Below are positions 1 to 64,000 of a stretch of DNA of 64,000 bases, in pieces. The position numbers were made by a program, and so were the translations under genes. Source of the stretch: Opitutia bacterium ISCC 52 (GTDB lineage Bacteria; Verrucomicrobiota; Verrucomicrobiia; Opitutales; UBA2995). Positions within the stretch are counted from its first letter, which is position 1; each line of letters starts with the position of its first letter. Where the stretch lies: assembly GCA_014529675.2 (NCBI GenBank), contig CP076040.1, forward strand, positions 3,863,894 through 3,927,893, in the 5' to 3' direction. The notes under the pieces were generated by a model. That model had not been told where the DNA came from. It saw nothing but the letters and a program-made list of their open reading frames with translations, and made no database searches.

Positions 1-1197
1 GCTCAAAAAGGAAAACCGGGCCTGGCGTTGAGCCTAGGGATTGGAGCCTCATTTCTGGGAGGGCTCATCTCAGCGATTTTTCTGATCATCCTGGCACCGC
101 CCTTGGCCAAGCTCGCGCTCAAGTTTGGCCCCTGGGAGTATTTTGCCATGGTCCTGATGGCCTTGGTCCTCATCTCCTCCATATCCCAGGGCACGATGCT
201 CAAAGGCTTGCTCTCGGCCATGCTAGGAATCACCGCAGCCCTTCCCGGATTGAATGCATCGGATGGACAGCTGCGCCTGACCTTCGGGCATGAATCAATG
301 ACAGATGGCTTCAATTTGCTACCCGTCCTGTTGGGTATTTTTGTCATGAGCCAACTGATCAAAGATACGGTCGAGCTGAACAAAAAGGCGACCAGTATAT
401 CCCTGAAAAATTCACGGCTATTTCCAAAACTCGCTACCTGGAAGAAACACATCACCAACTTATTGCGCTCGTCGATTGTCGGCACCTGGATTGGAATTCT
501 ACCGGGGATTGGTGCAAGCATCTCATCGATGGTCTCCTATGGCATGGCCAAGGCATTCAGCAAGACGCCGGAGAAATTTGGTACCGGCCACGAAGAAGGC
601 ATCGTAGCCTCCGAGGCCGCCAACAACGCCAATGCAGGTGGCGCACTCATCCCACTGATCACTATGGGCATTCCCGGTGCACCTGTGGATGCCATTCTTC
701 TCGGTGCGATGATCATGCACGACATCCAACCCGGACCCCTGCTATTCCAAACGAACGGTTCATTAGTATGGGCCCTGATGGGCGGCTACCTGGTGGCCAA
801 CATCCTCATGTTTCTGATCATGCTCTTTTCCACCCGAGCCGTGGCCAAGGTCATTAACATCAATCGCGCTTACCTGATACCGGTCATATTTGTATTCTGC
901 GTGATTGGGGCATTCGCTGAGAGTAATCGCATCTTTGATGTCTGGCTGGTCCTCGTGTTTGGAATCGTTGGCTTCTTTTTAGACAAAGCGAAATTCCCTT
1001 TAGGCCCATTTGTTATTGGCTACGTCTTGACCGGTTTTCTTGAGGAAAACCTTCGGTCAGGCCTGCAAGCCTCGGACGGTTCCTTCCTCCCTCTATTTAC
1101 CCGACCCCTCGCGCTCACATTTGTCTTGGTCGCAGTTCTCTTCCTCCTGCTTCCATTTTACACAGAATGGAAACGGAAACGGAAACAAGCGGCCTAG
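1..1197 (+). CDS. tctA: TctA-family TTT permease, 3' part (5' end outside window)
   Basis: This is the large membrane subunit of a tripartite tricarboxylate transporter, which imports small carboxylates using a periplasmic binding protein. The frame is open from the first base and gives 398 residues; about 100 N-terminal residues are missing compared with the complete TctA at 55646-57136. The two share their main landmarks, including a GILPGIGASISSMVSYG-like loop, a second GxP loop (MGIPGAPVDAILLGAMIMHD) and a GYVLTGFLEENLRSGL-like stretch near the end. Many hydrophobic helices are visible. The C-terminus ends in a short basic tail encoded by a GGAAAC triplication. The apparent start at base 28 is only an internal TTG. 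The substrate cannot be read from the sequence. Confidence 0.93.
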   Translation, partial: AQKGKPGLALSLGIGASFLGGLISAIFLIILAPPLAKLALKFGPWEYFAMVLMALVLISSISQGTMLKGLLSAMLGITAALPGLNASDGQLRLTFGHESMTDGFNLLPVLLGIFVMSQLIKDTVELNKKATSISLKNSRLFPKLATWKKHITNLLRSSIVGTWIGILPGIGASISSMVSYGMAKAFSKTPEKFGTGHEEGIVASEAANNANAGGALIPLITMGIPGAPVDAILLGAMIMHDIQPGPLLFQTNGSLVWALMGGYLVANILMFLIMLFSTRAVAKVININRAYLIPVIFVFCVIGAFAESNRIFDVWLVLVFGIVGFFLDKAKFPLGPFVIGYVLTGFLEENLRSGLQASDGSFLPLFTRPLALTFVLVAVLFLLLPFYTEWKRKRKQAA

Positions 1198-1342
1198 TTT
1201 TCTGCGGAGCTATACCTTGTATTCCCACGCTTTCCCTTGGGACTTGATAAAAAATGGATCCGGGAACAGACTCCTGGCGTAATATGTCAGTATGGGGGCC
1301 GCCAGTAAGATACAGCATGATCCCAATCAACCAGCGAAAACG

Positions 1343-2218
1343 ATGATCAAACGCACGCATATCCCTTTCAAACTAGTCGCGAGTGTAAGTCTCGGTATCA
1401 CCCTTCTCCTGAGCAGCCAGACCCTGGCCTACAAGCCTGTCTACATCCACAGCGACGCCGACGAAGACTACCTCGCTCAACGATCACCAGATAAACGGGA
1501 AACCTATTACTTTTTCGAGGGGCTCTTTTTTGGAGGCTACATTCGAGATGACAGTTTAACCGATGTGAGCTTTTTACAGCTCGCCCAATCGATGGCTCCT
1601 CACCTGACCCAACAAAATTATTGGCCAGCGGAGAGTAAGGAAGATTGCGATCTGCTACTGATAGTTAATTGGGGAACGACCAACCCGGGACACCATGGTG
1701 ACGTGGCCGGACGCATTATTCCCGATCCCTTCGACGGCGAGTATTACGACGACCTGGCAGCAGGCAGCTACAAAGAATCGGATTATGAATGGTTCGGTAA
1801 GCGCCGCAACTCAAAGCTCCTCGGATTTTATCCCTACCTTCGCTGGGAACACTTCACCGGCATCACACGACAAGATGAATACGAACTGCGAGCCGCTCTT
1901 CAGACCGAACGCTACTTTATCATCGTAACCGCATTCGATTTCCAGGAATTGCTGGAAAACAAAGAATGGAAACGCCTCTGGTCCACCCGTTACAATATTC
2001 GCTCCCCAGGAACTAATTTCAGAAAGGCACACACTGCCCTCAGCAAAGCAGCTGCCCCCTATTTCGGGACCAAGATGAAACACCTGAGCAAACACAATGC
2101 CGACTTCGACCCCGTTATCGCCGAAGTCGAAATAGGCGACATCCAAATCCTCGAAACCATTGATGCCACCCAAGGCGAAGGCATGCTCAACTCCCTCCGC
2201 ATGCGCGAACAACGGTAA
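1343..2218 (+). CDS. Secreted protein of unknown function
   Basis: I do not recognise a family. The preferred start is the ATG at 1343, because it begins directly with a basic n-region (MIKRTHIPFK) followed by a hydrophobic stretch and a likely signal-peptidase site near SQTLAYKP. The open frame extends 17 codons further upstream to 1292. The mature protein of about 265 residues is rich in Tyr, Trp, Asp and Glu and soluble in character, with a WGTTNPGHHGD segment and a YEWFGKRRNSKLLGFYPYLR segment in the middle. A strong terminator follows 20 bp after the stop, so it is the end of a transcript. It is probably a periplasmic or surface protein; no function is proposed. Confidence 0.75.
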   Translation: MIKRTHIPFKLVASVSLGITLLLSSQTLAYKPVYIHSDADEDYLAQRSPDKRETYYFFEGLFFGGYIRDDSLTDVSFLQLAQSMAPHLTQQNYWPAESKEDCDLLLIVNWGTTNPGHHGDVAGRIIPDPFDGEYYDDLAAGSYKESDYEWFGKRRNSKLLGFYPYLRWEHFTGITRQDEYELRAALQTERYFIIVTAFDFQELLENKEWKRLWSTRYNIRSPGTNFRKAHTALSKAAAPYFGTKMKHLSKHNADFDPVIAEVEIGDIQILETIDATQGEGMLNSLRMREQR

Positions 2219-2234
2219 ACCATTTTTATAAACC

Positions 2235-2270
2235 CAAACAACGTATCCGCTTTCGGGTACGTTGTTTTTT
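2235..2270 (+). terminator. Rho-independent terminator after the secreted protein
   Basis: A 10-bp perfect stem (AAACAACGTA pairing with TACGTTGTTT) carries an extra inner CCG/CGG pair and runs into a T tract at 2265-2270. It lies between the stop of the secreted protein and the start of the DksA-like gene, separating the two. Confidence 0.85.
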
Positions 2271-2279
2271 ATTAGAACC

Positions 2280-2612
2280 ATGACCAAAGAAGAACTTTCA
2301 GCTATCCGCCATAAGATCGACCAACGGATCGAAGAACTTGAAAATCTTTTAGGCGATGACTCGGAAGACACCAAGCCCATTGAGCCCGACGTATCGATCG
2401 GTCGTCTCTCGCGCTTGGACTCCATGCAGATGCAGCAAATGGCTTTGGAGCAACATCGCCGGCAGGAAGCCGAGCTGCAGAAGCTAAAAGAGGCTCAGAA
2501 TCGCATTGAAGACGGCAGCTACGGTCAATGCGTGATGTGTCGACAGCCCATTGCCCCAGCACGACTGGAAGCGCAACCGGATGCGATTTTGTGTATTAGT
2601 TGCGCACCGTAA
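2280..2612 (+). CDS. TraR/DksA-family zinc-finger protein
   Basis: This small regulator (110 residues from the ATG at 2280) has the DksA/TraR layout. A charged, coiled-coil N-terminal half (about residues 1-75, rich in Glu, Gln and Arg) leads to a C-terminal four-cysteine zinc finger with ligands at about C84, C87, C105 and C108 (GQCVMC and LCISC). Family members bind RNA polymerase through the secondary channel and modify transcription initiation, often with ppGpp. The DDSEDTKP region is acidic, but I cannot confirm the two catalytic-tip aspartates of DksA proper. The frame also has a TTG at 2262, but that sits inside the preceding terminator, so I prefer 2280. Confidence 0.88.
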   Translation: MTKEELSAIRHKIDQRIEELENLLGDDSEDTKPIEPDVSIGRLSRLDSMQMQQMALEQHRRQEAELQKLKEAQNRIEDGSYGQCVMCRQPIAPARLEAQPDAILCISCAP

Positions 2613-2632
2613 GAACGGAGAACTCTGATTAG

Positions 2633-2702
2633 TGTAGGAGCAAACTTGTTCGCGACTTTTTCCAATCCTGCTCATTAGGTCGCAAACAAGTTTGCTCCTA
2701 CA
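2633..2702. repeat. REP-like palindrome (TGTAGGAGC family)
   Basis: Two inverted arms of 24 bases, 2633-2656 and 2679-2702, begin and end with TGTAGGAGC/GCTCCTACA and enclose a 22-base spacer. The arms differ by a single T/A change. A close relative with perfect 27-base arms lies at 54065-54137, so this is a dispersed palindromic family and not a gene-specific hairpin. Confidence 0.85.
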
Positions 2703-2732
2703 AAGAAATATCTTCGCCCTATTGCTTTAATT

Positions 2733-2759
2733 CGGTCGCCTCGGCGATGCGCCCCTACC
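2733..2759. repeat. 27-bp dispersed repeat, copy 1
   Basis: This 27-base segment (core CGGCGATGCGCCCCTACC) is repeated without change at 9389-9415. Degenerate relatives sit at about 17226-17250, 26000-26035, 32185-32207 and 62055-62123. All copies are intergenic. Confidence 0.8.
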
Positions 2760-2770
2760 CGTTCAAAACA

Positions 2771-2806
2771 AAGCCCCGGCCTAAATTAGACCGGGGCTCC
2801 AAAACA
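2771..2806 (-). terminator. Terminator between the convergent DksA-like gene and oxidoreductase
   Basis: The inverted repeat AGCCCCGG...CCGGGGCT has a T-rich flank when read on the minus strand (GGGGCTTTGTTTT). It lies about 50 bp beyond the stop of the minus-strand oxidoreductase. It could act in both directions because the plus-strand DksA-like gene also ends upstream of it. Confidence 0.7.
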
Positions 2807-2855
2807 TACTAAATACCGATTACCAATTACTGATAACCGAGTTAGAAGGCTCATT

Positions 2856-4259
2856 TTAACTCAAAATCCACCCTTTCGGATACTCCTTCTTCAGGAACTT
2901 GTTCGCTTCCGGAATGTTGGTCACCTTCATCTTTTTGGCATCGTACTCGATGGCCGCTTTGGAACGGATAGCTACGTTGCCTAGAACGCCTACTTCGGTG
3001 AGACCCGATGCGTAGTCCCAGTTGGAACACGCTTGCCCACCTTCTTTAATCGCACGGCACCAATCACCCTGGTGACTTCCTTTTACGCGTGGGATGGTTT
3101 TGGCTGGTGGGTTTCTTTTGATTTCGGCAAAGCGCTCTTCGGGAAGGATCCGGACCGACTTGGTGTAGGTGTCGGTCATCATATAACCTTCATCTCCGAT
3201 GAAGAGAGAGCCACTCTTATCCCGACTCAGCATATCGGCATGAGTGATCCCTTCCGGGGCCGGAGGAAGTAATCCGCCGTCCAACCAGTGGTAGGTTACG
3301 GGAGCAAATTTTCCACGTTTGGGAAACTTGTAGGTAATGGCCGAGGCATTGGGAGCACTCTGATCATTTACATTGGTGGCCAATGCGGAAACCGATTCAG
3401 GCAATCCAAGATCCAAACTGTAGTAGGCGGCATCCATCACATGACAAGCCATGTCGCCTACCGCACCACAACCATAGTCCCACCAATTGCGCCAACTGAA
3501 AGGCAGGTAGGCAGGATCATAAGCACGCTTGGGAGCAACTCCCAACCATAAGTCCCAATCCAGTCCTTTCGGAATCACCGGAATAGACTCTTTGTGACTG
3601 GGTTTCCTCAAGCCTTGCGGCCAGATCGGACGGTTCGTCCAGGAATACACTTCGCGCACCTGACCAATCACTCCGGCAGCAATCCACTCCTTGGCCAGAC
3701 GGACCCCTTCATTGGAGTGCCCCTGATTACCCATCTGAGTAACGACCCCATTCTTGCGGGCACCTTTGGCAAGCATACGAGCTTCTTCAACCGTGTGAGT
3801 GAGCGGCTTTTCGCAATAAACATGGATGCCAAGGTTGACGGCCGACATCGCCACAGGAAAGTGCATGTGATCTGGAATGGAAACAACCACAGCGTCAATC
3901 TTGTCGCCCAGCTTCTCAAACATGACCCGGTAGTCTTTGAACCACTTGGCCCCTTTGGACTCGGCTTTCTCGATGACAGCCCGAAAGGCGTCTCCGCCAC
4001 GAGGGTTATTATAAGCTGAGGCAATGCGACGATCGTCCACATCACATAAACCGATAATGTTGTGGCCAAGATCCGCGAGGGGCATGATAGAGCTTACACC
4101 TTTTCCACCTACCCCGACGAAAGCCAGGTTGAGCTTCTCACTGGCAGCATGAGCATTGCCTGAAGAGATATGCGGAAAGGCGACCATACTTGCGGCGGTC
4201 GCGCCAGCAGCAGTCTTGATAAAAGAACGACGATTAATTTCTGAGTTGGATTGAGTCAT
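2856..4259 (-). CDS. Tat-exported Gfo/Idh/MocA-family oxidoreductase
   Basis: An NAD(P)-dependent sugar oxidoreductase of the Gfo/Idh/MocA family, 467 residues. It begins with a twin-arginine signal (INRRSFIKTAAGATAA), so the folded protein should be exported with its cofactor bound. The nucleotide-binding site follows as FVGVGGKGVS at about residues 47-56, then the family hallmark CEKPLTHTVEEA with its catalytic-type EKP. The long C-terminal half contains WDLWLGVAP and GDMACHVMDA segments typical of the planctomycete/verrucomicrobial group of this family. Substrate unknown; sugar or cyclitol derivatives are usual. It stands alone, with a terminator downstream. Confidence 0.9.
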   Translation of the reverse strand: MTQSNSEINRRSFIKTAAGATAASMVAFPHISSGNAHAASEKLNLAFVGVGGKGVSSIMPLADLGHNIIGLCDVDDRRIASAYNNPRGGDAFRAVIEKAESKGAKWFKDYRVMFEKLGDKIDAVVVSIPDHMHFPVAMSAVNLGIHVYCEKPLTHTVEEARMLAKGARKNGVVTQMGNQGHSNEGVRLAKEWIAAGVIGQVREVYSWTNRPIWPQGLRKPSHKESIPVIPKGLDWDLWLGVAPKRAYDPAYLPFSWRNWWDYGCGAVGDMACHVMDAAYYSLDLGLPESVSALATNVNDQSAPNASAITYKFPKRGKFAPVTYHWLDGGLLPPAPEGITHADMLSRDKSGSLFIGDEGYMMTDTYTKSVRILPEERFAEIKRNPPAKTIPRVKGSHQGDWCRAIKEGGQACSNWDYASGLTEVGVLGNVAIRSKAAIEYDAKKMKVTNIPEANKFLKKEYPKGWILS

Positions 4260-4712
4260 AATGAGTAACAGTTTGAAATTTACACCTTCGGAAGCATCCT
4301 ATCTTTGCCCATTACCTCCTAGCTTCAAGTCCGATCTTTCAGGCCAGGGGCGAGGAAGCTGTTAAAACGCTTAAGTACAAGAATTAAGAACTGACCCCTT
4401 TTACTCAAACTCATGGCTGCTGCGTTCGGTAATAGATGTGTCCCTGCTGTCGGTAGTGGTCATGTCGCCTGTGGCTCGGAACGTTCGTTGAGGTGTCGTC
4501 ACGCTGTTCCTCGAAACGCTTCGCTGTCGCCGTTTTGGCTCGGTAACTCGGAACTCAAAGAAAAACCCCGGCCAATTCGACCGGGGTTTTTAAATCACTA
4601 CTAAAAGTATTCTCTTCCTTTTCCTTAGCGATCTCCGTGCGCCCCGTTAAAGATCCCTTCGCTGCTGTTAGTCCCTCGCCTCTTGCCACGCGTCCTACGC
4701 CCCGTTAAAACA
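4260..4712. other. Intergenic stretch with GC-rich degenerate repeats
   Basis: No gene is supported here. The left part has the CGCTTAAGTAC motif (4367-4377) of a dispersed family. The centre (4411-4555) is a GC-rich run of TGCGTTCGGTA / TCGCTGTCGCCG-like words that recurs near 61760-61815. A terminator hairpin lies at its right end (4563-4595). The ORF at 4413-4604 has repeat-like composition and is not credible. Confidence 0.6.
4563..4595 (-). terminator. Terminator downstream of the epimerase gene
   Basis: AAAAACCCCGGC and GACCGGGGTTTTT form a long stem with a six-base loop and A/T runs on both sides, so it could work in either direction. On the minus strand it is about 120 bp beyond the stop of the epimerase gene. 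Confidence 0.75.
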
Positions 4713-5684
4713 TCACACCGTGATGTTTCTCACCCACTCCTTATTATCCAGGTACCACTCGACCGTCTTCTTCATCCCTTCTTCGAAGTCCACTTGCGGT
4801 TTCCAATCAATCACTTTGCCAGCCTTTTCAATATCGGCCCAGGTGTGCATCATGTCGGAGCTGTTAAAAGGCCTTTGATCGATGATGGCCTTCTTTCCGA
4901 GGAGCGTTTCAAAGGTCTCGATCATACGATTGATGGAAATGGGATTCTGGCCGCCTCCTAGATTGATGATCTCATAACCGAGTGGTTTGAGCGAGGCAAT
5001 CACCCCACGAGCAATGTCATCGACAAAGGTAAAATCACGACTTTGGGTCCCATCGCCGTAAAGTGTGATCGGTGTGCCTTCATCGATCCATTTGATAAAC
5101 CGGAAAGGACTCATATCCGGACGGCCCGCCGGACCATACACGGTGAAGAAACGATTTACCGTCACATCGATCCCATACAAATGATGGTAGGTGTAGGCCA
5201 TCACCTCCGCTGCCTTCTTGGACGCCGCATAAGGACTGATCGGTGTGTTTACCGGCAACGACTCCACAAAGGGCACCTCAAGACCAGCGTAGATGGACGA
5301 CGTCGAGGCCAGGATCAATTTCTTCACCCCATGCTCACGCATTGCCTCCAACAAATGAATAAACCCTAAAGCATTTGTCTCTACATAGGCTGTCGGGTTC
5401 TCCATACTCGAACGTACTCCCGCTCGCCCCGCATAATTGATGACCGCATCGAACGTATGCTCAGAGAACATCTGCTTCAAGAAATCTACATCCTCGATAC
5501 TCACCTCTATAAACTGCCAGTCCTCACGGTCTTCCAATTGCTTCAACCGCCAACGCTTCAGCTCCACATCGTAGTAGTCGTTCAGGTTATCGATACCAAC
5601 GACCGTGTGGCCTGCTTCCAAAAGCAGACGACACGTCACACTCCCGATGAATCCCGCACAACCTGTTACTAAAATGGTAGTCAT
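4713..5684 (-). CDS. NAD-dependent nucleotide-sugar epimerase (UDP-glucuronate 4-epimerase-like)
   Basis: An extended-SDR sugar nucleotide epimerase of 323 residues from the ATG at 5684 (the frame continues 9 codons upstream, but MTTILVTG is the natural start). It has the N-terminal GCAGFIG NAD motif, IDNLNDYYDVELKRWRL as in UDP-glucuronate 4-epimerases, the S-T-S and YAASK catalytic set, NRFFTVYGPAGRPDM and RDFTFVDDIARGV. The usual HLAAQAGVR is replaced by NYAGRAGVR. The product is probably UDP-galacturonate for capsule or LPS synthesis. Its first codons are duplicated at 6741-6780, on the far side of the toxin-antitoxin pair. Confidence 0.9.
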   Translation of the reverse strand: MTTILVTGCAGFIGSVTCRLLLEAGHTVVGIDNLNDYYDVELKRWRLKQLEDREDWQFIEVSIEDVDFLKQMFSEHTFDAVINYAGRAGVRSSMENPTAYVETNALGFIHLLEAMREHGVKKLILASTSSIYAGLEVPFVESLPVNTPISPYAASKKAAEVMAYTYHHLYGIDVTVNRFFTVYGPAGRPDMSPFRFIKWIDEGTPITLYGDGTQSRDFTFVDDIARGVIASLKPLGYEIINLGGGQNPISINRMIETFETLLGKKAIIDQRPFNSSDMMHTWADIEKAGKVIDWKPQVDFEEGMKKTVEWYLDNKEWVRNITV

Positions 5685-5695
5685 ATTTTTAAACC
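5656..5695. repeat. 40-bp direct repeat, copy 1 (epimerase start)
   Basis: This segment covers the epimerase ATG and its first codons. It recurs in the same orientation at 6741-6780 with one mismatch in 40. The two copies enclose 1,045 bp that holds the toxin-antitoxin pair. Confidence 0.9.
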
Positions 5696-6033
5696 GTAAA
5701 TGTGTTATCAACTAAACAAGCAAGGCAATGAACTTTTAACCGCTTCCCACGCCGCTCAATGAGCTTTGACGGACACGTAAGTACGCCAGACTGTTATTCT
5801 TTCCTTGTTGCGTTGAGATGTCGGCAATAAATGCCTCGGTACAACTAAAAGCTTCGACACGGCACGGCTAATGGTACGCTAAATGCAAAGAGTTATTGGT
5901 GAATGGCTGAAGGTTATTGGTTAATGGGTTATCCGTTATTAGGGGATTGAATAAACGTAATTTAGGAACAACTGCTTGCTCTGTACTCTCGGCTCCATAG
6001 TCGTCGCTCCTTACTCTCCGCTCTTTGTCCCAC
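5696..6033. other. Intergenic stretch with dispersed repeat motifs
   Basis: No gene is seen. It holds a CACGGCTAATGGTACGCTAA motif (about 5862-5881), a degenerate run of TTATTGGTTAATGGGTTATC-type words (5895-5940), and a CTCTCGGCTCCATAG / CTCTCCGCTCTTTG tract (5985-6030). That last tract resembles the sequence encoding the C-terminal tail of the hybrid sensor at 20489. Confidence 0.6.
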
Positions 6034-6450
6034 TCATCCGGGCCAGAGATTTAGGCGGGCCGCCTTAAAGTGATGATCAAAGCCAAAAACGTGTTTGATT
6101 CCTTCTCGTCTCATCAAAACAAAGGATAGGCAGTCCGTATAGGAGACAGCCTGGTCAGAATATTTTTTCATAAGCCTGAGCGATTCCCGAAGGTCTTCTT
6201 CCGAAGTCGTAAGCCACTGAATAATCCCTGAATTTAAATAATTGTATCCACATTCTGCAGCAAAAGCATAAGAGTGCCGACGCGCGAGTAAGGTCATGCA
6301 CTCGTCTAAAATATGCTCCCCACAATAGAGTTTACAGCGAGATTTAGAGAGACGCTGCCAAGCCTCATTGGCTGCAGCATGAAACTGATCACGACTTAAT
6401 TCGCGGGCGATAAAACAACCCGTATCCAGAAACAGTTTCCTTGGAATCAT
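6034..6450 (-). CDS. PIN-domain ribonuclease toxin (VapC-type)
   Basis: This 138-residue protein fits a VapC-type PIN toxin, a Mg-dependent RNase that blocks translation when freed from its antitoxin. Acidic residues are in the expected places: D9 in LFLDTGCF, the DE of HILDECM, D104 in SYTDCLSFVLM, and D124 in VFGFDHHF near the end. Its ATG overlaps the antitoxin stop in an ATGA arrangement, so translation is coupled. The pair sits between two copies of a 40-bp repeat, and a fragment of a second PIN protein lies 380 bp away, which suggests a site used more than once by such modules. Confidence 0.88.
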   Translation of the reverse strand: MIPRKLFLDTGCFIARELSRDQFHAAANEAWQRLSKSRCKLYCGEHILDECMTLLARRHSYAFAAECGYNYLNSGIIQWLTTSEEDLRESLRLMKKYSDQAVSYTDCLSFVLMRREGIKHVFGFDHHFKAARLNLWPG

Positions 6451-6689
6451 TCGTCGTAGAGGTAACGATCATGATTTACGGACAGATCCGAAGGAACGAT
6501 CTTATCAGACGGTTGCCAGTTACTGAACAAGGGATCTTCAGCTCTTTCAACTTCGGCCCCCTCATCCTGAACCACAGCTGCTTCCAATTGTTTTCGAATC
6601 AACCCCGTTAGAGTAGTCCCCTTCTTCTTTGCCAAAAGCTTCGCTCGCTTCTGTAAATCCTCTGGCAACAATATGGTTGTTTTATTCAT
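6447..6689 (-). CDS. Ribbon-helix-helix antitoxin of the PIN pair
   Basis: This 80-residue protein precedes the toxin and overlaps it by 4 bp. The N-terminal half (KTTILLPEDLQKRAKLLAKK, then TLTGLIRKQLEAAV) reads as a ribbon-helix-helix DNA-binding fold. The acidic C-terminal half, with FSNWQPSDKIVPSDLS and a DRYLYDE end, resembles the toxin-binding tail of CopG/VapB-type antitoxins. It probably represses its own promoter in the roughly 50 bp upstream, which ends at the second 40-bp repeat. Confidence 0.85.
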   Translation of the reverse strand: MNKTTILLPEDLQKRAKLLAKKKGTTLTGLIRKQLEAAVVQDEGAEVERAEDPLFSNWQPSDKIVPSDLSVNHDRYLYDE

Positions 6690-6740
6690 ATAGATACTTT
6701 TCTCTTTTTATCCATATTCAAAAGTTAAAAACAGTCAAGC

Positions 6741-6780
6741 GCACAACCTGTTACTAAAATGGTAGTCATATTTCTAAACC
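6741..6780. repeat. 40-bp direct repeat, copy 2
   Basis: Matches 5656-5695 at 39 of 40 bases in the same orientation. Read on the minus strand it still encodes the epimerase start (MTTILVTGCA) and then meets unrelated sequence, so it is a truncated duplicate of that gene's 5' end. Confidence 0.9.
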
Positions 6781-6826
6781 GCTCAGGTACGCTAATGGTA
6801 CCGAATTTAGACGCTGCGTACGCATT

Positions 6827-7012
6827 TTGGAAGAAACAGCCGACACTTCCATCCACCTCGAAAACCTGATCAAACGCCACAGGCTCAAAGGAAAACGAAT
6901 TCACGATGCCAATATCGTCGCCACCATGCGCACCCACGGTCTCCAGCAAATCGCCACCCTCAACCCCGCCGACTTCCGCATTTTCAGCGACCTGGAATAT
7001 GCCCAATGGTAA
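6827..7012 (+). pseudogene. C-terminal remnant of a second PIN-domain toxin
   Basis: About 60 residues remain. KGKRIHDANIVATMRTHG and ATLNPADFRIFSD match the end of type II PIN toxins, where the pattern is G-x-x-(V/I)-H-D-A and then a T-x-N-x-x-D-F close. The first half of the domain, with its first catalytic aspartates, is absent, and no antitoxin precedes it. The preceding sequence is a CGCTAATGGTACC repeat motif (about 6790-6803). It lies on the opposite strand from the intact pair at 6034-6689 and is not derived from it, since the sequences differ. Non-functional remnant. Confidence 0.7.
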
Positions 7013-7072
7013 AATCACCAAGCGGACTCATCCCATTCTGGTATGCCCACTCAGCTTTCGTAGACAATCCCA

Positions 7073-7143
7073 CTCTTCCTCTTCCTCTTTCTCTTCCTCT
7101 TCCTCTTCCTCTTTCTCTTCCTCTTCCTCTTCCTCTTCCTCTT
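7073..7143. repeat. (CCTCTT)n hexamer tract
   Basis: About twelve imperfect copies of CCTCTT with a few TCTCTT variants. The same tract occurs at 25931-25967 and 61861-61921, and in the opposite sense at 13321-13352, 17039-17068 and 20391-20440. Reading frames through it give only Ser/Phe or Leu/Phe runs. Confidence 0.9.
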
Positions 7144-7397
7144 AATATTTGCCTTGTTGTCTATCCAGGCAACTACCAGCACCTAACTCCTAAGGTTTAG
7201 CCTTCCTCCATCCACTATTCCCCATTCCCGCAGCTCAGCTGGTACCATTAGCGTTAGATTAGCGTACTTAAGCGGTTAGAATGTATCAACTCTAGTCTAG
7301 CCTCCTCCAGCCTCATAGAGTCCCAGCTCCCCTAAGCTTTTTAGTATTGGTCCGATCCGCAAAAGCAGTCGTACATGTCGCTAAACGCTCGGAACCC

Positions 7398-7529
7398 TTA
7401 CTCATCATACAGTCCCAGCTTTCCCAAACTGTCCAGTATGCTTCGAAACCCTGGATCGCTAATCAGGTCTTCAAACGAATGCGTGCTCGAGATCCGGAAG
7501 AAGTACTGCGTGTCCTTCATAGCTTGTTG
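7398..7529 (-). pseudogene. C-terminal fragment of an unidentified protein
   Basis: The minus strand reads as a protein end: HSFEDLISDPGFRSILDSLG then KLGLYDE and a stop at 7398. It resembles the DPRFxxLLxxLGL ends of TPR-rich adenylate-cyclase/TolB-like proteins, but the match is weak. A stop lies in frame just upstream at 7530-7532, so only about 40 residues survive. A diverged second copy of the same end (ILKSLGELGLYEAGGG) lies beyond it at about 7302-7355. Treated as a remnant. Confidence 0.35.
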
Positions 7530-7589
7530 TTAAAGCGACGTTGGGAGAGGTAAATGTACCGTTCCATAATTATGGATCGTTCAGTTCCC

Positions 7590-7609
7590 ACCGACTGGGT
7601 CGGTTTTTT
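7590..7609 (+). terminator. Hairpin terminator with no obvious intact gene
   Basis: ACCGAC-TGG-GTCGGT followed by six T's is a compact plus-strand terminator. Only debris lies upstream on that strand, so it may be left over from a lost gene. Confidence 0.6.
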
Positions 7610-7789
7610 GCGAACAGGAGCGTGGGGGATGTTATTCTGCATGGATGAATCCATTTGTAGATGTGTCGTTTCACTCGCTACTCGCGCGGAGACGCAGGAG
7701 CGCGGAGACAGCAAAGAGCGCAGAGCTAAGGGCAAAAGAGGAAAAGCTGAGGTGGGCGTTACACTCCTGAAGGAGTGAGGCCTCCTAGG

Positions 7790-8803
7790 TTAGAGGGTTT
7801 GGCTGTGTTGCATCCAGCGCCAGGCGTCTTGGCACATGGCGTCGAGGTCGAGCTTGGCTTCCCAACCGAGGAGCTCCTTGGCTTTGGTGCCTTCAGAATA
7901 GCAGGTGGGGATATCGCCAGGTCGTCTATCAACGATCTGATAGGGAACGGCTTTGCCGCTGGCCTTTTCGAATGCCTGGATCACTTCGAGCACACTGTAG
8001 CCATTGCCGGTTCCCAGATTCACAATCAGAGGTTCGTCGGGTGAGTTTTCACCTGTTAAATAATTCAAGGTAGCGAGGTGGGCCTTCGCGAGATCCACCA
8101 CATGGATATAGTCCCTGACTCCAGTGCCATCGGGAGTTGGATAATCGTTGCCAAAAACACTGACCTGCTCGCGCATGCCGGTAGCCACCTGCGCAATAAA
8201 CGGCACCAGGTTATTGGGCACTCCGGTCGGTGCTTCTCCAATCAGTCCTGAGGCATGCGCTCCAACTGGATTGAAGTAACGCAGGATCCCCAACTTCATC
8301 TCGGGTCGTGAAGCAGCCAAGTCTAATAGGATTTGCTCCATCATGGCTTTGGTTTGGCCGTAGGGATTAGTCGCCTTGATCGATTCATCTTCCGTGATAG
8401 GCACCGCGCTCGGCTCTCCGTAAACCGTGGCTGAGGAACTAAAAACAAAGGTGTTCACCTGATGCTCGACCATGCAGTCGAGCAGGTTGACAGTGCCGGT
8501 GATATTGTTTCGGTAGTAACGAAGTGGATACGCCACCGACTCGCCGACGGCCTTGAGGGCAGCAAAGTGAATGACTCCGTCAATCGAATGATTACGGAAC
8601 ACCGACGAAAGATCCTCAGGGTTGAGCAAATCACCTTCCACGAGCTCCACCGACTTTCCGGAAATTTTTTCGACGCGCTCCAATACTGATCGTTCACTGT
8701 TGGAAAAGTTGTCGAACACGATCAACTCATGCCCGCTCTCGAGTAGTTCGACGTTGGTGTGACTGCCAATGAAACCGGCGCCTCCTGTAACTAATATGTT
8801 CAT
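7790..8803 (-). CDS. galE: UDP-glucose 4-epimerase
   Basis: GalE interconverts UDP-glucose and UDP-galactose using bound NAD in the cytoplasm. From the ATG at 8803 it is 337 residues, the usual length (the frame extends 6 codons further). It has GGAGFIGSH at the N-terminus, VIHFAALKAVGESV, the SSSATVYG serine region and NPYGQTKAMME with the catalytic Y-x-x-x-K. ILRYFNPVGAH, TPDGTGVRDYIHVVDLA and VNLGTGNGYSVLEV are all standard GalE motifs. It is a single gene bordered by repeat-rich spacers on both sides. Role: galactose use and precursors for surface polysaccharide. Confidence 0.95.
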   Translation of the reverse strand: MNILVTGGAGFIGSHTNVELLESGHELIVFDNFSNSERSVLERVEKISGKSVELVEGDLLNPEDLSSVFRNHSIDGVIHFAALKAVGESVAYPLRYYRNNITGTVNLLDCMVEHQVNTFVFSSSATVYGEPSAVPITEDESIKATNPYGQTKAMMEQILLDLAASRPEMKLGILRYFNPVGAHASGLIGEAPTGVPNNLVPFIAQVATGMREQVSVFGNDYPTPDGTGVRDYIHVVDLAKAHLATLNYLTGENSPDEPLIVNLGTGNGYSVLEVIQAFEKASGKAVPYQIVDRRPGDIPTCYSEGTKAKELLGWEAKLDLDAMCQDAWRWMQHSQTL

Positions 8804-8907
8804 GGGTTCAACCGCCTTCAAAAGTGCGGGTATAAAGGATTACAAAAATTCTGAGTAACGAATATGAATGGCGATTTTGAAAACCGTAACAATGATTATG
8901 ATTATTG

Positions 8908-9049
8908 GGAGCAATTTCGAAGGCTAAAACCAACATGCGCTAAGAACCGCGTTCCAGTTCGCAAGATACTTGGTTACGTAGAGTTCTACGCTCCCGCGTC
9001 ATCTTACAAACTGCGCCTTGCTCTTCATCACATCTAGGTTTTTTGAATC
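8908..9049. repeat. 140-bp dispersed element, copy 1
   Basis: Aligns over its whole length with 14588-14731. Shared blocks are CGAAGGCTAAAACC, ACATGCGC, GCGTTCCAG, CTTGGTTACGTAG, TCTACGCTCCCGC, AAACTGCGCCTTGCTC, ACACATCT-like and TTTTTGAATC. A perfect CGTAGAGTTCTACG palindrome lies at its centre. Divergence between copies is substantial, and no protein is encoded. Confidence 0.8.
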
Positions 9050-9388
9050 CCAGGAAGTTTTTCAATATGAAAAAGAATCAGGAAGCGATAAGACTTACTA
9101 ACTATAGAATATCTGTAAACATCCGTTTATTGATCAAGTAATAGAGTGTCAGCTGGTTGCTGGATTTAACGAGACGAGGGTCGCGGGACAAGGGACGAGG
9201 GGACTAGCAGGAGCGTGATTTTTTGAACACAAGGTAACGAAGAGAACGAAGGATTTCTTTACACAAAGTGAAGAAGCTGCTTCGCCGAAAGGCTCCGCAA
9301 AACAAAATGGATGGAGGATAATATAGGTAAGGGAACGGTTAATGAGCGCAGCGCTCCAAAGACCGAAAATACCGCACCTCACTGCAAG

Positions 9389-9415
9389 CGGTCGCCTCGG
9401 CGATGCGCCCCTACC
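9389..9415. repeat. 27-bp dispersed repeat, copy 2
   Basis: Identical at all 27 positions to 2733-2759. Confidence 0.85.
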
Positions 9416-9465
9416 ATTTATAGCGAACATAAAACTGATTACGGACTACTTCTCTGCCCAATATC

Positions 9466-10950
9466 CTAAATCCTATCTTCCAACTTCCTTCTTAAGCGCT
9501 CAACGGGCGCTTCCCAGGTTTCCGGGGCAATGGGGAGAAAGCTGTGGGACTCAAAGGAGCGATTAACCATCTCGCGGCCAGACTCGAGTGAGTCGATCTC
9601 CCCTGCCCCACGCAGCTGCATAAGTATGTTCCCGAAGGAGGTGGCCTCAACGGGGCCGGCATGCACCTGGCAATTGAGCGCACTGGCGATGCATTGATTT
9701 AAAAAGTCATTCTGGCTTCCCCCTCCAACCACGCGCAGCTCGGTCAACGGCTTTGAGGTGAAGGTGGCGAGCTGATCGAATACCAGGCGATACTTGCAGG
9801 CCAGGCTATCGAATACGGTGCGTAGCAGTTGAGCTCGGGTTTCCGGAATAGGTTGCCCTTGTTCACGGCAATAATCACGCAAACGATCCGCCATGGGACC
9901 GGGTCGAGCAAAGGAAGCATCGTCGGGATCCACAATCGAACGGAAGGGTTCCGCTCCGCGTGCAAGTTCTACCAGCTCATCATAGCTCAACTCAGCTCCG
10001 CTCAGAAGCCATTCCTCTTTCAACTGCTCAATGAGCCACATGCCACAAATATTCTTGAGGAGACGAGTCGTGCCTTCCACTCCCGCTTCATTGGAATAAC
10101 TCGCCTGCAAGGTCTCGGGCTGCACCAAAGGGAGGTGCGACTCGATTCCCATCAGCGACCAGGTGCCAGAACTGAGAAAAGCGGGGGCATCATCGCGCAA
10201 AGGGGCACCTGCAACCGCGGATCCGGTGTCATGGCCCGCGACCGCGAAAATGGGAATATCGCCAAGCCCCGTTTTTTCCTGCAAGGTGGGAAGCAAGGTT
10301 CCAATCCTCGTGCCTGGTTCGGTGATGTCTCGAAATAGTTTCTGGGGAAGCTCTAAGGTTTCCAGCAAAACATCGGACCACTTTCCAGTGACTGGGTTGA
10401 GCAGCTGACTGGTGCTCGCCATGGACCGCTCCTGAACTTTCGCGCCGCACAGCCAATAGTTAAACAGATCGGGCATGAACAAAAGATCGCTCGCGCTCTC
10501 CAACCTTCCCTTCCCCGATTCCTTTTCGGAAAAGAGCTGGTTGATACTGTTAAAAAACATGAACTGAATACCCGTCTCGTTGTAAATGGTCTCCCTGGAA
10601 ACCATCTCATGAATACGTTCCTCTACTCCATCGGTCCGGGAATCCCGATACATGAAAGGATCGCAAAGCAGCTCACCTGAAGCATCGAGCAAACCGTAAT
10701 CCACACCCCAGGTGTCGACACTGATCCCTTCTACCCGGGAACCATACAAAATCGAAGCCCGGGTCAATCCGTCGACCACATGGGCAAAGATATCCTTCAC
10801 GTCCCAATGCCAGGCTCCGTCGACCTCCACTCCCTTGGTCGGGAAACGATTCACTTCCTCAAGTCGAATGGCTCCGCCTGAAAGCACACCCGCCATGACA
10901 CGGCCGCTGGTGGCACCGAGATCAACTGCGAGATATACGGGGTAGGACAT
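9466..10950 (-). CDS. rhaB: L-rhamnulokinase
   Basis: RhaB phosphorylates L-rhamnulose to L-rhamnulose 1-phosphate with ATP. From the ATG at 10950 it is 494 residues, the family length. The open frame runs 39 codons further upstream, but that part is encoded by low-complexity GGAGATTGGAGATGGGA repeats and is not likely to be translated. It is a FGGY-family kinase: AVDLGATSGRVM at the N-terminus, SVDTWGVDYGLLD, the adenosine-site GHDTGSAVAG and FLSSGTWSLMG, and GGGSQNDFLNQ near the end. It is followed in the same direction by no gene. Upstream lies the aldolase/dehydrogenase, which probably shares a transcript. Confidence 0.95.
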   Translation of the reverse strand: MSYPVYLAVDLGATSGRVMAGVLSGGAIRLEEVNRFPTKGVEVDGAWHWDVKDIFAHVVDGLTRASILYGSRVEGISVDTWGVDYGLLDASGELLCDPFMYRDSRTDGVEERIHEMVSRETIYNETGIQFMFFNSINQLFSEKESGKGRLESASDLLFMPDLFNYWLCGAKVQERSMASTSQLLNPVTGKWSDVLLETLELPQKLFRDITEPGTRIGTLLPTLQEKTGLGDIPIFAVAGHDTGSAVAGAPLRDDAPAFLSSGTWSLMGIESHLPLVQPETLQASYSNEAGVEGTTRLLKNICGMWLIEQLKEEWLLSGAELSYDELVELARGAEPFRSIVDPDDASFARPGPMADRLRDYCREQGQPIPETRAQLLRTVFDSLACKYRLVFDQLATFTSKPLTELRVVGGGSQNDFLNQCIASALNCQVHAGPVEATSFGNILMQLRGAGEIDSLESGREMVNRSFESHSFLPIAPETWEAPVERLRRKLEDRI

Positions 10951-11066
10951 GGTGGAAGGCCTTCGGCCTGGGAGATGGGAGGCCTTTGGCCTGGAGATTG
11001 AAGATTGGAGATGGGAGATTGGAGATGGGGGAAACGAGCGGGAGCGTGGGTTACTGGTTCCATTCA
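10951..11066. repeat. Low-complexity GGAGATTGGAGATGGGA tract
   Basis: Imperfect repeats of GGAGATTGGAGAT and GGCCTTTGGCCT fill the spacer between the rhamnulokinase and the aldolase. They make the kinase frame look longer than it is. Confidence 0.7.
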
Positions 11067-11102
11067 AAGAGGTGACTACCAGATATTGTTAGTCGTGTCA
11101 CC

Positions 11103-13292
11103 TCATCTGAGAAATCCATCGGCGAGGCCGCCGTCGACAGGGATGACGTGGCCGGTGGTTTTTGAGAAGGCTTGCGTGAGCAGTAAGTAGGCTGCTTCGG
11201 CTTGGTCATCCGGTGTGATCGGGGATTGAGTCAAGGTACGCTGAGCGTAAAAAGAGGCGAGTTTGTTCCGCAGTGAGTCATCGTCGTCCTGCTCTGAATA
11301 TTCGATATTGTACTTTACGAGAGATGAGATAACGCGATCGCGCGGGAACATGGTGCTACCTTTCACAACGGTGGCCGGAGCAATTGCATTTACGCGAATT
11401 TGCGGAGAGAGCTCGATGGCCAGTTCCCGCACCAAATGATTGGCGGCAGCTTTACTGGTATCGTAGGCCACACTCCCCTTCTTCGCCACCACAGCATTGG
11501 CACTGGTCGTGAGCACTACATTGCCCGACAAACCTTGCAGATCGAAGACGTGCTCCTTCAAAGCATCCACGACGATGTAACTCCCTTTCACATTGATATC
11601 GAAAGTTTGAGAAAAGCGGTCATCAGCAATGTGACCTGTCTTATCGGGCGGAATAAACACACCGGCAGTTACCACGACAGAATCAACGCCACCATAGGCT
11701 AAAACGGCTTGCTCGATCATCGCCTCAACCGAATCACGATCCGTGATATTTACAGCGGCACTCATCGCAGGGCCACAAGATGATACACCCGTACCCGCGA
11801 TACCAATACCTTCTCCATGTTCCTGGGTAAGCGCAGCCACCGTTTTCTCAGCCGCCTCTTCGCTCAAGTCAGCCGCAACCACATGTGCACCTTCAGGCAC
11901 GATGCGTTCAGCCACTTCACGACCGATCCCGTTCCCGGCACCGACCACGGCGACCACCTGACGGGCCAAAGACTTTTCCGGAGGCATGCGACGCAGTTTG
12001 GCTTCTTCCAACTGCCAATATTCGATATCGAAGGCTTCCTGCTCGGGCAATCCGCGATAGTGATCAATCGCTTCCGCACCCCGCATCACTTCGATGGCGC
12101 AGTTATAAAATTCAGCTGTCACGCGTGACTCGCTTTTGCTCTTTCCCCAGGCGATCATGCCCAGACCAGGGATCAGCACCACCGTCGGTACTGCGGTTCT
12201 GATAGCAGGCGAATCTGCATGCTTACAGCGGTCGTAGTAGGCGCGGTAGTCCTCGACGTATTTTACCAGGCCTTCATCGATCTTCCCTTTTAATTGGTCG
12301 AACGATTCTGTGGCAGCATCCCAATCAACATAGAGCGGTTTGATCTTCGTTCTGAGAAAATGGTCGGGACAACTGGTGCCCAACTCAGACAAGCGGGCCG
12401 CATCGTGTGAGTTCACAAACTGCATCATCTTTTGATCCGATTGCACGGTACCAATAAAGCGTTGCTCCCCAGAAACACGGCCACGCAACCAGGGCAGCAA
12501 CTTCACCAGGAGGTCCCGTCGTTGCACATCGGATACGTGATCATACTTCAATCCACCGAAGACCGGTTTTCCTTCCGCTTTGGTTTCGATAAACTGGGAG
12601 GCCTTTTCAATCAGGTCGAGAGTCAGCTTATAACAAGCCTTATCATCGTCGTCCCAATTGATTACACCATGTTGTCCCATCATAATGCCGCGGCATTTGG
12701 AGTTTCCAGCAATGACATCGCGATAGGAAAGACCCAGGTCGAACCCAGGACGCTGCCACTCCGTCCAAACCACGTCGTCGCCATAAATTTCTTCGGTCAG
12801 CTTGGCACCGTTTTCTGCGGCCGCCACGGCGATCACCATATTGGGGTGTATATGGTCAACATGTCTGCCCGGGATAAATGCATGGAGCGGCGTATCAATG
12901 GAGCAAGCTCGAGGATTCAGATTGTAGGTGCAATGCCGATACATGGCCACCATCTCATCTTCGATGTCTGACTTGACTCCGGACTCGGGCGCATCGCGAT
13001 AAATCTTTTCGAGACTATATACCTTATCCAAATACAGAGATCCAAAATTCTCTGGCTTGGAGGTTCGTAGATCCCCTCCAGAACCTTTCACCCAAAGAAT
13101 GTCCGCTTCGGCTCCCGTGAGCGGATCATTTTCAATCGCCTTGCTGGAAGTATTTCCGCCTCCGGTGTTGGTGATTCGAAGATCGGATCCCAAAATATTG
13201 GAGCGGTACTGCAAGCGTTGCAGCGGCGTCATGGATCCGACTACCGCATCATCCCAAAGGTAGTTAACGTGTTTGTAATTGGATTGGCTCAT
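11103..13292 (-). CDS. Bifunctional rhamnulose-1-phosphate aldolase / lactaldehyde dehydrogenase
   Basis: A 729-residue fusion. Residues 1 to about 400 form a class II aldolase domain (GGGNTSSK at 44-51, zinc ligands in HIHP at 147-150, a further His in GQHG at 206-209). It would split L-rhamnulose 1-phosphate into dihydroxyacetone phosphate and L-lactaldehyde. Residues about 445-729 form a short-chain dehydrogenase with GAGNGIG at 451-457 and catalytic YDTSK at 610-614, expected to oxidise the lactaldehyde to lactate. The same fusion is known from bacterial rhamnose operons as RhaE/RhaEW-type proteins. Genes for the kinase and isomerase flank it, which supports the assignment. The fused form lets the reactive aldehyde pass to the second site. 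Confidence 0.93.
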   Translation of the reverse strand: MSQSNYKHVNYLWDDAVVGSMTPLQRLQYRSNILGSDLRITNTGGGNTSSKAIENDPLTGAEADILWVKGSGGDLRTSKPENFGSLYLDKVYSLEKIYRDAPESGVKSDIEDEMVAMYRHCTYNLNPRACSIDTPLHAFIPGRHVDHIHPNMVIAVAAAENGAKLTEEIYGDDVVWTEWQRPGFDLGLSYRDVIAGNSKCRGIMMGQHGVINWDDDDKACYKLTLDLIEKASQFIETKAEGKPVFGGLKYDHVSDVQRRDLLVKLLPWLRGRVSGEQRFIGTVQSDQKMMQFVNSHDAARLSELGTSCPDHFLRTKIKPLYVDWDAATESFDQLKGKIDEGLVKYVEDYRAYYDRCKHADSPAIRTAVPTVVLIPGLGMIAWGKSKSESRVTAEFYNCAIEVMRGAEAIDHYRGLPEQEAFDIEYWQLEEAKLRRMPPEKSLARQVVAVVGAGNGIGREVAERIVPEGAHVVAADLSEEAAEKTVAALTQEHGEGIGIAGTGVSSCGPAMSAAVNITDRDSVEAMIEQAVLAYGGVDSVVVTAGVFIPPDKTGHIADDRFSQTFDINVKGSYIVVDALKEHVFDLQGLSGNVVLTTSANAVVAKKGSVAYDTSKAAANHLVRELAIELSPQIRVNAIAPATVVKGSTMFPRDRVISSLVKYNIEYSEQDDDDSLRNKLASFYAQRTLTQSPITPDDQAEAAYLLLTQAFSKTTGHVIPVDGGLADGFLR

Positions 13293-13621
13293 ATTGGAAA
13301 GTGGTCAGTGGGTATTGGGGTTAAGTAGGAGTAGGAGGAAGAGGTAGAGTAGTCGGTGGTCGGTGGTCAGTGGTCGGTGTTATATTTTCCAGCAAATGGA
13401 TTTGGTTTTGAAATTCAGTCGACTACGGAGTGGAGATGTTGGAATTGACGAGTGCCTGGCGACTGAGCGCACGCCGGTGAGTGAGAGAGCCAGAATGGAG
13501 GATAAACGGCATGTCCGCCCGAAGATGGAAAGCATCGTTGTATACAGAGGCCCCTATCGCCATTAACCGTTAAAACAAAATTCATTTTATCTTCCCCTGT
13601 GCTTTTCATCTGATAGTCGAC
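13293..13621. other. Intergenic stretch with purine-rich and GGTCAGTGGTCGG repeats
   Basis: No gene is supported. It includes a 30-bp segment at 13315-13344 that is identical to 20384-20413, then GTCGGTGGTCGGTGGTCAGT-type tandem words (13351-13380). The small ORF at 13363-13566 has no recognisable features. Confidence 0.55.
13315..13344. repeat. 30-bp purine-rich repeat, copy 1
   Basis: Perfect match over 30 bases to 20384-20413, ending in GTAGGAGGAAGAGG. It belongs to the AAGAGG/CCTCTT tract family but includes a shared non-repetitive TTGGGGTTAAG lead-in. Confidence 0.85.
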
Positions 13622-14389
13622 TTAATTTGTGAAGTTTAGGATCTTCCGACGGTATTCCTCATCGGGGCGGCCACAGATGCGTTCGACTTCTTTCTTGGGC
13701 ATAAACTCAGGAAATCCTGTTACACTAATAGAAGCGGCTCCGACAAACATCTCGGCACATTTCTCCGCCATGATCATGGCTCCCCAGGCCGCATCAGCCG
13801 TCGATCCGAGAGTAATCAGACCGTGATTTTGACAGAGGATGGCATTGGGAGCGGTGCCATGGTCTTCTATGAACTTACGCATGCGTTTCGAAATTTCACG
13901 AGCCAGATCAACACCTGGATCAACGTAGGGCACCCAAAGCGATTGAGCTTGGCAGCAAACGACTTGATCGGGCACCAAACGCTTTTCAGCAAAGAGCGGA
14001 CCGTGTTCACTACAAAGAATCTTTCCCACTGCAATGGGATGGGTATGCGCCACGTAATTCACACCGGGCAGGGTTAGAAGCCAGGAATGAAACAAGGCTT
14101 CCACGGAGGGCTTAACTCCTGCTTGATCCACACGAGAGGCCATTAAAACTGCATCCGAGTCAGGAACCGGAGCGTCGCTCTCAACCACTGGGACCAGGGA
14201 GTCGAACTGACAATGCGCCAAGCCTTCTCGTTCCACCGTCGCAAGGGAAAAGCCACTGCCTTTTACAACAAAGGTAGAATCATCCAATTTCACGGATGCG
14301 TTTCCTTCACCAAGAATAGCCAGGCGCAGGTTCGCAGATCCTAACTTGTGGCACAAATCCAACAACGACTCCAAAGGTGTTTCATTCAT
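13622..14389 (-). CDS. Class II aldolase/adducin-family protein
   Basis: A 255-residue protein with a single class II aldolase domain. The zinc-binding HTHP lies in VNYAHTHPIAVG-like context (residues about 116-119), a third His is in QNHGLITLG, and a Glu in KPSVEALFH is placed like the catalytic Glu of fuculose-phosphate aldolase. GEGNASVKL replaces the usual GGNxS phosphate-binding loop. It may be a second deoxysugar-phosphate aldolase, for example for fuculose 1-phosphate, or a decarboxylase of related acids; the exact substrate cannot be read. It is transcribed in the same direction as the rhamnose aldolase and kinase and diverges from the DeoR regulator. Confidence 0.85.
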   Translation of the reverse strand: MNETPLESLLDLCHKLGSANLRLAILGEGNASVKLDDSTFVVKGSGFSLATVEREGLAHCQFDSLVPVVESDAPVPDSDAVLMASRVDQAGVKPSVEALFHSWLLTLPGVNYVAHTHPIAVGKILCSEHGPLFAEKRLVPDQVVCCQAQSLWVPYVDPGVDLAREISKRMRKFIEDHGTAPNAILCQNHGLITLGSTADAAWGAMIMAEKCAEMFVGAASISVTGFPEFMPKKEVERICGRPDEEYRRKILNFTN

Positions 14390-14741
14390 CGAGCGTTCAT
14401 TTATGTTCTTGAGAGGGAAAAATAGTCAAATCAAAAGTTTGCATTATCTTTCAATATCTTCCAATTTCATTCAACAACACCCCAAAGTTTCAAACGCCTT
14501 CGCAACCGCGGACATTAAACAATTAGAAAATAGTTAGTTATGAATCTGTATATGGTAATTTCAAATCTCACTAAAAGTGAATATCGATGGAGGCGCTTCC
14601 GAAGGCTAAAACCGACATGCGCGATGAGCTGCGTTCCAGCCGTCAACCCACTTGGTCACGTAGTTATCTACGCTCCCGCACGGGCTTCCAAACTGCGCCT
14701 TGCTCCTCAACACATCTCAGCTTTTTGAATCGTTTGGGTAT
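14390..14741. other. Divergent spacer holding the second 140-bp element
   Basis: Control region between the class II aldolase and the DeoR gene. The left half (14400-14530) is AT-rich and unremarkable, with CAATATCTTCCAATTTC-like words. The right half is copy 2 of the 140-bp element, ending 10 bp before the DeoR start codon. The ORFs here follow the repeat and are not real. Confidence 0.6.
14588..14731. repeat. 140-bp dispersed element, copy 2
   Basis: Matches 8908-9049 along its length. The central hairpin is kept but with a different loop (CGTAG-TTAT-CTACG here, CGTAGAGTTCTACG there). It occupies the leader of the DeoR gene, so it is probably transcribed or promoter-bearing. Confidence 0.8.
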
Positions 14742-15497
14742 ATGCAGGCCGAGTTACGACAGAAGTTAATAGAAGAGTACCTGGAGGAGGTGGAGTTCGC
14801 CTCCCTGGAGGAGCTGTCGGACAAAGTAGATGCTTCCCTCTCCACCGTCCGCCGCGATCTCGGAATACTATCCAATAACGGTAAGATCAAACGCACTCAC
14901 GGGGGAGCTCGATTGACGCAACCTCCCAGCGAGGAGTTTAACTTTTCCCGACGCCAGACCGTGGAAAGTGATGGTAAACTCCGCGTCGCTGAATGCTGTG
15001 CGGAGCTTGTTTCACCCAATCAGAACATTTTTTTAGACGCTGGCTCGACGGTCTTTGAAGTGGCACGCAAGTTGGAAGAGAAAACACCACACATCGTCAC
15101 AAACAGTTTATCGGTTGCCAATTTATACGCGGGGCATCGCGACATTGAAGTCATCGTAAGCGGTGGCGTCATTTACCCACGCCTGCAGGTCCTGGTCGGT
15201 GATCTCGCGGTCAAAGCGTACCAATCTTTCAATGCGGATATTGCGATCCTGGGTGCAGGCGGTGCGACCGAAGATGGGATCATGAATTCGCACATGCTAC
15301 TTATCGAAATTCAACGCGCCATGATTGCATCGGCCCAACAAGTGATCGTCTGCCTGGATAGTAGTAAAATGGGACGACAGTCCTTTACTCCTCTCTGTGA
15401 TTGGAAATCAGTCGACGTACTGGTGACAAATCGCGACGCTCCGAAAAGTATAATTTCTCATATCAAAAAGCAAAAGGTCGAGGTGTTGCTGGCATAG
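14742..15497 (+). CDS. DeoR-family transcriptional regulator of the rhamnose genes
   Basis: A 251-residue repressor-type protein. I chose the ATG at 14742 (MQAELRQKLIEEYL); 14 further codons upstream belong to the repeat element. The N-terminal winged helix-turn-helix reads SLEELSDKVDASLSTVRRDL then KIKRTHGGA, the DeoR signature. The C-terminal sugar-phosphate sensor has FLDAGSTVFEVARKL, VVTNSLSVANLY-like and DIAILGAGGATEDG stretches. Placed between the aldolase genes and rhaA, it most likely responds to a phosphorylated intermediate of rhamnose breakdown. Use of a DeoR protein instead of the AraC-type RhaS/RhaR is an inference from position. Confidence 0.9.
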   Translation: MQAELRQKLIEEYLEEVEFASLEELSDKVDASLSTVRRDLGILSNNGKIKRTHGGARLTQPPSEEFNFSRRQTVESDGKLRVAECCAELVSPNQNIFLDAGSTVFEVARKLEEKTPHIVTNSLSVANLYAGHRDIEVIVSGGVIYPRLQVLVGDLAVKAYQSFNADIAILGAGGATEDGIMNSHMLLIEIQRAMIASAQQVIVCLDSSKMGRQSFTPLCDWKSVDVLVTNRDAPKSIISHIKKQKVEVLLA

Positions 15498-15499
15498 AC

Positions 15500-15537
15500 T
15501 CAGTAATCGGTTTTCAGTAAACGGTGATCAGTATTTT
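15500..15537. repeat. GGTAATCAGT-type degenerate repeat
   Basis: Words CAGTAATCGG, TTCAGTAAACGG and TGATCAGT sit in the short spacer between the DeoR gene and rhaA. Related runs occur at 2812-2842, 13350-13381, 16989-17022 and 32230-32252. Confidence 0.6.
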
Positions 15538-15646
15538 GGATCCTAAAAGTACCAGTTAAAAACAAAAGGCATTAACGAAATTCTCAACACAAGCGGCACT
15601 GCGGAGACGCAGTGGCCCTACCTTCACTCACAAAATTTTTATACCC

Positions 15647-16906
15647 ATGAACACCTCGTCTAACTACGAACTCGCGAAAGAACAATATGCTGCCATCGGG
15701 GTAGATACCGATACCGCGCTGGAACGCCTGGCAACTATCCCGATTTCAGTGCATTGCTGGCAGGGAGATGACGTTGCGGGCTTTGAGGGAGATTCTGGAA
15801 TTACGGGAGGAGGCATCATGGCCACAGGCAACTATCCGGGTCGAGCGCGCACGATTGATGAACTCCGCACCGACTTGGAAAAAGTCTACTCGATCGTCCC
15901 AGGTAAACATCGGTTGAACCTACACGCCAGTTATCTCGATCATGGCGGCCAGAAGGTAGACCGAACAGACATTGAGGAAAAACACTTTCAGTCCTGGGCA
16001 GACTGGGCAAAGACCCAGGAAATCGGACTCGACTTCAACCCCACTTATTTCTCCCACCCCTTGGCCAACGATGGCTTCACCCTCGCCCACCCCGATAAGC
16101 ACGTGCGGGACTTCTGGATTGAGCATGGGAAACGATGCCGAAAGATTGGCGCCTTCTTCGGCCGCGAACTGGAGAATACCTGCGTCACAAATATCTGGAT
16201 ACCCGATGGGCTCAAGGATACGCCGGCCGACCGGAGAGGTCCAAGAGAACTGTTAACCGAGTCCTTGGATGCCACCTTGGCCGAGTCACTCGACCCCACC
16301 CACAATCTCGATGCGGTGGAGTGCAAACTCTTCGGACTGGGATCAGAAAGCTACGTGGTGGGCTCCCATGAATTCTACATGGGCTATGCCATCAAAAACC
16401 AAACCGTGCTCTGCCTGGATGCCGGGCACTTTCACCCGACCGAGTCGATCGCCGATAAGATATCGTCCGTTATGTTCTACGTACCCAGGTTATTACTACA
16501 CGTCAGTAGAGGCGTTCGCTGGGACAGTGACCACGTGATCGTACTGAACGATGATCTGCAATCGATCGCGCGAGAATTAGTCGTGGGCGATTACCTGGAT
16601 CGCACTCATGTGGGACTGGATTTCTTTGATGCCAGTATCAATCGCGTGGCGGCGTGGTCGATTGGTACGCGAAACATCCTTCGAGCTCTTTTGGTGGCCC
16701 TGCTCGAACCGACAAATACTTTACAGGAAGCAGAGCGAAAAGGTGACTTCACCTCCCGCATGGCCCTATTTGAATCTCTTAAAACCATGCCCTTCGGCGC
16801 AGTGTGGAATCAATATTGCGAAACAAATGAAGTCCCACTGGATGGGGGATTAATGGATCCGATTCGTGAGCATGAGAAGAACGTTCTCTCTCAACGCAAT
16901 GGGTAG
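15647..16906 (+). CDS. rhaA: L-rhamnose isomerase
   Basis: RhaA converts L-rhamnose to L-rhamnulose, the first committed step of catabolism, with a divalent metal. Its 419 residues equal the length of the enterobacterial enzyme. Landmarks: [15 protein letters not shown] near the N-terminus, [29 protein letters not shown], the metal-site [17 protein letters not shown], and [14 protein letters not shown]. It follows the DeoR gene in the same direction and diverges from the kinase/aldolase genes, giving a complete isomerase-kinase-aldolase route within 9 kb. Confidence 0.97.
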
Positions 16907-17470
16907 ACGAGAGGGCTTGAGTTTTGTATTTTTTGAACAGAAGAAAACAAAGGCAACGAAGAGCGAAGACTGACGAGTGGTAGTTGAGTGAGCAGTTATC
17001 GGTAATCGGTGGTCAGTGAAATTGGAACGCGGGGCGAAGTAGGAGGAAGAGGAAGAGTAGGAGGAAGATTTTTATTAAACTTCTCCGGAGCGACTTAATC
17101 TTTTTCCCGAGACATACCACTTGACGGGACTAGAGGATTCAGTTGTAGCCACGGTGGAGACACCGTGGGAACGGATAGCTCGCAGTCAGATGAGTCCACG
17201 GTCTTACGACCGTGGCTACATTTGATTAAGAGCCTTAGGCGCGCTCGGCGATCACGCCCTAACATAATACCCCTAGGCCAGCGAAGGTAGGCTCTGACTA
17301 CGAGTGGTCAAAAGATGCTGAATCACACAAAAAGGCTGGCGATACCCCTTCAGCTACGTGCAAGGAAAACGAACTTGGAGGCAGCTAAAGCGGCATTCAA
17401 ATTGAATCTAATCCTACCAAATGTGTGTGAGAGCCATGGAATAACCGGTAGCGAATACAATCGACTGGAA
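16907..17470. other. Intergenic stretch with purine tracts and a REP-like palindrome
   Basis: No gene is supported. It has GGTAATCGGTGGTCAGTG words (about 16999-17016), a GTAGGAGGAAGAGGAAGAG tract (17039-17068), TCTCCGGAGCGACTTAATC (17083-17101; echoed at 18308-18325) and a palindromic element (17144-17220). The ORF at 17315-17734 overlaps the real minus-strand SDR and is rejected. Confidence 0.6.
17144..17220. repeat. REP-like palindrome (TGTAGCCACGGT family)
   Basis: TGTAGCCACGGT at 17144-17155 is inverted as ACCGTGGCTACA at 17209-17220, with inner GAGACACCGT and GGTCTTACGACC parts that can also pair. It resembles the other palindromic spacers of this window in design but not in sequence. 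Confidence 0.8.
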
Positions 17471-18193
17471 TCAGGCACTGATTGCAGATCGACCTCCATC
17501 GATGCCTATGATTTGACCCGTGATCCAGCCCGACTGTTCAGAGAGAAGAAATGCAGCCATAGCCGATATGTCATTTGCCTCACCGAGCCGTTTAAGCGGG
17601 TGCGAATCGGCAATAGCCTTGGCGGATTTGTCGTTACTCAGAATCTTGGAGGCCAATGCGGTACGAGTAAGAGAGGGGGCTATGGCATTGACTCGGATGG
17701 AAGGTGCAAGCTCTGCAGCAAGCGATCGGGTTAACCCCTCCACAGCTCCTTTAGCCATGCCTATGGAGGCATGAAATTTAAAGCCCTGCTGAACTGCAAC
17801 CGAAGAGAAGAGGACAACGGAGGTCGTTCCATCGCATCCCTTCATAGCAGGTATAGCTGACTGCACAGCCAGAGCTCCTCCCAAGGCATTGACTTTAAAA
17901 TCTTCTATGAAGGCATCCTGCTTAAAACGGGTAAATCCCCCCAGGTTAATAGTTCCAACTGCATAGACGAGGCCCCTCACAGCACCCTCGACTTGAGTTG
18001 CCACACGTTCGAAAAGATTGGGATCTTTAACATCACCCACCGTGTAGGAAGCTCCTAAGTCGTTGGAAATGGAAGCGAGCCGCTCCCCAGAGCGCGCGAC
18101 AAGATGCAAGCCATGTCCCTGACTGGAAAGTAACTTGGCAATGGACGCTCCAACTCCACCCGAACCGCCGTAAATGATGATTGTCTCTTCCAT
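17471..18193 (-). CDS. Atypical short-chain dehydrogenase/reductase (catalytic Tyr replaced)
   Basis: A 240-residue Rossmann protein of the SDR family: YGGSGGVGASIAK at residues 8-20 is the glycine-rich NAD(P) motif, VYAVGTINLGG takes the place of the NNAG region, and RVNAIAPSLTRT and GWITGQIIGIDGG are normal. The active site is odd. Lys148 (MAKGAVEGL) and Ser131 are present, but the position four before the Lys is Ile144 where almost all SDRs have Tyr. Catalysis by the usual mechanism is therefore doubtful. It may bind a nucleotide as a sensor or use another residue. It lies at the end of the rhamnose island with no clear partner, and its role is unknown. Confidence 0.85.
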   Translation of the reverse strand: MEETIIIYGGSGGVGASIAKLLSSQGHGLHLVARSGERLASISNDLGASYTVGDVKDPNLFERVATQVEGAVRGLVYAVGTINLGGFTRFKQDAFIEDFKVNALGGALAVQSAIPAMKGCDGTTSVVLFSSVAVQQGFKFHASIGMAKGAVEGLTRSLAAELAPSIRVNAIAPSLTRTALASKILSNDKSAKAIADSHPLKRLGEANDISAMAAFLLSEQSGWITGQIIGIDGGRSAISA

Positions 18194-18513
18194 AAAAAAA
18201 TGTTATAATTCAGCTGAAGTTAACCCGCATTGGCTTAATAGCCAATGGGACAAAGGATTGATTTAAATTTATCTTATTCTAAAGCGATCCAATCTGGCTG
18301 CAGTCAGAATCGCTCCGGAGCGACTTTAGGGTCTGACCAGGAGAGCCAAAACACGCTGAATGAAGCTAAAGGGATAGCAGAGACATACTAATATGATCGT
18401 ACGGTCGTGGATCGCAACGTAAGCTTCCAGAGCCGTAGAATGGCATCGATGCGAGCATCGAGCCCTACGTACTAAAAGCCCACTCGTCCCTCGCCTCTCG
18501 TCACTAGCCTCGT
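18194..18513. other. Intergenic stretch, repeat fragments only
   Basis: No gene. It contains GAATCGCTCCGGAGCGACTT (about 18308-18327), a partly palindromic word shared with 17083-17096, and GCATCGATGCGAGCATCGAGCCCTACG-like words (18441-18468) related to the 27-bp repeat family. Confidence 0.5.
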
Positions 18514-20049
18514 TCAAAATTTTTCAGGGGCCACTTCCTTGAGGATACCCATCAGTTCGGCTACTTTGTGAGGGTATTTTGAAGCCAGGTTGATTTGCTC
18601 CATGGGATCTTCGGATAGATGGAATAGAAAACCCTCTTCTGGAACCGGAGTGTTTTCATTGGCATCAATGCCCAGGCGATGACGAACGACACCCGAGCCC
18701 CCTTGCGGGATGAATTTCCAATTTTCCTTACGAATAGCCAACTCTCCCAGGGCCTCCTCGATTTGGTAATCGCGGCCATCGGGCGACTGGCCCAATAAGG
18801 CCGGAAGCAAATTCTGACTGTCGTCGCTTGAACCCTCAGGCATGGGCTTACCCAGCAGCGCAGCAATAGAAGCGAATAGGTCAACTTGGGATACAATGGC
18901 ATCGGAAATTCCCGGCTCAATCTTGCCAGGCCAGGTGACTATAAAAGGCATGCGTGTGCCGCCTTCCCAGCGACCGTATTTTCCACCGCGCCATGGGCCA
19001 GCAGCTTTGTGCTCTCCATTGCGCTCAATAGCCCCATCCCAGTAGCCATCAAATAGAACGGGGCCATTGTCACTCGACAAAACGATCATGGTGTTTTCGG
19101 TGAGGCCATTTTCTTCCAGAGCGAGAACGATTTGTTTTACACACCAGTCGAACTCCATGACAGCATCCCCTCGAAGCCCGATGCTAGACGAACCAACAAA
19201 ACGCTTGTGAGGAACGCGCGGCACGTGGTTGTCATGGGTGGCGAAGTAGAGGAAGAAGGGATTGTCCTTTTCGCGCTCAATAAAGTTGACGGCCTTTTCC
19301 ACAAACACATCGGCCATGTCTTCATCGACGAAACGTGCTTTATGCCCACCTGTCATGGTACCGATCCGGCTCACGCCGTTTACGATGGTGCCGGAGTGCT
19401 GTTCATCGGCCTGCACTTTTAAGAGGTGTGGATGAGAAATACCGGTCGGCTCATTGCCTACAGGATCGCTGTAACTGACAGAAATGGGATCGTTGGGATC
19501 GTGGTCCACGATGTATCCATCTTCAATATACACGGACGGAACACGATCTCCGGTGGCGGCAATGTGAAAGGAGTATTCAAAACCGACCTCACGCGGGCCT
19601 GGTTTGATTTCTGCATTCCAATCAAGCGGCTCAGTTGCACTACCGAGCCCTAAGTGCCATTTGCCCACCAAGGCGGTGGAATACCCTTCATCGCGCAGGA
19701 AGTTGGCGATCGTTGGCTTCTTGGGATCAATAATCAAGGGTGCATTTCCCGGAAGAATGCGCGCACCTTTGTTGCGAAATGCATACTGCCCGGTAAGTAA
19801 GGAATAACGGGAAGGCGTGCAGGTGGCTGCTGAGCTATAGCCGGAAAGGAAACGTAATCCATTAGCGGCGAGCTTGCCAGTATAGGCGGTGTCCATTCCG
19901 GTTCCTCCGTAGCAACTGAAGTCTCCGTATCCGATATCGTCAGCATAGATAAATACAATGTTTGGCCGTTCGGCCTGCACTCGGCTGAGCAAGGCGAGGG
20001 TGAAGATGATGGAGAGAACAAGCAGGTGTTTTGTGTAGCGTGGATTCAT
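18514..20049 (-). CDS. Secreted sulfatase (arylsulfatase type)
   Basis: A 511-residue formylglycine-type sulfatase that removes sulfate esters, probably from polysaccharide or oligosaccharide. A signal peptide (hydrophobic LLVLSIIFTLALLS, cleavage near VQA-ER) directs it out of the cytoplasm. The metal site starts with ADDIGYGD, and the modified cysteine is C77 in the C-T-P-S-R motif (ATCTPSRYSLLTG). GKWHLGLGSATEP and SSDNGPVLFDGYWDG complete the alkaline-phosphatase-fold active site. Cys must be converted to formylglycine by a maturation enzyme, which is not in this window. It is transcribed alone towards a repeat-rich spacer. Confidence 0.94.
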   Translation of the reverse strand: MNPRYTKHLLVLSIIFTLALLSRVQAERPNIVFIYADDIGYGDFSCYGGTGMDTAYTGKLAANGLRFLSGYSSAATCTPSRYSLLTGQYAFRNKGARILPGNAPLIIDPKKPTIANFLRDEGYSTALVGKWHLGLGSATEPLDWNAEIKPGPREVGFEYSFHIAATGDRVPSVYIEDGYIVDHDPNDPISVSYSDPVGNEPTGISHPHLLKVQADEQHSGTIVNGVSRIGTMTGGHKARFVDEDMADVFVEKAVNFIEREKDNPFFLYFATHDNHVPRVPHKRFVGSSSIGLRGDAVMEFDWCVKQIVLALEENGLTENTMIVLSSDNGPVLFDGYWDGAIERNGEHKAAGPWRGGKYGRWEGGTRMPFIVTWPGKIEPGISDAIVSQVDLFASIAALLGKPMPEGSSDDSQNLLPALLGQSPDGRDYQIEEALGELAIRKENWKFIPQGGSGVVRHRLGIDANENTPVPEEGFLFHLSEDPMEQINLASKYPHKVAELMGILKEVAPEKF

Positions 20050-20488
20050 AAAGTGATTGGATTGTGTAATGCCAACAGGAAGAAGGATATCCCTTCAGGT
20101 CAAATCAAAGTGGAAAATGGGGCGAGGGGCGTGGGGCGAGGGGTCGGTGGTCAGAAAAAAAGGGAAAGCGGAGGGTGTCAGGTGTCAGGAAAATGAATCC
20201 TGCTCCTACTCGTCCTCCTACTCCTAATCCTAATCCTAATCGGCCTTTGGATGCGGGTTAGGTAGGCACTAGCAACTGCGTATTTTTAACAAAAGGGAAC
20301 GAAGGTAACAAAGAAAGGAAAGAGGGAGCAGTGGTCTGTGGTCTGTGTGGTAACCGGAGGCTGGAGAAAGAGGTATAGGTTATTTGGGGTTAAGTAGGAG
20401 TAGGAGGAAGAGGAAGAGGAGGAGGACAGAGGAAGAAGAGGTGGTCGCTTGTCAGGCCTTCTCCATGTGGTGTCACCACCGTGGCTGC
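20050..20488. other. Intergenic stretch dominated by purine-rich repeats
   Basis: No gene. It contains GTCGGTGGTCAG and GGTGTCAGGTGTCAGG words (20142-20190), CTCCTACTCGTCCTCCTACT with CCTAATCCTAATCCTAATC (20213-20241), and the second copy of the 30-bp repeat (20384-20413) extended into an AGGAAGAGGAGGAGG run to 20440. Confidence 0.6.
20384..20440. repeat. 30-bp purine-rich repeat copy 2, with AAGAGG tract
   Basis: Bases 20384-20413 are identical to 13315-13344. The tract continues as GGAAGAGGAGGAGG and GGAAGAAGAGG to 20440. Confidence 0.85.
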
Positions 20489-23400
20489 TTATTCACTCTC
20501 CGCTCCGGGCTCCCGGCTCTTAGTCTCGGCTCTATGCTCTTCGCTCTCTGCTCTTTGTTCAACTTTCTGGGCCCTGTATTTGGAGGGCGGGCAACCGAAG
20601 TGCTCTTTAAAGCAGCGACTGAAGTAACTCACATCTGAGAAGCCCACGTCGAATGCGATTTCGGTGATATTGCCATCTTTGACTTCAATGCGCCGCGCCG
20701 ATTCGTTGAGCCGCCTGACTTTGACATAGGAGGCCGGAGACATACCGGTCAGATCGCGAAATTTTTTATAGAAGCTACTTCGGCTCATGCCCATCTCCTC
20801 TGCAAACTGCTCCACTCCGAAGAACTCATCCCCCAGGTAGCGGTTGGTGATCTCCTCAGCATTATCCAGGAACTCTTTATCGACCGCACGGATTTCAGTG
20901 CTAGCCACTGGCAACAGACCATACTCCAGCCGGATGCGCTCACGGAGTCGTTCCTGTTGGGCTAAAAGATTGGTGATCTTGAGTTTGAGCAGCCGTATAG
21001 AAACGGGTTTTGCCAGGTAGTCATCGGCTCCCAATGACAGGCCTTCTTCCTCGTGATGCTTCGTCTTAAAAGCCGTAAGCATGATCACCGGTATATGGCT
21101 TGTCGCTGGATTTATTTTCAGATGCTTACAGAGATCGAATCCATCCTGCTCCGGCATCATCACATCGGTAATCACAAGGTCAGGAATCGATTCCAGAATA
21201 AAAGTCTCAGCAGCCAATCCATCTTTCGAAACGGAAACCTCATAATCATTTGCGAGCTCCGAATGCATAAAGTTCAGCACATCGAGATTGTCTTCAGCTA
21301 GATGAATATGAGCCCGACGAATCACATTCTCCTCCTCTTCGCTTGGCTCAGCTAAATCTTCAGGCCTCTCCTCGACCAGCGCGACAAGCTCCTGGTCGCT
21401 TTTAAAAATCAGTTCAGGCTCAGCCACAGGTAAAGTCACAACGAAGCGAGTGCCGCTCCCCTGCCCTCGGACAGGACTCTCGACTTCTATGGTGCCTTTG
21501 ACAAGGTCGACCAACTCGTTAACCAGAGCCAACCCCATTCCAACGCCCTGTTTCATTTTACCTGCTTTTTGAGAGCCCTGATAAAAGGGTTCGAAGATGT
21601 TTTCGATGAGCTCCTTTGAAATGCCCGTGCCTGTATCCTTTATTTCGAGACGCAGGCGTTGTGTCAGATCACTCCCTTGTTTCGGCACAACCGAAAGTTT
21701 TATTTCAATGCTTCCTCCGGGAGGAGTATACTTAATGGCATTGTGGATCAAGTTATCGATGATCTTGTAATAGCTATCCTCATCCAGTGAGTAGCGGCAG
21801 GTATCAAAGGGAGTTATAAAAGTCAGGCTTTGCTTCTTCTCCTTCACCATAAAGTCGAAGGATTCCATGATGTTCCTGATCAAACTGGCCAAATCAACCG
21901 GGTGTAAATCCGGTTGGTATTTCCTCTGCTCCACTCGCCGAAAATCCAAGAGCTGATCAATCAGATAAAGCAGCCGGGACGTATTCGTCTGGATGGTTCG
22001 AAGATAATTATGCTTGGAAGCGGCATCCTTATCTTCCTGGAGCAATTTTTCGACCGGCCCCAGAATCAAAGTCAGTGGCGTGCGTAACTCGTGGGAGATA
22101 TTAGTAAAGAAATGCAGCTTGATACGCTCCAACTCGAGCAGGTGTTTAACGCGTTGTTTAGCGACCAGGACAATCAGTCCGAAGATGAGCAATATGATCA
22201 ATCCCAACACAAATTGTGCCCACGTTTTTTGCCACATGGGAAGTATGACTTCGAAAGTATGACTGGCTGGTTCGAGTTCGATATTGAAGTCTGAGTCTCG
22301 GGTGCGCACACGGATGGTGTGGAAGCCATCGGACCAGTCCGCACGAGCCATGCTGCGTGCACTGGTAAAAGGACTCCAAGGTCCATCATCTACGCTATAT
22401 GAATAGGTGAGCGACTGCCGATCGGTCTTGGACCAAAAGTCACCACCGCCCCAACTCAGCATCGCTGACCGGGAAGAAAATACCGTCGGCCGGCGATAGA
22501 AACGAGTGACGGGCGGATGTTCATCCTTCAGAACTTGTATCGTGCGAAAGAAGCTTTTTTTAACGTCCGGATAATCTTCCGTCTTCAATCCACGGTAATA
22601 CCAATCCGTATGCGTCTCATTGATCCAGAAGGAACCATCCGAAGATGCTCTTAAATCGCCTCCAACCCGGTAAAGTGAAAATGCAGGGGATGCAAAGGGT
22701 GCCCAGATATTGCCATCGAAGCGATAGATTCCCTGATCTGTGGAGACGATCGGATCCTCGCCATTCAGAAGAAGAATATTCGAATAGTGATGCTCACTAA
22801 TGACCGAATCTTCAGCCATATTTTGCCACTCCCCATCGCGCAGACGAAAGACACCATTTCCCCAAAGAGCGACCCAGACATCCTGGTTATTGGCAACGGC
22901 AACCTTATCTACCCAGATGTCGCCTGCAAATTGGCCTGCCTGAACGGGTATACCAAACTCGATCCGATCCAGACTGTTTGCCCCGGACCAGATGGTGTGG
23001 TCAACCGGGTCTTCAGCAATCGTCCATGGACGGAAAGAAGTTTGAACAGAGTCGTGATGGTTGACGGTGTATTCTCCATCCTCAAATGAGACGCGAAGCA
23101 TACCGCCCAAGATATCCGGATACTCACTCTGCGGCTGACCACAGCTCAAAAGCACATCCCCATTGTGCAATTTAAGAATCCCTTGATGACTAAACCCTGC
23201 CGCAAACTCCGGGTGAGTATATGGGGTCCATTCTTTACCATCGAAGATACTGAAAGAGGCCTCTTCATTGTCCGAGCCGGCAACCAGGATATCACCATTG
23301 TCTAGGACGATGAGAGCGACAGGCGCATCGACTTTGGTTTCAGAAATAGGAAACATTTCCCATTCCGAGGTGGCTTTGTTTTCATGCACTACATGCCCCT

Positions 23401-24499
23401 CCACATCCAAATACCAAAAATCCCCATCCAAATCTTCAGCCTGAAAATGTAAGCCGGACAAGCTGCGGTACTGATCCTGACGATAGTCGATCCGAGTGAT
23501 TCCAGCACCTGTCTCAACGACATACACATTACCTTGCCCGTCTTGAGAAAGGTAGGGTTGCCCATCGGGAATGGGATAGTCAGGCCCCTTGTAAATGACC
23601 CACTCTCGATCATCGTAGAGGTGGAGTGATCCCCGGCCAATTACCCAAACCCGGCCGTCGGCACTCTGCATAAGTGAGGTATTAAAATTGGCACCCCCAA
23701 GAGATCGCAGATTGTGAGATTCCCAAGACTGGGATTCGATATCGTAAATAAGAGCCCCGTCATGCTCATGGTTATTGACCACCCAAATTTGGTTTTCCTC
23801 AGTAGCGAGTATCCAGGACTGATGAACAAACTCCCGCTCACTTTCGTAGACCCTTTCCCATTCCCTCTCTGGCACCAATTCATCATCCACGATCGGACAA
23901 CGGTATACATCTCCGGTCGGGCCCACCACCATCCAGAGACTTTTGCCATCCTTGCCCAGACATAAGTCGTGAACTCCTGAGGATGGGATTTCGTCGAATT
24001 GGTGCTCAATCAGTTTAGTCCCATTAAATTCAAGGATGCCATTGTTTCCACAAATCCAGAAGCGGCTATTTCCCGCCCTCACCACTTCACTGCGTGTATT
24101 AATCTGAAGATTGTGTGTGAGTAGCGTGGTCCACGCATCGTCCGCATAGAGGTAGGCGCCCTTGTATCCCAACATGAGAATGTTGCCTTCCTCACCGAAT
24201 CCAACCCGAATCGGTCGGTCTTGTATTTCATCGGGAAGTAGAAGCGTATCCTGGCTCCATCCATCATACAAAATGACTCGATCGTCGCTCTCTTTTTTTT
24301 GAATCACGGCCCGACCGGAAGAATGCACAACGATACGCCGGTTGTGGCTCCCCAGATCTTCAAGCCGTTGCCAACGCCAGCGATCCTCGAGCGGATCTGA
24401 ATATCGCGGCTGATACGGTTGCTGGCCCATTAGCGTCCCATCCAGGCATATAAAGAAGGCCAGGCAGGGAAAAAGAACTTTGAGCGAGCGGGGTAACAT
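20489..24499 (-). CDS. Hybrid two-component system protein (propeller sensor, histidine kinase, receiver, AraC output)
   Basis: A single-chain signalling protein, 1336 residues from the ATG at 24499 (44 more codons are open upstream, but the signal peptide MLPRSLKVLFPCLAFFICLDG begins here). A large periplasmic beta-propeller region with a Y_Y_Y-type domain is followed by a membrane helix at about 765-790. The kinase follows with H803 (ISHELRTPL), the N-box near 916 and DTGTGIS near 955. The receiver has its phospho-acceptor D1112 (ITDVMMP), and AraC helix-turn-helices lie at about 1210-1312. This is the HTCS plan used by Bacteroidota and Verrucomicrobiota to sense oligosaccharides and switch on utilisation genes. 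Neighbouring sulfatase and dehydratase genes are candidate targets. The last 26 residues (from QKVEQRAESEEHRAE) are encoded by spacer-type repeat DNA. Confidence 0.95.
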   Translation of the reverse strand: MLPRSLKVLFPCLAFFICLDGTLMGQQPYQPRYSDPLEDRWRWQRLEDLGSHNRRIVVHSSGRAVIQKKESDDRVILYDGWSQDTLLLPDEIQDRPIRVGFGEEGNILMLGYKGAYLYADDAWTTLLTHNLQINTRSEVVRAGNSRFWICGNNGILEFNGTKLIEHQFDEIPSSGVHDLCLGKDGKSLWMVVGPTGDVYRCPIVDDELVPEREWERVYESEREFVHQSWILATEENQIWVVNNHEHDGALIYDIESQSWESHNLRSLGGANFNTSLMQSADGRVWVIGRGSLHLYDDREWVIYKGPDYPIPDGQPYLSQDGQGNVYVVETGAGITRIDYRQDQYRSLSGLHFQAEDLDGDFWYLDVEGHVVHENKATSEWEMFPISETKVDAPVALIVLDNGDILVAGSDNEEASFSIFDGKEWTPYTHPEFAAGFSHQGILKLHNGDVLLSCGQPQSEYPDILGGMLRVSFEDGEYTVNHHDSVQTSFRPWTIAEDPVDHTIWSGANSLDRIEFGIPVQAGQFAGDIWVDKVAVANNQDVWVALWGNGVFRLRDGEWQNMAEDSVISEHHYSNILLLNGEDPIVSTDQGIYRFDGNIWAPFASPAFSLYRVGGDLRASSDGSFWINETHTDWYYRGLKTEDYPDVKKSFFRTIQVLKDEHPPVTRFYRRPTVFSSRSAMLSWGGGDFWSKTDRQSLTYSYSVDDGPWSPFTSARSMARADWSDGFHTIRVRTRDSDFNIELEPASHTFEVILPMWQKTWAQFVLGLIILLIFGLIVLVAKQRVKHLLELERIKLHFFTNISHELRTPLTLILGPVEKLLQEDKDAASKHNYLRTIQTNTSRLLYLIDQLLDFRRVEQRKYQPDLHPVDLASLIRNIMESFDFMVKEKKQSLTFITPFDTCRYSLDEDSYYKIIDNLIHNAIKYTPPGGSIEIKLSVVPKQGSDLTQRLRLEIKDTGTGISKELIENIFEPFYQGSQKAGKMKQGVGMGLALVNELVDLVKGTIEVESPVRGQGSGTRFVVTLPVAEPELIFKSDQELVALVEERPEDLAEPSEEEENVIRRAHIHLAEDNLDVLNFMHSELANDYEVSVSKDGLAAETFILESIPDLVITDVMMPEQDGFDLCKHLKINPATSHIPVIMLTAFKTKHHEEEGLSLGADDYLAKPVSIRLLKLKITNLLAQQERLRERIRLEYGLLPVASTEIRAVDKEFLDNAEEITNRYLGDEFFGVEQFAEEMGMSRSSFYKKFRDLTGMSPASYVKVRRLNESARRIEVKDGNITEIAFDVGFSDVSYFSRCFKEHFGCPPSKYRAQKVEQRAESEEHRAETKSREPGAESE

Positions 24500-24660
24500 A
24501 AAACGTTCAGTCAAAGATCCCTCGAAAGAACTATCGAAGTCAACGATTCTAATACCTTCCAAAGCAGCCGTTATTTTCAGTTCAAACACAGGAAAACGTT
24601 GCCAAACCAAACAGCCACGCACACGCTGCAATTGAAACCTTAATCAACCCTAAACGCACT

Positions 24661-25866
24661 ATGCACCAAAATTTAGTCTCACGTCGTAATTGGCTTCAGA
24701 CCATGATGGTTGGCCCAGCCGCATTGGTAGGATTAAATGCGGCGAGCTCCATCGTAAAAGCCGCTCCCATTTCCCCCAAAGACAATATCAAGGTCACGAA
24801 GCTCGAGACCTTCGTCCTGAAAAACTCCTGGGTCTTCGTGAAGATCTCCACCAATGCCGGAATCACCGGTTGGGGAGAAATGCTGAAGGACGACGCCAAG
24901 GCCTGCGCGGCTGGTGCTCTCGAAGTCGGCGACTATTTGATCGGTAAAGATCCACGCCCGGTGGTTCACCACTGGCAGGCGATTCACCGAGGAGCCTTCT
25001 ATCGAGGCGGCCCAATCAAGTCGGCCATCTCATCCGGAATCGACCAAGCGCTTTGGGACATCGCCGGCAAATGTTATGGCGTACCCGCTTATAAACTACT
25101 GGGCGGTCCTACTCGGGACAAAGTGTTTGTTTATGGAACTCCAGATCCTATCACGGGCGTTCGCGCGATGAAGGTAGGCCCGAGCGGCAGCCGCAAGCTC
25201 CACAAGTACCTGGAAGGACACAAGATGGTGGATGAAGCGGTGGAGAAATTTGCTGCCCTGCGCGAAAAATATCCGGACGTAGATATCGGGATCGACTTCC
25301 ATGGCGCGGTTCAACCGACCACAGCCAGTATTTTAATCAAAGAGCTGGAGCCTTATCGCCCCTGGTTCTACGAAGAAATTGTTCAAGCGCTAAACGTAGA
25401 TGTGATGGCCGATCTGGCAAAGAAGACCCACATCCCACTCGCGACCGGTGAACGCGTATTCCTCAAATGGGGATTCCGTGAAATTCTGGAAAAAGGCGCC
25501 GCGATGATTTTACAACCGGACGTGAATTACGCAGGTGGCATCACTGAACTGAAAGTGATCGCTGGAATGGCTGAGGCCTACTACGCGCCCCTGGCTCCAC
25601 ACAACCCGAACGGACCCTGTTCTCTGGCAGCCAGTCTGCAAATTGCCGGTGCTATTCCTAACTTCCTTGTTCAGGAACGCGGCGACCGGGAGCACGAATT
25701 GCTCGCAGAACCACTACCTCCAGTAAGAGACGGATACCGTCCACTACCAACAGGTCCGGGGCTTGGCATCACCATCGATGAAGACAAGTTGATGGATGAA
25801 GTCGGCGAGCCACGGGAGTATATGCCGCAATATGACGCGGATGACGGTTCCGTGGTGGATTGGTAG
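24661..25866 (+). CDS. Enolase-superfamily dehydratase (mandelate racemase / galactonate dehydratase-like)
   Basis: A 401-residue sugar-acid dehydratase of the mandelate racemase subgroup with an N-terminal twin-arginine-like export signal (SRRNWLQTMMVGPAALVG). Metal ligands appear to be D212 (IDFHG), E238 (FYEEIV) and E264 (ATGERV), with catalytic His214 on the D-x-H motif and His314 in APHNPNGP. This pairing is that of D-galactonate-type dehydratases, which make 2-keto-3-deoxy acids. Export by Tat is unusual for the family but common in this phylum. It diverges from the HTCS gene across 161 bp, so the two may share control. Confidence 0.88.
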   Translation: MHQNLVSRRNWLQTMMVGPAALVGLNAASSIVKAAPISPKDNIKVTKLETFVLKNSWVFVKISTNAGITGWGEMLKDDAKACAAGALEVGDYLIGKDPRPVVHHWQAIHRGAFYRGGPIKSAISSGIDQALWDIAGKCYGVPAYKLLGGPTRDKVFVYGTPDPITGVRAMKVGPSGSRKLHKYLEGHKMVDEAVEKFAALREKYPDVDIGIDFHGAVQPTTASILIKELEPYRPWFYEEIVQALNVDVMADLAKKTHIPLATGERVFLKWGFREILEKGAAMILQPDVNYAGGITELKVIAGMAEAYYAPLAPHNPNGPCSLAASLQIAGAIPNFLVQERGDREHELLAEPLPPVRDGYRPLPTGPGLGITIDEDKLMDEVGEPREYMPQYDADDGSVVDW

Positions 25867-25930
25867 GAACGGGACGAAGGGCGAGAGACGCGGGGCGAGG
25901 GAATAAATATCGTCCTCATACTTCTGTTCT

Positions 25931-25967
25931 GTCTCTTCGTCTTCCTCTTCCTCTTCCTCTTCCTCTT
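25931..25967. repeat. (CCTCTT)n hexamer tract
   Basis: Four to five CCTCTT units preceded by GTCTTCGT-like variants, in the spacer after the dehydratase. Same family as 7073-7143 and 61861-61921. Confidence 0.85.
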
Positions 25968-26058
25968 AAAGAATTCGCAACGGCTCGTGGGTGATGTCGA
26001 CTTCGCCTCGGTACGGCGATCGAGCCCTTCCATCGACCCCTCACGAATAGGAGCGATC

Positions 26059-26382
26059 CTATAGCGGAGGCGTTTGTTTTTCCACGGCTTCCAACTCTTC
26101 CGAAAGGGCGTCCTCAACTTGCTCGATCACCTGATCCACCAAATCCTCACTTTCTGGCAACGAGCCCAGCTGAGTCTTCAACTCAGCCACCTGTGCCTCC
26201 AACTCAGCCAACCGCTCCAGAAGCACTTTATTCTCTTCCTGGAAACTTTCCATGAGCTCCATGGTGGACGCCTTCGGTGAGGACACTTCAGACGATGCTG
26301 GTTTTACCGGCTTCTTGATACCCATGTAATAGCCCACCCAGACTCCAATCACGAGACAGACAATAAAAGGAAACGATTTCAT
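26059..26382 (-). CDS. Small membrane-anchored coiled-coil protein
   Basis: Not recognised. The 107 residues begin with a hydrophobic helix (FPFIVCLVIGVWVGYYMG) and then a Pro/Ser linker. A strongly charged segment with leucine spacing follows (ENKVLLERLAELEAQVAEL), typical of a coiled coil, then an acidic tail with EQVEDALSEELEAVEK. It is probably a single-pass inner-membrane protein or an uncleaved signal anchor. It lies 73 bp beyond the stop of the lipoprotein gene and is read in the same direction, so they may form a small envelope operon. Confidence 0.7.
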   Translation of the reverse strand: MKSFPFIVCLVIGVWVGYYMGIKKPVKPASSEVSSPKASTMELMESFQEENKVLLERLAELEAQVAELKTQLGSLPESEDLVDQVIEQVEDALSEELEAVEKQTPPL

Positions 26383-26455
26383 AATGATGAAGGAATTATA
26401 ATTAAAAATAAGACCTTCACTCCTAATAGCTTCCTTCTCAAGAGGAATTCCATAC

Positions 26456-27043
26456 CTAGAACAACGGGATAAACGGCTTCACCAAAAGACTGCCAAGTCC
26501 CTTGATCGAGTCCCAGATGAATCCACCCACACGAGCACCAGCTGCAGCGGCAAAAAATCCGTCTCCACCCTCACTCCTTTTGACCTCCTCAAGATTCATA
26601 CCCACATAGTAAAGCTGCTCAGTGCGACCTCGAGGCACACCCAGCCCCGATAATTGCTCGTAGAGCTGAAGGGTTCGCTGATCGTCATTGCTGCTAAGTG
26701 AGCCCAAGACCTGGATCACAATGAGCCGCCTGCCGATCAGGAGCTGTAACTGATTAGGATGAGTGACATCTCCCGGGTACAAGGCTATCGAATCAATTTC
26801 GGATAACTTAAGGGGCTCGCCCCCCACTTGGACAGCACGCTCAGTTAAGCTGACCTGCCGTTCAACAAATTGGATCTGTTGATCTTCCTGCCCCAAAACA
26901 CAGACGTAGGCAGCCCCTGTAAATTGTATGCTTTCATCTCCGTCTCCCATACTAGAAGCAGAGCCACGCCGATCGGACAAGGACGCGCAACCTGAACCGA
27001 AGATCAGACACAAACAAAGAAACAATGGGAGAAACTTAGCCAT
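26456..27043 (-). CDS. Lipoprotein of unknown function
   Basis: A 195-residue protein with a clear lipobox (LIFGSGC, Cys at about 19) for lipid attachment. The mature part contains a beta-rich region (LKLSEIDSIALYP, then LQLLIGRRLIVIQVLG) that reads like a small PH-like or Sm-like fold. It ends with a Gly/Ala-rich hydrophobic stretch (GFFAAAAGARVGGFIWDSIKG) that could touch a membrane. No family is assigned. The downstream coiled-coil gene is the only close neighbour. Confidence 0.72.
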   Translation of the reverse strand: MAKFLPLFLCLCLIFGSGCASLSDRRGSASSMGDGDESIQFTGAAYVCVLGQEDQQIQFVERQVSLTERAVQVGGEPLKLSEIDSIALYPGDVTHPNQLQLLIGRRLIVIQVLGSLSSNDDQRTLQLYEQLSGLGVPRGRTEQLYYVGMNLEEVKRSEGGDGFFAAAAGARVGGFIWDSIKGLGSLLVKPFIPLF

Positions 27044-27296
27044 GTCTGGAAGGCCTACTGATTGGCCGAACGGGCGTCCAGTCCTTTTGCACGCATTTGA
27101 GCGCTCGAGCCTGAATATTTTTCACAAGCTATGAATCAATATTAAAAACAATTGTATTTGATCATCGCCGCAAGGTGGTGCTTGGATACCAGCGTTCGAA
27201 CCAGAACCAACGCTCTTAGAAGCAAGATTACCCCAGAAAGCCCATGTCTCAACACGGCCGCCCGGGCATCATAAACAATCTCAATCAAATCAGACA

Positions 27297-29003
27297 TTGA
27301 ATATACAAGGTAAAGGAACAGCGGGAAACACTTACGATGCCATCGTCATCGGATCAGGTATCAGTGGAGGCTGGGCAGCTAAAGAGCTCACCGAAAAAGG
27401 ACTCAAAACCCTCGTCCTCGAACGGGGCCGCGATGTGGAACATGGCGATTACCCGACCGCCATGATGGAGTCTTGGGAATTCGAAGGTCGCGGAGCCAAG
27501 GATCAGGAAAAGATCCAGAGACAGTTGGTTCAGAACCGAACAGGCTATACCACACATCCCGCTTCCGCCCACTGGTTTGTGGACGATGTGGACAATCCTT
27601 ATAATGAGGTAAAACAATTTGACTGGATGCGCGGCTACCATGTCGGAGGTCGCTCTCTCCTCTGGGGACGCCAGTCCTACCGGATCGGGGACATCGATTT
27701 TGAAGCCAATGCCAAGGACGGGATCGCCTGTGACTGGCCGGTGCGCTACAGCGACATGGAATCCTGGTACGACTACGTAGAAGAATTTGCCGGGATCAGT
27801 GGCACCAATGAAGGTCTATCCCAATTGCCCGATGGTAAGTTTCTGCCCCCATGGGACATGAATTGCCTGGAGACGCATATCAGCAAACGGATTCGTGAGC
27901 ATTACAACGACCGTATCATGACCATCGGTCGGGTGGCCAATCTCACTGTGCCTCATAAGGGACGTGGCAATTGCCAGTCTCGCAACCGTTGTATCCGAGG
28001 CTGTCCCTATGGAGCCTATTTCAGTAGCAATGCATCCACGCTGCCTGCAGCCTACGCCACAGGGAACCTCACACTGCGTCCTTTCTCGATCGCCAGTGAA
28101 CTCATTTACGACAAGGAGACAAACAAGGCCACAGGCGTGCGTATCATTGATGCGGAAACAAACGAAGTGATTGAGTTCTATTCGAAGGTCATTTTCTCCT
28201 GCGCCTCAGCTGTCGCATCGACCTCAATCTTGCTCAACTCCACCTCGGACCGCTATCCGAATGGATTCGGAAACGACAGTGGTGAACTCGGGCACAACCT
28301 GATGGATCACCACTTCAAAGTAGGGGCCAGTGGAGTCTACGAAGGCATGGAAGACCAGTACTACACCGGTCGCCGCCCGAACGGCATCTACATTCCGCGT
28401 TTCCGCAATATCAACGAAGAAACCAAGCAAGAGGATTTCATTCGTGGTTACGGATACCAGGGAAGCGCCAGCCGCCTCGACTGGTCACGAGGCATTGCAG
28501 AATTCAACCGAGCCGGAGCCGAATTCAAGGCCGACATGATCGAACCCGGCCCTTGGCGATTCGGAATGGGTGCGTGGGGAGAACATCTCCCTTACCACGA
28601 CAACAAGATGTTCCTCGATCACGATAAGACGGACAAGTGGGGCCAACCTACCGTGACGTTTGATTGTGACTACAAGGAGAACGAGATGGCCATGCGGAAG
28701 GATGCTCAAGCAAGCGCGATCGAAATGCTCGAAGTGGCTGGCCTAAAAGACGTCAAAGGATTTGATGATGGAAGCGCCCCGGGACTTTGTATCCACGAAA
28801 TGGGCACGGCCCGCATGGGACGCGATCCCAAAACCTCCGTCTTGAATAAATGGAACGCGGTCCACACGACACCGAACGTGTATGTGACGGATGGCGCTTT
28901 CATGACATCCTCTGCCTGCCAGAATCCATCGCTAACTTACATGGCCTTTACTGCAAGAGCAGCGGACCACGCGGTAAGCGAACTAAAGAAAGGAAACATT
29001 TAA
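27297..29003 (+). CDS. GMC-family FAD oxidoreductase (gluconate dehydrogenase large-subunit type)
   Basis: A 568-residue flavoprotein of the glucose-methanol-choline family that oxidises sugars or polyols. The FAD-binding motif IVIGSGISGG is at about residues 15-24, followed by GGRSLLWGRQSYR. A Cys-rich region (RNRCIRGCPYGAYF) and the C-terminal GTARMGRDPKTSVLN and FMTSSACQNPSLTYMAF segments carry the usual active-site neighbourhood. No ATG fits the start; TTG at 27297 is the best candidate, and the frame is open further upstream. The subunit-3-like gene starts one base after its stop, so the two form a complex. There is no signal peptide here, so export would rely on the partner's Tat signal. 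Confidence 0.9.
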   Translation: MNIQGKGTAGNTYDAIVIGSGISGGWAAKELTEKGLKTLVLERGRDVEHGDYPTAMMESWEFEGRGAKDQEKIQRQLVQNRTGYTTHPASAHWFVDDVDNPYNEVKQFDWMRGYHVGGRSLLWGRQSYRIGDIDFEANAKDGIACDWPVRYSDMESWYDYVEEFAGISGTNEGLSQLPDGKFLPPWDMNCLETHISKRIREHYNDRIMTIGRVANLTVPHKGRGNCQSRNRCIRGCPYGAYFSSNASTLPAAYATGNLTLRPFSIASELIYDKETNKATGVRIIDAETNEVIEFYSKVIFSCASAVASTSILLNSTSDRYPNGFGNDSGELGHNLMDHHFKVGASGVYEGMEDQYYTGRRPNGIYIPRFRNINEETKQEDFIRGYGYQGSASRLDWSRGIAEFNRAGAEFKADMIEPGPWRFGMGAWGEHLPYHDNKMFLDHDKTDKWGQPTVTFDCDYKENEMAMRKDAQASAIEMLEVAGLKDVKGFDDGSAPGLCIHEMGTARMGRDPKTSVLNKWNAVHTTPNVYVTDGAFMTSSACQNPSLTYMAFTARAADHAVSELKKGNI

Positions 29004-29004
29004 G

Positions 29005-29565
29005 ATGAGCCATTCAACACAGTCAAACAACACTCTCACAATGAATCGCCGCGAAGCGATTAAGCGAACGGCCATGATGCTGGGTGCCGCTGTCTCCTCA
29101 ACGACGATCGCTGGTTGTCTAGGTGGAGACAGAGCAAAGGCTGACTCGCAGCCACAGTTCTTAAGCGAAGCACAGGCCAAGCTGGTGAAAGCCGCTTCTA
29201 ACTTGATCCTTCCCGCTTCGGACACACCAGGAGCCCTCGATGTCGGTGTCCCCGAATTAATCGATGTGCTTTACGGCAAGTATATGACCGGAGAAGAAAA
29301 AACTGTTTTTTCAACGGGATTGGCCGAATTGGAAACAGCGGGATTCAGTGATAAGACTCCAGAGGCTCAAACAGCGGCTCTCGTAGCACTCGGTAAAACC
29401 AACAAGCAATTTGTGACTCAATTGAGAGGCGCGATTATCACGGGTTACTTCACCTCGGAGGAAGTCTGCAAAAAAGTGACCCATTATGATCCGATTCCAG
29501 GTGGCTTTGTTGGCTGCCTACCCACTTCCGAAACCGGAAACGTGATCATGAGTGAGCCGCGGTAA
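29005..29565 (+). CDS. Gluconate 2-dehydrogenase subunit 3-family protein, Tat signal
   Basis: The 186-residue small partner of the GMC oxidoreductase. The N-terminus carries a twin-arginine signal (NRREAIKRTAMMLGAAVS) followed by a lipobox-like TTIAGC. The rest matches the subunit-3 pattern: LSEAQAKLVKAASNLILPAS, then DTPGALDVGVPELID and GKYMTGEEK. The partner protein likely travels through the Tat system by binding this subunit. The start could be either ATG, at 29005 or 29041; I keep the first because it begins two bases after the upstream stop. A c-type cytochrome subunit, often third in such operons, is absent. Confidence 0.9.
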   Translation: MSHSTQSNNTLTMNRREAIKRTAMMLGAAVSSTTIAGCLGGDRAKADSQPQFLSEAQAKLVKAASNLILPASDTPGALDVGVPELIDVLYGKYMTGEEKTVFSTGLAELETAGFSDKTPEAQTAALVALGKTNKQFVTQLRGAIITGYFTSEEVCKKVTHYDPIPGGFVGCLPTSETGNVIMSEPR

Positions 29566-29815
29566 AAGAACATAGAGCTGGGAGCGAAGAGCCCAGAGTG
29601 CATTCCAGAGATGCCTACAGCGACGTCTTTTTATACCGCCAGCCGTCGTCTTAAAGACTATGGCTAGGCACGGCTCAAACACGCTAATCTTCGCTTATAA
29701 ATAGCCGAAGCAAAAAGACCGTGGTTCAAATCCACTCTACGACATAGGAGTTGCGATTCATCAGCTGTAGGAGGTAGCTTGCTGCCAATTATCTTCCAAG
29801 GCCTTACCCATTTCG

Positions 29816-31276
29816 ATGAATAAACTGACCACCCTACTCACTCTATTTCTATTCTCATTGCTCGGAGCTCTTAGCTCCTATGCTAAGTACAACGTCCTGT
29901 TCATTATCTCGGACGACCTGACCTACACCGCCCTCTCTTGTTATGGGAACACGGTTTGTGAAACACCCAATATTGATCGACTGGCCGATAAAGGAGTTCG
30001 TTTCACACGCGCCTATTGCCAAGGCACCTACTGCGGACCATCCCGGGCCTCATTCATGTCAGGCTATTACCCGCATGCAACAGGCGCATTGGGCTACAAG
30101 AGCCCCCGTCCCCAGATTGGGGACCGCCAAACTTGGTCGCAGTTATTCAAGGACAATGGCTATTGGGCAGGTCGCGTAAGTAAAATTTATCACATGGGCG
30201 TTCCAGGTGGCATTGAAGACGGTGGCCACGGAGCCGACGACGAGCGCTCCTGGACCGAACGCTACAACAGCCAAGGACCCGAGTGGGCAGCACCCGGCGA
30301 TGCTGAAACTTTGGAAAACAATGCAGACCTGAAGAAACCCGCGGTAGGCGGAAACACCTTCGTGGTGGTCGAGGCCGATGGCGATGACTACGTTCACTCC
30401 GACGGCAAGACCGCGAGAAAAGCCGTGGCGCTCATTCAGCAATTTGACAAGAAGACCGGATCCCGCAAAGGAGAAAAATTCTGGTTGGGCGTCGGTTTTG
30501 TTCGACCCCACGTTCCACTGGTTGCACCCGCCAGCTACTTCCCTCCCTTTAAGCCATACGATAAGATGGTTCTCCCGCCCAAGATCCCGGGTGACTGGGA
30601 CGACATCCCTACCCCGGGCATCAACTACAAGACCAGCCAGGGCATGGAAATGGATATTCGTCGCCAGAAGAAACTGCTGGGAGGTTATTATGCATCCGTT
30701 GCCTACATGGATGCCCAAGTCGGCAAGGTGCTCGACGCACTCGAAGAAGCTGGCCTTGAGGACGAGACCATCGTCATCTTTACCAGCGACCATGGCTATC
30801 ACCTAGGTGAGCATGACTTCTGGTCGAAGGTCAGCTTACGCGATCCATCCGCTGGAGTGCCATTAATCATTTGTGTCCCAGGCAAGAAGCCAGCCGTGTG
30901 CAACTCACTCACCGAGCTCATCGACCTCTACCCGACTACGGCTAAACTGTGTGGCCTGGATTATCCCGAAGCCAACCAAGGCAAAGACATTTCCGCCATG
31001 CTCGATGATCCTACCGTCGAAGTTCGCGATGCAGCCTTTTCAGTCGCCCCCATGCGCAAAGGATTCTTACTCCGCACACAAGAGTATTCGTATATTCAAT
31101 ACGGGGAGGATGCAGAAAACGGAGTAGAGCTCTTCGACATCCAATCCGATCCCGAACAATACCACAATCTGGCCACGTTTCCAGAATACAAGTTTCTGGC
31201 CGAAGCTTTTAAGCAGCGCATGAAAGCCACCTTAGCCGACGTGCGGAATAACGACTTAGATTTGACTTATGATTAG
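29816..31276 (+). CDS. Secreted sulfatase (iduronate-2-sulfatase type)
   Basis: A 486-residue formylglycine sulfatase with a signal peptide (LTTLLTLFLFSLLGALSSYA). The metal-binding ISDDLTYT is followed by C73 in the C-G-P-S-R motif (YCGPSRASFMSG). Later motifs are GRVSKIYHMG (replacing GKWHLG), FWLGVGFVRPHVPLVAP, FTSDHGYHLGEHDFWSK and SLRDPSAGVPLI. The SKIYH and GFVRPH forms are those of iduronate-2-sulfatase-like enzymes, which act on sulfated uronic acid or related sugars. It shares few details with the two other sulfatases of the window, so they probably have different substrates. Confidence 0.93.
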   Translation: MNKLTTLLTLFLFSLLGALSSYAKYNVLFIISDDLTYTALSCYGNTVCETPNIDRLADKGVRFTRAYCQGTYCGPSRASFMSGYYPHATGALGYKSPRPQIGDRQTWSQLFKDNGYWAGRVSKIYHMGVPGGIEDGGHGADDERSWTERYNSQGPEWAAPGDAETLENNADLKKPAVGGNTFVVVEADGDDYVHSDGKTARKAVALIQQFDKKTGSRKGEKFWLGVGFVRPHVPLVAPASYFPPFKPYDKMVLPPKIPGDWDDIPTPGINYKTSQGMEMDIRRQKKLLGGYYASVAYMDAQVGKVLDALEEAGLEDETIVIFTSDHGYHLGEHDFWSKVSLRDPSAGVPLIICVPGKKPAVCNSLTELIDLYPTTAKLCGLDYPEANQGKDISAMLDDPTVEVRDAAFSVAPMRKGFLLRTQEYSYIQYGEDAENGVELFDIQSDPEQYHNLATFPEYKFLAEAFKQRMKATLADVRNNDLDLTYD

Positions 31277-31383
31277 CCCCGAACAGACCCATACATTTAG
31301 GGCGCTTTCACAACTCGCATAAAGGATCCTTCACACCAATCATCACGAAGAGCCGTATTGTAATTCAGGAATTCCTGATTGTT

Positions 31384-31529
31384 TTAGAGCCCTGCCAATA
31401 CTTCGACGTATCCACTCACTTTCAAGAAACCTTCTCCAAATAAACCTACGTTTAATGGGAAAGTAATTTTCCCATTTTCTACGGTCCAAGTAATTTCCCT
31501 AAATCCTTCTCCAAGCTCGCTCGTTCCCG
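31384..31529 (-). pseudogene. C-terminal fragment of an unidentified protein (minus strand)
   Basis: Read on the minus strand this is a plausible protein end: SELGEGFREITWTVENGKIT, then FPLNVGLFGEGFLKVSGYVE and VLAGL, with a stop at 31384. It looks like a beta-rich domain. Its upstream part is cut at about 31525-31535, where it meets the sulfatase fragment on the other strand. I cannot name a family. Confidence 0.35.
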
Positions 31530-31530
31530 T

Positions 31531-31794
31531 TTGGCCTTGGCTGTGCGTGTCGGAAAATGGAAGTACCTCGATCATCAGAACTCCAGTGGAAACCGTTACG
31601 AAACTCGCGACAACCTGAAGCCGTTCATTCTTCCCGAAGCCGCACCCGATGCTCCGGGGCAGCTCTACAACCTGGAAGAAGATCCCGGCGAAAGAAACAA
31701 TCTCGACCATAAGAATCCGGATATTGTTCGCATGCTTAAGGCCTTGCTTGATTCATCGATCGATAGTGGACGAAGTGCGCCGTTGGAGCGATAG
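31531..31794 (+). pseudogene. C-terminal remnant of a sulfatase
   Basis: About 87 residues remain. AVRVGKWKYLDHQNSSGNRY followed by APGQLYNLEEDPGERNNL and SGRSAPLER is the standard end of arylsulfatase A-like proteins, where the protein reads back its own summary region. The catalytic two thirds are missing. It is not derived from the complete neighbour at 29816-31276, whose ending is different. It probably marks a sulfatase gene lost by deletion. Confidence 0.75.
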
Positions 31795-32240
31795 CGAGCT
31801 ATCGCAGCGGAGAGCAAGGAGCAGAGAGCTGAATAATCCCCTCGTCCTTAAAACATAATGTATTGTATTTCAAGGTGTCACCACCGCTGAAACGGAGTTG
31901 ATTCTTGGAACGCCGAGCACCGGCTCGGCATTTAAGAATATATTTTAACCGCTTAAGTACGCTAATTTGACGCTAACAGAAAACCAAGCATTATACATTC
32001 CACGGTGTTGTTAATCTGCACTCATTACATTCGCTGGCAGATGTGTCGCCTTTTCAGGCTCGGTACCACCGTGGTTACAATTTTGGGCGACTGTTGGTGT
32101 CACTTCGCTAGAAACGCCGAGGGCGCCGTAAGTCGTAACAGGCGGACACCTTAGGCTTCGCTTAAAAGCTTCGACCCAACGCGGTCGGCGATGCGTTCCT
32201 ACCCTTATTAGCGAATATTGAAATGGAATCCGATTACTGA
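31795..32240. other. Intergenic stretch with several repeat families
   Basis: No gene. It holds GCGATAGC/GCTATCGC (31788-31805), CCGCTTAAGTACGCTAATTTGACGCTAA-type words (31951-31978), GCGGTCGGCGATGCGTTCCTACC (32183-32205) and a GATTACTGATCACTGATTACC repeat (32232-32252). The repeat provides the stop codon of the next fragment. Confidence 0.6.
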
Positions 32241-32519
32241 TCACTGATTACCTTTCCACTCCTCTTCCCAAGTACAGAGAACGGGCGGAGGCTCTTCCCC
32301 TACCCTTGGCGACGCAGTATATTCAGCTCTGCAATCCAACAAATCGGGGAATCTCTTGATACTTTTGGCAGTCACCACTTTGTTGGAATCTTTTTCGATC
32401 AACGCGAAGGCTCGATCTCCTAACAGCCCCGTTGCCAGAAATTCTGCGACTTCAAGTTGTTCGCCTGCAAACGACTTCACGGGAAATCGCCAGAGTTGTT
32501 TTACGGTGATGGTATTCAT
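32241..32519 (-). pseudogene. N-terminal MOSC-domain fragment
   Basis: The 92 residues match the N-terminal beta-barrel domain of MOSC proteins (molybdenum-cofactor sulfurase C-terminal-like): KQLWRFPVKSFAGEQLEVAE, GLLGDRAFALIEKDSNKV and FPDLLDCRAEYT. The catalytic MOSC domain that should follow is absent. The last residues (GNQ) and the stop are encoded by a GGTAATCAGTGATC repeat. It follows the second binding protein of the importer operon by 39 bp and could still be transcribed with it. Confidence 0.7.
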
Positions 32520-32558
32520 ATAGTTGTTACACGAGGAGCCAGAGGATCTCCTCCCTTT

Positions 32559-33590
32559 CTAATTGGATTTGATCTTAGACCACAGTTCGTCGAACAGCTT
32601 GGTATGCTCGCCAACGTCCTCGACCAATTTTAGACGTTTCATTTCTTCTGCAGGAGGATAAACAACAGGGCTATTCAACATAGCCGAATCGATATACTCC
32701 ATGGCAGCCTTATTGGGTGTCGCAACTTGCCAGGTGTTTGCGTTGCGCGCACCGATTTCTGCATCAAGGAAGAAATTGATGAACGCTGCGGCCATCTCCG
32801 GGTTCGGTGCCTTGGAAGGAATGCTCATTACATCCTGCCACAGGAGGCTGCCTTCTTTAGGAAAGAAGTACATCGTCTCGGGATCTGTTGCCATTCTTCG
32901 GGCCGCAACGGGGCCGAAGGTGACCCCGGCGTTCACTTCTTTGGATAACACACGATTGCTTGCCAGGACAGCCCCTTCAAATCCGGTAGAACGTTTCTTG
33001 GCGGCAATGAGTAGGTCAGCCGCCTTGGACAATTCTTCCGGATTAGTAGTGTTGATATCATGCCCCAAATAAAGAAGTGCCATTCCGATGGTCTGACGCA
33101 TATCATCCAGCAGCAAGAATGAAGCCGGTTGCTTATCTGGATCGAAAAGTAGTCCCAAGGTCTTTTCCACGGATCCAATCTTGGGCTTCCTCATGTAAAT
33201 GCCAGTCGACCCCCAGTGATAAGGTGCTCCGTAGTCCATGCCTGGATTGAAGGACTGGTTGGCAAAAAACGGATCGATGTTTTTCAGATTGGGAATGGCT
33301 GCCTTGGGAAGAGGCGCCAACATACCCCGGCTGACCAGGATGGGTAAGCTCGGATTCTCAGGAAAGACCACATCGTAAATGGAATCACCCCCGGCAAACA
33401 TCTTCGCCATCATGGTATCCGTATCCTCGTAAAAATCGACCGTCACTTCGCAGTTAAACTGCTTCTCAAAATCCTCCACAATGGTGGGATCCAGGTATTC
33501 GCTCCAGATGTAGATGCGAAGCTGTTCTTTCTTTTCAGCACAGCCAGCGAAGACCAGTGCGATGAGTGATAATAAAATAGTATGTTTCAT
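32559..33590 (-). CDS. Polyamine-type ABC importer binding lipoprotein 2
   Basis: A 343-residue periplasmic solute-binding protein of the PotD/PotF family. From the ATG at 33590 it starts MKHTILLSLIALVFAGCAEK, with a lipobox cysteine. YIWSEYLDPTIVEDFEK is the typical N-lobe start, followed by NPSLPILVSRGMLAPLPK, GAPYHWGSTGIYMRKP and VMSIPSKAPNPEMAAAFINF. It is a paralogue of the next gene: both keep the same length, the same layout and long runs of identical residues (AEKK, IWSEYLDP, KRSxGFE). The frame extends 13 codons upstream, but those include the intergenic start region. Ligand unknown; putrescine/spermidine is the family default. Confidence 0.9.
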   Translation of the reverse strand: MKHTILLSLIALVFAGCAEKKEQLRIYIWSEYLDPTIVEDFEKQFNCEVTVDFYEDTDTMMAKMFAGGDSIYDVVFPENPSLPILVSRGMLAPLPKAAIPNLKNIDPFFANQSFNPGMDYGAPYHWGSTGIYMRKPKIGSVEKTLGLLFDPDKQPASFLLLDDMRQTIGMALLYLGHDINTTNPEELSKAADLLIAAKKRSTGFEGAVLASNRVLSKEVNAGVTFGPVAARRMATDPETMYFFPKEGSLLWQDVMSIPSKAPNPEMAAAFINFFLDAEIGARNANTWQVATPNKAAMEYIDSAMLNSPVVYPPAEEMKRLKLVEDVGEHTKLFDELWSKIKSN

Positions 33591-33643
33591 ATTCTTAGTC
33601 ATGCGCCAACGGCTTCGATTGAGTGACACGAAATTGATTTTTT

Positions 33644-34672
33644 TTATTTGGATTTAATTTTGGTCCAGAGTTCGTCGTAGAGTTTGGCCGCGTCACCGAT
33701 ATCCACATCATATTGTACCCGGTCTAGAACATCGTCGGGCGGATAGATGGCTGGATTCTCCAACATGCTTGGATCCGAATATTGACGCGCAGGAATGTTA
33801 GGCGTGGCCGCTTGATTATAGGTGGTATTTTGGCCATTGATCTGCGGATCATTTAGGAAGTTCAGGAATTTCTCTGCTAGTTCCGGATGAGGGGCTCGAG
33901 CAGGGATACACCAGATATCTACCCAAATCAATCCACCTTCGCGTGGTATGAAATAGGCAGTCTCAGAATCTGCGTTCATTCCCTTTGCCCCATGATCACT
34001 ATAAGTGGAGGAGGCAGTCGCCTCCTTAGCCAAGACTCGATTTTTTGCTAGGATACTGGTTTCAAATCCCAATGACCGCTTCTTGGTTTCGATTAACAAG
34101 TCGGCGGCTTTGACCAGTGCTTGTGGATCCGTGGAATTAACATCGTAGCCCAAGTATATGAGAGCCACCCCAATAGTTGCACGCATGTCATCCATCAGCA
34201 GAAACTGCCCCGATTGTTTCTCGGGATCAAAAAACAGACCCCATGTTTCATCAACACTAGTACCAGGTTCTTGCCGCATGAACAGCCCGGTGGTCCCCCA
34301 GTGGTAGGGGACACCAAATTTAAAGTCGGGATTAAAATCCGATTCCCTGAATCTCGGATCGATATGTTTCAGGTTTGGAATAGCTTCCGCTCGAATCTCG
34401 GCTAGAATGTTTCTGTTTTTAAGCGCGGTTATGGTTCTGTGATCGGCGACCACGAGGTCGTAGCCGGAATCGCCTCCGGCAAACAACTTAGCCAGCATAG
34501 TTTCCGGTTCTTCGAAGTGATCGATGACAATGTCGCAGTCGAGTTGATTTTCGAAGTCGGCAACAACCTCGGGATCCAGGTATTCGCTCCAGATAAAGAT
34601 GTTCAGTTGGTCTTTCTTTTCAGCGCAACCAACAAGAACCAACGCAGTGAGTATGAAGAGTAAGTGTTTCAT
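33644..34672 (-). CDS. Polyamine-type ABC importer binding lipoprotein 1
   Basis: A 342-residue paralogue of the following binding protein. It starts MKHLLFILTALVLVGCAEKK with a lipobox. The two share NIFIWSEYLDPEVVADFEN-like starts, GVPYHWGTTGLFMRQEP in the hinge-adjacent region, and the EKFLNFLNDPQI end. Differences cluster in the ligand-facing loops (for example AVLASNRVLSKEVNAGVTFG against SILAKNRVLAKEATASSTYS), so the two probably bind different ligands. It lies 10 bp after the permease stop. Confidence 0.92.
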   Translation of the reverse strand: MKHLLFILTALVLVGCAEKKDQLNIFIWSEYLDPEVVADFENQLDCDIVIDHFEEPETMLAKLFAGGDSGYDLVVADHRTITALKNRNILAEIRAEAIPNLKHIDPRFRESDFNPDFKFGVPYHWGTTGLFMRQEPGTSVDETWGLFFDPEKQSGQFLLMDDMRATIGVALIYLGYDVNSTDPQALVKAADLLIETKKRSLGFETSILAKNRVLAKEATASSTYSDHGAKGMNADSETAYFIPREGGLIWVDIWCIPARAPHPELAEKFLNFLNDPQINGQNTTYNQAATPNIPARQYSDPSMLENPAIYPPDDVLDRVQYDVDIGDAAKLYDELWTKIKSK

Positions 34673-34682
34673 AATTTGGGAA

Positions 34683-35474
34683 TCACGATTGTTTATTTCT
34701 ACTGAGCATCAGGACCGTGATCGTGCTGATGATAGATACTAGAATGATTAAGGTTGATAGAGCATTGACGTCGGGAGTGACCCCGCGCTTTACAGATGAG
34801 AATATCAAAATTGGAAAAGTCGTCGCTCCCGCACCAGCGGTAAAATAACTCACCACAAAATCATCAATGCTTAAGGTGAAAGCGAGCGCGCCCCCTGCCA
34901 GCACACCAGGAAGAATTAGCGGTAGCGTAATGTAACGAAACTTCTGCCAGTTACTTGCACCGAGATCGTGTGCCGCTTCTTCAATCGAAGGATCCATACC
35001 AGCCATGCGTGCGCGAACCACGATGGCCACGAAAGGAATCTGGAAGGTGATGTGCGCGATGATCATCGTACCCAAACCGAGTTTAAACAGTCCCAACCAA
35101 GCATGAATCATAGAATAAAAGATGAGGATGGAAACCGCCATGACGATTTCCGGAACGACCACCGGGAAATACATCAGCCAGGAAAAGGCCTGTTTACCTG
35201 GAAAAGAATAGCGCACCAATCCATAACCAAGCATGGTTCCCAGTACCGTGGAGATGGCTGTGCTCGTTCCAGCCAGGATAAGCGAGTTGGCCGCGGCATC
35301 CAATTTCTGTGACGTGCTGAAGAGTTTGGCATACCACTCCAAACTGAAGCCAGCCCAAGGGCCGCCATACTTGGCGGAGTTAAAGGAATAAATCACCACG
35401 GCCACGATGGGCGCGTAGAGAAATATGTATATACAGATGGAGATGATCCAGGAGCAGGGACGGTTGCGATTCAT
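34683..35474 (-). CDS. potC: ABC importer permease (PotC-like)
   Basis: Inner-membrane permease of 263 residues with about six hydrophobic helices. The EAA loop reads EEAAHDLGASNWQKFRYITL, the contact to the ATPase. Its start overlaps the stop of the PotB-like permease by 4 bp (ATGA), so the two are translationally coupled. IDDFVVSYFTAGAGATTFPI is the C-terminal signature of PotC proteins. Confidence 0.93.
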   Translation of the reverse strand: MNRNRPCSWIISICIYIFLYAPIVAVVIYSFNSAKYGGPWAGFSLEWYAKLFSTSQKLDAAANSLILAGTSTAISTVLGTMLGYGLVRYSFPGKQAFSWLMYFPVVVPEIVMAVSILIFYSMIHAWLGLFKLGLGTMIIAHITFQIPFVAIVVRARMAGMDPSIEEAAHDLGASNWQKFRYITLPLILPGVLAGGALAFTLSIDDFVVSYFTAGAGATTFPILIFSSVKRGVTPDVNALSTLIILVSIISTITVLMLSRNKQS

Positions 35475-36391
35475 AGCATACTCTCCCTTCCCTCTTCACC
35501 GGCTGTCCGTGCAAACACCCAGAGTCCGATCATCACGGTTAGCATTCCCAAGCAGGCAATGGCCGAACCAAAGGGCCAGTCACGGCTTTGCCCAAATTGC
35601 ATGCCAATCGCACTCCCTAACAACATGGTTTTGGAACCACCCAATAGATTTGGGATTACGAACTCTCCGGTGGCCGGAATAAACACCAGCAACATACCGG
35701 CCGATAGCCCGGGTTTGATTTGCGGTAAAAGCGCATGACGAAATACACGCCATCCATTGGCGCCCAAGTCCTTTGCCGCATCTACCAACGACCAATCAAC
35801 CTTTTCCACTGAGGCATAAAGCGGCAGTGCAAGGAAAGGCAGGTAGTTGGCCGTCATGGCCAGGAACACAGCAAAGGCACTCGGGTACAATCCCTCCCCG
35901 GGTTCCAGAAATCCGAAAGCCACGGCCACCTTCGAAAACCAGCTGTTGGATGACAACAAAACCTGCCAGGCGTATGTCCGAATTAACATGTTGGTCCAAA
36001 AAGGAATCAACAAAAGCATCAACCCGAGCAGCTTGTGATTCCGAGGAAGAGCGGCTATAAAGAAAGTCAAAGGCAAGGCTGCCAACACACAGAGCAACAC
36101 CGTTCCACCAGCCATCAAAAAGCTGCGCAAAATGATCTTCGGATACAGCGGATCAAAACCAAACGAACCGAAACCGACGAAGCGTTTAAAGTTTTCTAAG
36201 GTAAACTGCCATTCGATCTCACCGTAGGTTCCTCGGCTGCAAAAACTGATGACCAGAATGAAAATTAGCGGCAACAATAAAAACAACGTCACCCAGCCAA
36301 TACCCGGACCACTGATCAAGGCCGAGCGGATGAGTTCTCCCTTGACAGTGAGCTGCTCGCCGAATTTAAATTTCCTACTTTTCCCCTGCAT
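35471..36391 (-). CDS. potB: ABC importer permease (PotB-like)
   Basis: A 306-residue inner-membrane permease with six expected helices. RTYAWQVLLSSNSW and the VDAAKDLGANGWRVFRHALL coupling loop are PotB hallmarks; AGMLLVFIPATGEFVIPNLL follows. The start overlaps the ATPase stop by one base (TAATG). It pairs with PotC as the translocation channel. Confidence 0.93.
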   Translation of the reverse strand: MQGKSRKFKFGEQLTVKGELIRSALISGPGIGWVTLFLLLPLIFILVISFCSRGTYGEIEWQFTLENFKRFVGFGSFGFDPLYPKIILRSFLMAGGTVLLCVLAALPLTFFIAALPRNHKLLGLMLLLIPFWTNMLIRTYAWQVLLSSNSWFSKVAVAFGFLEPGEGLYPSAFAVFLAMTANYLPFLALPLYASVEKVDWSLVDAAKDLGANGWRVFRHALLPQIKPGLSAGMLLVFIPATGEFVIPNLLGGSKTMLLGSAIGMQFGQSRDWPFGSAIACLGMLTVMIGLWVFARTAGEEGRESML

Positions 36392-37467
36392 TAATCGTTC
36401 AATACGATGATTGCTTCCGCGGGTAAATATGCCGTCGTTTCACACCCCTGCCCCAGACTGTGTTCGGGGTGCTTTCGGTTCATGGCGACTGCTTGGAGTT
36501 TCTGATCGCCAGCGCTCAAATCATAGTGCGTTTCGGATCCTTTGTAGATCACTTGCTCAACACGGACAGTGCATTGATTGTCCGAGTTCTGACCATCGCC
36601 AGATCCCAGTTGAATTTTCTCCGGGCGAATGGCCAAGGTGAACTGATCTCTACCAGGATGCTCAGCGGCTACACGTAATTGCCCCAACTGCGTATCGACC
36701 AGCATTTCATTTCCATCGAACGACTTCACCGTAGCCTCAATCAAACTACAGGTTCCCAAAAACTGGCTAACAAAGCGCGTTTGCGGTTGCTCGTACAGGG
36801 ACTCAGCATCACCCAGTTGCTCGATCTTTCCATCGCACATCACCGCAATACGATCGCTCAATACCAGGGCTTCTTCCTGGTCATGGGTCACGTAGATAAA
36901 GGTGATTCCCAGGTTGCGTTGAAGATTCAATAGCTCCACTTGCAGTTGCTTCCTCAACTTTAAGTCCAGTGCTGCCAGAGGTTCGTCGAGCAACAACACT
37001 TTCGGTTCATTAACCACGGCCCGTGCCAAAGCGACCCGCTGCTTCTGCCCACCAGAAAGTTGATTCGGTTTTCTGTCGGCCAGATTTTTAATTTCCACCA
37101 GCGACATCACTCGGTCGACACGCTCGTCGATTTCGGTCTGCGATACCTTTTTCATCTTCAACCCGAAAGCAATGTTCTGCCTCACATTAAAATGCGGGAA
37201 CAAGGCATAGGATTGAAATACGGTATTAACTGGTCTTACATGAGCAGGAATATTCTCTGTATCTTCACCACCGATACATACGGTGCCTTCATCGCAAAAT
37301 TCAAGCCCCGCGATAATCCGCAAGAGCGTTGTCTTTCCGCATCCCGATGGACCCAACAAAGAGAAAAACTCCCCCTGCTTAATCGTCAAACTGACCCCAT
37401 CCAACGCGACGGTTTCGCCAAACCGCCGACTCACGTTCGTTATTTCTATATCAGAGTTACTTTCCAC
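36391..37467 (-). CDS. potA: ABC importer ATPase (PotA-like)
   Basis: The 358-residue ATPase that drives the importer. Walker A GPSGCGKTT at about 39-47, Q-loop FQSYALFPHFNVRQN, signature LSGGQKQR, Walker B VLLLDEPLAALD and the switch VTHDQEEAL are all intact. The C-terminal TOBE domain (from about residue 285) follows, with ALAIRPEKIQLG. It is the first gene of the transporter proper, starting 10 bp after the dioxygenase. Confidence 0.95.
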   Translation of the reverse strand: MESNSDIEITNVSRRFGETVALDGVSLTIKQGEFFSLLGPSGCGKTTLLRIIAGLEFCDEGTVCIGGEDTENIPAHVRPVNTVFQSYALFPHFNVRQNIAFGLKMKKVSQTEIDERVDRVMSLVEIKNLADRKPNQLSGGQKQRVALARAVVNEPKVLLLDEPLAALDLKLRKQLQVELLNLQRNLGITFIYVTHDQEEALVLSDRIAVMCDGKIEQLGDAESLYEQPQTRFVSQFLGTCSLIEATVKSFDGNEMLVDTQLGQLRVAAEHPGRDQFTLAIRPEKIQLGSGDGQNSDNQCTVRVEQVIYKGSETHYDLSAGDQKLQAVAMNRKHPEHSLGQGCETTAYLPAEAIIVLND

Positions 37468-37477
37468 AAATGACTAG

Positions 37478-38506
37478 TTAACCAATCTTCTTTAGTTTTT
37501 GATCCTTACCCTTTTTGGGGTGAATAGTAAGGGAGCTTACCGTTCCATTCTTAGCTTTTGCGAACGACAATTGTTTTCCATCGCTGCGGGCTCCGTAGGT
37601 GAAGCGTCCGTTTGCCAGAGGTCGGATTTCAACCTTGGGGAAATGCTCGTCGATTTCGACAAAGAGTTGGTGACCATTTCGAGTGACCGTGTAGGTCCGT
37701 TCGATTTTTTTAGCTTTTAAGAGATATTGCCCGACATAGGTATCCAATACCTCAGGATCGACAGCTGAGGGCACCACCTTCCTTAAGTGAAGGTTAAGGC
37801 TGAATATATTTCTCCTGCCCTCTTTGGGAACCACCGTCAAACGCTCCTGTTCTTCCACCGACAGATTACTTAATAGTATATCCGGTTCATTGAGTGGCTC
37901 TCCGGGGAAGTAGCACTGAGTAATCAACTCATGGTACCCACGCATGGAAATCTTGAAATGAATATGCGGCGTCCTATAGCCCGCTTCTTCATCCGCTTCA
38001 CCATCATGCAGGAAGGACAAGGGATAAAGCGCCGGCTTGATCGTTTTGAAGCCGTAGTTGCCTTTGTCATCGCTTACCGTTTGGCCGAAGCTTTGGAAAT
38101 TGGGATCTAAGGGGGCCGGATTCTTGTCCTCCACATGATTATAACGTCCGGCGGCATTGGCCTGCCAAATTTCAATGAATACACCCGGGACCGGATTACA
38201 GTCCTCATCGAGAATCTTTCCTCGGATACGGATGACTTCTCCTTTGGCACGTTCGGTATGCCCTCTGAGCATGGTCAGATCCAGGTCGGTATCATCCTGC
38301 TCATGGATGGGGTAAAAGGGGCCCATAACTTGATCGGCATAAACACCACAGGCAGCCTGATCTTTGGCTAGGGCCATGTTTCCGGTTACGGTTCCTGCGG
38401 TAGCGCCCAAGCCAATTTGGAGCATGGTACGACGATTGATCTTTTTAGGAGATGGTATAGGGAAGCCTTTCAATTTTACACAGAATGGAGAGAACAATAG
38501 ACCCAC
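37478..38506 (-). CDS. Exported intradiol ring-cleavage dioxygenase with C-terminal extra domain
   Basis: A 342-residue member of the catechol/protocatechuate intradiol dioxygenases, non-haem Fe(III) enzymes that open aromatic rings. The iron ligands are all present: Y122 (AGRYNH), Y161 (LYPLSF), H181 and H183 (TPHIHF). A twin-arginine signal (INRRTMLQIGLGATAGT) predicts export, as in the secreted branch of this family. Residues about 250-342 form a second, beta-rich region (YVGQYLLKAKKIERTYTVTR, then VEIRPLANGRFTYG) resembling the DUF3471-like extension of exported esterases. The gene lies 10 bp before potA on the same strand, so the enzyme and importer are probably co-expressed. The aromatic substrate is unknown. 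Confidence 0.88.
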   Translation of the reverse strand: MGLLFSPFCVKLKGFPIPSPKKINRRTMLQIGLGATAGTVTGNMALAKDQAACGVYADQVMGPFYPIHEQDDTDLDLTMLRGHTERAKGEVIRIRGKILDEDCNPVPGVFIEIWQANAAGRYNHVEDKNPAPLDPNFQSFGQTVSDDKGNYGFKTIKPALYPLSFLHDGEADEEAGYRTPHIHFKISMRGYHELITQCYFPGEPLNEPDILLSNLSVEEQERLTVVPKEGRRNIFSLNLHLRKVVPSAVDPEVLDTYVGQYLLKAKKIERTYTVTRNGHQLFVEIDEHFPKVEIRPLANGRFTYGARSDGKQLSFAKAKNGTVSSLTIHPKKGKDQKLKKIG

Positions 38507-38681
38507 AAGGGGATCCGTTAAAAATTACTTTATAAGCGGCCAAGTCCGAGGCAATCCTGGACTTCAGGAAGCGTGAAATTTGTAGGTTCATAGAGAGCGA
38601 GGAGTGGATCCTCTACTAACTCATGCGCCGTTCCGTGGGAAGGAGGGCCAAAAAATAATACTTTGATAGAAAAATTTAATC

Positions 38682-39550
38682 CTACTCTTCCTCAGTCGCT
38701 TCCCGGGATCCGCGACCCGTGCGCTCTCGTGGAGATTCCTCACCTTCAACCAGGTTACGTAACGCTCGGTTGGTTTCAATACGCTCGATGCGCTCTTCCA
38801 TTTCGGTCATGACGCCCTCCATGCCACGAACATCCATGATCCGTTCGAGCACGGCATTACCTTCCTCCTTGGTTTGCTCCCAAATGCTAAGAATGAATCG
38901 GGCTCGGTTGAGCTCTGGAACCACGTACTCCTTTAAATCAGATGCAAGAATGTCATCGACGATTTCCTGCAGTCGTTGGTCGCTTAAGTCGGGTTCGAGC
39001 ATGTTCTGCTGAGTAATAGGAACGTATTTGTAAATCACTCTTGGAAAGTCCGTGATGCGCACCTCCGATCGGTGTTCACGCTGTTTGGTCGTATGGAAAA
39101 AACGGGTGATGTTCAATCTGAGATTAATATCGCGAATCAAACTGAGCTTACCTGAGCCGAGTATTTCTTCGAATGTGGTCTGCTCCATGACGGGTTGTTC
39201 CCACCCAAAAGCCGAGGCAACCACCACCAATTGAAGAAACGCTTCAGGGTCGTCGATCGGCTTTCCGTTCAGGTAAGGCTCTACATCGATCAGTGCTTGC
39301 TCCTTACGCTGAACCGCGCGCTCGAACACAGAAATCCGTCGAAGGCTACTTTCCAGCTCTTCATTCAAGCGCACGAGGACCTGCTTCTCCTGGATACGCA
39401 TGATGCGGAAATTGTTCCAGTTGTTCAGCTGCAGCGCCAAGAGTACCCCGATAACAATGAGAAGATCTCACCCGCAGCATAGAGGATGTACTTACGTGTG
39501 CCTAAAGTGCCAAGCAGGTTGCGTCTGAGATTTCTGAGAAGTCGAAGCAT
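38682..39550 (-). pseudogene. DUF6090-type membrane protein, frameshifted
   Basis: The full gene would start at the ATG at 39550 (MLRLLRNLRRNLLGTLGTRK, YILYAAGEI) and continue as LIVIGVLLALQLNNWNNFRI in a second frame to a stop at 38682. A one-base loss at about 39461-39467, inside the membrane helix, breaks it. The intact part has a coiled-coil character (RIQEKQVLVRLNEELESSLR) and an Arg/Glu-rich end. The layout (short cytoplasmic start, YAxGEIxLxxxGxLxALQxxNWNN helix, periplasmic helical domain) is that of DUF6090 proteins. Function is not known for the family. A sequencing error cannot be excluded. Confidence 0.7.
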
Positions 39551-39756
39551 GGGAGAAGTTAACCACTAATGGACACCAATTGACACGAATAAATTCAATC
39601 AAAACCTGAACCCCGAGAGCCGGCGGAGCCGGGGACCGCCAGCCTTCGTTAAAACTTCGGCACGGCACGGCTTATCTACGCTTATGGTACGCTTAAATTT
39701 ATTTCAGTTTTATTATTAGCGTTAAATAAGCGTCCTTTAGCGGTTTAAAACTGTAT

Positions 39757-40506
39757 TCATCTTCTCTCCAATTCAACTTCGATCTCGGCCAGAAGCTCGT
39801 TCGCTTCTCCCATTTGAGTTGAGTACAAAAACTCAAGGAATTCTAAGCGATTTCGCTGAGGAATAATTAATCGGCGAAGGTCTGAATCGAAGACCGAGGC
39901 AACAACCGATTTTGCCATTTCGTCACTCATTGATTCAATCGAAGTATTGATAGCCCCACCCGTTCCTCAAGGAACCAAATCAAGGGTTAGCAACCCGTAC
40001 TTACCTTTCACAGCATCCCCTCGCCTTTCCGTATCATTATTGCGCAAGTAATAAGCACTAACGAGCTCTCGCAATTCGAGCTTTCGAATTAACTGAAGTT
40101 TGCCTGAGCTAACCAGATCATCGTAAGTAGTGATAGGCATTCGCGGCGTAGAATAACCAAAAGAACCCGATCGGACTACCGCGGTGAGAAATTCGTCATC
40201 ATCTGAAATAGGCTCTCCATTAAAAACGGAGGCAAAATGCTCCAACGCCTCTTTTGTCTTAGACAAGGCAGACGATTGAATTGAAGAAATGATTGCCACG
40301 TGCCGATTCACTTCATTGCTGATTCGAGTCAGAACTTCTCTCTCCTCGATGCGCTCCATTCGGCGATTGTTCCAGTTGCCAATCTGAAGTGCGATCAGGA
40401 TACCGACAACGATGAGCAGGATCTCGCCGATGGCGTAGAGGAAATACTTTTTAACGCTGTTCACTTGGATGAGGTCTTTGCGAATGATGCGGAGGAGATG
40501 GAGCAT
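39757..40506 (-). pseudogene. DUF6090-type membrane protein with an internal stop
   Basis: The second paralogue: MLHLLRIIRKDLIQVNSVKK, YFLYAIGEILLIVVGILIAL and QIGNWNNRRMERIEEREVL at the start. The frame hits TGA at 39967-39969 (after LLTLDLVP) but carries on without shift for 69 more codons that match the family (ESMSDEMAKSVVASVFDSDL, IPQRNRLEFLEFLYSTQM) to the stop at 39757. Reading through the TGA gives 249 residues, close to the other copy. The 179-residue product may still be made. Divergence from the neighbour is large, so this is an old duplication. Confidence 0.7.
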
Positions 40507-40887
40507 GGATTTAGGAGATGGAAGTTAAGAGGTAGAACGAATTACCATCAATACAATACGGAGAGCCAGCATTCGCCGGGGACCGCTCGATCACGCTTAT
40601 GGCACGCTTAATTTGAATACATATTTTTTTAGCGTTCTACCGAGGATTGAAAAGTCGACACTCCCCGGCGGTCAACCGACCGGAACATAAGCAAAGATGA
40701 GCGGTTAAAATATATTTTTTCATGAAAGAGGAAGAGAGTGTGTTGCCCGAGAAGAAGACCACCTGGCAGGAGAAGTAATGACTATCGAATCCGGGATTGA
40801 GTAATGAAACTCCCTATTGTTTAAAAAGCTTAGATATTCCAAACTCTTGGTTTGCACTAAAGAAACCAAGAAAGATAAAACCTACAA
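40507..40887. other. Intergenic stretch with the CGCTTAATG repeat family
   Basis: No gene. It holds GACCGCTCGATCACGCTTATGGCACGCTTAA-type words (40584-40612), AGCGTTCTACCGAGG and GAGCGGTTAAAATATAT (40702-40718), matching similar words at 39653-39745. The right 170 bp before the propeller gene is AT-rich and could carry its promoter. Confidence 0.55.
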
Positions 40888-42357
40888 ATGATATCTAATT
40901 TTCGAGCGGGGATCATCTTCCTTGTATTAACTTTTTATTTTACACTTTCAGTCAGTGCCAACTGGCCACAGTTCCGTGGATCGGATGGTCGCTCGATTGC
41001 CGACGGACAAACACTGCCATCCAGCATTGATCCTGAGAAACCACTTTGGAAAACGGCTCTGCCAACAGGGCATTCTTCTCCTGTAGTCTGGGGAGATACG
41101 ATTTTTCTAACTGGCTTCGAAGACATGCAGCTGATAATGCTCTGCGTTAGCCGATCCAACGGAGAAGTACTGTGGAGCCTTTTACGCCCATTGAAAGAGC
41201 TTCAACGCTACTCACATGAAGACAGCTCGCCTTCCGTACCAACACCTAGCACGGATGGTGAACGGGTAGCGTTTCTTTTTGGCGACTATGGTTTGATTAC
41301 CACCGACCTGGACGGAAAGGTGATCTGGGAAAAACAGTTTATTCCTGCGTCCTACGAGTTCGGATACGGTGCATCACCCACCCTCATAGATGGCAAACTA
41401 CTTATTAATTGTGACGGCGGTATTCGCTCTGGCCTGATGTGTCTGGATTTCGAGAGCGGAAAGGAAATCTGGTTCGCTGAAAGATCAGGAAAAATAATCA
41501 GCTACGCATCCCCGTTTGTCTGGGAAGACAATGGAACCACGAATATTCTTCAGGCAGGAACTGCTCAACTGGGATCGTACAATCTCGAAGATGGAAAATT
41601 TTTATGGGAAGTGGACAATCTGCCCGTATTCGTCTGTACAACCCCTACGGCTGACGAGAGGGGCGTCTATTTCGGCGCATGGACTACCGGCAATGTGGAT
41701 GGTAGCACCCGTGTCCGATCCACTTTCCCTGAGGATTTTCCATTAACCGATGAACAGGCGTCCGATCCGGAGGCATTTTTTGCGCGATTCGACAGTAATC
41801 AGGACCGTAAGATCTCACGTGAAGAACTACCACCGAGTAGAATGAGAGAAGCCTTCAATTATCTCGATACGAATGCCTCTGGCTTAGTTGATTTCGAGGA
41901 ACTGGCACCCTCTTTTATAGATGACGATCCAGAAACTAAGTTTGGAAGAAATGTATTTGTATCTATCAAACCGGGAGGACGGGGAAACATAACAGACACG
42001 CATGTGAATTGGGAAAAACGAAAAAATATACCTTACGTTTCTTCTCCCCTACTTTATCAGAACCGGCTCTACCTCGTTAAGAAAGGTGGCACGGTTTCTT
42101 GTCTCGATCCCAGTTCGGGAGTTGCCTATTACGAGCGCAAGCGACTGGGATCATCCGGCGAGTATTACGCCTCACCTATCGGTGTGGACAACAAGATTCT
42201 CATCGCATCCGAACCAGGAAAACTCATCATCCTCAAGGCCTCTGACGAATTCGAGATTCTCGAAAGCGTGGACATGAATGAATCCATAAAAGCCAGCCCG
42301 GCGATCGTGGATAATCATTTGTATGTGCGGACGGATCAGCATCTGTACGCGTTTTAA
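40888..42357 (+). CDS. Exported PQQ-type beta-propeller protein with an EF-hand insert
   Basis: A 489-residue secreted protein (signal FRAGIIFLVLTFYFTLSVSA). It starts with NWPQFRGSDGRSIAD, the usual lead of the PQQ-like/BamB-type propellers of planctomycetes and verrucomicrobia. Propeller strands with DGKVIWEKQF, ESGKEIWFAE and GSYNLEDGKFLWEVD follow. In the middle two calcium-binding EF-hand loops appear, DSNQDRKISREE and DTNASGLVDFEE, before the propeller resumes (PYVSSPLLYQNRLYLVKKGG). Function is probably structural or enzyme-like at the cell envelope. No PQQ-binding site can be proved. Confidence 0.85.
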   Translation: MISNFRAGIIFLVLTFYFTLSVSANWPQFRGSDGRSIADGQTLPSSIDPEKPLWKTALPTGHSSPVVWGDTIFLTGFEDMQLIMLCVSRSNGEVLWSLLRPLKELQRYSHEDSSPSVPTPSTDGERVAFLFGDYGLITTDLDGKVIWEKQFIPASYEFGYGASPTLIDGKLLINCDGGIRSGLMCLDFESGKEIWFAERSGKIISYASPFVWEDNGTTNILQAGTAQLGSYNLEDGKFLWEVDNLPVFVCTTPTADERGVYFGAWTTGNVDGSTRVRSTFPEDFPLTDEQASDPEAFFARFDSNQDRKISREELPPSRMREAFNYLDTNASGLVDFEELAPSFIDDDPETKFGRNVFVSIKPGGRGNITDTHVNWEKRKNIPYVSSPLLYQNRLYLVKKGGTVSCLDPSSGVAYYERKRLGSSGEYYASPIGVDNKILIASEPGKLIILKASDEFEILESVDMNESIKASPAIVDNHLYVRTDQHLYAF

Positions 42358-42372
42358 TTTTTTCCTTTCTTA

Positions 42373-42574
42373 CTCGTCCTCCTACTTAATCTCCTACTTA
42401 ATCTCCTACTTTCGAACTTAACATCACCCTACGGCAACTTCATGCTCCGAAAAAAAATCGATCCGACACAGTAGTCGATGGCTTCCTATCGGTAGAGAAA
42501 GACGAAGACAAAGAGGATTTATCCAGGCGTAAGCCTGGGTTAAAAAAAGTAGGAGATTAAGTAGGAGGACGAGC
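42373..42574. repeat. Inverted-repeat element of the purine tract family
   Basis: The 27-base arms 42373-42399 and 42548-42574 are perfect inverted copies (CTCGTCCTCCTACTTAATC... and its complement), with about 148 bp between. The layout resembles a MITE-like element with the CTCCTACTTAAT words of the spacer repeats as its ends. The inside has no ORF; a small CCAGGCGTAAGCCTGG hairpin lies near 42524-42539. Confidence 0.75.
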
Positions 42575-42581
42575 AAGATTT

Positions 42582-43259
42582 CTAAGCCAAACGATCACCC
42601 ACATACAACATATAGGCGGCACGCTTGGCTCGTTCATGAACTTTGGCGGGGACGGCCTTCACCTTGAACCCCACTCTTCCAAAACGAGGTTCGAACATGG
42701 GCTCTGGACCCGCGGACCAGAAGATGACTCGGCCTTTTGGTTTGAGCGCAGAGCGAATGGCCCTGAGTCCAGTATTCGAATACAGAGAGAAATTGTTTTT
42801 GACCACTTGCGCCACGGGACCGTTGTCAACGTCGAGCATGATCGAATCGTAGGTTCCTGGCTTGGCTTTGCGAATCAGGTTGCTGGCATTTTGAATACGA
42901 ATCTTGACTCGATCATGATCTACCAAGGAGCCGTTAAGCGATTGCATATGCTCACGATTCCATTCTTCCATGGCCGGAAGAAGTTCGGCTACCTCGACAA
43001 TGGTTTTATCTGAGGAAAACCTGAGAGCGGTTTTCAGAGTACATCCCAGACCGAGACCACCGATCAGAACCCGGGATTCTTTTTCACGATTGAGTCGATC
43101 TACTCCCAGCTGGCCAAGCAGCTCTTCAGAGGTGCTGGCCCGGGAATGCATGATCTCCGCCCCATCCAAACTGATGGAATAATCCCCGTCGTGCTCGAAC
43201 AGAGACATGGTGCCTCCGTCAGGGGTTTTGGTTTCAGCCAGCTTGATGTGTGGTTTCAT
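42582..43259 (-). CDS. Spermidine synthase-like methyltransferase-fold protein
   Basis: From the ATG at 43259 it is 225 residues (the frame adds 4 codons). It has a Rossmann methyltransferase fold: VLIGGLGLGCTL for the cofactor, KTIVEVAELLPAMEEW for the acidic beta-2 loop, and YDSIMLDVDNGP as the DxD-like post-motif. The N-terminal HDGDYSISLDGAEIMHS matches the start of spermidine synthase-type proteins. It lacks the long N-terminal beta barrel, so the substrate is unclear. The gene is alone on this strand, with the CPBP protease gene beyond its 5' end. Confidence 0.8.
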   Translation of the reverse strand: MKPHIKLAETKTPDGGTMSLFEHDGDYSISLDGAEIMHSRASTSEELLGQLGVDRLNREKESRVLIGGLGLGCTLKTALRFSSDKTIVEVAELLPAMEEWNREHMQSLNGSLVDHDRVKIRIQNASNLIRKAKPGTYDSIMLDVDNGPVAQVVKNNFSLYSNTGLRAIRSALKPKGRVIFWSAGPEPMFEPRFGRVGFKVKAVPAKVHERAKRAAYMLYVGDRLA

Positions 43260-43384
43260 GACGGACCACACCGGTGGAAATCAAAACTATTTGCAAATTA
43301 TTTAGCACACAATGATCCTGGGATCACTGAGCACCAGCTCGGCAATACAAAGCTAAGCTGGAGCTTGGCGTTCCCGGGCAATAC

Positions 43385-44143
43385 CTAAGATGGGAGTAGC
43401 AGGTAGAAAATCGTATAGTTCATGCCGAGGTTATAAAAGGAATGCCCGAGGATCGCGGGAATGAGCGAATCGTATTTCACCCGTAGCCAACTAAAACCCA
43501 CACTTGCAACGATCATCAACATCCACCAAAGGAATCCAGAGATCCAAAATACATTCAAGCCCTCCTCGTAGAAATCAATCCCATGGTGGAATAAATGCAC
43601 GGTGGCAAAAAGGAAGGCACTAATCCCAACACCCCATACGATGCCCCAGCGATCTTGAACCACTCGTTGAATACAGCCACGAAACAGGATTTCCTCACCA
43701 ATCGGTGAAAAAATCATAGCTGGGATAGTGAACATCCAAAACAGTTTATTCCTTGGCATTTGCAGGACTCGTTCGTCCTGAAGAAAAGTGGCTGCAATTG
43801 ATTGGAACCAATGCTGAGCTGAATCGCCATAAAACAGAACTCCTATCCAGTAGCAGACGAGGGCTAATATCAACCCCAACAACGGGGCCGATATGCCCCA
43901 ACCAAATCCTTTGGGCAAGGTAAGCCCGATCTCCCTCCGGCCTTGATGGGTTAAAAATACCCATGGGACAAACCACATTAGCAGGAAGCCCAGCATTATA
44001 ATCTGCCCGGGCCCTCCACCAATGGTTCCGTATGCCCGGAAGAGTGTCAGGATGAGTAACACGATGCCGAGAAGGATTAACCCGTTCTGACAAATATTTC
44101 GCCACAGAGGGCGTATCTCTATATTAGAATCTTTCAGGCTCAT
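43385..44143 (-). CDS. CPBP-family intramembrane metalloprotease
   Basis: A 252-residue multi-pass membrane protease of the CAAX/bacteriocin-processing (CPBP, Abi) family. The catalytic set is complete: E150, E151 and R155 in GEEILFRG, H183 in FATVHLFHH, and H234 with N238 in LGHSFYNLG. Seven or more hydrophobic segments are visible. Substrates are unknown; relatives process prenylated or peptide targets, and in some bacteria they confer bacteriocin immunity. No bacteriocin gene lies nearby. Confidence 0.9.
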   Translation of the reverse strand: MSLKDSNIEIRPLWRNICQNGLILLGIVLLILTLFRAYGTIGGGPGQIIMLGFLLMWFVPWVFLTHQGRREIGLTLPKGFGWGISAPLLGLILALVCYWIGVLFYGDSAQHWFQSIAATFLQDERVLQMPRNKLFWMFTIPAMIFSPIGEEILFRGCIQRVVQDRWGIVWGVGISAFLFATVHLFHHGIDFYEEGLNVFWISGFLWWMLMIVASVGFSWLRVKYDSLIPAILGHSFYNLGMNYTIFYLLLPS

Positions 44144-44174
44144 TTCTTAATTACGAAGTATCACGCCGTCAAAG

Positions 44175-44605
44175 TTAGGTAAGCTTTTTCATGAACTGAA
44201 CCACTCGAAAGGTTTCCTTGAAATCATTTGCCTGATGGAACTTAATAGCCTCGGCATTGTGCAACTCCGCATCGGAGCCCATTTCTGTACAGCCCTGATC
44301 TTTCATCCATTGCATGGCCGCTTCCATCAATCGCCTTGAAAGACCACGCCCCCGATACTCCGGGAAGATACAGATACCTTCCATGTATCCAACGGGAGAC
44401 GACAAGCAGCCATCAACCACAATGCGTAAAGAGGCCTCGAGGAAGCCTGCAACCTTGGAATTCTCTTCTATAAAGAAACAAACTCGGGGTCACGGAGCCA
44501 GATATTGATATCCTCTTAATGAACCGCATCAGGACAACCGTCATAGACGATTTCTCGTAATTCTTTCCAAATCGGACGGTCTTCTTCTGTAGCAGTACGA
44601 ATCAC
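44175..44605 (-). pseudogene. GNAT acetyltransferase (aminoglycoside 6'-N-acetyltransferase-like), disrupted
   Basis: The end is normal: SPVGYMEGICIFPEYRGRGL is the acetyl-CoA site, and DAELHNAEAIKFHQANDFKE closes the fold as in AAC(6')-I relatives. Upstream, starting from a GTG at 44605 (IRTATEEDRPIWKELREIV), the frame meets TAA at 44516-44518 and then shifts at about 44478-44490 before FFIEENSKVAGFLEASLRIV. Two lesions mean this is a pseudogene and not a single error. Only an 81-residue tail could be made, without the N-terminal domain. Confidence 0.75.
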
Positions 44606-44685
44606 ATTCTCAAAATCGAGGCATCTGTAGCGCTGCGCAAGGTATTAACTTGCACAGCACTCACGAAATTTCATCTTTCAATCCT

Positions 44686-47600
44686 ATGCTACCACGCACG
44701 TTTTCCATAATCCTGCCCTTATTTATCATCTTCGTAGTTGCAGGCTGTTCCAAACAATCCGAAACAAGCACAAGTTCCGCTGCCGAAACAGATACAACAG
44801 AGGAAGTAGTCGCTTCTAAGGATGCCCCCAGGACACATGAGGCCGACTCCCAGGACATCCAATACATCAAATGGACTCCGGAATTGAATATCCCGGACCC
44901 AGTTGCCATAAGCTTTGATGATCGCGGCCGCGCCTACGTAACACAAACTCGTCGCAGGAGAGCCAACGATCTGGATATCCGCCGTCACACAGATTGGATT
45001 GTCGGCGATATCAGCTTAAACTCTGTAGAGGAGAAAGAATCATTTTTCAGGACCCAAATGGCCCCAAGCAGAGCTGAAGAAAATAAGGACCGGATTATAG
45101 ACTACAACGAAGACGGATATGTTGACTGGCGGGACCTTACTTTCTACAATGAGCGTATCTATCTGGTTGAAGATACAGACAACGATGGATTCGCGGACAG
45201 CTCAAAAATCTACTATGAAGATTTCAAAACCCTGGTAACCGGAGTGGCGGCTGGAGTGCTCTGGCACGAAGGAGATGTCTATGCGACCGTAGCACCTGAC
45301 GTGTGGAAGTTTCGAGATACCGATGGCGACGACATCCCCGATAAGAAGGAAGTGCTCGCCACCGGATTTGGCCTCCATATCGCCTATGGTGGACACGACA
45401 TGCACGGACTTATCGTGGGGCCCGATGGGAAGATTTACTGGTCAATCGGGGACAAGGGCCTAAACGTAGTTTCTAAAGAAGGAACTCGGTTTTTCTATCC
45501 CAATCAAGGGGCAGTGCTTCGAGCCAACCCCGATGGAAGCGACTTTGAAGTATTCGCACGCGGATTGAGAAACGTCCAGGAGCCAGCATTCGACGAGTAT
45601 GGAAATTGGTTTGGCGTGGACAACGACTCTGACCAAACCGGTGAGACCGAACGATTCATGTATATTGTAGATGGCATGGATGCAGGCTGGCGCAACGACT
45701 ACCAGTATCGGGGTGATGGATACAACCCCTGGATGGATGAGAAAATGACAATTCCTTATCACAAAGGGCAAGCCGCTTACATCGTCCCTACCATTCGCAA
45801 CTATGTTGATGGACCTGCGGGTTTTGTGAAGAATCCGGGCACGGCGCTCAATGAGCGCTACAAAGATTACTTTTTCCTAAACGCAACTATGAATGGCGCA
45901 CAATACGCCTTCCAGGTAGAGCAAGATGGAGCCTCATTTAGGATGGTGAACGACCACCAGATCGGAGAAGGCCTACCTCTTATCGGACTGACTTGGGGCA
46001 ATGACGGTGCACTCTATACACCTGACTGGGGTGGTGGATACCCCATGAACGAAACGGGAGCCATTTGGAAACTGGATACTCCGGGCGGGAATCAGGCTAT
46101 CCGTGCAGAAGTGGAGCAATTACTGCAGGAAGGCATGGCTGAAAGATCCGTTCCACAACTGCGTGAGCTCTTATCCCATGCGGATCAGCGCATTCGCCTC
46201 AATGCACAATTTGAACTGGTCAAACGAAACGAGATCGACTCGCTGGCGGAAGACAGCCAAGCCGATCATCAACTTAAAAGCATTCACGCTGTCTGGGGAC
46301 TGGGGCAGCTTGCGAGAGCTGAGAATGAAACAGCCATTAATCAGTTGCTCAAACTCCTTGATGCGGCAGATCCTGAAATTCAAGTGCAGGCGAGCAAAGC
46401 CCTTGGCGACTTAAAACCTGGCAGTTTCAATGGACAAGTCCTCATCCCCCTATTGGATTCCCCTCACCCTCGGGTGCGCTTTCAAGCGGCCTTGTCAATC
46501 GGTCAACAAGGAGTGAGCGAAGCTTTCAACAAGATCGTTTCAATGATCGAAGCCACCAAAGAGAACGATACCTACATGCGTCATGCAGGGGTTGTCTCCC
46601 TTGAGGGTATTGGCGGTGCGGAGACCCTATTAGACCATGCATCGGAGCAGGTACGTCTTAGCGCAGTCGTTGCACTTCGCAGACTCGTAAACCCATCGGT
46701 CGCTGATTTCCTCATGGACAGTTCAGAACTCGTAGTAACCGAAGCAGCACGAGCCATCCATGATGATTTTTCTATCGAAGAAGCATTACCCATACTCGCA
46801 AGGCATCTTGTTTCGAACAGCAGCAACAACGAAGCGCTTGTCCGTAGGCTGATAAATGCCAACTTTCGCATAGGAGGCGAAAACGAAGCGTACCAGGTCG
46901 CTGAATACGCGGACAATAACAACAATGCTGCTATCTTACGCATAGATGCGCTCGACGCCTTGGCGAATTGGAAAACTCCTCCCCCACTCGACCGTGTAGA
47001 TGGAAGACGCCGCTACTTCAAAGATCGCTCTGTGACCAACATTGGAAGCATAGTGAAAGGCAAATTGGAGAATTTGCTTAACTCTGAGAACTCAGAGATA
47101 CTAGAGAAAGCGGTTAGCGCAGCGAACAACTTATCCGTCACCCTAAGCCCAGTCGCACTGGAGAAGCTCCTACGCAATAATCAGGCCCCAGGCTCCCTCC
47201 GCGTGGAAGCCCTGAAGAGTCTTCAAGATCCAAAGAACATAACTTACGCGCAAAACTCAGGAAGCGAAGACTTGAGAATGGCGGCAGCCAGTTTTCTCTT
47301 AAAAACAAATAAGGAAAGTGCAGCCAATTTCCTGGCCACCCGCCTAAGCCGTTCGCGCTCACTCACCGAAAAACAAAAAGCCATAGCCATGCTGGCCGAA
47401 ATCGGGAACGAAATCGCGGACCGAGAAATCAAACTGCAATTCGAACAGCTAGAGCTCGGAACCTTGAACCCGGGACTTCAACTGGATATTCTAGAAGCGG
47501 CTAATGCCAGGGACATGACCAGCGAAATCGCAGCCTTTGAAGCCACCCGCCCCCAGGAATCAAGTCTCGCAGGTTACATCGAGACACTTGAAGGAGGAAG

Positions 47601-48012
47601 TATCGAGGCGGGTAAAGCGATTGCCAATACACACCTGGCTGCCCAATGCGCCCGGTGCCACAAATTTAAAGATGGTCGGGGTAGCGAGATAGGCCCCAAC
47701 CTAAAAGATATCGGTGCGATAAGAGATAAGGAATACATCCTCCGATCCCTCGTCGAACCAGGCGCCGATATTGCAGAAGGCTTCGGCATGACCACCGTTA
47801 GCTTGAAGAATGGAGAAAGTATCACCGCCCAATTGGGTAAAGAAACAGATTCGGGAATCGAGCTTGTGGATCTAGAAGGAAACAGACAAATGATCTCGAG
47901 CGCAGATATTGAGTCTCGGACTGAACCCATGTCTTCGATGCCTCCCATGGGGCTGATTTTGAACAAGCGAGAACTGAGAGACGTCATGGCTTATTTGAGC
48001 AGCCTAAAGTAG
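44686..48012 (+). CDS. PVC-type lipoprotein dehydrogenase/cytochrome c with HEAT-like repeats
   Basis: A 1108-residue protein found mainly in planctomycetes and verrucomicrobia. From the ATG at 44686 it starts with a lipoprotein signal (IILPLFIIFVVAGC). The first half is a sorbosone/glucose-dehydrogenase-like propeller (AISFDDRGRAYVTQTRRR, DGKIYWSIGDKGLNV, EPAFDEYGNWFGVDNDSDQT). From about residue 490 to 920 comes a helical HEAT-like array (LLDAADPEIQVQASKALGDL and similar). It ends with one haem c site, CARCH, in AAQCARCHKFKDGRGSEIGP and a cytochrome-type fold with a Met-rich SSMPPMGLIL. The role is probably periplasmic sugar or alcohol oxidation coupled to electron transfer. Its TAG stop lies in the palindrome at 48009-48071. 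Confidence 0.93.
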   Translation: MLPRTFSIILPLFIIFVVAGCSKQSETSTSSAAETDTTEEVVASKDAPRTHEADSQDIQYIKWTPELNIPDPVAISFDDRGRAYVTQTRRRRANDLDIRRHTDWIVGDISLNSVEEKESFFRTQMAPSRAEENKDRIIDYNEDGYVDWRDLTFYNERIYLVEDTDNDGFADSSKIYYEDFKTLVTGVAAGVLWHEGDVYATVAPDVWKFRDTDGDDIPDKKEVLATGFGLHIAYGGHDMHGLIVGPDGKIYWSIGDKGLNVVSKEGTRFFYPNQGAVLRANPDGSDFEVFARGLRNVQEPAFDEYGNWFGVDNDSDQTGETERFMYIVDGMDAGWRNDYQYRGDGYNPWMDEKMTIPYHKGQAAYIVPTIRNYVDGPAGFVKNPGTALNERYKDYFFLNATMNGAQYAFQVEQDGASFRMVNDHQIGEGLPLIGLTWGNDGALYTPDWGGGYPMNETGAIWKLDTPGGNQAIRAEVEQLLQEGMAERSVPQLRELLSHADQRIRLNAQFELVKRNEIDSLAEDSQADHQLKSIHAVWGLGQLARAENETAINQLLKLLDAADPEIQVQASKALGDLKPGSFNGQVLIPLLDSPHPRVRFQAALSIGQQGVSEAFNKIVSMIEATKENDTYMRHAGVVSLEGIGGAETLLDHASEQVRLSAVVALRRLVNPSVADFLMDSSELVVTEAARAIHDDFSIEEALPILARHLVSNSSNNEALVRRLINANFRIGGENEAYQVAEYADNNNNAAILRIDALDALANWKTPPPLDRVDGRRRYFKDRSVTNIGSIVKGKLENLLNSENSEILEKAVSAANNLSVTLSPVALEKLLRNNQAPGSLRVEALKSLQDPKNITYAQNSGSEDLRMAAASFLLKTNKESAANFLATRLSRSRSLTEKQKAIAMLAEIGNEIADREIKLQFEQLELGTLNPGLQLDILEAANARDMTSEIAAFEATRPQESSLAGYIETLEGGSIEAGKAIANTHLAAQCARCHKFKDGRGSEIGPNLKDIGAIRDKEYILRSLVEPGADIAEGFGMTTVSLKNGESITAQLGKETDSGIELVDLEGNRQMISSADIESRTEPMSSMPPMGLILNKRELRDVMAYLSSLK

Positions 48013-48071
48013 CACAGGCATCTTGCCTGTGTTTATCACCGGAACGTACACAGGCAAGATGCCTGTGCTAC
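48009..48071. repeat. REP-like palindrome (GTAGCACAGGCATCTTGCC family)
   Basis: Perfect 24-base arms at 48009-48032 and 48048-48071 enclose a 15-base loop. The TAG stop of the cytochrome gene and, on the other strand, the TAG stop of the kbl remnant are each the first TAG of an arm. The hairpin probably also acts as a bidirectional terminator. Confidence 0.85.
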
Positions 48072-48620
48072 CCTAACTCCGACTTCACTGCTTTAAAGGC
48101 CGCAATCGCACGGTCCGGATCCTCGCGAGAATGGGCTGCTGAAATTTGTGTCCTTATCCGGGCTTTTCCTTGCGGCACTACAGGATAAGAAAACCCAATC
48201 ACGTAAATCCCCTTTTCCAGCATCGCATCGGCAAACCTGGTAGCCAATGCAGCATCGCCTAACATGACTGGAGTTATGGGGTGCGTTCCTGGCAATATAC
48301 GAACCCCAGCTTTGACATCTCTTCCCGAAAGTAACGTGTGTTTTCTTCCAGCCGGTCACGTAGCTCTGTCGACTCACTCAACAACTCAAGCACCTTCATT
48401 GATCCACCTGCTATCGATGGAGCCAATGTATTTGAAAACAGATACGGACGTGAACGTTGACGCAGCAGCTCGACAATTTCTTTTCGACCACTGGTGTAAC
48501 CACCACTCGCACCACCCAGTGCTTTTCCTAAGGTACCTGTAATGATGTCCACACGGCCCATCACACCACAATGCTCATGCGTGCCACGACCGGTCTTGCC
48601 CATGAAGCCGACCGAGCGGG
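48068..48620 (-). pseudogene. kbl: Glycine C-acetyltransferase, N-terminally truncated and frameshifted
   Basis: Remnant of 2-amino-3-ketobutyrate CoA ligase, the PLP enzyme of threonine breakdown. What is left starts at [20 protein letters not shown] and includes the PLP-lysine region [20 protein letters not shown]. After REEMSKLGF the frame shifts at about 48292, then continues [20 protein letters not shown] and [19 protein letters not shown] to the stop. Roughly the first half of the protein is gone. The cut end meets the XRE-cupin fragment head to head at about 48612-48620. Confidence 0.85.
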
Positions 48621-49045
48621 AAAAGGCCAACCCCACCTTAGCAGTCACGTTGCGTATTGCTCATGCCTTCGAACTCGACTTGGGCGAATTGATCAACATG
48701 CCCAACGCCAGTTCATCGCTAAACGTCATTCGTGCCAATGACCGCACGTTTCACTACCGGTCGGACAAGAACTGCAAGATTCGGACGCTTTCACCTCTCA
48801 ACCTGGAAAAGGATGTGGAGTTTTATGAAGTACAACTGAAACGTGGAGGAGCACTTCGAAGCCAAGCGCACTTTGAAGGCACCCGCGAATTTCTCACCGT
48901 TGAGCAAGGCCAGATCGAGGTCACATCGGGAGAAGAAAGCGATGTGCTAGAACAAGGAGACTCAGCTAACTACCGTGCCGACATCCCGCACACGATCGTC
49001 AATACCGGACGGGGAACTGCGACCCTGTTCCTGGTAGTGATCTAA
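48615..49045 (+). pseudogene. XRE-cupin transcriptional regulator, N-terminally truncated
   Basis: The end of a regulator with a helix-turn-helix and a cupin sensor domain. [20 protein letters not shown] is the tail of the helix-turn-helix (normally after ...SQIERG), and the cupin follows: LRSQAHFEGTREFLTVEQGQ and YRADIPHTIVNTGRGTATLF. The DNA-binding first half is missing, cut at the junction with kbl. The ATG at 48542 lies in kbl antisense sequence and makes no sense as a start. The stop is inside an inverted repeat arm. Confidence 0.8.
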
Positions 49046-49273
49046 GCCTAGCCGACCTTGCTCACCAGATGCGCGCAAAGGAGATACTCTAATCCAAACA
49101 TATTAATAGCTTCAGATCTAATCACATCTTCAAAATTCCGTTTTGCACACATCTTCGAGCTAACATGCTGAGTGTTCCTTACTCTCGGCTCAGTTACGCA
49201 CAGCATTGCGTGCCCTCACCTTTCAGTCGTCATCCTCAACATCTTAACTCCGTGAGCAAGGTCGGCTTAGATC
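49039..49273. repeat. Inverted repeat flanking a 190-bp spacer
   Basis: Left arm 49039-49065 and right arm 49252-49273 match over 22 bases as inverted copies, apart from an extra TAGCC in the left arm. The arms carry CCGACCTTGCTCAC. The inside (49066-49251) has no gene. The XRE remnant's stop codon is in the left arm. Confidence 0.75.
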
Positions 49274-49283
49274 CTGGATCGAC

Positions 49284-49738
49284 TCACTCACCCCAATCGT
49301 AGGGAATTTCTTCGAGGTCGCGTTTATCTGATTCATCTGGATCGTGAGGTGAATCAATTAGATCGAGCAACATATTAATACCCTCGGAGACTCCCTGGAA
49401 TGCGAGCCAAATGCGGGGTGGAATTGTCACGCACTGATAATTCTCCAATGACATGTTGATTTCCCAAAATATGGGATCTTTCCCATCCCTATCGTCGCAA
49501 AGAACAAAACGAATTTCCCCATGCGGAACCAACAAGTTCAAAGTCAACTTGGTGTGCCGACGCCAAGGTTTTTTTCGCCCGCATGTACGGTCGAAAAATA
49601 TACTTCACCAAATCCAACGAAGGTTTCATCGTCCGAACGCATACCATGCATGATGTTACCTTGAGCCCCTTCAATCACTTTTAGAGGTGTCAAAGTGACG
49701 TCCGGAATGGGACAATGGTTGGGATCAGAAGCTGACAT
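49284..49738 (-). pseudogene. dTDP-4-dehydrorhamnose 3,5-epimerase-like protein, frameshifted
   Basis: A cupin-type sugar epimerase (RfbC/WxcM-like). The start MSASDPNHCPIPDVTLTPLK at 49738 reads GAQGNIMHGMRSDDETFVGF and GEVYFSTVHAGEK. In a run of seven A's (49569-49575 on the plus strand as T's) one base is missing. The other frame continues PWRRHTKLTLNLLVPHGEIR and YQCVTIPPRIWLAFQGVSEG. Restored length is about 150 residues, typical for the family. It follows the dehydratase pseudogene by 10 bp, so both once made a deoxysugar for surface polysaccharide. The homopolymer position makes an assembly error possible. Confidence 0.75.
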
Positions 49739-49748
49739 CAGACGGCAG

Positions 49749-50880
49749 TTACTCGGAAATCCACGAAAGCTCACTAGCAAGTGCAGCTTCCATATACTCC
49801 TGGATTTGCTTTCGACTTAATTCCAAAGTGGACTCCCCACTATTGGCATAAAAATCACGGTACCAGTCTACAGTGAATTTCACCATCTGGTCATAATTCA
49901 AACAGGCTTTCCAATGAAGTCCATGCAGCGCCTTGTCACAGCAAAGCTTCAAGAGACCTGCTTCATGTCCGGCGTTATTGGACTCAGAGACGTCATCCCA
50001 TCGAACCCCTTCCCAATGCTCACGCATGCTTTCGATCAGCTCACCCACCGTCACATTTTGAACCGCATCGGGACCAAAGTTATAAGCTTCGCCGTGCACG
50101 CTTCCACCAGGGAACGACTCACCATTCAATTCGGCATGGAGTCGCTGCCCAAGAATCAAATAACCACTCAGAGGTTCGAGCACATGTTGCCAGGGCCGAG
50201 TTGCATGAGGACTCCGAATTTGCACGACCTCACCTTTTGACCAGGAACGAATACAATCTGGAACGATACGATCAGCTGCCCAATCGGCTCCACCAATGAC
50301 ATTCCCAGCACGACCAATTCCCATGCGGAGGCGATCTGCTTGCCCGACGAAAAAGGAATGAAAGTAACTTTTAATGATCAACTCGGCGGCACCTTTGGAA
50401 CCACTGTATGGATCTTTCCCCCCCCAAGGCATCCGTCTCGCGGTAGCCATAGGTCCACTCAACATTGTCATAGCATTTATCGCTGGTGATAAAGACAACC
50501 GAGCAAGGAAAGTCTGCCGTGCGAATGGTCTCCAGGATGCTACCTGTCCCCATGACATTGACCTCGAAGGTCTTGAGAGGGTTCGCGTAGGATTCAGGGA
50601 CCAGCGGTTGGGCGGCCAAGTGAAAGATAAAATCGGGTCGTATCTCAGAGATCAGTTTGCTAACTGCCTCGTGATCTCGTACATCCAGGATGTTGTGATT
50701 GATGATTCCACCGAGCTACGCCGCTTCAAAATGTGAGGGAATAGTCGGGATTTCATCGGATATACCGTGGACTTCAGCACCCATGGAATCAAGCCACAGG
50801 CTCAGCCAGGAGCCCTTGAAACCGGTATGCCCGGTCACTAAAACTTTTTTATCTTGATAGGTATTCTTGAAAGGAATCAT
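49749..50880 (-). pseudogene. rfbG: CDP-glucose 4,6-dehydratase, disrupted twice
   Basis: From the ATG at 50880: NTYQDKKVLVTGHTGFKGSW is the NAD site of CDP-glucose 4,6-dehydratases. An in-frame TAG (50716-50718, after SHFEAA) interrupts it, but the same frame goes on with HNILDVRDHEAVSKLISEIR, FHLAAQPLV and VVFITSDKCYDNVEWTYGYR. At about 50418-50426, in a run of eight G's, the frame shifts to KDPYSGSKGAAELIIKSYFH (active-site Y-x-x-x-K), then IGRAGNVIGGADWAADRIVP and on to the stop at 49749. The active site is complete in pieces, but the product is not made whole. Confidence 0.85.
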
Positions 50881-51079
50881 AAAAAAGGATGAGATGAGAG
50901 GTTGTGGGATATTCGAATAGCAGGATAACCCAAAACGCGGAGAATCCTGTCGTTTCGCCACCACAAATCAAGATATAGATGCGATAGTTTCGAGGTTTTA
51001 ACTTAACATTAACCGGAACAGCGCACTAGTTTGGAAGACAAGCTAGCAATATACGCAGAAACCCCAAGCCCCATGCCCT

Positions 51080-52345
51080 ATGAAAGCTGACAATCCATCC
51101 AACACCATGACCCGTCGCGAGGCCATGAAATATCTTGGCCTTGGAGCGACTGGCCTAGCCCTCGGAAGCAACTCATCCAAAGCACAAAGCTACGCTAAGA
51201 ACGATACCATGAATTTCGGATTGATCGGCTGCGGAGGACGGATGCGGCGATTGATCGGAGGATTAGAAAAAAATCCTGGCACTCGGATCGCCTCCGTCTG
51301 CGATGTCTATGACGACTTTTTAAACTCTACTCACGTGCTCGTCGGAGGTCGCGACCGAGAAATCCAGAAAACAACCCGATACGAAGAGGTGTTGGCACGG
51401 AAGGACATCGACGCGGTCATTGTAGCGACCCCGGACCATTGGCACGCCCCCATTACGATCGCTGCGGTGGAGGCCGGCAAAGACGTCTATGTAGAAAAAC
51501 CCGTCACCCATAAACTTGAAGAAGGCCATCACCTCATTGAGGCCGTAAATCGCAGCGGGAAGAAAGTCCAGGTAGGTGCACAACAAAGAACGATGCCTCA
51601 CCTGGTCGTTCTGAAAGAAAAACTCGATTCCGGCGAAATCGACCCAGGTAAGGTGACACGGGTACATATGCAATGGTGTCGCAATACAGGGCCCTTCGGC
51701 GGAGACCCAAGGTATAAGATCACTGAGGATCAAGTAGACTGGAAACGATTCCTCGGGAACGCTCCCGACCAACCCTTTGATCCACTCCGCATGAGGAACT
51801 GGCGCTGGATCTGGGACTTTGGAAATGGACCGCTGGGAGACCTGATGGTGCATTGGCTGGATGCGACCAATTGGTTATTGGATTTACCTATGCCGAGCCA
51901 AGTGATAATGTCTGGCGGGAAGTACCATCGCAAAGGCAGCTTTGAAACACCCGACATCACCAACTGCATTATGGAATACCCAGAGCTTGACTTGCAGATG
52001 GACTATGTGAGCTCCTGGAGCAACAACCACCAAAAGGCCTGTACTGTCATTATGGGTACAGATGCAACGATCTACTTTGATCGGAACCTCTACCAGGTTA
52101 TTCCGCAACGCCCCGGCAACGAACCGGTTGCTCAGGTCAGCGAATCCATGGTGGCAAGCTCAGGTCCGTTAGGGTCTGATCACGCAGCTGATTTTGATGC
52201 CCAACAATTTCATATCGCTGACTGGCTGGATGCGATTAAGAACGACCGACAACCCGTAGATCATGTCGAAGCAGGCGTACAAGCAGCTGCGATCTGCCAA
52301 TACGGGAATATGTCTTACCGTGAGAAACGCTTCGTCCAAATTTAA
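51080..52345 (+). CDS. Tat-exported Gfo/Idh/MocA-family oxidoreductase
   Basis: A 421-residue NAD(P)-dependent oxidoreductase with a twin-arginine signal (MTRREAMKYLGLGATGLALG). The cofactor site is FGLIGCGGRMRRLIGG, and the hallmark is VYVEKPVTHKLEEGHHLI. It shares PLGDLMVHWLDATNWLLD with planctomycete-type members. It differs clearly from the protein at 2856-4259, so it is a separate subfamily. It is followed at 30 bp by a sulfatase in the same direction. Together they may act on one sulfated sugar outside the cytoplasm. Confidence 0.92.
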   Translation: MKADNPSNTMTRREAMKYLGLGATGLALGSNSSKAQSYAKNDTMNFGLIGCGGRMRRLIGGLEKNPGTRIASVCDVYDDFLNSTHVLVGGRDREIQKTTRYEEVLARKDIDAVIVATPDHWHAPITIAAVEAGKDVYVEKPVTHKLEEGHHLIEAVNRSGKKVQVGAQQRTMPHLVVLKEKLDSGEIDPGKVTRVHMQWCRNTGPFGGDPRYKITEDQVDWKRFLGNAPDQPFDPLRMRNWRWIWDFGNGPLGDLMVHWLDATNWLLDLPMPSQVIMSGGKYHRKGSFETPDITNCIMEYPELDLQMDYVSSWSNNHQKACTVIMGTDATIYFDRNLYQVIPQRPGNEPVAQVSESMVASSGPLGSDHAADFDAQQFHIADWLDAIKNDRQPVDHVEAGVQAAAICQYGNMSYREKRFVQI

Positions 52346-52375
52346 CTCCAATCCCATACACCTACTCTAAGATTT

Positions 52376-54046
52376 ATGTATCCCTTAAAAAAAGCAGGAA
52401 TACTCACTGCCCTGATTTCGTTCTTCATAAGCATTTACTCCGTTGCTGAAGAAAGACCCAATATCCTCATTATCATGTCAGATGATATGGGTTTCTCAGA
52501 TCCGGGGTTTCAGGGAAGCGAGATTGAGACTCCTAATCTAGATCGTCTCGCAAACAATGGTCTGACGTTCACCAATTTCTATAACTGTGCTCGCTGTGGC
52601 CCAACAAGAGCTAGCATATCGACCGGACTCTACAGTCATCAAGTTGGCTGCTATGAGCTCGAACCGGTAGAACCCGGCAACAATGCTTACATATCGGAAG
52701 TCCTGGGTGATAGTGGCTACGCTACTTATATGTCGGGAAAATGGCACCTGGGGAATACGCCCGACAAGCTTCCCCCTGCTAGAGGTTACGACCACTCCTA
52801 TGCTTACGAAGGTTGCTGTGGGAGCTTCTGGGATCCAGAAATCTACATCCTGGAATCCCCAGACCTTGAGCCTATTGATTACACGGTTGAGCCCTTTCAC
52901 GCCACCGATGCGACGACTGATCATGGAGTGCGTTTCCTTAAGCATCATGAAGAAAACGAGAAGGATAGTCCCTTCTTCCTCTACCTGGCCTATCAAGCCC
53001 CCCACTTTCCGCTCCACGCGCCCAAGGAGCTCATTGATAAATATATTCCCGTCTATGAAAAAGGCTGGGATAAAATCCGGGAAGAGCGCTGGAAAAAAAT
53101 GCAAAGGCTCGGATTGTTCACCCAGATAAAGGAGCTTCCACCTACTTCCGATGCCCCGCCCTGGCATGATGAGTTTGCCGATCCCGCAAAACTAAGCGCC
53201 TGGGACTCACTCACTGATATCCAGCGGCAAGACCAAGTTTACCGCATGGCTATATTTGCTGCTATGATGGAGCAAATGGATCAGGGCATCGGACGAGTGA
53301 TCGACCAGTTGAGAGACATGGAACAGCTGGACAACACGCTCATCTTCTTCCTCTCGGATAATGGAGCAAACTACGAAGGTGGGCCCTTCGGTGCAGATGG
53401 ACCCTTCAGCGGAGCAGACTTGGAGACCATGGGATCCAAAGACACGCGACACCATACCGGTGCCCATTGGGCCGCAGTCAGTAATACTCCATTTAAGCTC
53501 TACAAACATTTTAACCATGAAGGCGGAATCAACACGCCCATGGTTGTTCATTGGCCAGATGGCCTAAAACGCAAAGGCGAACGTGAGACACAAAGAAGCC
53601 ACGTTATAGACATCATGGCAACCGTGGTGGATGTCACCGGGGCCAAGTATCCAGAGCAAAGATTAGGGCATGATATTCTTCCCATGGAAGGAACCACTTT
53701 GATGCCAGCCCTGAGAGGAGGAGAACTGGCCGATCGAGTCATTTGCTTTGAACATGAGGCCAATCGGGCGATCTTTAAAGACCAGTATAAACTTGTATCC
53801 AAAAACTTCACATCTACAGACGGCCAACCACACCATGACTGGGAATTATACGACATTGATAACGACCCACTCGAGCTCAACAACATCGCTTCAGATCACT
53901 ACTACGAAATAGTTATCCCCATGGCTCGTGATTGGCACAACTGGGCTTCCAGAACAGATGCCATTGTCGGTTACGAACGTTGGATGCTTAAATTGCAGTA
54001 CTACTGGAGAACAGGCCTCCGGACTTACCTTAACGACGAGTTTTAA
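52376..54046 (+). CDS. Secreted sulfatase (arylsulfatase A type)
   Basis: A 556-residue formylglycine sulfatase. Signal peptide GILTALISFFISIYSVAEE; metal site IMSDDMGFSD; C74 in C-G-P-T-R (CGPTRASISTGLYSHQ); GKWHLGNTPDKLPPARGYD; FLSDNGANYEGGPFG. It is longer than average because of an extra region with DKIREERWKKMQRLGLFTQI, typical of the choline-sulfatase/arylsulfatase A group. It probably cleaves sulfate from a polysaccharide or glycan. It follows the Tat oxidoreductase by 30 bp, and a perfect 27-base palindrome follows its stop. Confidence 0.94.
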   Translation: MYPLKKAGILTALISFFISIYSVAEERPNILIIMSDDMGFSDPGFQGSEIETPNLDRLANNGLTFTNFYNCARCGPTRASISTGLYSHQVGCYELEPVEPGNNAYISEVLGDSGYATYMSGKWHLGNTPDKLPPARGYDHSYAYEGCCGSFWDPEIYILESPDLEPIDYTVEPFHATDATTDHGVRFLKHHEENEKDSPFFLYLAYQAPHFPLHAPKELIDKYIPVYEKGWDKIREERWKKMQRLGLFTQIKELPPTSDAPPWHDEFADPAKLSAWDSLTDIQRQDQVYRMAIFAAMMEQMDQGIGRVIDQLRDMEQLDNTLIFFLSDNGANYEGGPFGADGPFSGADLETMGSKDTRHHTGAHWAAVSNTPFKLYKHFNHEGGINTPMVVHWPDGLKRKGERETQRSHVIDIMATVVDVTGAKYPEQRLGHDILPMEGTTLMPALRGGELADRVICFEHEANRAIFKDQYKLVSKNFTSTDGQPHHDWELYDIDNDPLELNNIASDHYYEIVIPMARDWHNWASRTDAIVGYERWMLKLQYYWRTGLRTYLNDEF

Positions 54047-54064
54047 ACTTCTCGCTTCACTTAA

Positions 54065-54137
54065 TTGTAGGAGCGATTTTAATCGCGACCCAATACAATC
54101 AGTCTCCAACGGGTCGCGATTAAAATCGCTCCTACAA
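54065..54137. repeat. REP-like palindrome (TGTAGGAGC family), perfect 27-bp arms
   Basis: Arms 54065-54091 and 54111-54137 are perfect inverted copies with a 19-base loop. The TGTAGGAGC ends match the element at 2633-2702, but the inner halves differ. It could terminate the sulfatase transcript. Confidence 0.88.
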
Positions 54138-54199
54138 AAACCGAGTTATTATCTCGTATTAGATTTTACAATACAAAGGACATAAAAACATTTCACTTC

Positions 54200-55180
54200 A
54201 TGACCAAATCGATTAATACAATCCTCGCAGTTCTGCTATCTTTCCTTGCCGGATGTAAACCCTCTGATCCAAACGCAGCTGCCTCCAACTACCCAAGCAA
54301 GACCATCACCGTTATCTGCCCATGGGCCGCCGGAGGGGGAACGGATCGCCTATCCCGGTTTATAGCAGACCAGCTTCAGTCGGAACTAGGGAAACCCGGT
54401 GTTGTAATGAATAGAACTGGAGGAAGCGGCGCCGTGGGACACTCAGCCGGAGCACTGGCCAAACCCGATGGTCACACCATCACAATGATTACGTTTGAAC
54501 TGAGCACCATGCATTGGATGGGCATCTCAGATCTTACCTGGGAAGACTATGAACCGGTACTCCAGATGAATGCAGATGCTGCAGCGATTATTGTTCGAGC
54601 GGACGCTCCCTGGAAAAACCTTAATGAGTTTCTAGCAGCGGCCAAGGCCGACCCAGGAAATATAACCATGTCAGGAACATCAACCGGAGGTGCTTGGGAT
54701 TTGGCCCGAGCAGGTTTTCAGCTGGAAGCCGGTGTCCCAGTAGAAGCCATTCGCTGGATTCCGACGAAGGGATCTGCTCCCTCTATTGTCGAGTTGCTGG
54801 GAGGTCATATCGACGCTGTTTGTTGCAGTGTCCCGGAAGCCATTTCTCAAATTGAAGCAGGCCAACTTAGAACATTGGCCGTTATGTCAGAGAATCGTCT
54901 ACCCGACTACCCGGACATGCCAACCGTCAAGGAGTCGGGCATCAACTGGGTGGCCGTTGGATGGCGCGGACTAGCAATCCCCAAAGGGACTCCCGAACCA
55001 ATCCTGAAAACCATCAGGGAAGCCTGCGAAAGAATTGTCACTTCGCCCGCGTATGATGATTTCATGAAAAAGAATGGCTTTTCAACCGAGATCAGAACCG
55101 GAGATGCATTCGCTCAATTCCTGGCCGACCAAGACAGCCAATGGAAGACGGTGATCGAAGCCGCAGGTTATGCCAAATAA
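54200..55180 (+). CDS. tctC: TTT substrate-binding lipoprotein
   Basis: The periplasmic binding protein of a tripartite tricarboxylate transporter, 326 residues. Lipobox LSFLAGC near residue 19. The mature part follows the family: YPSKTITVICPWAAGGGTDR, NRTGGSGAVGHSAGALAKPD, SGTSTGGAWDLARAGF and IPTKGSAPSIVELLGGHIDA. Its stop overlaps the TctB start by 11 bp. The C-terminal part has an IVTSPAYDDFMKKNGFSTEI end. Ligand unknown; carboxylates such as citrate or sugar acids are usual. Confidence 0.94.
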   Translation: MTKSINTILAVLLSFLAGCKPSDPNAAASNYPSKTITVICPWAAGGGTDRLSRFIADQLQSELGKPGVVMNRTGGSGAVGHSAGALAKPDGHTITMITFELSTMHWMGISDLTWEDYEPVLQMNADAAAIIVRADAPWKNLNEFLAAAKADPGNITMSGTSTGGAWDLARAGFQLEAGVPVEAIRWIPTKGSAPSIVELLGGHIDAVCCSVPEAISQIEAGQLRTLAVMSENRLPDYPDMPTVKESGINWVAVGWRGLAIPKGTPEPILKTIREACERIVTSPAYDDFMKKNGFSTEIRTGDAFAQFLADQDSQWKTVIEAAGYAK

Positions 55181-55646
55181 CGGAAAGCAACCATTCAGCG
55201 GCAATATTTGGCTAGGCATTTTCTTTATTTGTACCACCTTGGCTGTGCTCGTCTTATCGAGTTCCATTCAATCCATCGGCCTAGGAAACAATTTCGATCC
55301 AGGACCCAAGGCATTCCCCATGGGATTATCCCTCCTCCTAGCCGCCGGGGGAGCATTCGAGTTCGTCAGAAGAAAACCATCTGAACCAAAAGAAGTGCCG
55401 GTAAAAGGCGAAGGGAAATCGGTCTTGCTCCTCTTAGGTGCATTTGCCGTTTACGTGATATTACTCCCTTGGCTGGGATTCGCCACCAGCACTTTGATAA
55501 TGGCCACAACGATGATGATGATACTCGGGAATCCCTGGTGGAGAGCCCTGTCATTATCCCTCATTCTCTTAACCATCATTTACGTACTGTTCGTACAATT
55601 TTTTCGGGTACAGCTACCAAGTGGCGTATTCGGAATGCCTTTCTGA
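55170..55646 (+). CDS. tctB: TTT small membrane subunit
   Basis: A 158-residue TctB-type protein with four hydrophobic helices (WLGIFFICTTLAVLVLSSSI, FPMGLSLLLAAGGAFEF, VLLLLGAFAVYVILLPWLGF, LSLILLTIIYVLFVQFF). FDPGPKAFP is the family motif near the end of helix 1. Its start lies within the end of tctC, and its TGA shares a base with the TctA ATG (TGATG). The three genes are translated as a coupled set. Confidence 0.92.
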   Translation: MPNNGKQPFSGNIWLGIFFICTTLAVLVLSSSIQSIGLGNNFDPGPKAFPMGLSLLLAAGGAFEFVRRKPSEPKEVPVKGEGKSVLLLLGAFAVYVILLPWLGFATSTLIMATTMMMILGNPWWRALSLSLILLTIIYVLFVQFFRVQLPSGVFGMPF

Positions 55647-57136
55647 TGTCTGTGCTATCTGAGCTCCTCCAAGTACACGTACTACTTCCCTGGCTACTGG
55701 GAATGTTATTCGGAATCTTTGTCGGTGCAACCCCGGGACTGACAGCCACCATGGCCGTGGCATTGATCGTACCCGTTAGCTTTTACATGCCAGACCCCAA
55801 CACCGGGCTGGCAATGATTATCGGCGTCAGCTTCACCGCCATTTTTGCCGGGGACATACCAGCAACCTACTTGCGGATCCCAGGAACTCCGGCTTCCGCT
55901 GCGGCTACTCTCGATGGCCATCAACTTGCCAAGCAAGGACGAGGCCGATTTGCGCTACTCATAGATTTGTTCTGCTCGAGCATCGGTGGCCTGATCGGCG
56001 TCACCCTTCTGATTCTTATAGCCCCACAACTCGCTCGCTTTGCGCTCAAGTTCTCAAACTTTGAGTATTTCTGGTTAGCCATTTTTGGACTTAGCATGAG
56101 CGCAGTTGTAAGTAGCGGAAACACCCGAAGAGGCCTACTGGCGGCTGCATTCGGCATGCTCCTGGCAACCATTGGGCTGGATGTAGTGAGCGGGGCCCAA
56201 CGATTTACATTCGGCAACCCCGAGCTCATGGGTGGACTCGGATTTATTCCGGTGATGATAGGTTTGTTTGGCGTATCAGAAGTTATTCGCAGCGTCCTAT
56301 CCGGATTCAAAGCTGAAGACACCGACACTACGAACTCAGACAAGGGCGATTCGGCCCTTCATGCTTGGCTCGCTATCTGGAAACACAAACTCACCGTATT
56401 CAAATCCTCCATAGCCGGAACCATCATCGGGGCTCTTCCGGGCGCAGGGGCAGATATTGCAGCCTGGGCTGCTTATGGCCTGGAGCAACGGACTTCGAAA
56501 AAGGGAGCTAACTTTGGGAAAGGTGAAGTTGCGGGCGTAGTGGCTCCCACGAGCGCCAACAACGCTGCGGTTAGTGGTGCATGGATTCCGGCATTGGTAT
56601 TCGGTATTCCCGGTGATGCAGTCACTGCTATCGTCCTTGGTGCATTGATGATGTACGAGATCAAACCTGGGCCACTCATCTTCGAACAGAACCCAGAACA
56701 GATAAACGCCATCTTCCTTATCGCGCTCATCACCCAATTACTACTCATACCCTGTGGTTACTTAGGCCTAAAGACCTTTGGCTGGTTGCTCAAACTGCCA
56801 CGCAGCATGATCATGGTCGCAGTATTAGTATTTTCGGTCGTCGGCTCATTCTCACTGAGAAACAGCATATTCGACGTCTACGTCATGGCTATATTTGGCT
56901 TAGTCGGGTACTTTCTGGAAGCCAGGCGAGTCCCGTTGGCTCCTCTCATACTGGGCCTCATCCTCGGTCCCATGGTGGAAGAGAATTTCAGAACGGGCCT
57001 CATAAAGTCCGAAGGTAGTTTGCTCCCCTTTCTCAATCGCCCCATCTGCACATTTTTGGTCCTGCTGCTCATTGCGGCTTTCTTTAGCCCCCTCATATTG
57101 AAGAGAATTCGCCGAAAACCAGCAAAGTTGTCATAA
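55646..57136 (+). CDS. tctA: TTT large membrane permease
   Basis: A 496-residue TctA with about 10-12 helices, complete in this window. The start at 55646 overlaps tctB by one base; the 59 extra codons upstream are tctB in another frame. The family landmarks GIFVGATPGLTATMAVAL and IPGTPASAAATLDGHQLAKQ lie near the start, and GTIIGALPGAGADIAAWAAY lies in the centre. It is a paralogue of the gene at 1-1197. A weak stem (TGCTC/GAGCA, 57149-57168) follows and may end the transcript. Confidence 0.95.
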   Translation: MSVLSELLQVHVLLPWLLGMLFGIFVGATPGLTATMAVALIVPVSFYMPDPNTGLAMIIGVSFTAIFAGDIPATYLRIPGTPASAAATLDGHQLAKQGRGRFALLIDLFCSSIGGLIGVTLLILIAPQLARFALKFSNFEYFWLAIFGLSMSAVVSSGNTRRGLLAAAFGMLLATIGLDVVSGAQRFTFGNPELMGGLGFIPVMIGLFGVSEVIRSVLSGFKAEDTDTTNSDKGDSALHAWLAIWKHKLTVFKSSIAGTIIGALPGAGADIAAWAAYGLEQRTSKKGANFGKGEVAGVVAPTSANNAAVSGAWIPALVFGIPGDAVTAIVLGALMMYEIKPGPLIFEQNPEQINAIFLIALITQLLLIPCGYLGLKTFGWLLKLPRSMIMVAVLVFSVVGSFSLRNSIFDVYVMAIFGLVGYFLEARRVPLAPLILGLILGPMVEENFRTGLIKSEGSLLPFLNRPICTFLVLLLIAAFFSPLILKRIRRKPAKLS

Positions 57137-57944
57137 AAGCCTGAAGAGTGCTCCCACAAATGAGAGCATTTAGAATCGGAAATTTCTCCTATTGCTTCAT
57201 CGGAATCGCTAAAAATCGGGCCGTATCAGTGCACCGCTGTACAAAAATACCTGCTATATTCTAGCCAAAATGGCTTATTCTGGCAACGAGCAGCCCTAAA
57301 AGGCCCCCGTCTACCCTGAGAGGCCGTAACTGCATCCTTTCTCGTATTCCCGCCATACCATTCCTAAATTATCTCACACCCAGGCTCTATAAAACCCAGG
57401 AATACCAATACCTAGGCCGTTTTAGCCATTGAGATGTTTCCACCAAGCAATTGGACAAATATTCAAGTTTTTCAAAAATAAGATCGCTATAATAGTCAGT
57501 CATTCAAAGCACCATGGATCCCATTGGAGACAAACTGGCATTTTCACCTCATAATTATAGGAATAATGCCTCTTACTACCCCATTTACGGTAAAAAATAC
57601 TCTTTGACAGACCCCCATAAGACCATAGAACATGTTCTTTCTCCATAGAACATACCATCTGCGCTACTACAAACTCCAACCTTCTCCGAACCCGCTTATA
57701 CATCGGAGTGAGGGTTCAAACTGCTCAACTAAACAAACTACCATTAGATAAAGACTGCTCATTGTTGTCAGAGACTTGGCTCGATTCCAAATCCCGTAAG
57801 ATTGGATCAAATCAAACGGACAACCGTTCCAAGACATGCGGACAGCTAGCCCATTTGGCTACGATTTCCCAGTAACTACTTTCTAAACTTGATATTCGCC
57901 CCCGTAAAACGGCGGATTTTTCTTAGACTAAAACATAACCCATT
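57137..57944. other. Long upstream region of the TonB receptor gene
   Basis: About 800 bp without a credible gene. It contains a direct repeat CCATAGAACAT at 57623-57633 and 57643-57653, the first overlapping a palindrome AGAACATGTTCT (57627-57638), and a second palindrome AACGG-ACAA-CCGTT (57815-57828). The ORF at 57500-57703 on the minus strand covers the putative operators and lacks any family sign. The length suggests a regulated promoter or a long leader RNA. Confidence 0.6.
57623..57653 (+). promoter_or_regulatory. Candidate operator pair upstream of the TonB receptor
   Basis: CCATAGAACAT occurs twice, starting 20 bp apart, close to two turns of the helix. The left copy extends into the perfect palindrome AGAACATGTTCT. 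The site lies about 290 bp before the receptor gene. A TTGACA word at 57604-57609 is nearby without a good -10. The regulator is unknown. Confidence 0.4.
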
Positions 57945-60900
57945 ATGAATAAACTACTACGTTGGTCCAAGCTTTGGTTGCTTGGCTTACTATTACCCGT
58001 GGCACTGCCACTCGCCGTCCAGGCGCAAGAAGATGACGAAGAGGACGTATTCGAATTGAGTCCGTTCTCTGTCGAAGCAAGTGAGGATGACGGCTATATG
58101 GCCCAAACCACACTCGCAGGTTCTCGTGTTAGAACCAGTGTCCGTGACATTGGTGCTTCCATTGCAATTATCACTGAAGAGTACCTGGAAGATACCGGTG
58201 CTGTTGATGGTGAATCTCTACTTGCCAATGTTGGTAACGTAGAAGTCGGTGGATCTCTAGGTAACTTCGCAAATTCTGGCGGAGGAACTGGAACACAGGA
58301 AACTCGTGAAAATCCACAACGCGGTCAACGTATTCGTGGTCTTGTAAGCGCGATTACAACTCGTGATTACTTCCAAACAGATATTCCATTCGATTCATAC
58401 AACACAACTCGTGTGACTGTGAATCGTGGACCTAACTCCATTCTGTTTGGTTTGGGATCTCCCGGGGGTGTTATCAACAATAGCACCGCCAAAGCTCAAA
58501 TCGGTACCGACACAGGACAAGTCCGTTTCCGTGTAGACCACCGTGGCGGACACCGTGAAAGCCTCAACGTGAACAAGACGATCATAGAAGATCGCTTGGC
58601 CATCCGCGTTGCTATGTTGAATGAAAATATCAAATGGCAACAAGAGCCTGCAAACGAATCAGATCAACGTTTCTTCGTTGCCTGGGATGCAGTGCTTCTT
58701 GAAAACGAAGGCGTAGACTGGCTCGGTAAGACTCGTTTCCGCGGAAGCTTCGAAGCTGGCGAAATCGATCGCAATGCTCCGGACGTAATTCCTCCTACCG
58801 ATGGATTTTCTGGTTGGTGGAACGGTATCGGTACTCAGGAAGACGTGAACCGCATCCTTTCTGTTCCTGGAGTAGGATTGGGTGATGTCTCCAATCAAGC
58901 TATGACTTCTCAACAAGTATTAAGCGCGATTAATGCCGGTATTGAGTCCGTTCCCGATACCTGGGGAGGAACAACGCAAGAATACGCTGAGCTCGAAGGA
59001 CAATTTGTTCCCGGAGTTACAGTAGACCGTTTCAAACGTTCAAACCCGCTTGGAAATGACCCAACAGAAGGTGGTCGTAATCTTTCTCAGCAACGGGTAC
59101 CATACTTCCTATACCCAGCAATTAACTACAATACCCACAATGACCCAACTCAAGGATGGAACGATCCTGAGTTAACCGGCATTCAAGGTATCATGGGTCG
59201 TTGGAGACCGCGCGTTTTGTTCCCTAATGGATCCAGAAAGAACATCACCCAAGACGTTCGCTGGTCTAATACTCCTACAGGTGGAACAGGCTTTGTTCAG
59301 CCTTCCATCCAGAATCGCGACATCTTCGATTATCACAACTTGAACTTCCTCGGAACTACCAGTGAAGTGACCCGTGATTTCGAAATCCGTCAGTTCGTGC
59401 TGGAACAGGAATTCTTAGACGGAGCTATTGGTTTGGAAATTGCCTATGACGAGCAAGACGAGAGTCGTTTCACCCGCACACCGTTTGACGGTGGTGGAGA
59501 CAAAACGATCAATCTCGATCTTTCTCAAAACCATGGATCCGGTGACATCGACTACGATGGTATTGCCGATCGTCACTTCAATGAAAACCTTGGACGTCCA
59601 GTGGTTGCATACCTAGGAACCGTTGATACTGCACGTGAAAACGAGCAGGATACCTTCCGTGCGACACTCTTCGGTAGCTTAGACTTCTCTGACTACGTAG
59701 ACGGCAAACTAGGTAGCATCCTTGGTAGCCACACAGTGACTGGTCTTTACGAAGATCGTGATAACTTCTTCTGGACTCGCAGCCACCGTGGATCCTGGTG
59801 GGCTGACAATAGCAAATGGCCAGGTAGCCCAGACATTTCTAATGGTTTGAGTGACAACTTCCGCCGTGTAGTTCGTAGCCAGATCTACCTGGGTGGAGAC
59901 ACACGTGGTCTTTCCAGTGCTGACGATGTTCGCATCGACGGATACTTGGATATCTCAAGACAAGAGTTTCCTGAAGTCGGAGACGAATATGGTATCTGGT
60001 ACTTCGATAATGGCGAAAAAGATGCCAAACAGGAAACCTGGCGTATCATCGAGAACATCTCAGGTGGTAACACCCAGCTGACCAATCTGAAGTCTTCGGC
60101 TTATAGCTTGAACAGTCGTTTCCTAGACGGACACATCGTTGGTATGTATGCTAACCGAACGGACGAACAGTCTGTTTGGCAACGCATTCAGGAAAACGTT
60201 AACTACGGTGATCCAGATGAACCAGGCGTTGTTCCTCTCAGAGTCGACAAACCTGGAACCAACGAAATCGACGGATCCTTCAACATGCGTCTGCTTGAGC
60301 TCGAGCCTGAGCCAGCAACCGTGGATAAAGACGACACGACCACCTGGAGTGTAGTTGCTAAGTATCCTGAAGTGCTTCTTGGTGACCTGCCTTTCGGCAT
60401 GGACCTCTACGGACACTACTACGAAGCGGAAAGTTTCGTTCCAGCTGGTATCTCAAACAACATCCTCAATCAGCCACTGGCTAGTCCTTTCGGTACTACT
60501 GAGGAATATGGTTTCACTATCGAGTTGTTCGAGCGCCGCTTGGCTATCCGTTACAACAAGTTCGAAACTGCCAGTGCCAACAACCGCACCAACCTTGGTG
60601 GTGGACTGAATCAGATCGCTGGTCGTATCAGCTTCTACCTCGACCGGATCACTTCGGCTGACAATGACACTGCAACCACGCTGTATCCTGAAGGTTTCAA
60701 TGGCTTCGGCGTAGCACCGGATGAAGGATCAGACGCTGCTTTGACACCAGATACGATTCCTGACAACCGCCAACGTAAGAGTGGAACCGGTGCTGACCTT
60801 ATGGGCTTCACTTCGTTTGACGAATACTACGCGGCCATCATCGACGCGGTTCTTCCTGAGCTTCAGTCCATTTTCAATCACCGCATTTTGCGCGACGAAA

Positions 60901-61646
60901 ATGGTCAAGCGTTTGAAGTAAGCGATCCGATTCGTGGATTGAACTCTACACGTGACTTCGTAGCAACCGGTTCTGAAATTGATATTGTGGGTCGCTTGAC
61001 CGACAACCTCAGTCTCTCATTGAACTTCGCTGAGCAAGCAACCGTGACTTCCAATACAGCTCCAGTAGCTGCGGAAATCGCATTTGCACAAGCTGAGCGT
61101 CTGCAACGTCCCGTCCCTACCTCTCCTGGAGGATGGGCACTGTGGGATCTTCGTGGTTCTCCGTTCCAAGTTGAGTCTGACCAAATCGGTCAACGTTTTG
61201 AAAACCAAACGCTTCGCCCCATTCGCTTGGCTTTGGCTCTCGACGGAACACAGAATCCGGAACAACGGAAATACCGCTGGAACACCACCCTGCGTTACGA
61301 CTTCAATGAAGGTCGCCTGAAGGGTCTGCAAGCGGGTGTAACTGCTCGTTACCAGGATAAGGTTGCTGTAGGATATCCAAACCTATTGGACGAATTCGGC
61401 ACGATCCTACCTGACGTTGCCAACCCATGGTTCGGAAAAGACTCCATCGATGGAGACCTCTTCCTACGTTACCGTCGGGCACTCACCGACAAGATCGACT
61501 GGACTGTTCAGTTCAATGCGCGGAATCTTTACCGCAGCAATGGATCGAATGATATCCCAGTTAGGGCCAATCCAGATGGCACTGTTGCCATTATCCGCGT
61601 GCCGGTTGAGCAACAGTACTTCTTGACGAATACCTTTACTTTCTAA
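57945..61646 (+). CDS. TonB-dependent outer-membrane receptor
   Basis: A 1233-residue receptor for active uptake across the outer membrane, powered by TonB. The signal (LLGLLLPVALPLAVQAQ) is followed by an acidic patch and FELSPFSVEASEDDGY, a start common in Opitutae receptors. The plug domain has SLLANVGNVEVGG and NRGPNSILFGLGSPGGVIN, and the barrel ends in a terminal Phe (TNTFTF). The long barrel is consistent with import of glycans or other large substrates. Codon choice differs from the neighbours: Arg is mostly CGT and Gly mostly GGT or GGA, as in strongly expressed genes. A terminator follows at once. No SusD-like partner is present. Confidence 0.95.
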   Translation: MNKLLRWSKLWLLGLLLPVALPLAVQAQEDDEEDVFELSPFSVEASEDDGYMAQTTLAGSRVRTSVRDIGASIAIITEEYLEDTGAVDGESLLANVGNVEVGGSLGNFANSGGGTGTQETRENPQRGQRIRGLVSAITTRDYFQTDIPFDSYNTTRVTVNRGPNSILFGLGSPGGVINNSTAKAQIGTDTGQVRFRVDHRGGHRESLNVNKTIIEDRLAIRVAMLNENIKWQQEPANESDQRFFVAWDAVLLENEGVDWLGKTRFRGSFEAGEIDRNAPDVIPPTDGFSGWWNGIGTQEDVNRILSVPGVGLGDVSNQAMTSQQVLSAINAGIESVPDTWGGTTQEYAELEGQFVPGVTVDRFKRSNPLGNDPTEGGRNLSQQRVPYFLYPAINYNTHNDPTQGWNDPELTGIQGIMGRWRPRVLFPNGSRKNITQDVRWSNTPTGGTGFVQPSIQNRDIFDYHNLNFLGTTSEVTRDFEIRQFVLEQEFLDGAIGLEIAYDEQDESRFTRTPFDGGGDKTINLDLSQNHGSGDIDYDGIADRHFNENLGRPVVAYLGTVDTARENEQDTFRATLFGSLDFSDYVDGKLGSILGSHTVTGLYEDRDNFFWTRSHRGSWWADNSKWPGSPDISNGLSDNFRRVVRSQIYLGGDTRGLSSADDVRIDGYLDISRQEFPEVGDEYGIWYFDNGEKDAKQETWRIIENISGGNTQLTNLKSSAYSLNSRFLDGHIVGMYANRTDEQSVWQRIQENVNYGDPDEPGVVPLRVDKPGTNEIDGSFNMRLLELEPEPATVDKDDTTTWSVVAKYPEVLLGDLPFGMDLYGHYYEAESFVPAGISNNILNQPLASPFGTTEEYGFTIELFERRLAIRYNKFETASANNRTNLGGGLNQIAGRISFYLDRITSADNDTATTLYPEGFNGFGVAPDEGSDAALTPDTIPDNRQRKSGTGADLMGFTSFDEYYAAIIDAVLPELQSIFNHRILRDENGQAFEVSDPIRGLNSTRDFVATGSEIDIVGRLTDNLSLSLNFAEQATVTSNTAPVAAEIAFAQAERLQRPVPTSPGGWALWDLRGSPFQVESDQIGQRFENQTLRPIRLALALDGTQNPEQRKYRWNTTLRYDFNEGRLKGLQAGVTARYQDKVAVGYPNLLDEFGTILPDVANPWFGKDSIDGDLFLRYRRALTDKIDWTVQFNARNLYRSNGSNDIPVRANPDGTVAIIRVPVEQQYFLTNTFTF

Positions 61647-61671
61647 GTAAAAGCTATTTCAAAAATCTCAA

Positions 61672-61704
61672 AGCCCCTGTCGGAAACGACAGGGGCTTTT
61701 TTGT
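61672..61704 (+). terminator. Strong terminator after the TonB receptor
   Basis: AAAGCCCCTGTCG and CGACAGGGGCTTTTTT form a 12-13 bp stem with a short AAA loop and a six-T tail, about 25 bp beyond the stop. Confidence 0.92.
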
Positions 61705-61719
61705 AGAAAAGCTTCACCC

Positions 61720-61846
61720 TGTTCCGGTTCTGCTGCGCAGCCCGGTCTGTTATTTTTGCTGCGCTGCATTAAGGTGTCACTGCGTTCGGTAGTCGTCGCT
61801 TCGCTCCTCGGAACTCTTGTTCCGGTTCTGCTGCGCAGCCCGGTCT
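61720..61846. repeat. 29-bp direct repeat pair
   Basis: Copies at 61720-61748 and 61818-61846 are identical (core GGTTCTGCTGCGCAGCCCGG, itself partly palindromic: CTGCTGCGCAG). They bracket 69 bp of the TGCGTTCGGTA-type repeat also seen at 4411-4555. Confidence 0.85.
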
Positions 61847-61860
61847 TGTCGTCGCGTTGC

Positions 61861-61921
61861 TCCTCTTCCTCTTCCTCTTCCTCTTCCTCTTCCTCTTCCT
61901 CTTCCTCTTCCTCTTCCTCTT
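61861..61921. repeat. (CCTCTT)n hexamer tract, longest copy
   Basis: Ten nearly perfect CCTCTT units, followed directly by AATCGG. The longest and cleanest of the hexamer tracts in the window. Confidence 0.92.
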
Positions 61922-62054
61922 AATCGGAAACTACAATCCGAGGGAACATGCACGGAACAAACACAGGCATCTTACCATATCCTTATACACATCTTTTTTG
62001 AGCCATTTATCAGGACTTCAGAACGAACGAGTTCTAAAGGATTATTGTGATTTA

Positions 62055-62123
62055 GGTAGGGACGGATCGCCGAGCCGTCCGAAACTCTTTGGCCAACGGC
62101 TCGCTCGGCGATCGAGCCCTACC
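62055..62123. repeat. REP-like palindrome related to the 27-bp repeat
   Basis: GGTAGGGACGGATCGCCGAG at the left is mirrored by CTCGGCGATCGAGCCCTACC at the right, with an inner ACGGCT/AGCCGT pair. The CTCGGCGAT...CCCTACC arm is a variant of the 27-bp family. Confidence 0.75.
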
Positions 62124-62234
62124 ATCTAAGGTACTACGCATCATGGATGACTAGAGTAATATGTGTTGGTATTCGCAGAGTCCAGATTTTGTGCTACTCT
62201 ATTACTGACACCTGAACACTGAAACCGTTTCCCC

Positions 62235-63176
62235 CTACCCTTTCACACTCTTAGTCACGCTATTGCGATACTGTCTGGGAGACTCCCCAATTGTATTGGC
62301 AAAGAAACGTGAGAAGGACGACAAAGTTGTAAAACCCAACTCAAATGCGATATCCGTAAAACTCATGCTCGAGTTTTGCATTAACTGAATAGCTTGGTGG
62401 GCGCGAAAGTTTTTGATGTAAGCTCCAAGGCTGATGTTAAACTGCTGCCGAAACACAGCCCGTAAATTGCTCTCAGACATATTCAACGCACGAGCGATGT
62501 CCGAGACACTTTGTAAAGTCCCAGGATTCGAAGTCAGACAATCCTGGATTCCACGGATGAGCGCATTCGATGACCCCTTGATATTTCCACCTTGCATCGT
62601 TTCAGAGACCTCATGCCTGACCTTCTCCCGCAGATGATTGATCAACATGGCAGAGTCCAAAGTCAGCCGACGATTATACCGCTCCACAGGAAAAGGGGTC
62701 AGTTCTTGATTATTGACATTTGAGCCAAGAAGTAAGGACTGGCCCTTTTGGTAATGGTCAATAATCCGGGCCAGAAGCTCATGGCAACGCTTGTCCATCT
62801 TTAGGATCCTATGCCGAAACGCCTGCATAGCGGTTGGGAGCTCTAGCTCGAAGGTAAGGAAGAGCCACACCAAATTCGTGTCAGCCAAATCGATAAAATG
62901 ATGAAACTGGTAGGGAAACACCATCATCGCATCGCCCGGCTTCAAGCGCCAATGAATCCCATCCAAATTCATGGTTCCTTCAGTCATCAAATTGAAGAGC
63001 AACACGTATCGATGATGCGGATAACCATCAAAGGAGCGTCGCTGAAGCTCTTGAGTCGTTTTCCTGGAAAACACAATCAAGTTGCGAGGGATACAGATAT
63101 CCTCCGCCGTACGGCCCGAAAAGTAGTCATCAGGCACTGATAGATTCAACGCATCCTGTAAGAGTGAAAAGCGCAT
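62235..63176 (-). CDS. AraC-family transcriptional regulator
   Basis: A 313-residue regulator with a cupin-type N-terminal sensor (RYVLLFNLMTEGTMNLDGIH, LKPGDAMMVFPYQFHHFIDL) and two C-terminal helix-turn-helices: SVSDIARALNMSESNLRAVF and FTDIAFELGFTTLSSFSRFF, ending GESPRQYRNS. The sensor form fits a sugar-responsive activator. It diverges from the glucosamine-6-phosphate deaminase gene across 97 bp, so it may control that gene and an amino-sugar pathway. Confidence 0.92.
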   Translation of the reverse strand: MRFSLLQDALNLSVPDDYFSGRTAEDICIPRNLIVFSRKTTQELQRRSFDGYPHHRYVLLFNLMTEGTMNLDGIHWRLKPGDAMMVFPYQFHHFIDLADTNLVWLFLTFELELPTAMQAFRHRILKMDKRCHELLARIIDHYQKGQSLLLGSNVNNQELTPFPVERYNRRLTLDSAMLINHLREKVRHEVSETMQGGNIKGSSNALIRGIQDCLTSNPGTLQSVSDIARALNMSESNLRAVFRQQFNISLGAYIKNFRAHQAIQLMQNSSMSFTDIAFELGFTTLSSFSRFFANTIGESPRQYRNSVTKSVKG

Positions 63177-63273
63177 AAGAAGCCTTCAATTCAATCGAAA
63201 ACGCTAAATTTGATGCAGTATGTGAAAAGTTTTTACCAGACTATAAATGCTATAGTTGGCATCTACCCATAAA

Positions 63274-64000
63274 ATGAGCACAGAAGCAGAACAATTTGAA
63301 CGGATATCCACCAAGATTTTCCAAGACTCCAACGCTGCAGCGACTGTTGTTGCGGAGGAAATCGCCGATTTAATCAAATCCCGCTCGAAAGGCGGAAAAA
63401 CAACCGTACTTGGGCTGGCCACAGGATCGACACCCTTACCGGTTTACCGTGAGCTGATTCGCATGCATCGGGAAGAAAACCTGAGTTTTCGCAATGTTAT
63501 CACTTTCAACCTGGACGAATATTACGGGCTGAATATCGATCATCCTGAAAGCTACTACCAATTCATGTGGCAGCGACTCTTCAGCCATGTGGATATACCG
63601 GAAGATCAGGTGCACCTACCCTCGGGCACAACCGAACGTTCAAAGGTTTACGCGAATTGTGCGGAATATGAGCAGGCGATTGCAGAAGCAGGGGGACTGG
63701 ATTATCAGATTCTAGGAATCGGTCGCACCGGACATATCGGATTCAACGAACCGGGTTCAACCCGAGACTCTAAAACCCGATTGGTTACTCTGGATGCTTT
63801 AACCCGACGAGATGCCGCTCGCGACTTCCTAGGCGAAGCCAACGTTCCACGCTACGCTATCACTATGGGAGTTGGTACCATTTTAAAAGCCAAACGCGTG
63901 GTCCTCATGGCCTGGGGTCAGGCAAAAGCCGGCGTTGTGCAGCAGGCGGTGGAAGAAGAACCCAACGAAAACCTTCCAGCTGGCTTACTACAAGGACATC
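63274..64000 (+). CDS. nagB: Glucosamine-6-phosphate deaminase, 5' part (runs off window)
   Basis: NagB converts glucosamine 6-phosphate to fructose 6-phosphate and ammonia. The ATG is at 63274, and 242 codons are present before the window ends. TVLGLATGSTPLPVYREL binds the phosphate, ITFNLDEYYGLNIDHPESYY and GIGRTGHIGFNEPGS carry the catalytic residues, and ITMGVGTILKAKRVVLMAWG follows. Details such as SNAAATVVAEEIADLIKSRS and DFLGEANVPRYAITMG resemble the longer NagB-like proteins of Bacteroidota, which carry an extra PIG-L/LmbE deacetylase-like domain after about 260 residues. Whether this one does cannot be seen here. Confidence 0.93.
   Translation, partial: MSTEAEQFERISTKIFQDSNAAATVVAEEIADLIKSRSKGGKTTVLGLATGSTPLPVYRELIRMHREENLSFRNVITFNLDEYYGLNIDHPESYYQFMWQRLFSHVDIPEDQVHLPSGTTERSKVYANCAEYEQAIAEAGGLDYQILGIGRTGHIGFNEPGSTRDSKTRLVTLDALTRRDAARDFLGEANVPRYAITMGVGTILKAKRVVLMAWGQAKAGVVQQAVEEEPNENLPAGLLQGH

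What the first reader, a model, noticed from the sequence alone, without database searches (positions are those of the whole stretch)
38682..40506. Both DUF6090 paralogues disabled, in different ways
One copy has a one-base loss within its membrane helix, the other an internal TGA with an intact frame beyond it. Independent inactivation of tandem paralogues of unknown function suggests relaxed selection, or programmed recoding. The second copy's conserved downstream frame leaves TGA read-through as a possibility.
Basis: partly seen in the sequence, partly recalled or inferred. Interest (0 to 1): 0.5.

Follow-up and report, generated by a model that had tools for sequence, protein, structure and literature searches.

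The report
Decaying copies of a membrane-protein family
Two neighbouring copies of a little-studied bacterial membrane protein are broken by two different mutations, as are most other copies found in the same genome, which looks like ordinary gene loss in a fast-turning-over family and not a special way of reading stop signals.

Summary
Both lesions are present in the sequence. Copy 1 (39550..38682, minus) loses its frame inside the membrane helix. Copy 2 (40506..39757, minus) has TGA at 39969..39967 with an open frame beyond. "Relaxed selection" fits; "programmed recoding" does not. Of 10 DUF6090 copies counted in this genome, 7 are broken, at different codons and by all three stop types; four other genomes of the genus have 9 broken of 36, named (mostly Bacteroidota) loci 13 of 263. 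At the TGA codon the three nearest homologues have sense codons for three different residues. SelB and tRNA-Sec stay below cut-off, and TGA ends 5 of 31 long ORFs. A genome-wide sequence fault is unlikely: 0 of 49 ABC-ATPase matches hold a stop. Two ortholog pairs that include broken copies have pN/pS of 0.26 and 0.36, so those losses are recent; in one pair both species are broken, at different codons. The wider pattern is a near-constant membrane anchor joined to a variable helical domain, with anchors more alike at synonymous sites within arrays, suggesting partial gene conversion.

The parts
38682..39550 (-). DUF6090 copy 1, broken by a frame change; the product as read stops after 41 residues, inside the membrane helix
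39458..39466 (-). stretch where copy 1 changes frame (net one base short, modulo 3)
   Evidence: exact base not resolvable from the sequence alone
39757..40506 (-). DUF6090 copy 2, with one in-frame TGA at codon 180 and an open frame to codon 249
39967..39969 (-). TGA codon that ends copy 2 early, before the last long helix of the domain as modelled on an intact homologue
   Evidence: helix positions
40369..40506 (-). anchor module of copy 2 (start codon to about codon 46), alike in DNA to anchors of other family members
   Evidence: 82% over 166 bases to the broken copy L051 of G001; 79% over 96 bases to the broken copy L045B of this genome

Best explanation
Both genes are recent, independently formed pseudogenes of a multicopy DUF6090 family that is decaying in this lineage. 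Intact DUF6090 proteins are predicted to be a short basic N-terminus, one membrane helix and a helical-bundle domain outside the cytoplasm (helices predicted; topology inferred from the basic N-terminus). The family multiplies in arrays, keeps a near-constant anchor, varies its outer domain and loses copies often. Shown: the lesions, the excess of broken copies in this genome, the lack of a conserved recoding site, and low pN/pS in two ortholog pairs that include other broken copies. Inferred: that neither window copy makes a working product, that selection on the family has relaxed here, that the window losses are as recent as those of the measured copies, and that anchors are homogenised by partial gene conversion.
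For: 7 of 10 copies broken here; 9 of 36 in four other genomes of the genus; 13 of 263 in named loci (Fisher p 0.020 and 3.9e-7). Lesions lie at different codons and include TAG, TAA and TGA. 0 of 49 ABC-ATPase matches hold a stop (Fisher p 3.5e-7). L048 (two TAG) against intact L072: pN 0.175, pS 0.683. L047 against L074, both broken: pN 0.223, pS 0.629. Five pairs of intact family members give pN/pS 0.36 to 0.54, so these two pairs are no less constrained. L047 and L074 lie beside homologues of the same gene and share no lesion. Copy 1's product ends inside the anchor; copy 2's lacks the helix modelled at residues 190-242 of an intact homologue.
Against: Neither window copy has a match above 40% identity over most of its length, so selection on these two genes themselves could not be measured. 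pS in the measured pairs is near saturation. No second strain was available, so each single lesion could still be a consensus error. Other families here also show in-frame stops (5 of 23 acetyltransferase matches; 4 of the 150 sulfatase matches shown), though some may be matches running over the natural stop, so decay may not be special to DUF6090. Three copies in this genome hold two or three stops and no frameshift, slightly odd for plain neutral decay.
Confidence: 0.85

Rival explanations
1. One or both lesions are sequencing or assembly errors and the genes are intact.
For: Each copy needs only one event and both otherwise keep family features. The genome is a single contig of unknown read type. 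Another gene in the window (acetyltransferase, 44175 to about 44610) also looks broken.
Against: 0 of 49 ABC-ATPase matches hold a stop and all lie in open frames of 212 aa or more. Long ORFs exist elsewhere in the window, up to 1380 aa. This genome's share of broken copies is far above that of the ABC control, and other genomes of the genus and named genomes also hold broken copies.
Confidence: 0.08
2. Programmed recoding: TGA read-through in copy 2 and ribosomal frameshifting in copy 1.
For: The frame beyond the TGA is open and homologous. Several paralogues also have in-frame stops with open frames beyond.
Against: The codon is sense (ATT, CTC, AGG) in the three nearest homologues. Stops in paralogues lie at unrelated codons and are of all three types. 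SelB and tRNA-Sec are below cut-off. TGA is a normal terminator. No unusual RNA structure. By inspection, with no scan run, the copy 1 site holds no slippery heptamer.
Confidence: 0.03
3. The truncated products are useful in themselves, for example copy 2 as a shortened anchored protein, or the downstream part of copy 1 made from an internal start as a soluble domain.
For: Copy 2 keeps the anchor and most of the domain. Copy 1's remaining frame can start at TTG 39440.
Against: Truncation points differ between the broken copies. In the model of an intact homologue the last long helix follows the point of truncation. No internal start was tested for a ribosome site.
Confidence: 0.04

Closest known systems
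DUF6090 (Pfam PF19578)
   Same: Copy 2 is over the family cut-off; the anchor signature is shared; several copies per locus are common in the named loci.
   Different: Both copies are interrupted, and this genome has a high share of broken copies.
Independent inactivation of a gene by different mutations, as reported for arginine decarboxylase genes of Chlamydia trachomatis (PMC2720952; title and start of abstract seen in the listing)
   Same: Loss by different lesions in separate lineages or copies.
   Different: Here the copies are members of a multigene family of unknown function in an uncultured-type Opitutales bacterium.
Families with constant and variable parts, such as PE/PPE of Mycobacterium (PMC12209268; listing only) and Opa of Neisseria (PMC13183285; listing only)
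   Same: Multicopy family with constant and variable parts (for these two families partly recalled).
   Different: No homology was tested. Here the constant part is a membrane anchor, and no phase switch or expression site was found or sought.

Membership tests
DUF6090 (PF19578) | Score over the curated cut-off of 23.5 bits | tested here: met
   Copy 2: 29.3 bits. The open part of copy 1 (39440..38682) gives no match; copy 1 is assigned by its match to copy 2 and by two pieces against the profile built here.
DUF6090 (PF19578) | N-terminal anchor with the shared Y-x-x-x-x-G-E-I ... G-I-L-x-A-L-Q ... W-N signature seen in the 84-sequence alignment | tested here: met
   Copy 2 in one frame; copy 1 split over two frames.
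Selenoprotein or other programmed TGA read-through | TGA kept at the same codon in homologues | tested here: not met
   ATT, CTC and AGG in the three nearest homologues.
Selenoprotein or other programmed TGA read-through | SelB and tRNA-Sec in the genome | tested here: not met
   Best SelB match 179.6 bits against a cut-off of 242.25; best tRNA-Sec match 42.9 against 47. Matches below or above cut-off occur in all 14 control genomes in both searches, over the cut-off in 2 and 5.
Programmed frameshifting | Frame change at the same place in homologues | tested here: not met
   Other frame-changed copies break near other codons (L050 near 77, L069 near 193, L123 near 75).
Four-helix-bundle sensor domains (Tar type) | Fold | tested here: inconclusive
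   VIA-align Z 9.0 to 2asr (rmsd 3.4, 135 aligned), among many unrelated bundles up to Z 13.1; Foldseek best E 0.08.
Anti-phage defence proteins (PADLOC) | Profile match | tested here: inconclusive
   No family matched more than 1 of 84 family members, best E 0.00037.

The most novel reading that the evidence does not exclude
DUF6090 arrays are a recombination-driven repertoire: a shared anchor module is kept alike by gene conversion and joined to ever-changing outer helical domains, and broken copies with otherwise open frames persist as donors for intact ones, as in silent-cassette systems.
Probability: 0.1. Interest if true: 0.6.

Novelty: new member of a known kind. Interest (0 to 1): 0.25.

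Why it matters
It turns a possible recoding case into ordinary pseudogene formation. It also points to a widespread membrane-protein family, found with several copies per locus mainly in Bacteroidota, whose near-constant anchor and variable domain resemble families that meet changing partners. No paper naming it (DUF6090 or PF19578) was found in the library held here.

Tried and rejected
Nonsense excess: five of the seven broken copies here carry only in-frame stops, which first looked like tolerated stops. A count that lets frame changes compete equally gives, for copies that I judged still readable end to end, 6 nonsense against 3 frameshift genes in the genus and 4 against 3 or 4 in the named loci. 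This is not a clear excess (no test run), so it was dropped. The remaining broken copies of the 29 look truncated or rearranged.

Mutator by loss of MutY: three stops in L048 and L047 face Glu codons in an orthologue, though one of them faces a Leu codon in the outgroup L066. A MutY-like gene of 360 aa is present (264.3 bits, just under the cut-off of 286.5). Dropped.

Mobile element: the DNA between the copies has no full-length second copy in the genome, only a 39-base match.

Functional neighbours: 13 of 84 listed flanking genes of named loci were scanned. Two are short-chain dehydrogenases, three have no Pfam match at the cut-off used, and the rest differ; no shared function is evident. 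Defence link: none evident. Fold search: only generic helical bundles; the PDB sequence search gave nothing better than E 0.035.

Origin by lateral transfer: matches occur in 6 of 88 relatives, own genome included (protein search), and in 2 of 288 genomes drawn from the phylum, own included (Pfam search), which suggests acquisition. A tree of the variable domains (235 tips) splits the Opitutales-side copies into 16 groups among the named ones. Four of the multi-copy groups have support of 0.97 or more, others 0.33 to 0.79 or single tips; distances are large and backbone support was not examined, so donor and direction are unresolved.

Rows dropped before counting: profile matches that start after profile position 8 or score under 20 bits were not counted as copies. 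These include L054 of G001, which one search shows with a TAA inside, and several domain fragments in G001 and G002. Nine copies running off a contig end (8 named, 1 in G004) were set aside. A copy counts as intact if at least 200 codons follow the start of the match. G003, of the same genus, has no match. For the codon comparison only 198 named copies with a near-full-length match were used, and four sequences on the Opitutales side were left out.

Full report
What is there. The two genes lie on the minus strand. Copy 1 starts at 39550 and changes frame inside its membrane helix, near 39458-39466. As read, it stops at codon 42, while the remaining helix and domain continue in another frame to 38682. 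Copy 2 starts at 40506, has TGA at codon 180 (39969..39967) and stays open to codon 249. One event explains each. They match each other at E 2.6e-27, and copy 2 passes the DUF6090 cut-off.

The rest of the genome. A Pfam search found 9 matches and a protein search 10 in the 4.8 Mb, single-contig genome. The same-genus genome G004 is, by a record of equal length encoding the same protein, an uncultured Opitutales bacterium, so this genome is taken to be of that order. With a profile built from 31 near-full-length frames, 10 copies bearing the anchor were counted in this genome: 3 intact and 7 broken. Other genomes of the genus: G001 5 broken of 18, G002 2 of 6, G004 1 of 9, G005 1 of 3, together 9 of 36; G003 has none. 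In 79 named loci, mostly Bacteroidota, 13 of 263 assessable copies are broken. Fisher p is 0.020 against the rest of the genus and 3.9e-7 against the named loci. Copies are related, and the named loci are among the best 80 of at least 571 by similarity to this subfamily, so these p-values are rough.

Is it a sequence fault? None of 49 ABC-ATPase matches in the genome holds a stop; this control counts in-frame stops, and would show frameshifts only through shortened matches. Among the 150 sulfatase matches shown 4 hold a stop, and 5 of 23 acetyltransferase matches do, one of them in this window; some may run over the natural end of the gene. A general fault is therefore unlikely, but broken genes are not confined to DUF6090, and each window lesion by itself remains unverified by reads.

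Is it recoding? At the TGA codon copy 1 has ATT, the G001 homologue CTC and the G004 homologue AGG. Counted from the first matched residue, stops in other copies here fall at codons 47, 60, 122 (L045B), 72 (L046), 68, 141 (L047), 163, 169 (L048) and 103 (L049, where the homology ends), with all three stop types. SelB and tRNA-Sec stay under their cut-offs. In 31 long ORFs picked from the window TGA ends 5, TAG 10 and TAA 16. The RNA around the TGA folds no better than shuffles (z 0.81). Frame changes in other copies are elsewhere. Nothing found supports a programmed event beyond the open frame itself.

How old is the loss? The window copies have no close full-length homologue (best 36%, 40%; a truncated G001 copy, L051, reaches 53% over 90 residues of the N-terminal side). 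Other broken copies do have orthologues. L048 (two TAG) against intact L072: pN 0.175 and pS 0.683. L047 against L074, both broken at different codons: pN 0.223 and pS 0.629. Five pairs of intact members have pN/pS 0.36 to 0.54, against 0.26 and 0.36 here. With L066 as outgroup, L048 has 25 own amino-acid changes and L072 17, a mild excess. Most divergence therefore happened under constraint and these stops are recent. L047 and L074 both lie beside a homologue of the window's 44650-48012 gene (E 3.6e-23 and 2.4e-22), so one locus appears to have been lost twice.

What the protein is. A model of the intact G004 homologue (84-sequence alignment, mean pLDDT 88.5, pTM 0.80) is all helix: a long helix 17-93 that starts with the membrane anchor, then main helices 101-113, 124-132, 141-173 and 190-242. 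Structural comparison gives only generic bundles: designed proteins to Z 13.1, the Tar ligand domain at 9.0, Foldseek best E 0.08. The tool warns that helical bundles reach such values without kinship. Copy 1's product would end inside the anchor; copy 2's would lack the last long helix.

The wider pattern. In pairs that blastn reports among 23 copies, the DNA of the anchor, from the start codon to about codon 46, is about 66-90% alike, often with little likeness downstream; for example L044 and a G001 copy share 85.5% over 138 bases but only 22% of residues downstream. To separate this from amino-acid constraint, I compared codons only at identical residues. In 45 named loci the within-locus excess over other loci is 0.077 for the anchor (positive in 40 of 45) and 0.015 for the domain (25 of 45), Wilcoxon p 7.4e-5; in 5 loci of the genus it is 0.127 and 0.017, p 0.062. 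This fits partial gene conversion of the anchor within arrays. It is not proof: no exchange was caught in the act, the anchor excess is larger than the domain excess in only 31 of the 45 loci, and two of the five genus loci, including L045 of this genome, show no anchor excess.

Best account. A multicopy anchored-bundle family with frequent duplication, domain divergence and loss is decaying in this lineage, and the finding shows two of its losses. The family's function is unknown. I infer an extracytoplasmic binding or sensing role from the anchor-plus-bundle design and the variable domain; this is weakly supported. No paper in the library names DUF6090 or PF19578.

Noticed in passing
window 44175 to about 44610, minus: An acetyltransferase (GNAT) gene also looks broken: its N-terminal part lies in another frame with an in-frame stop, and the C-terminal part is open.
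   Followed up: partly
window 39678-39749, 40593-40636, 31943-31976, 7247-7277: A dispersed intergenic repeat of about 30-46 bases recurs in the window and in other stretches of the genome.
   Followed up: partly
L050:2394-3161 (-), L058:1074-1841 (+), L160 from 6361 (+): In-frame insertions of about 6-12 residues in the otherwise near-constant DUF6090 anchor, as if small repeat elements had landed there.
   Followed up: no
whole genome G000: Very many sulfatase genes: 150 matches shown, with 312 candidates in the first look of which 150 were scored.
   Followed up: no
L050:7142-8182 (-): An integrase-core (transposase-like) gene sits inside the DUF6090 array of G001.
   Followed up: no
window within 6400-7850 (roughly 7080-7190): A simple purine-rich repeat that reads as a long Glu/Lys run on the minus strand.
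   Followed up: no
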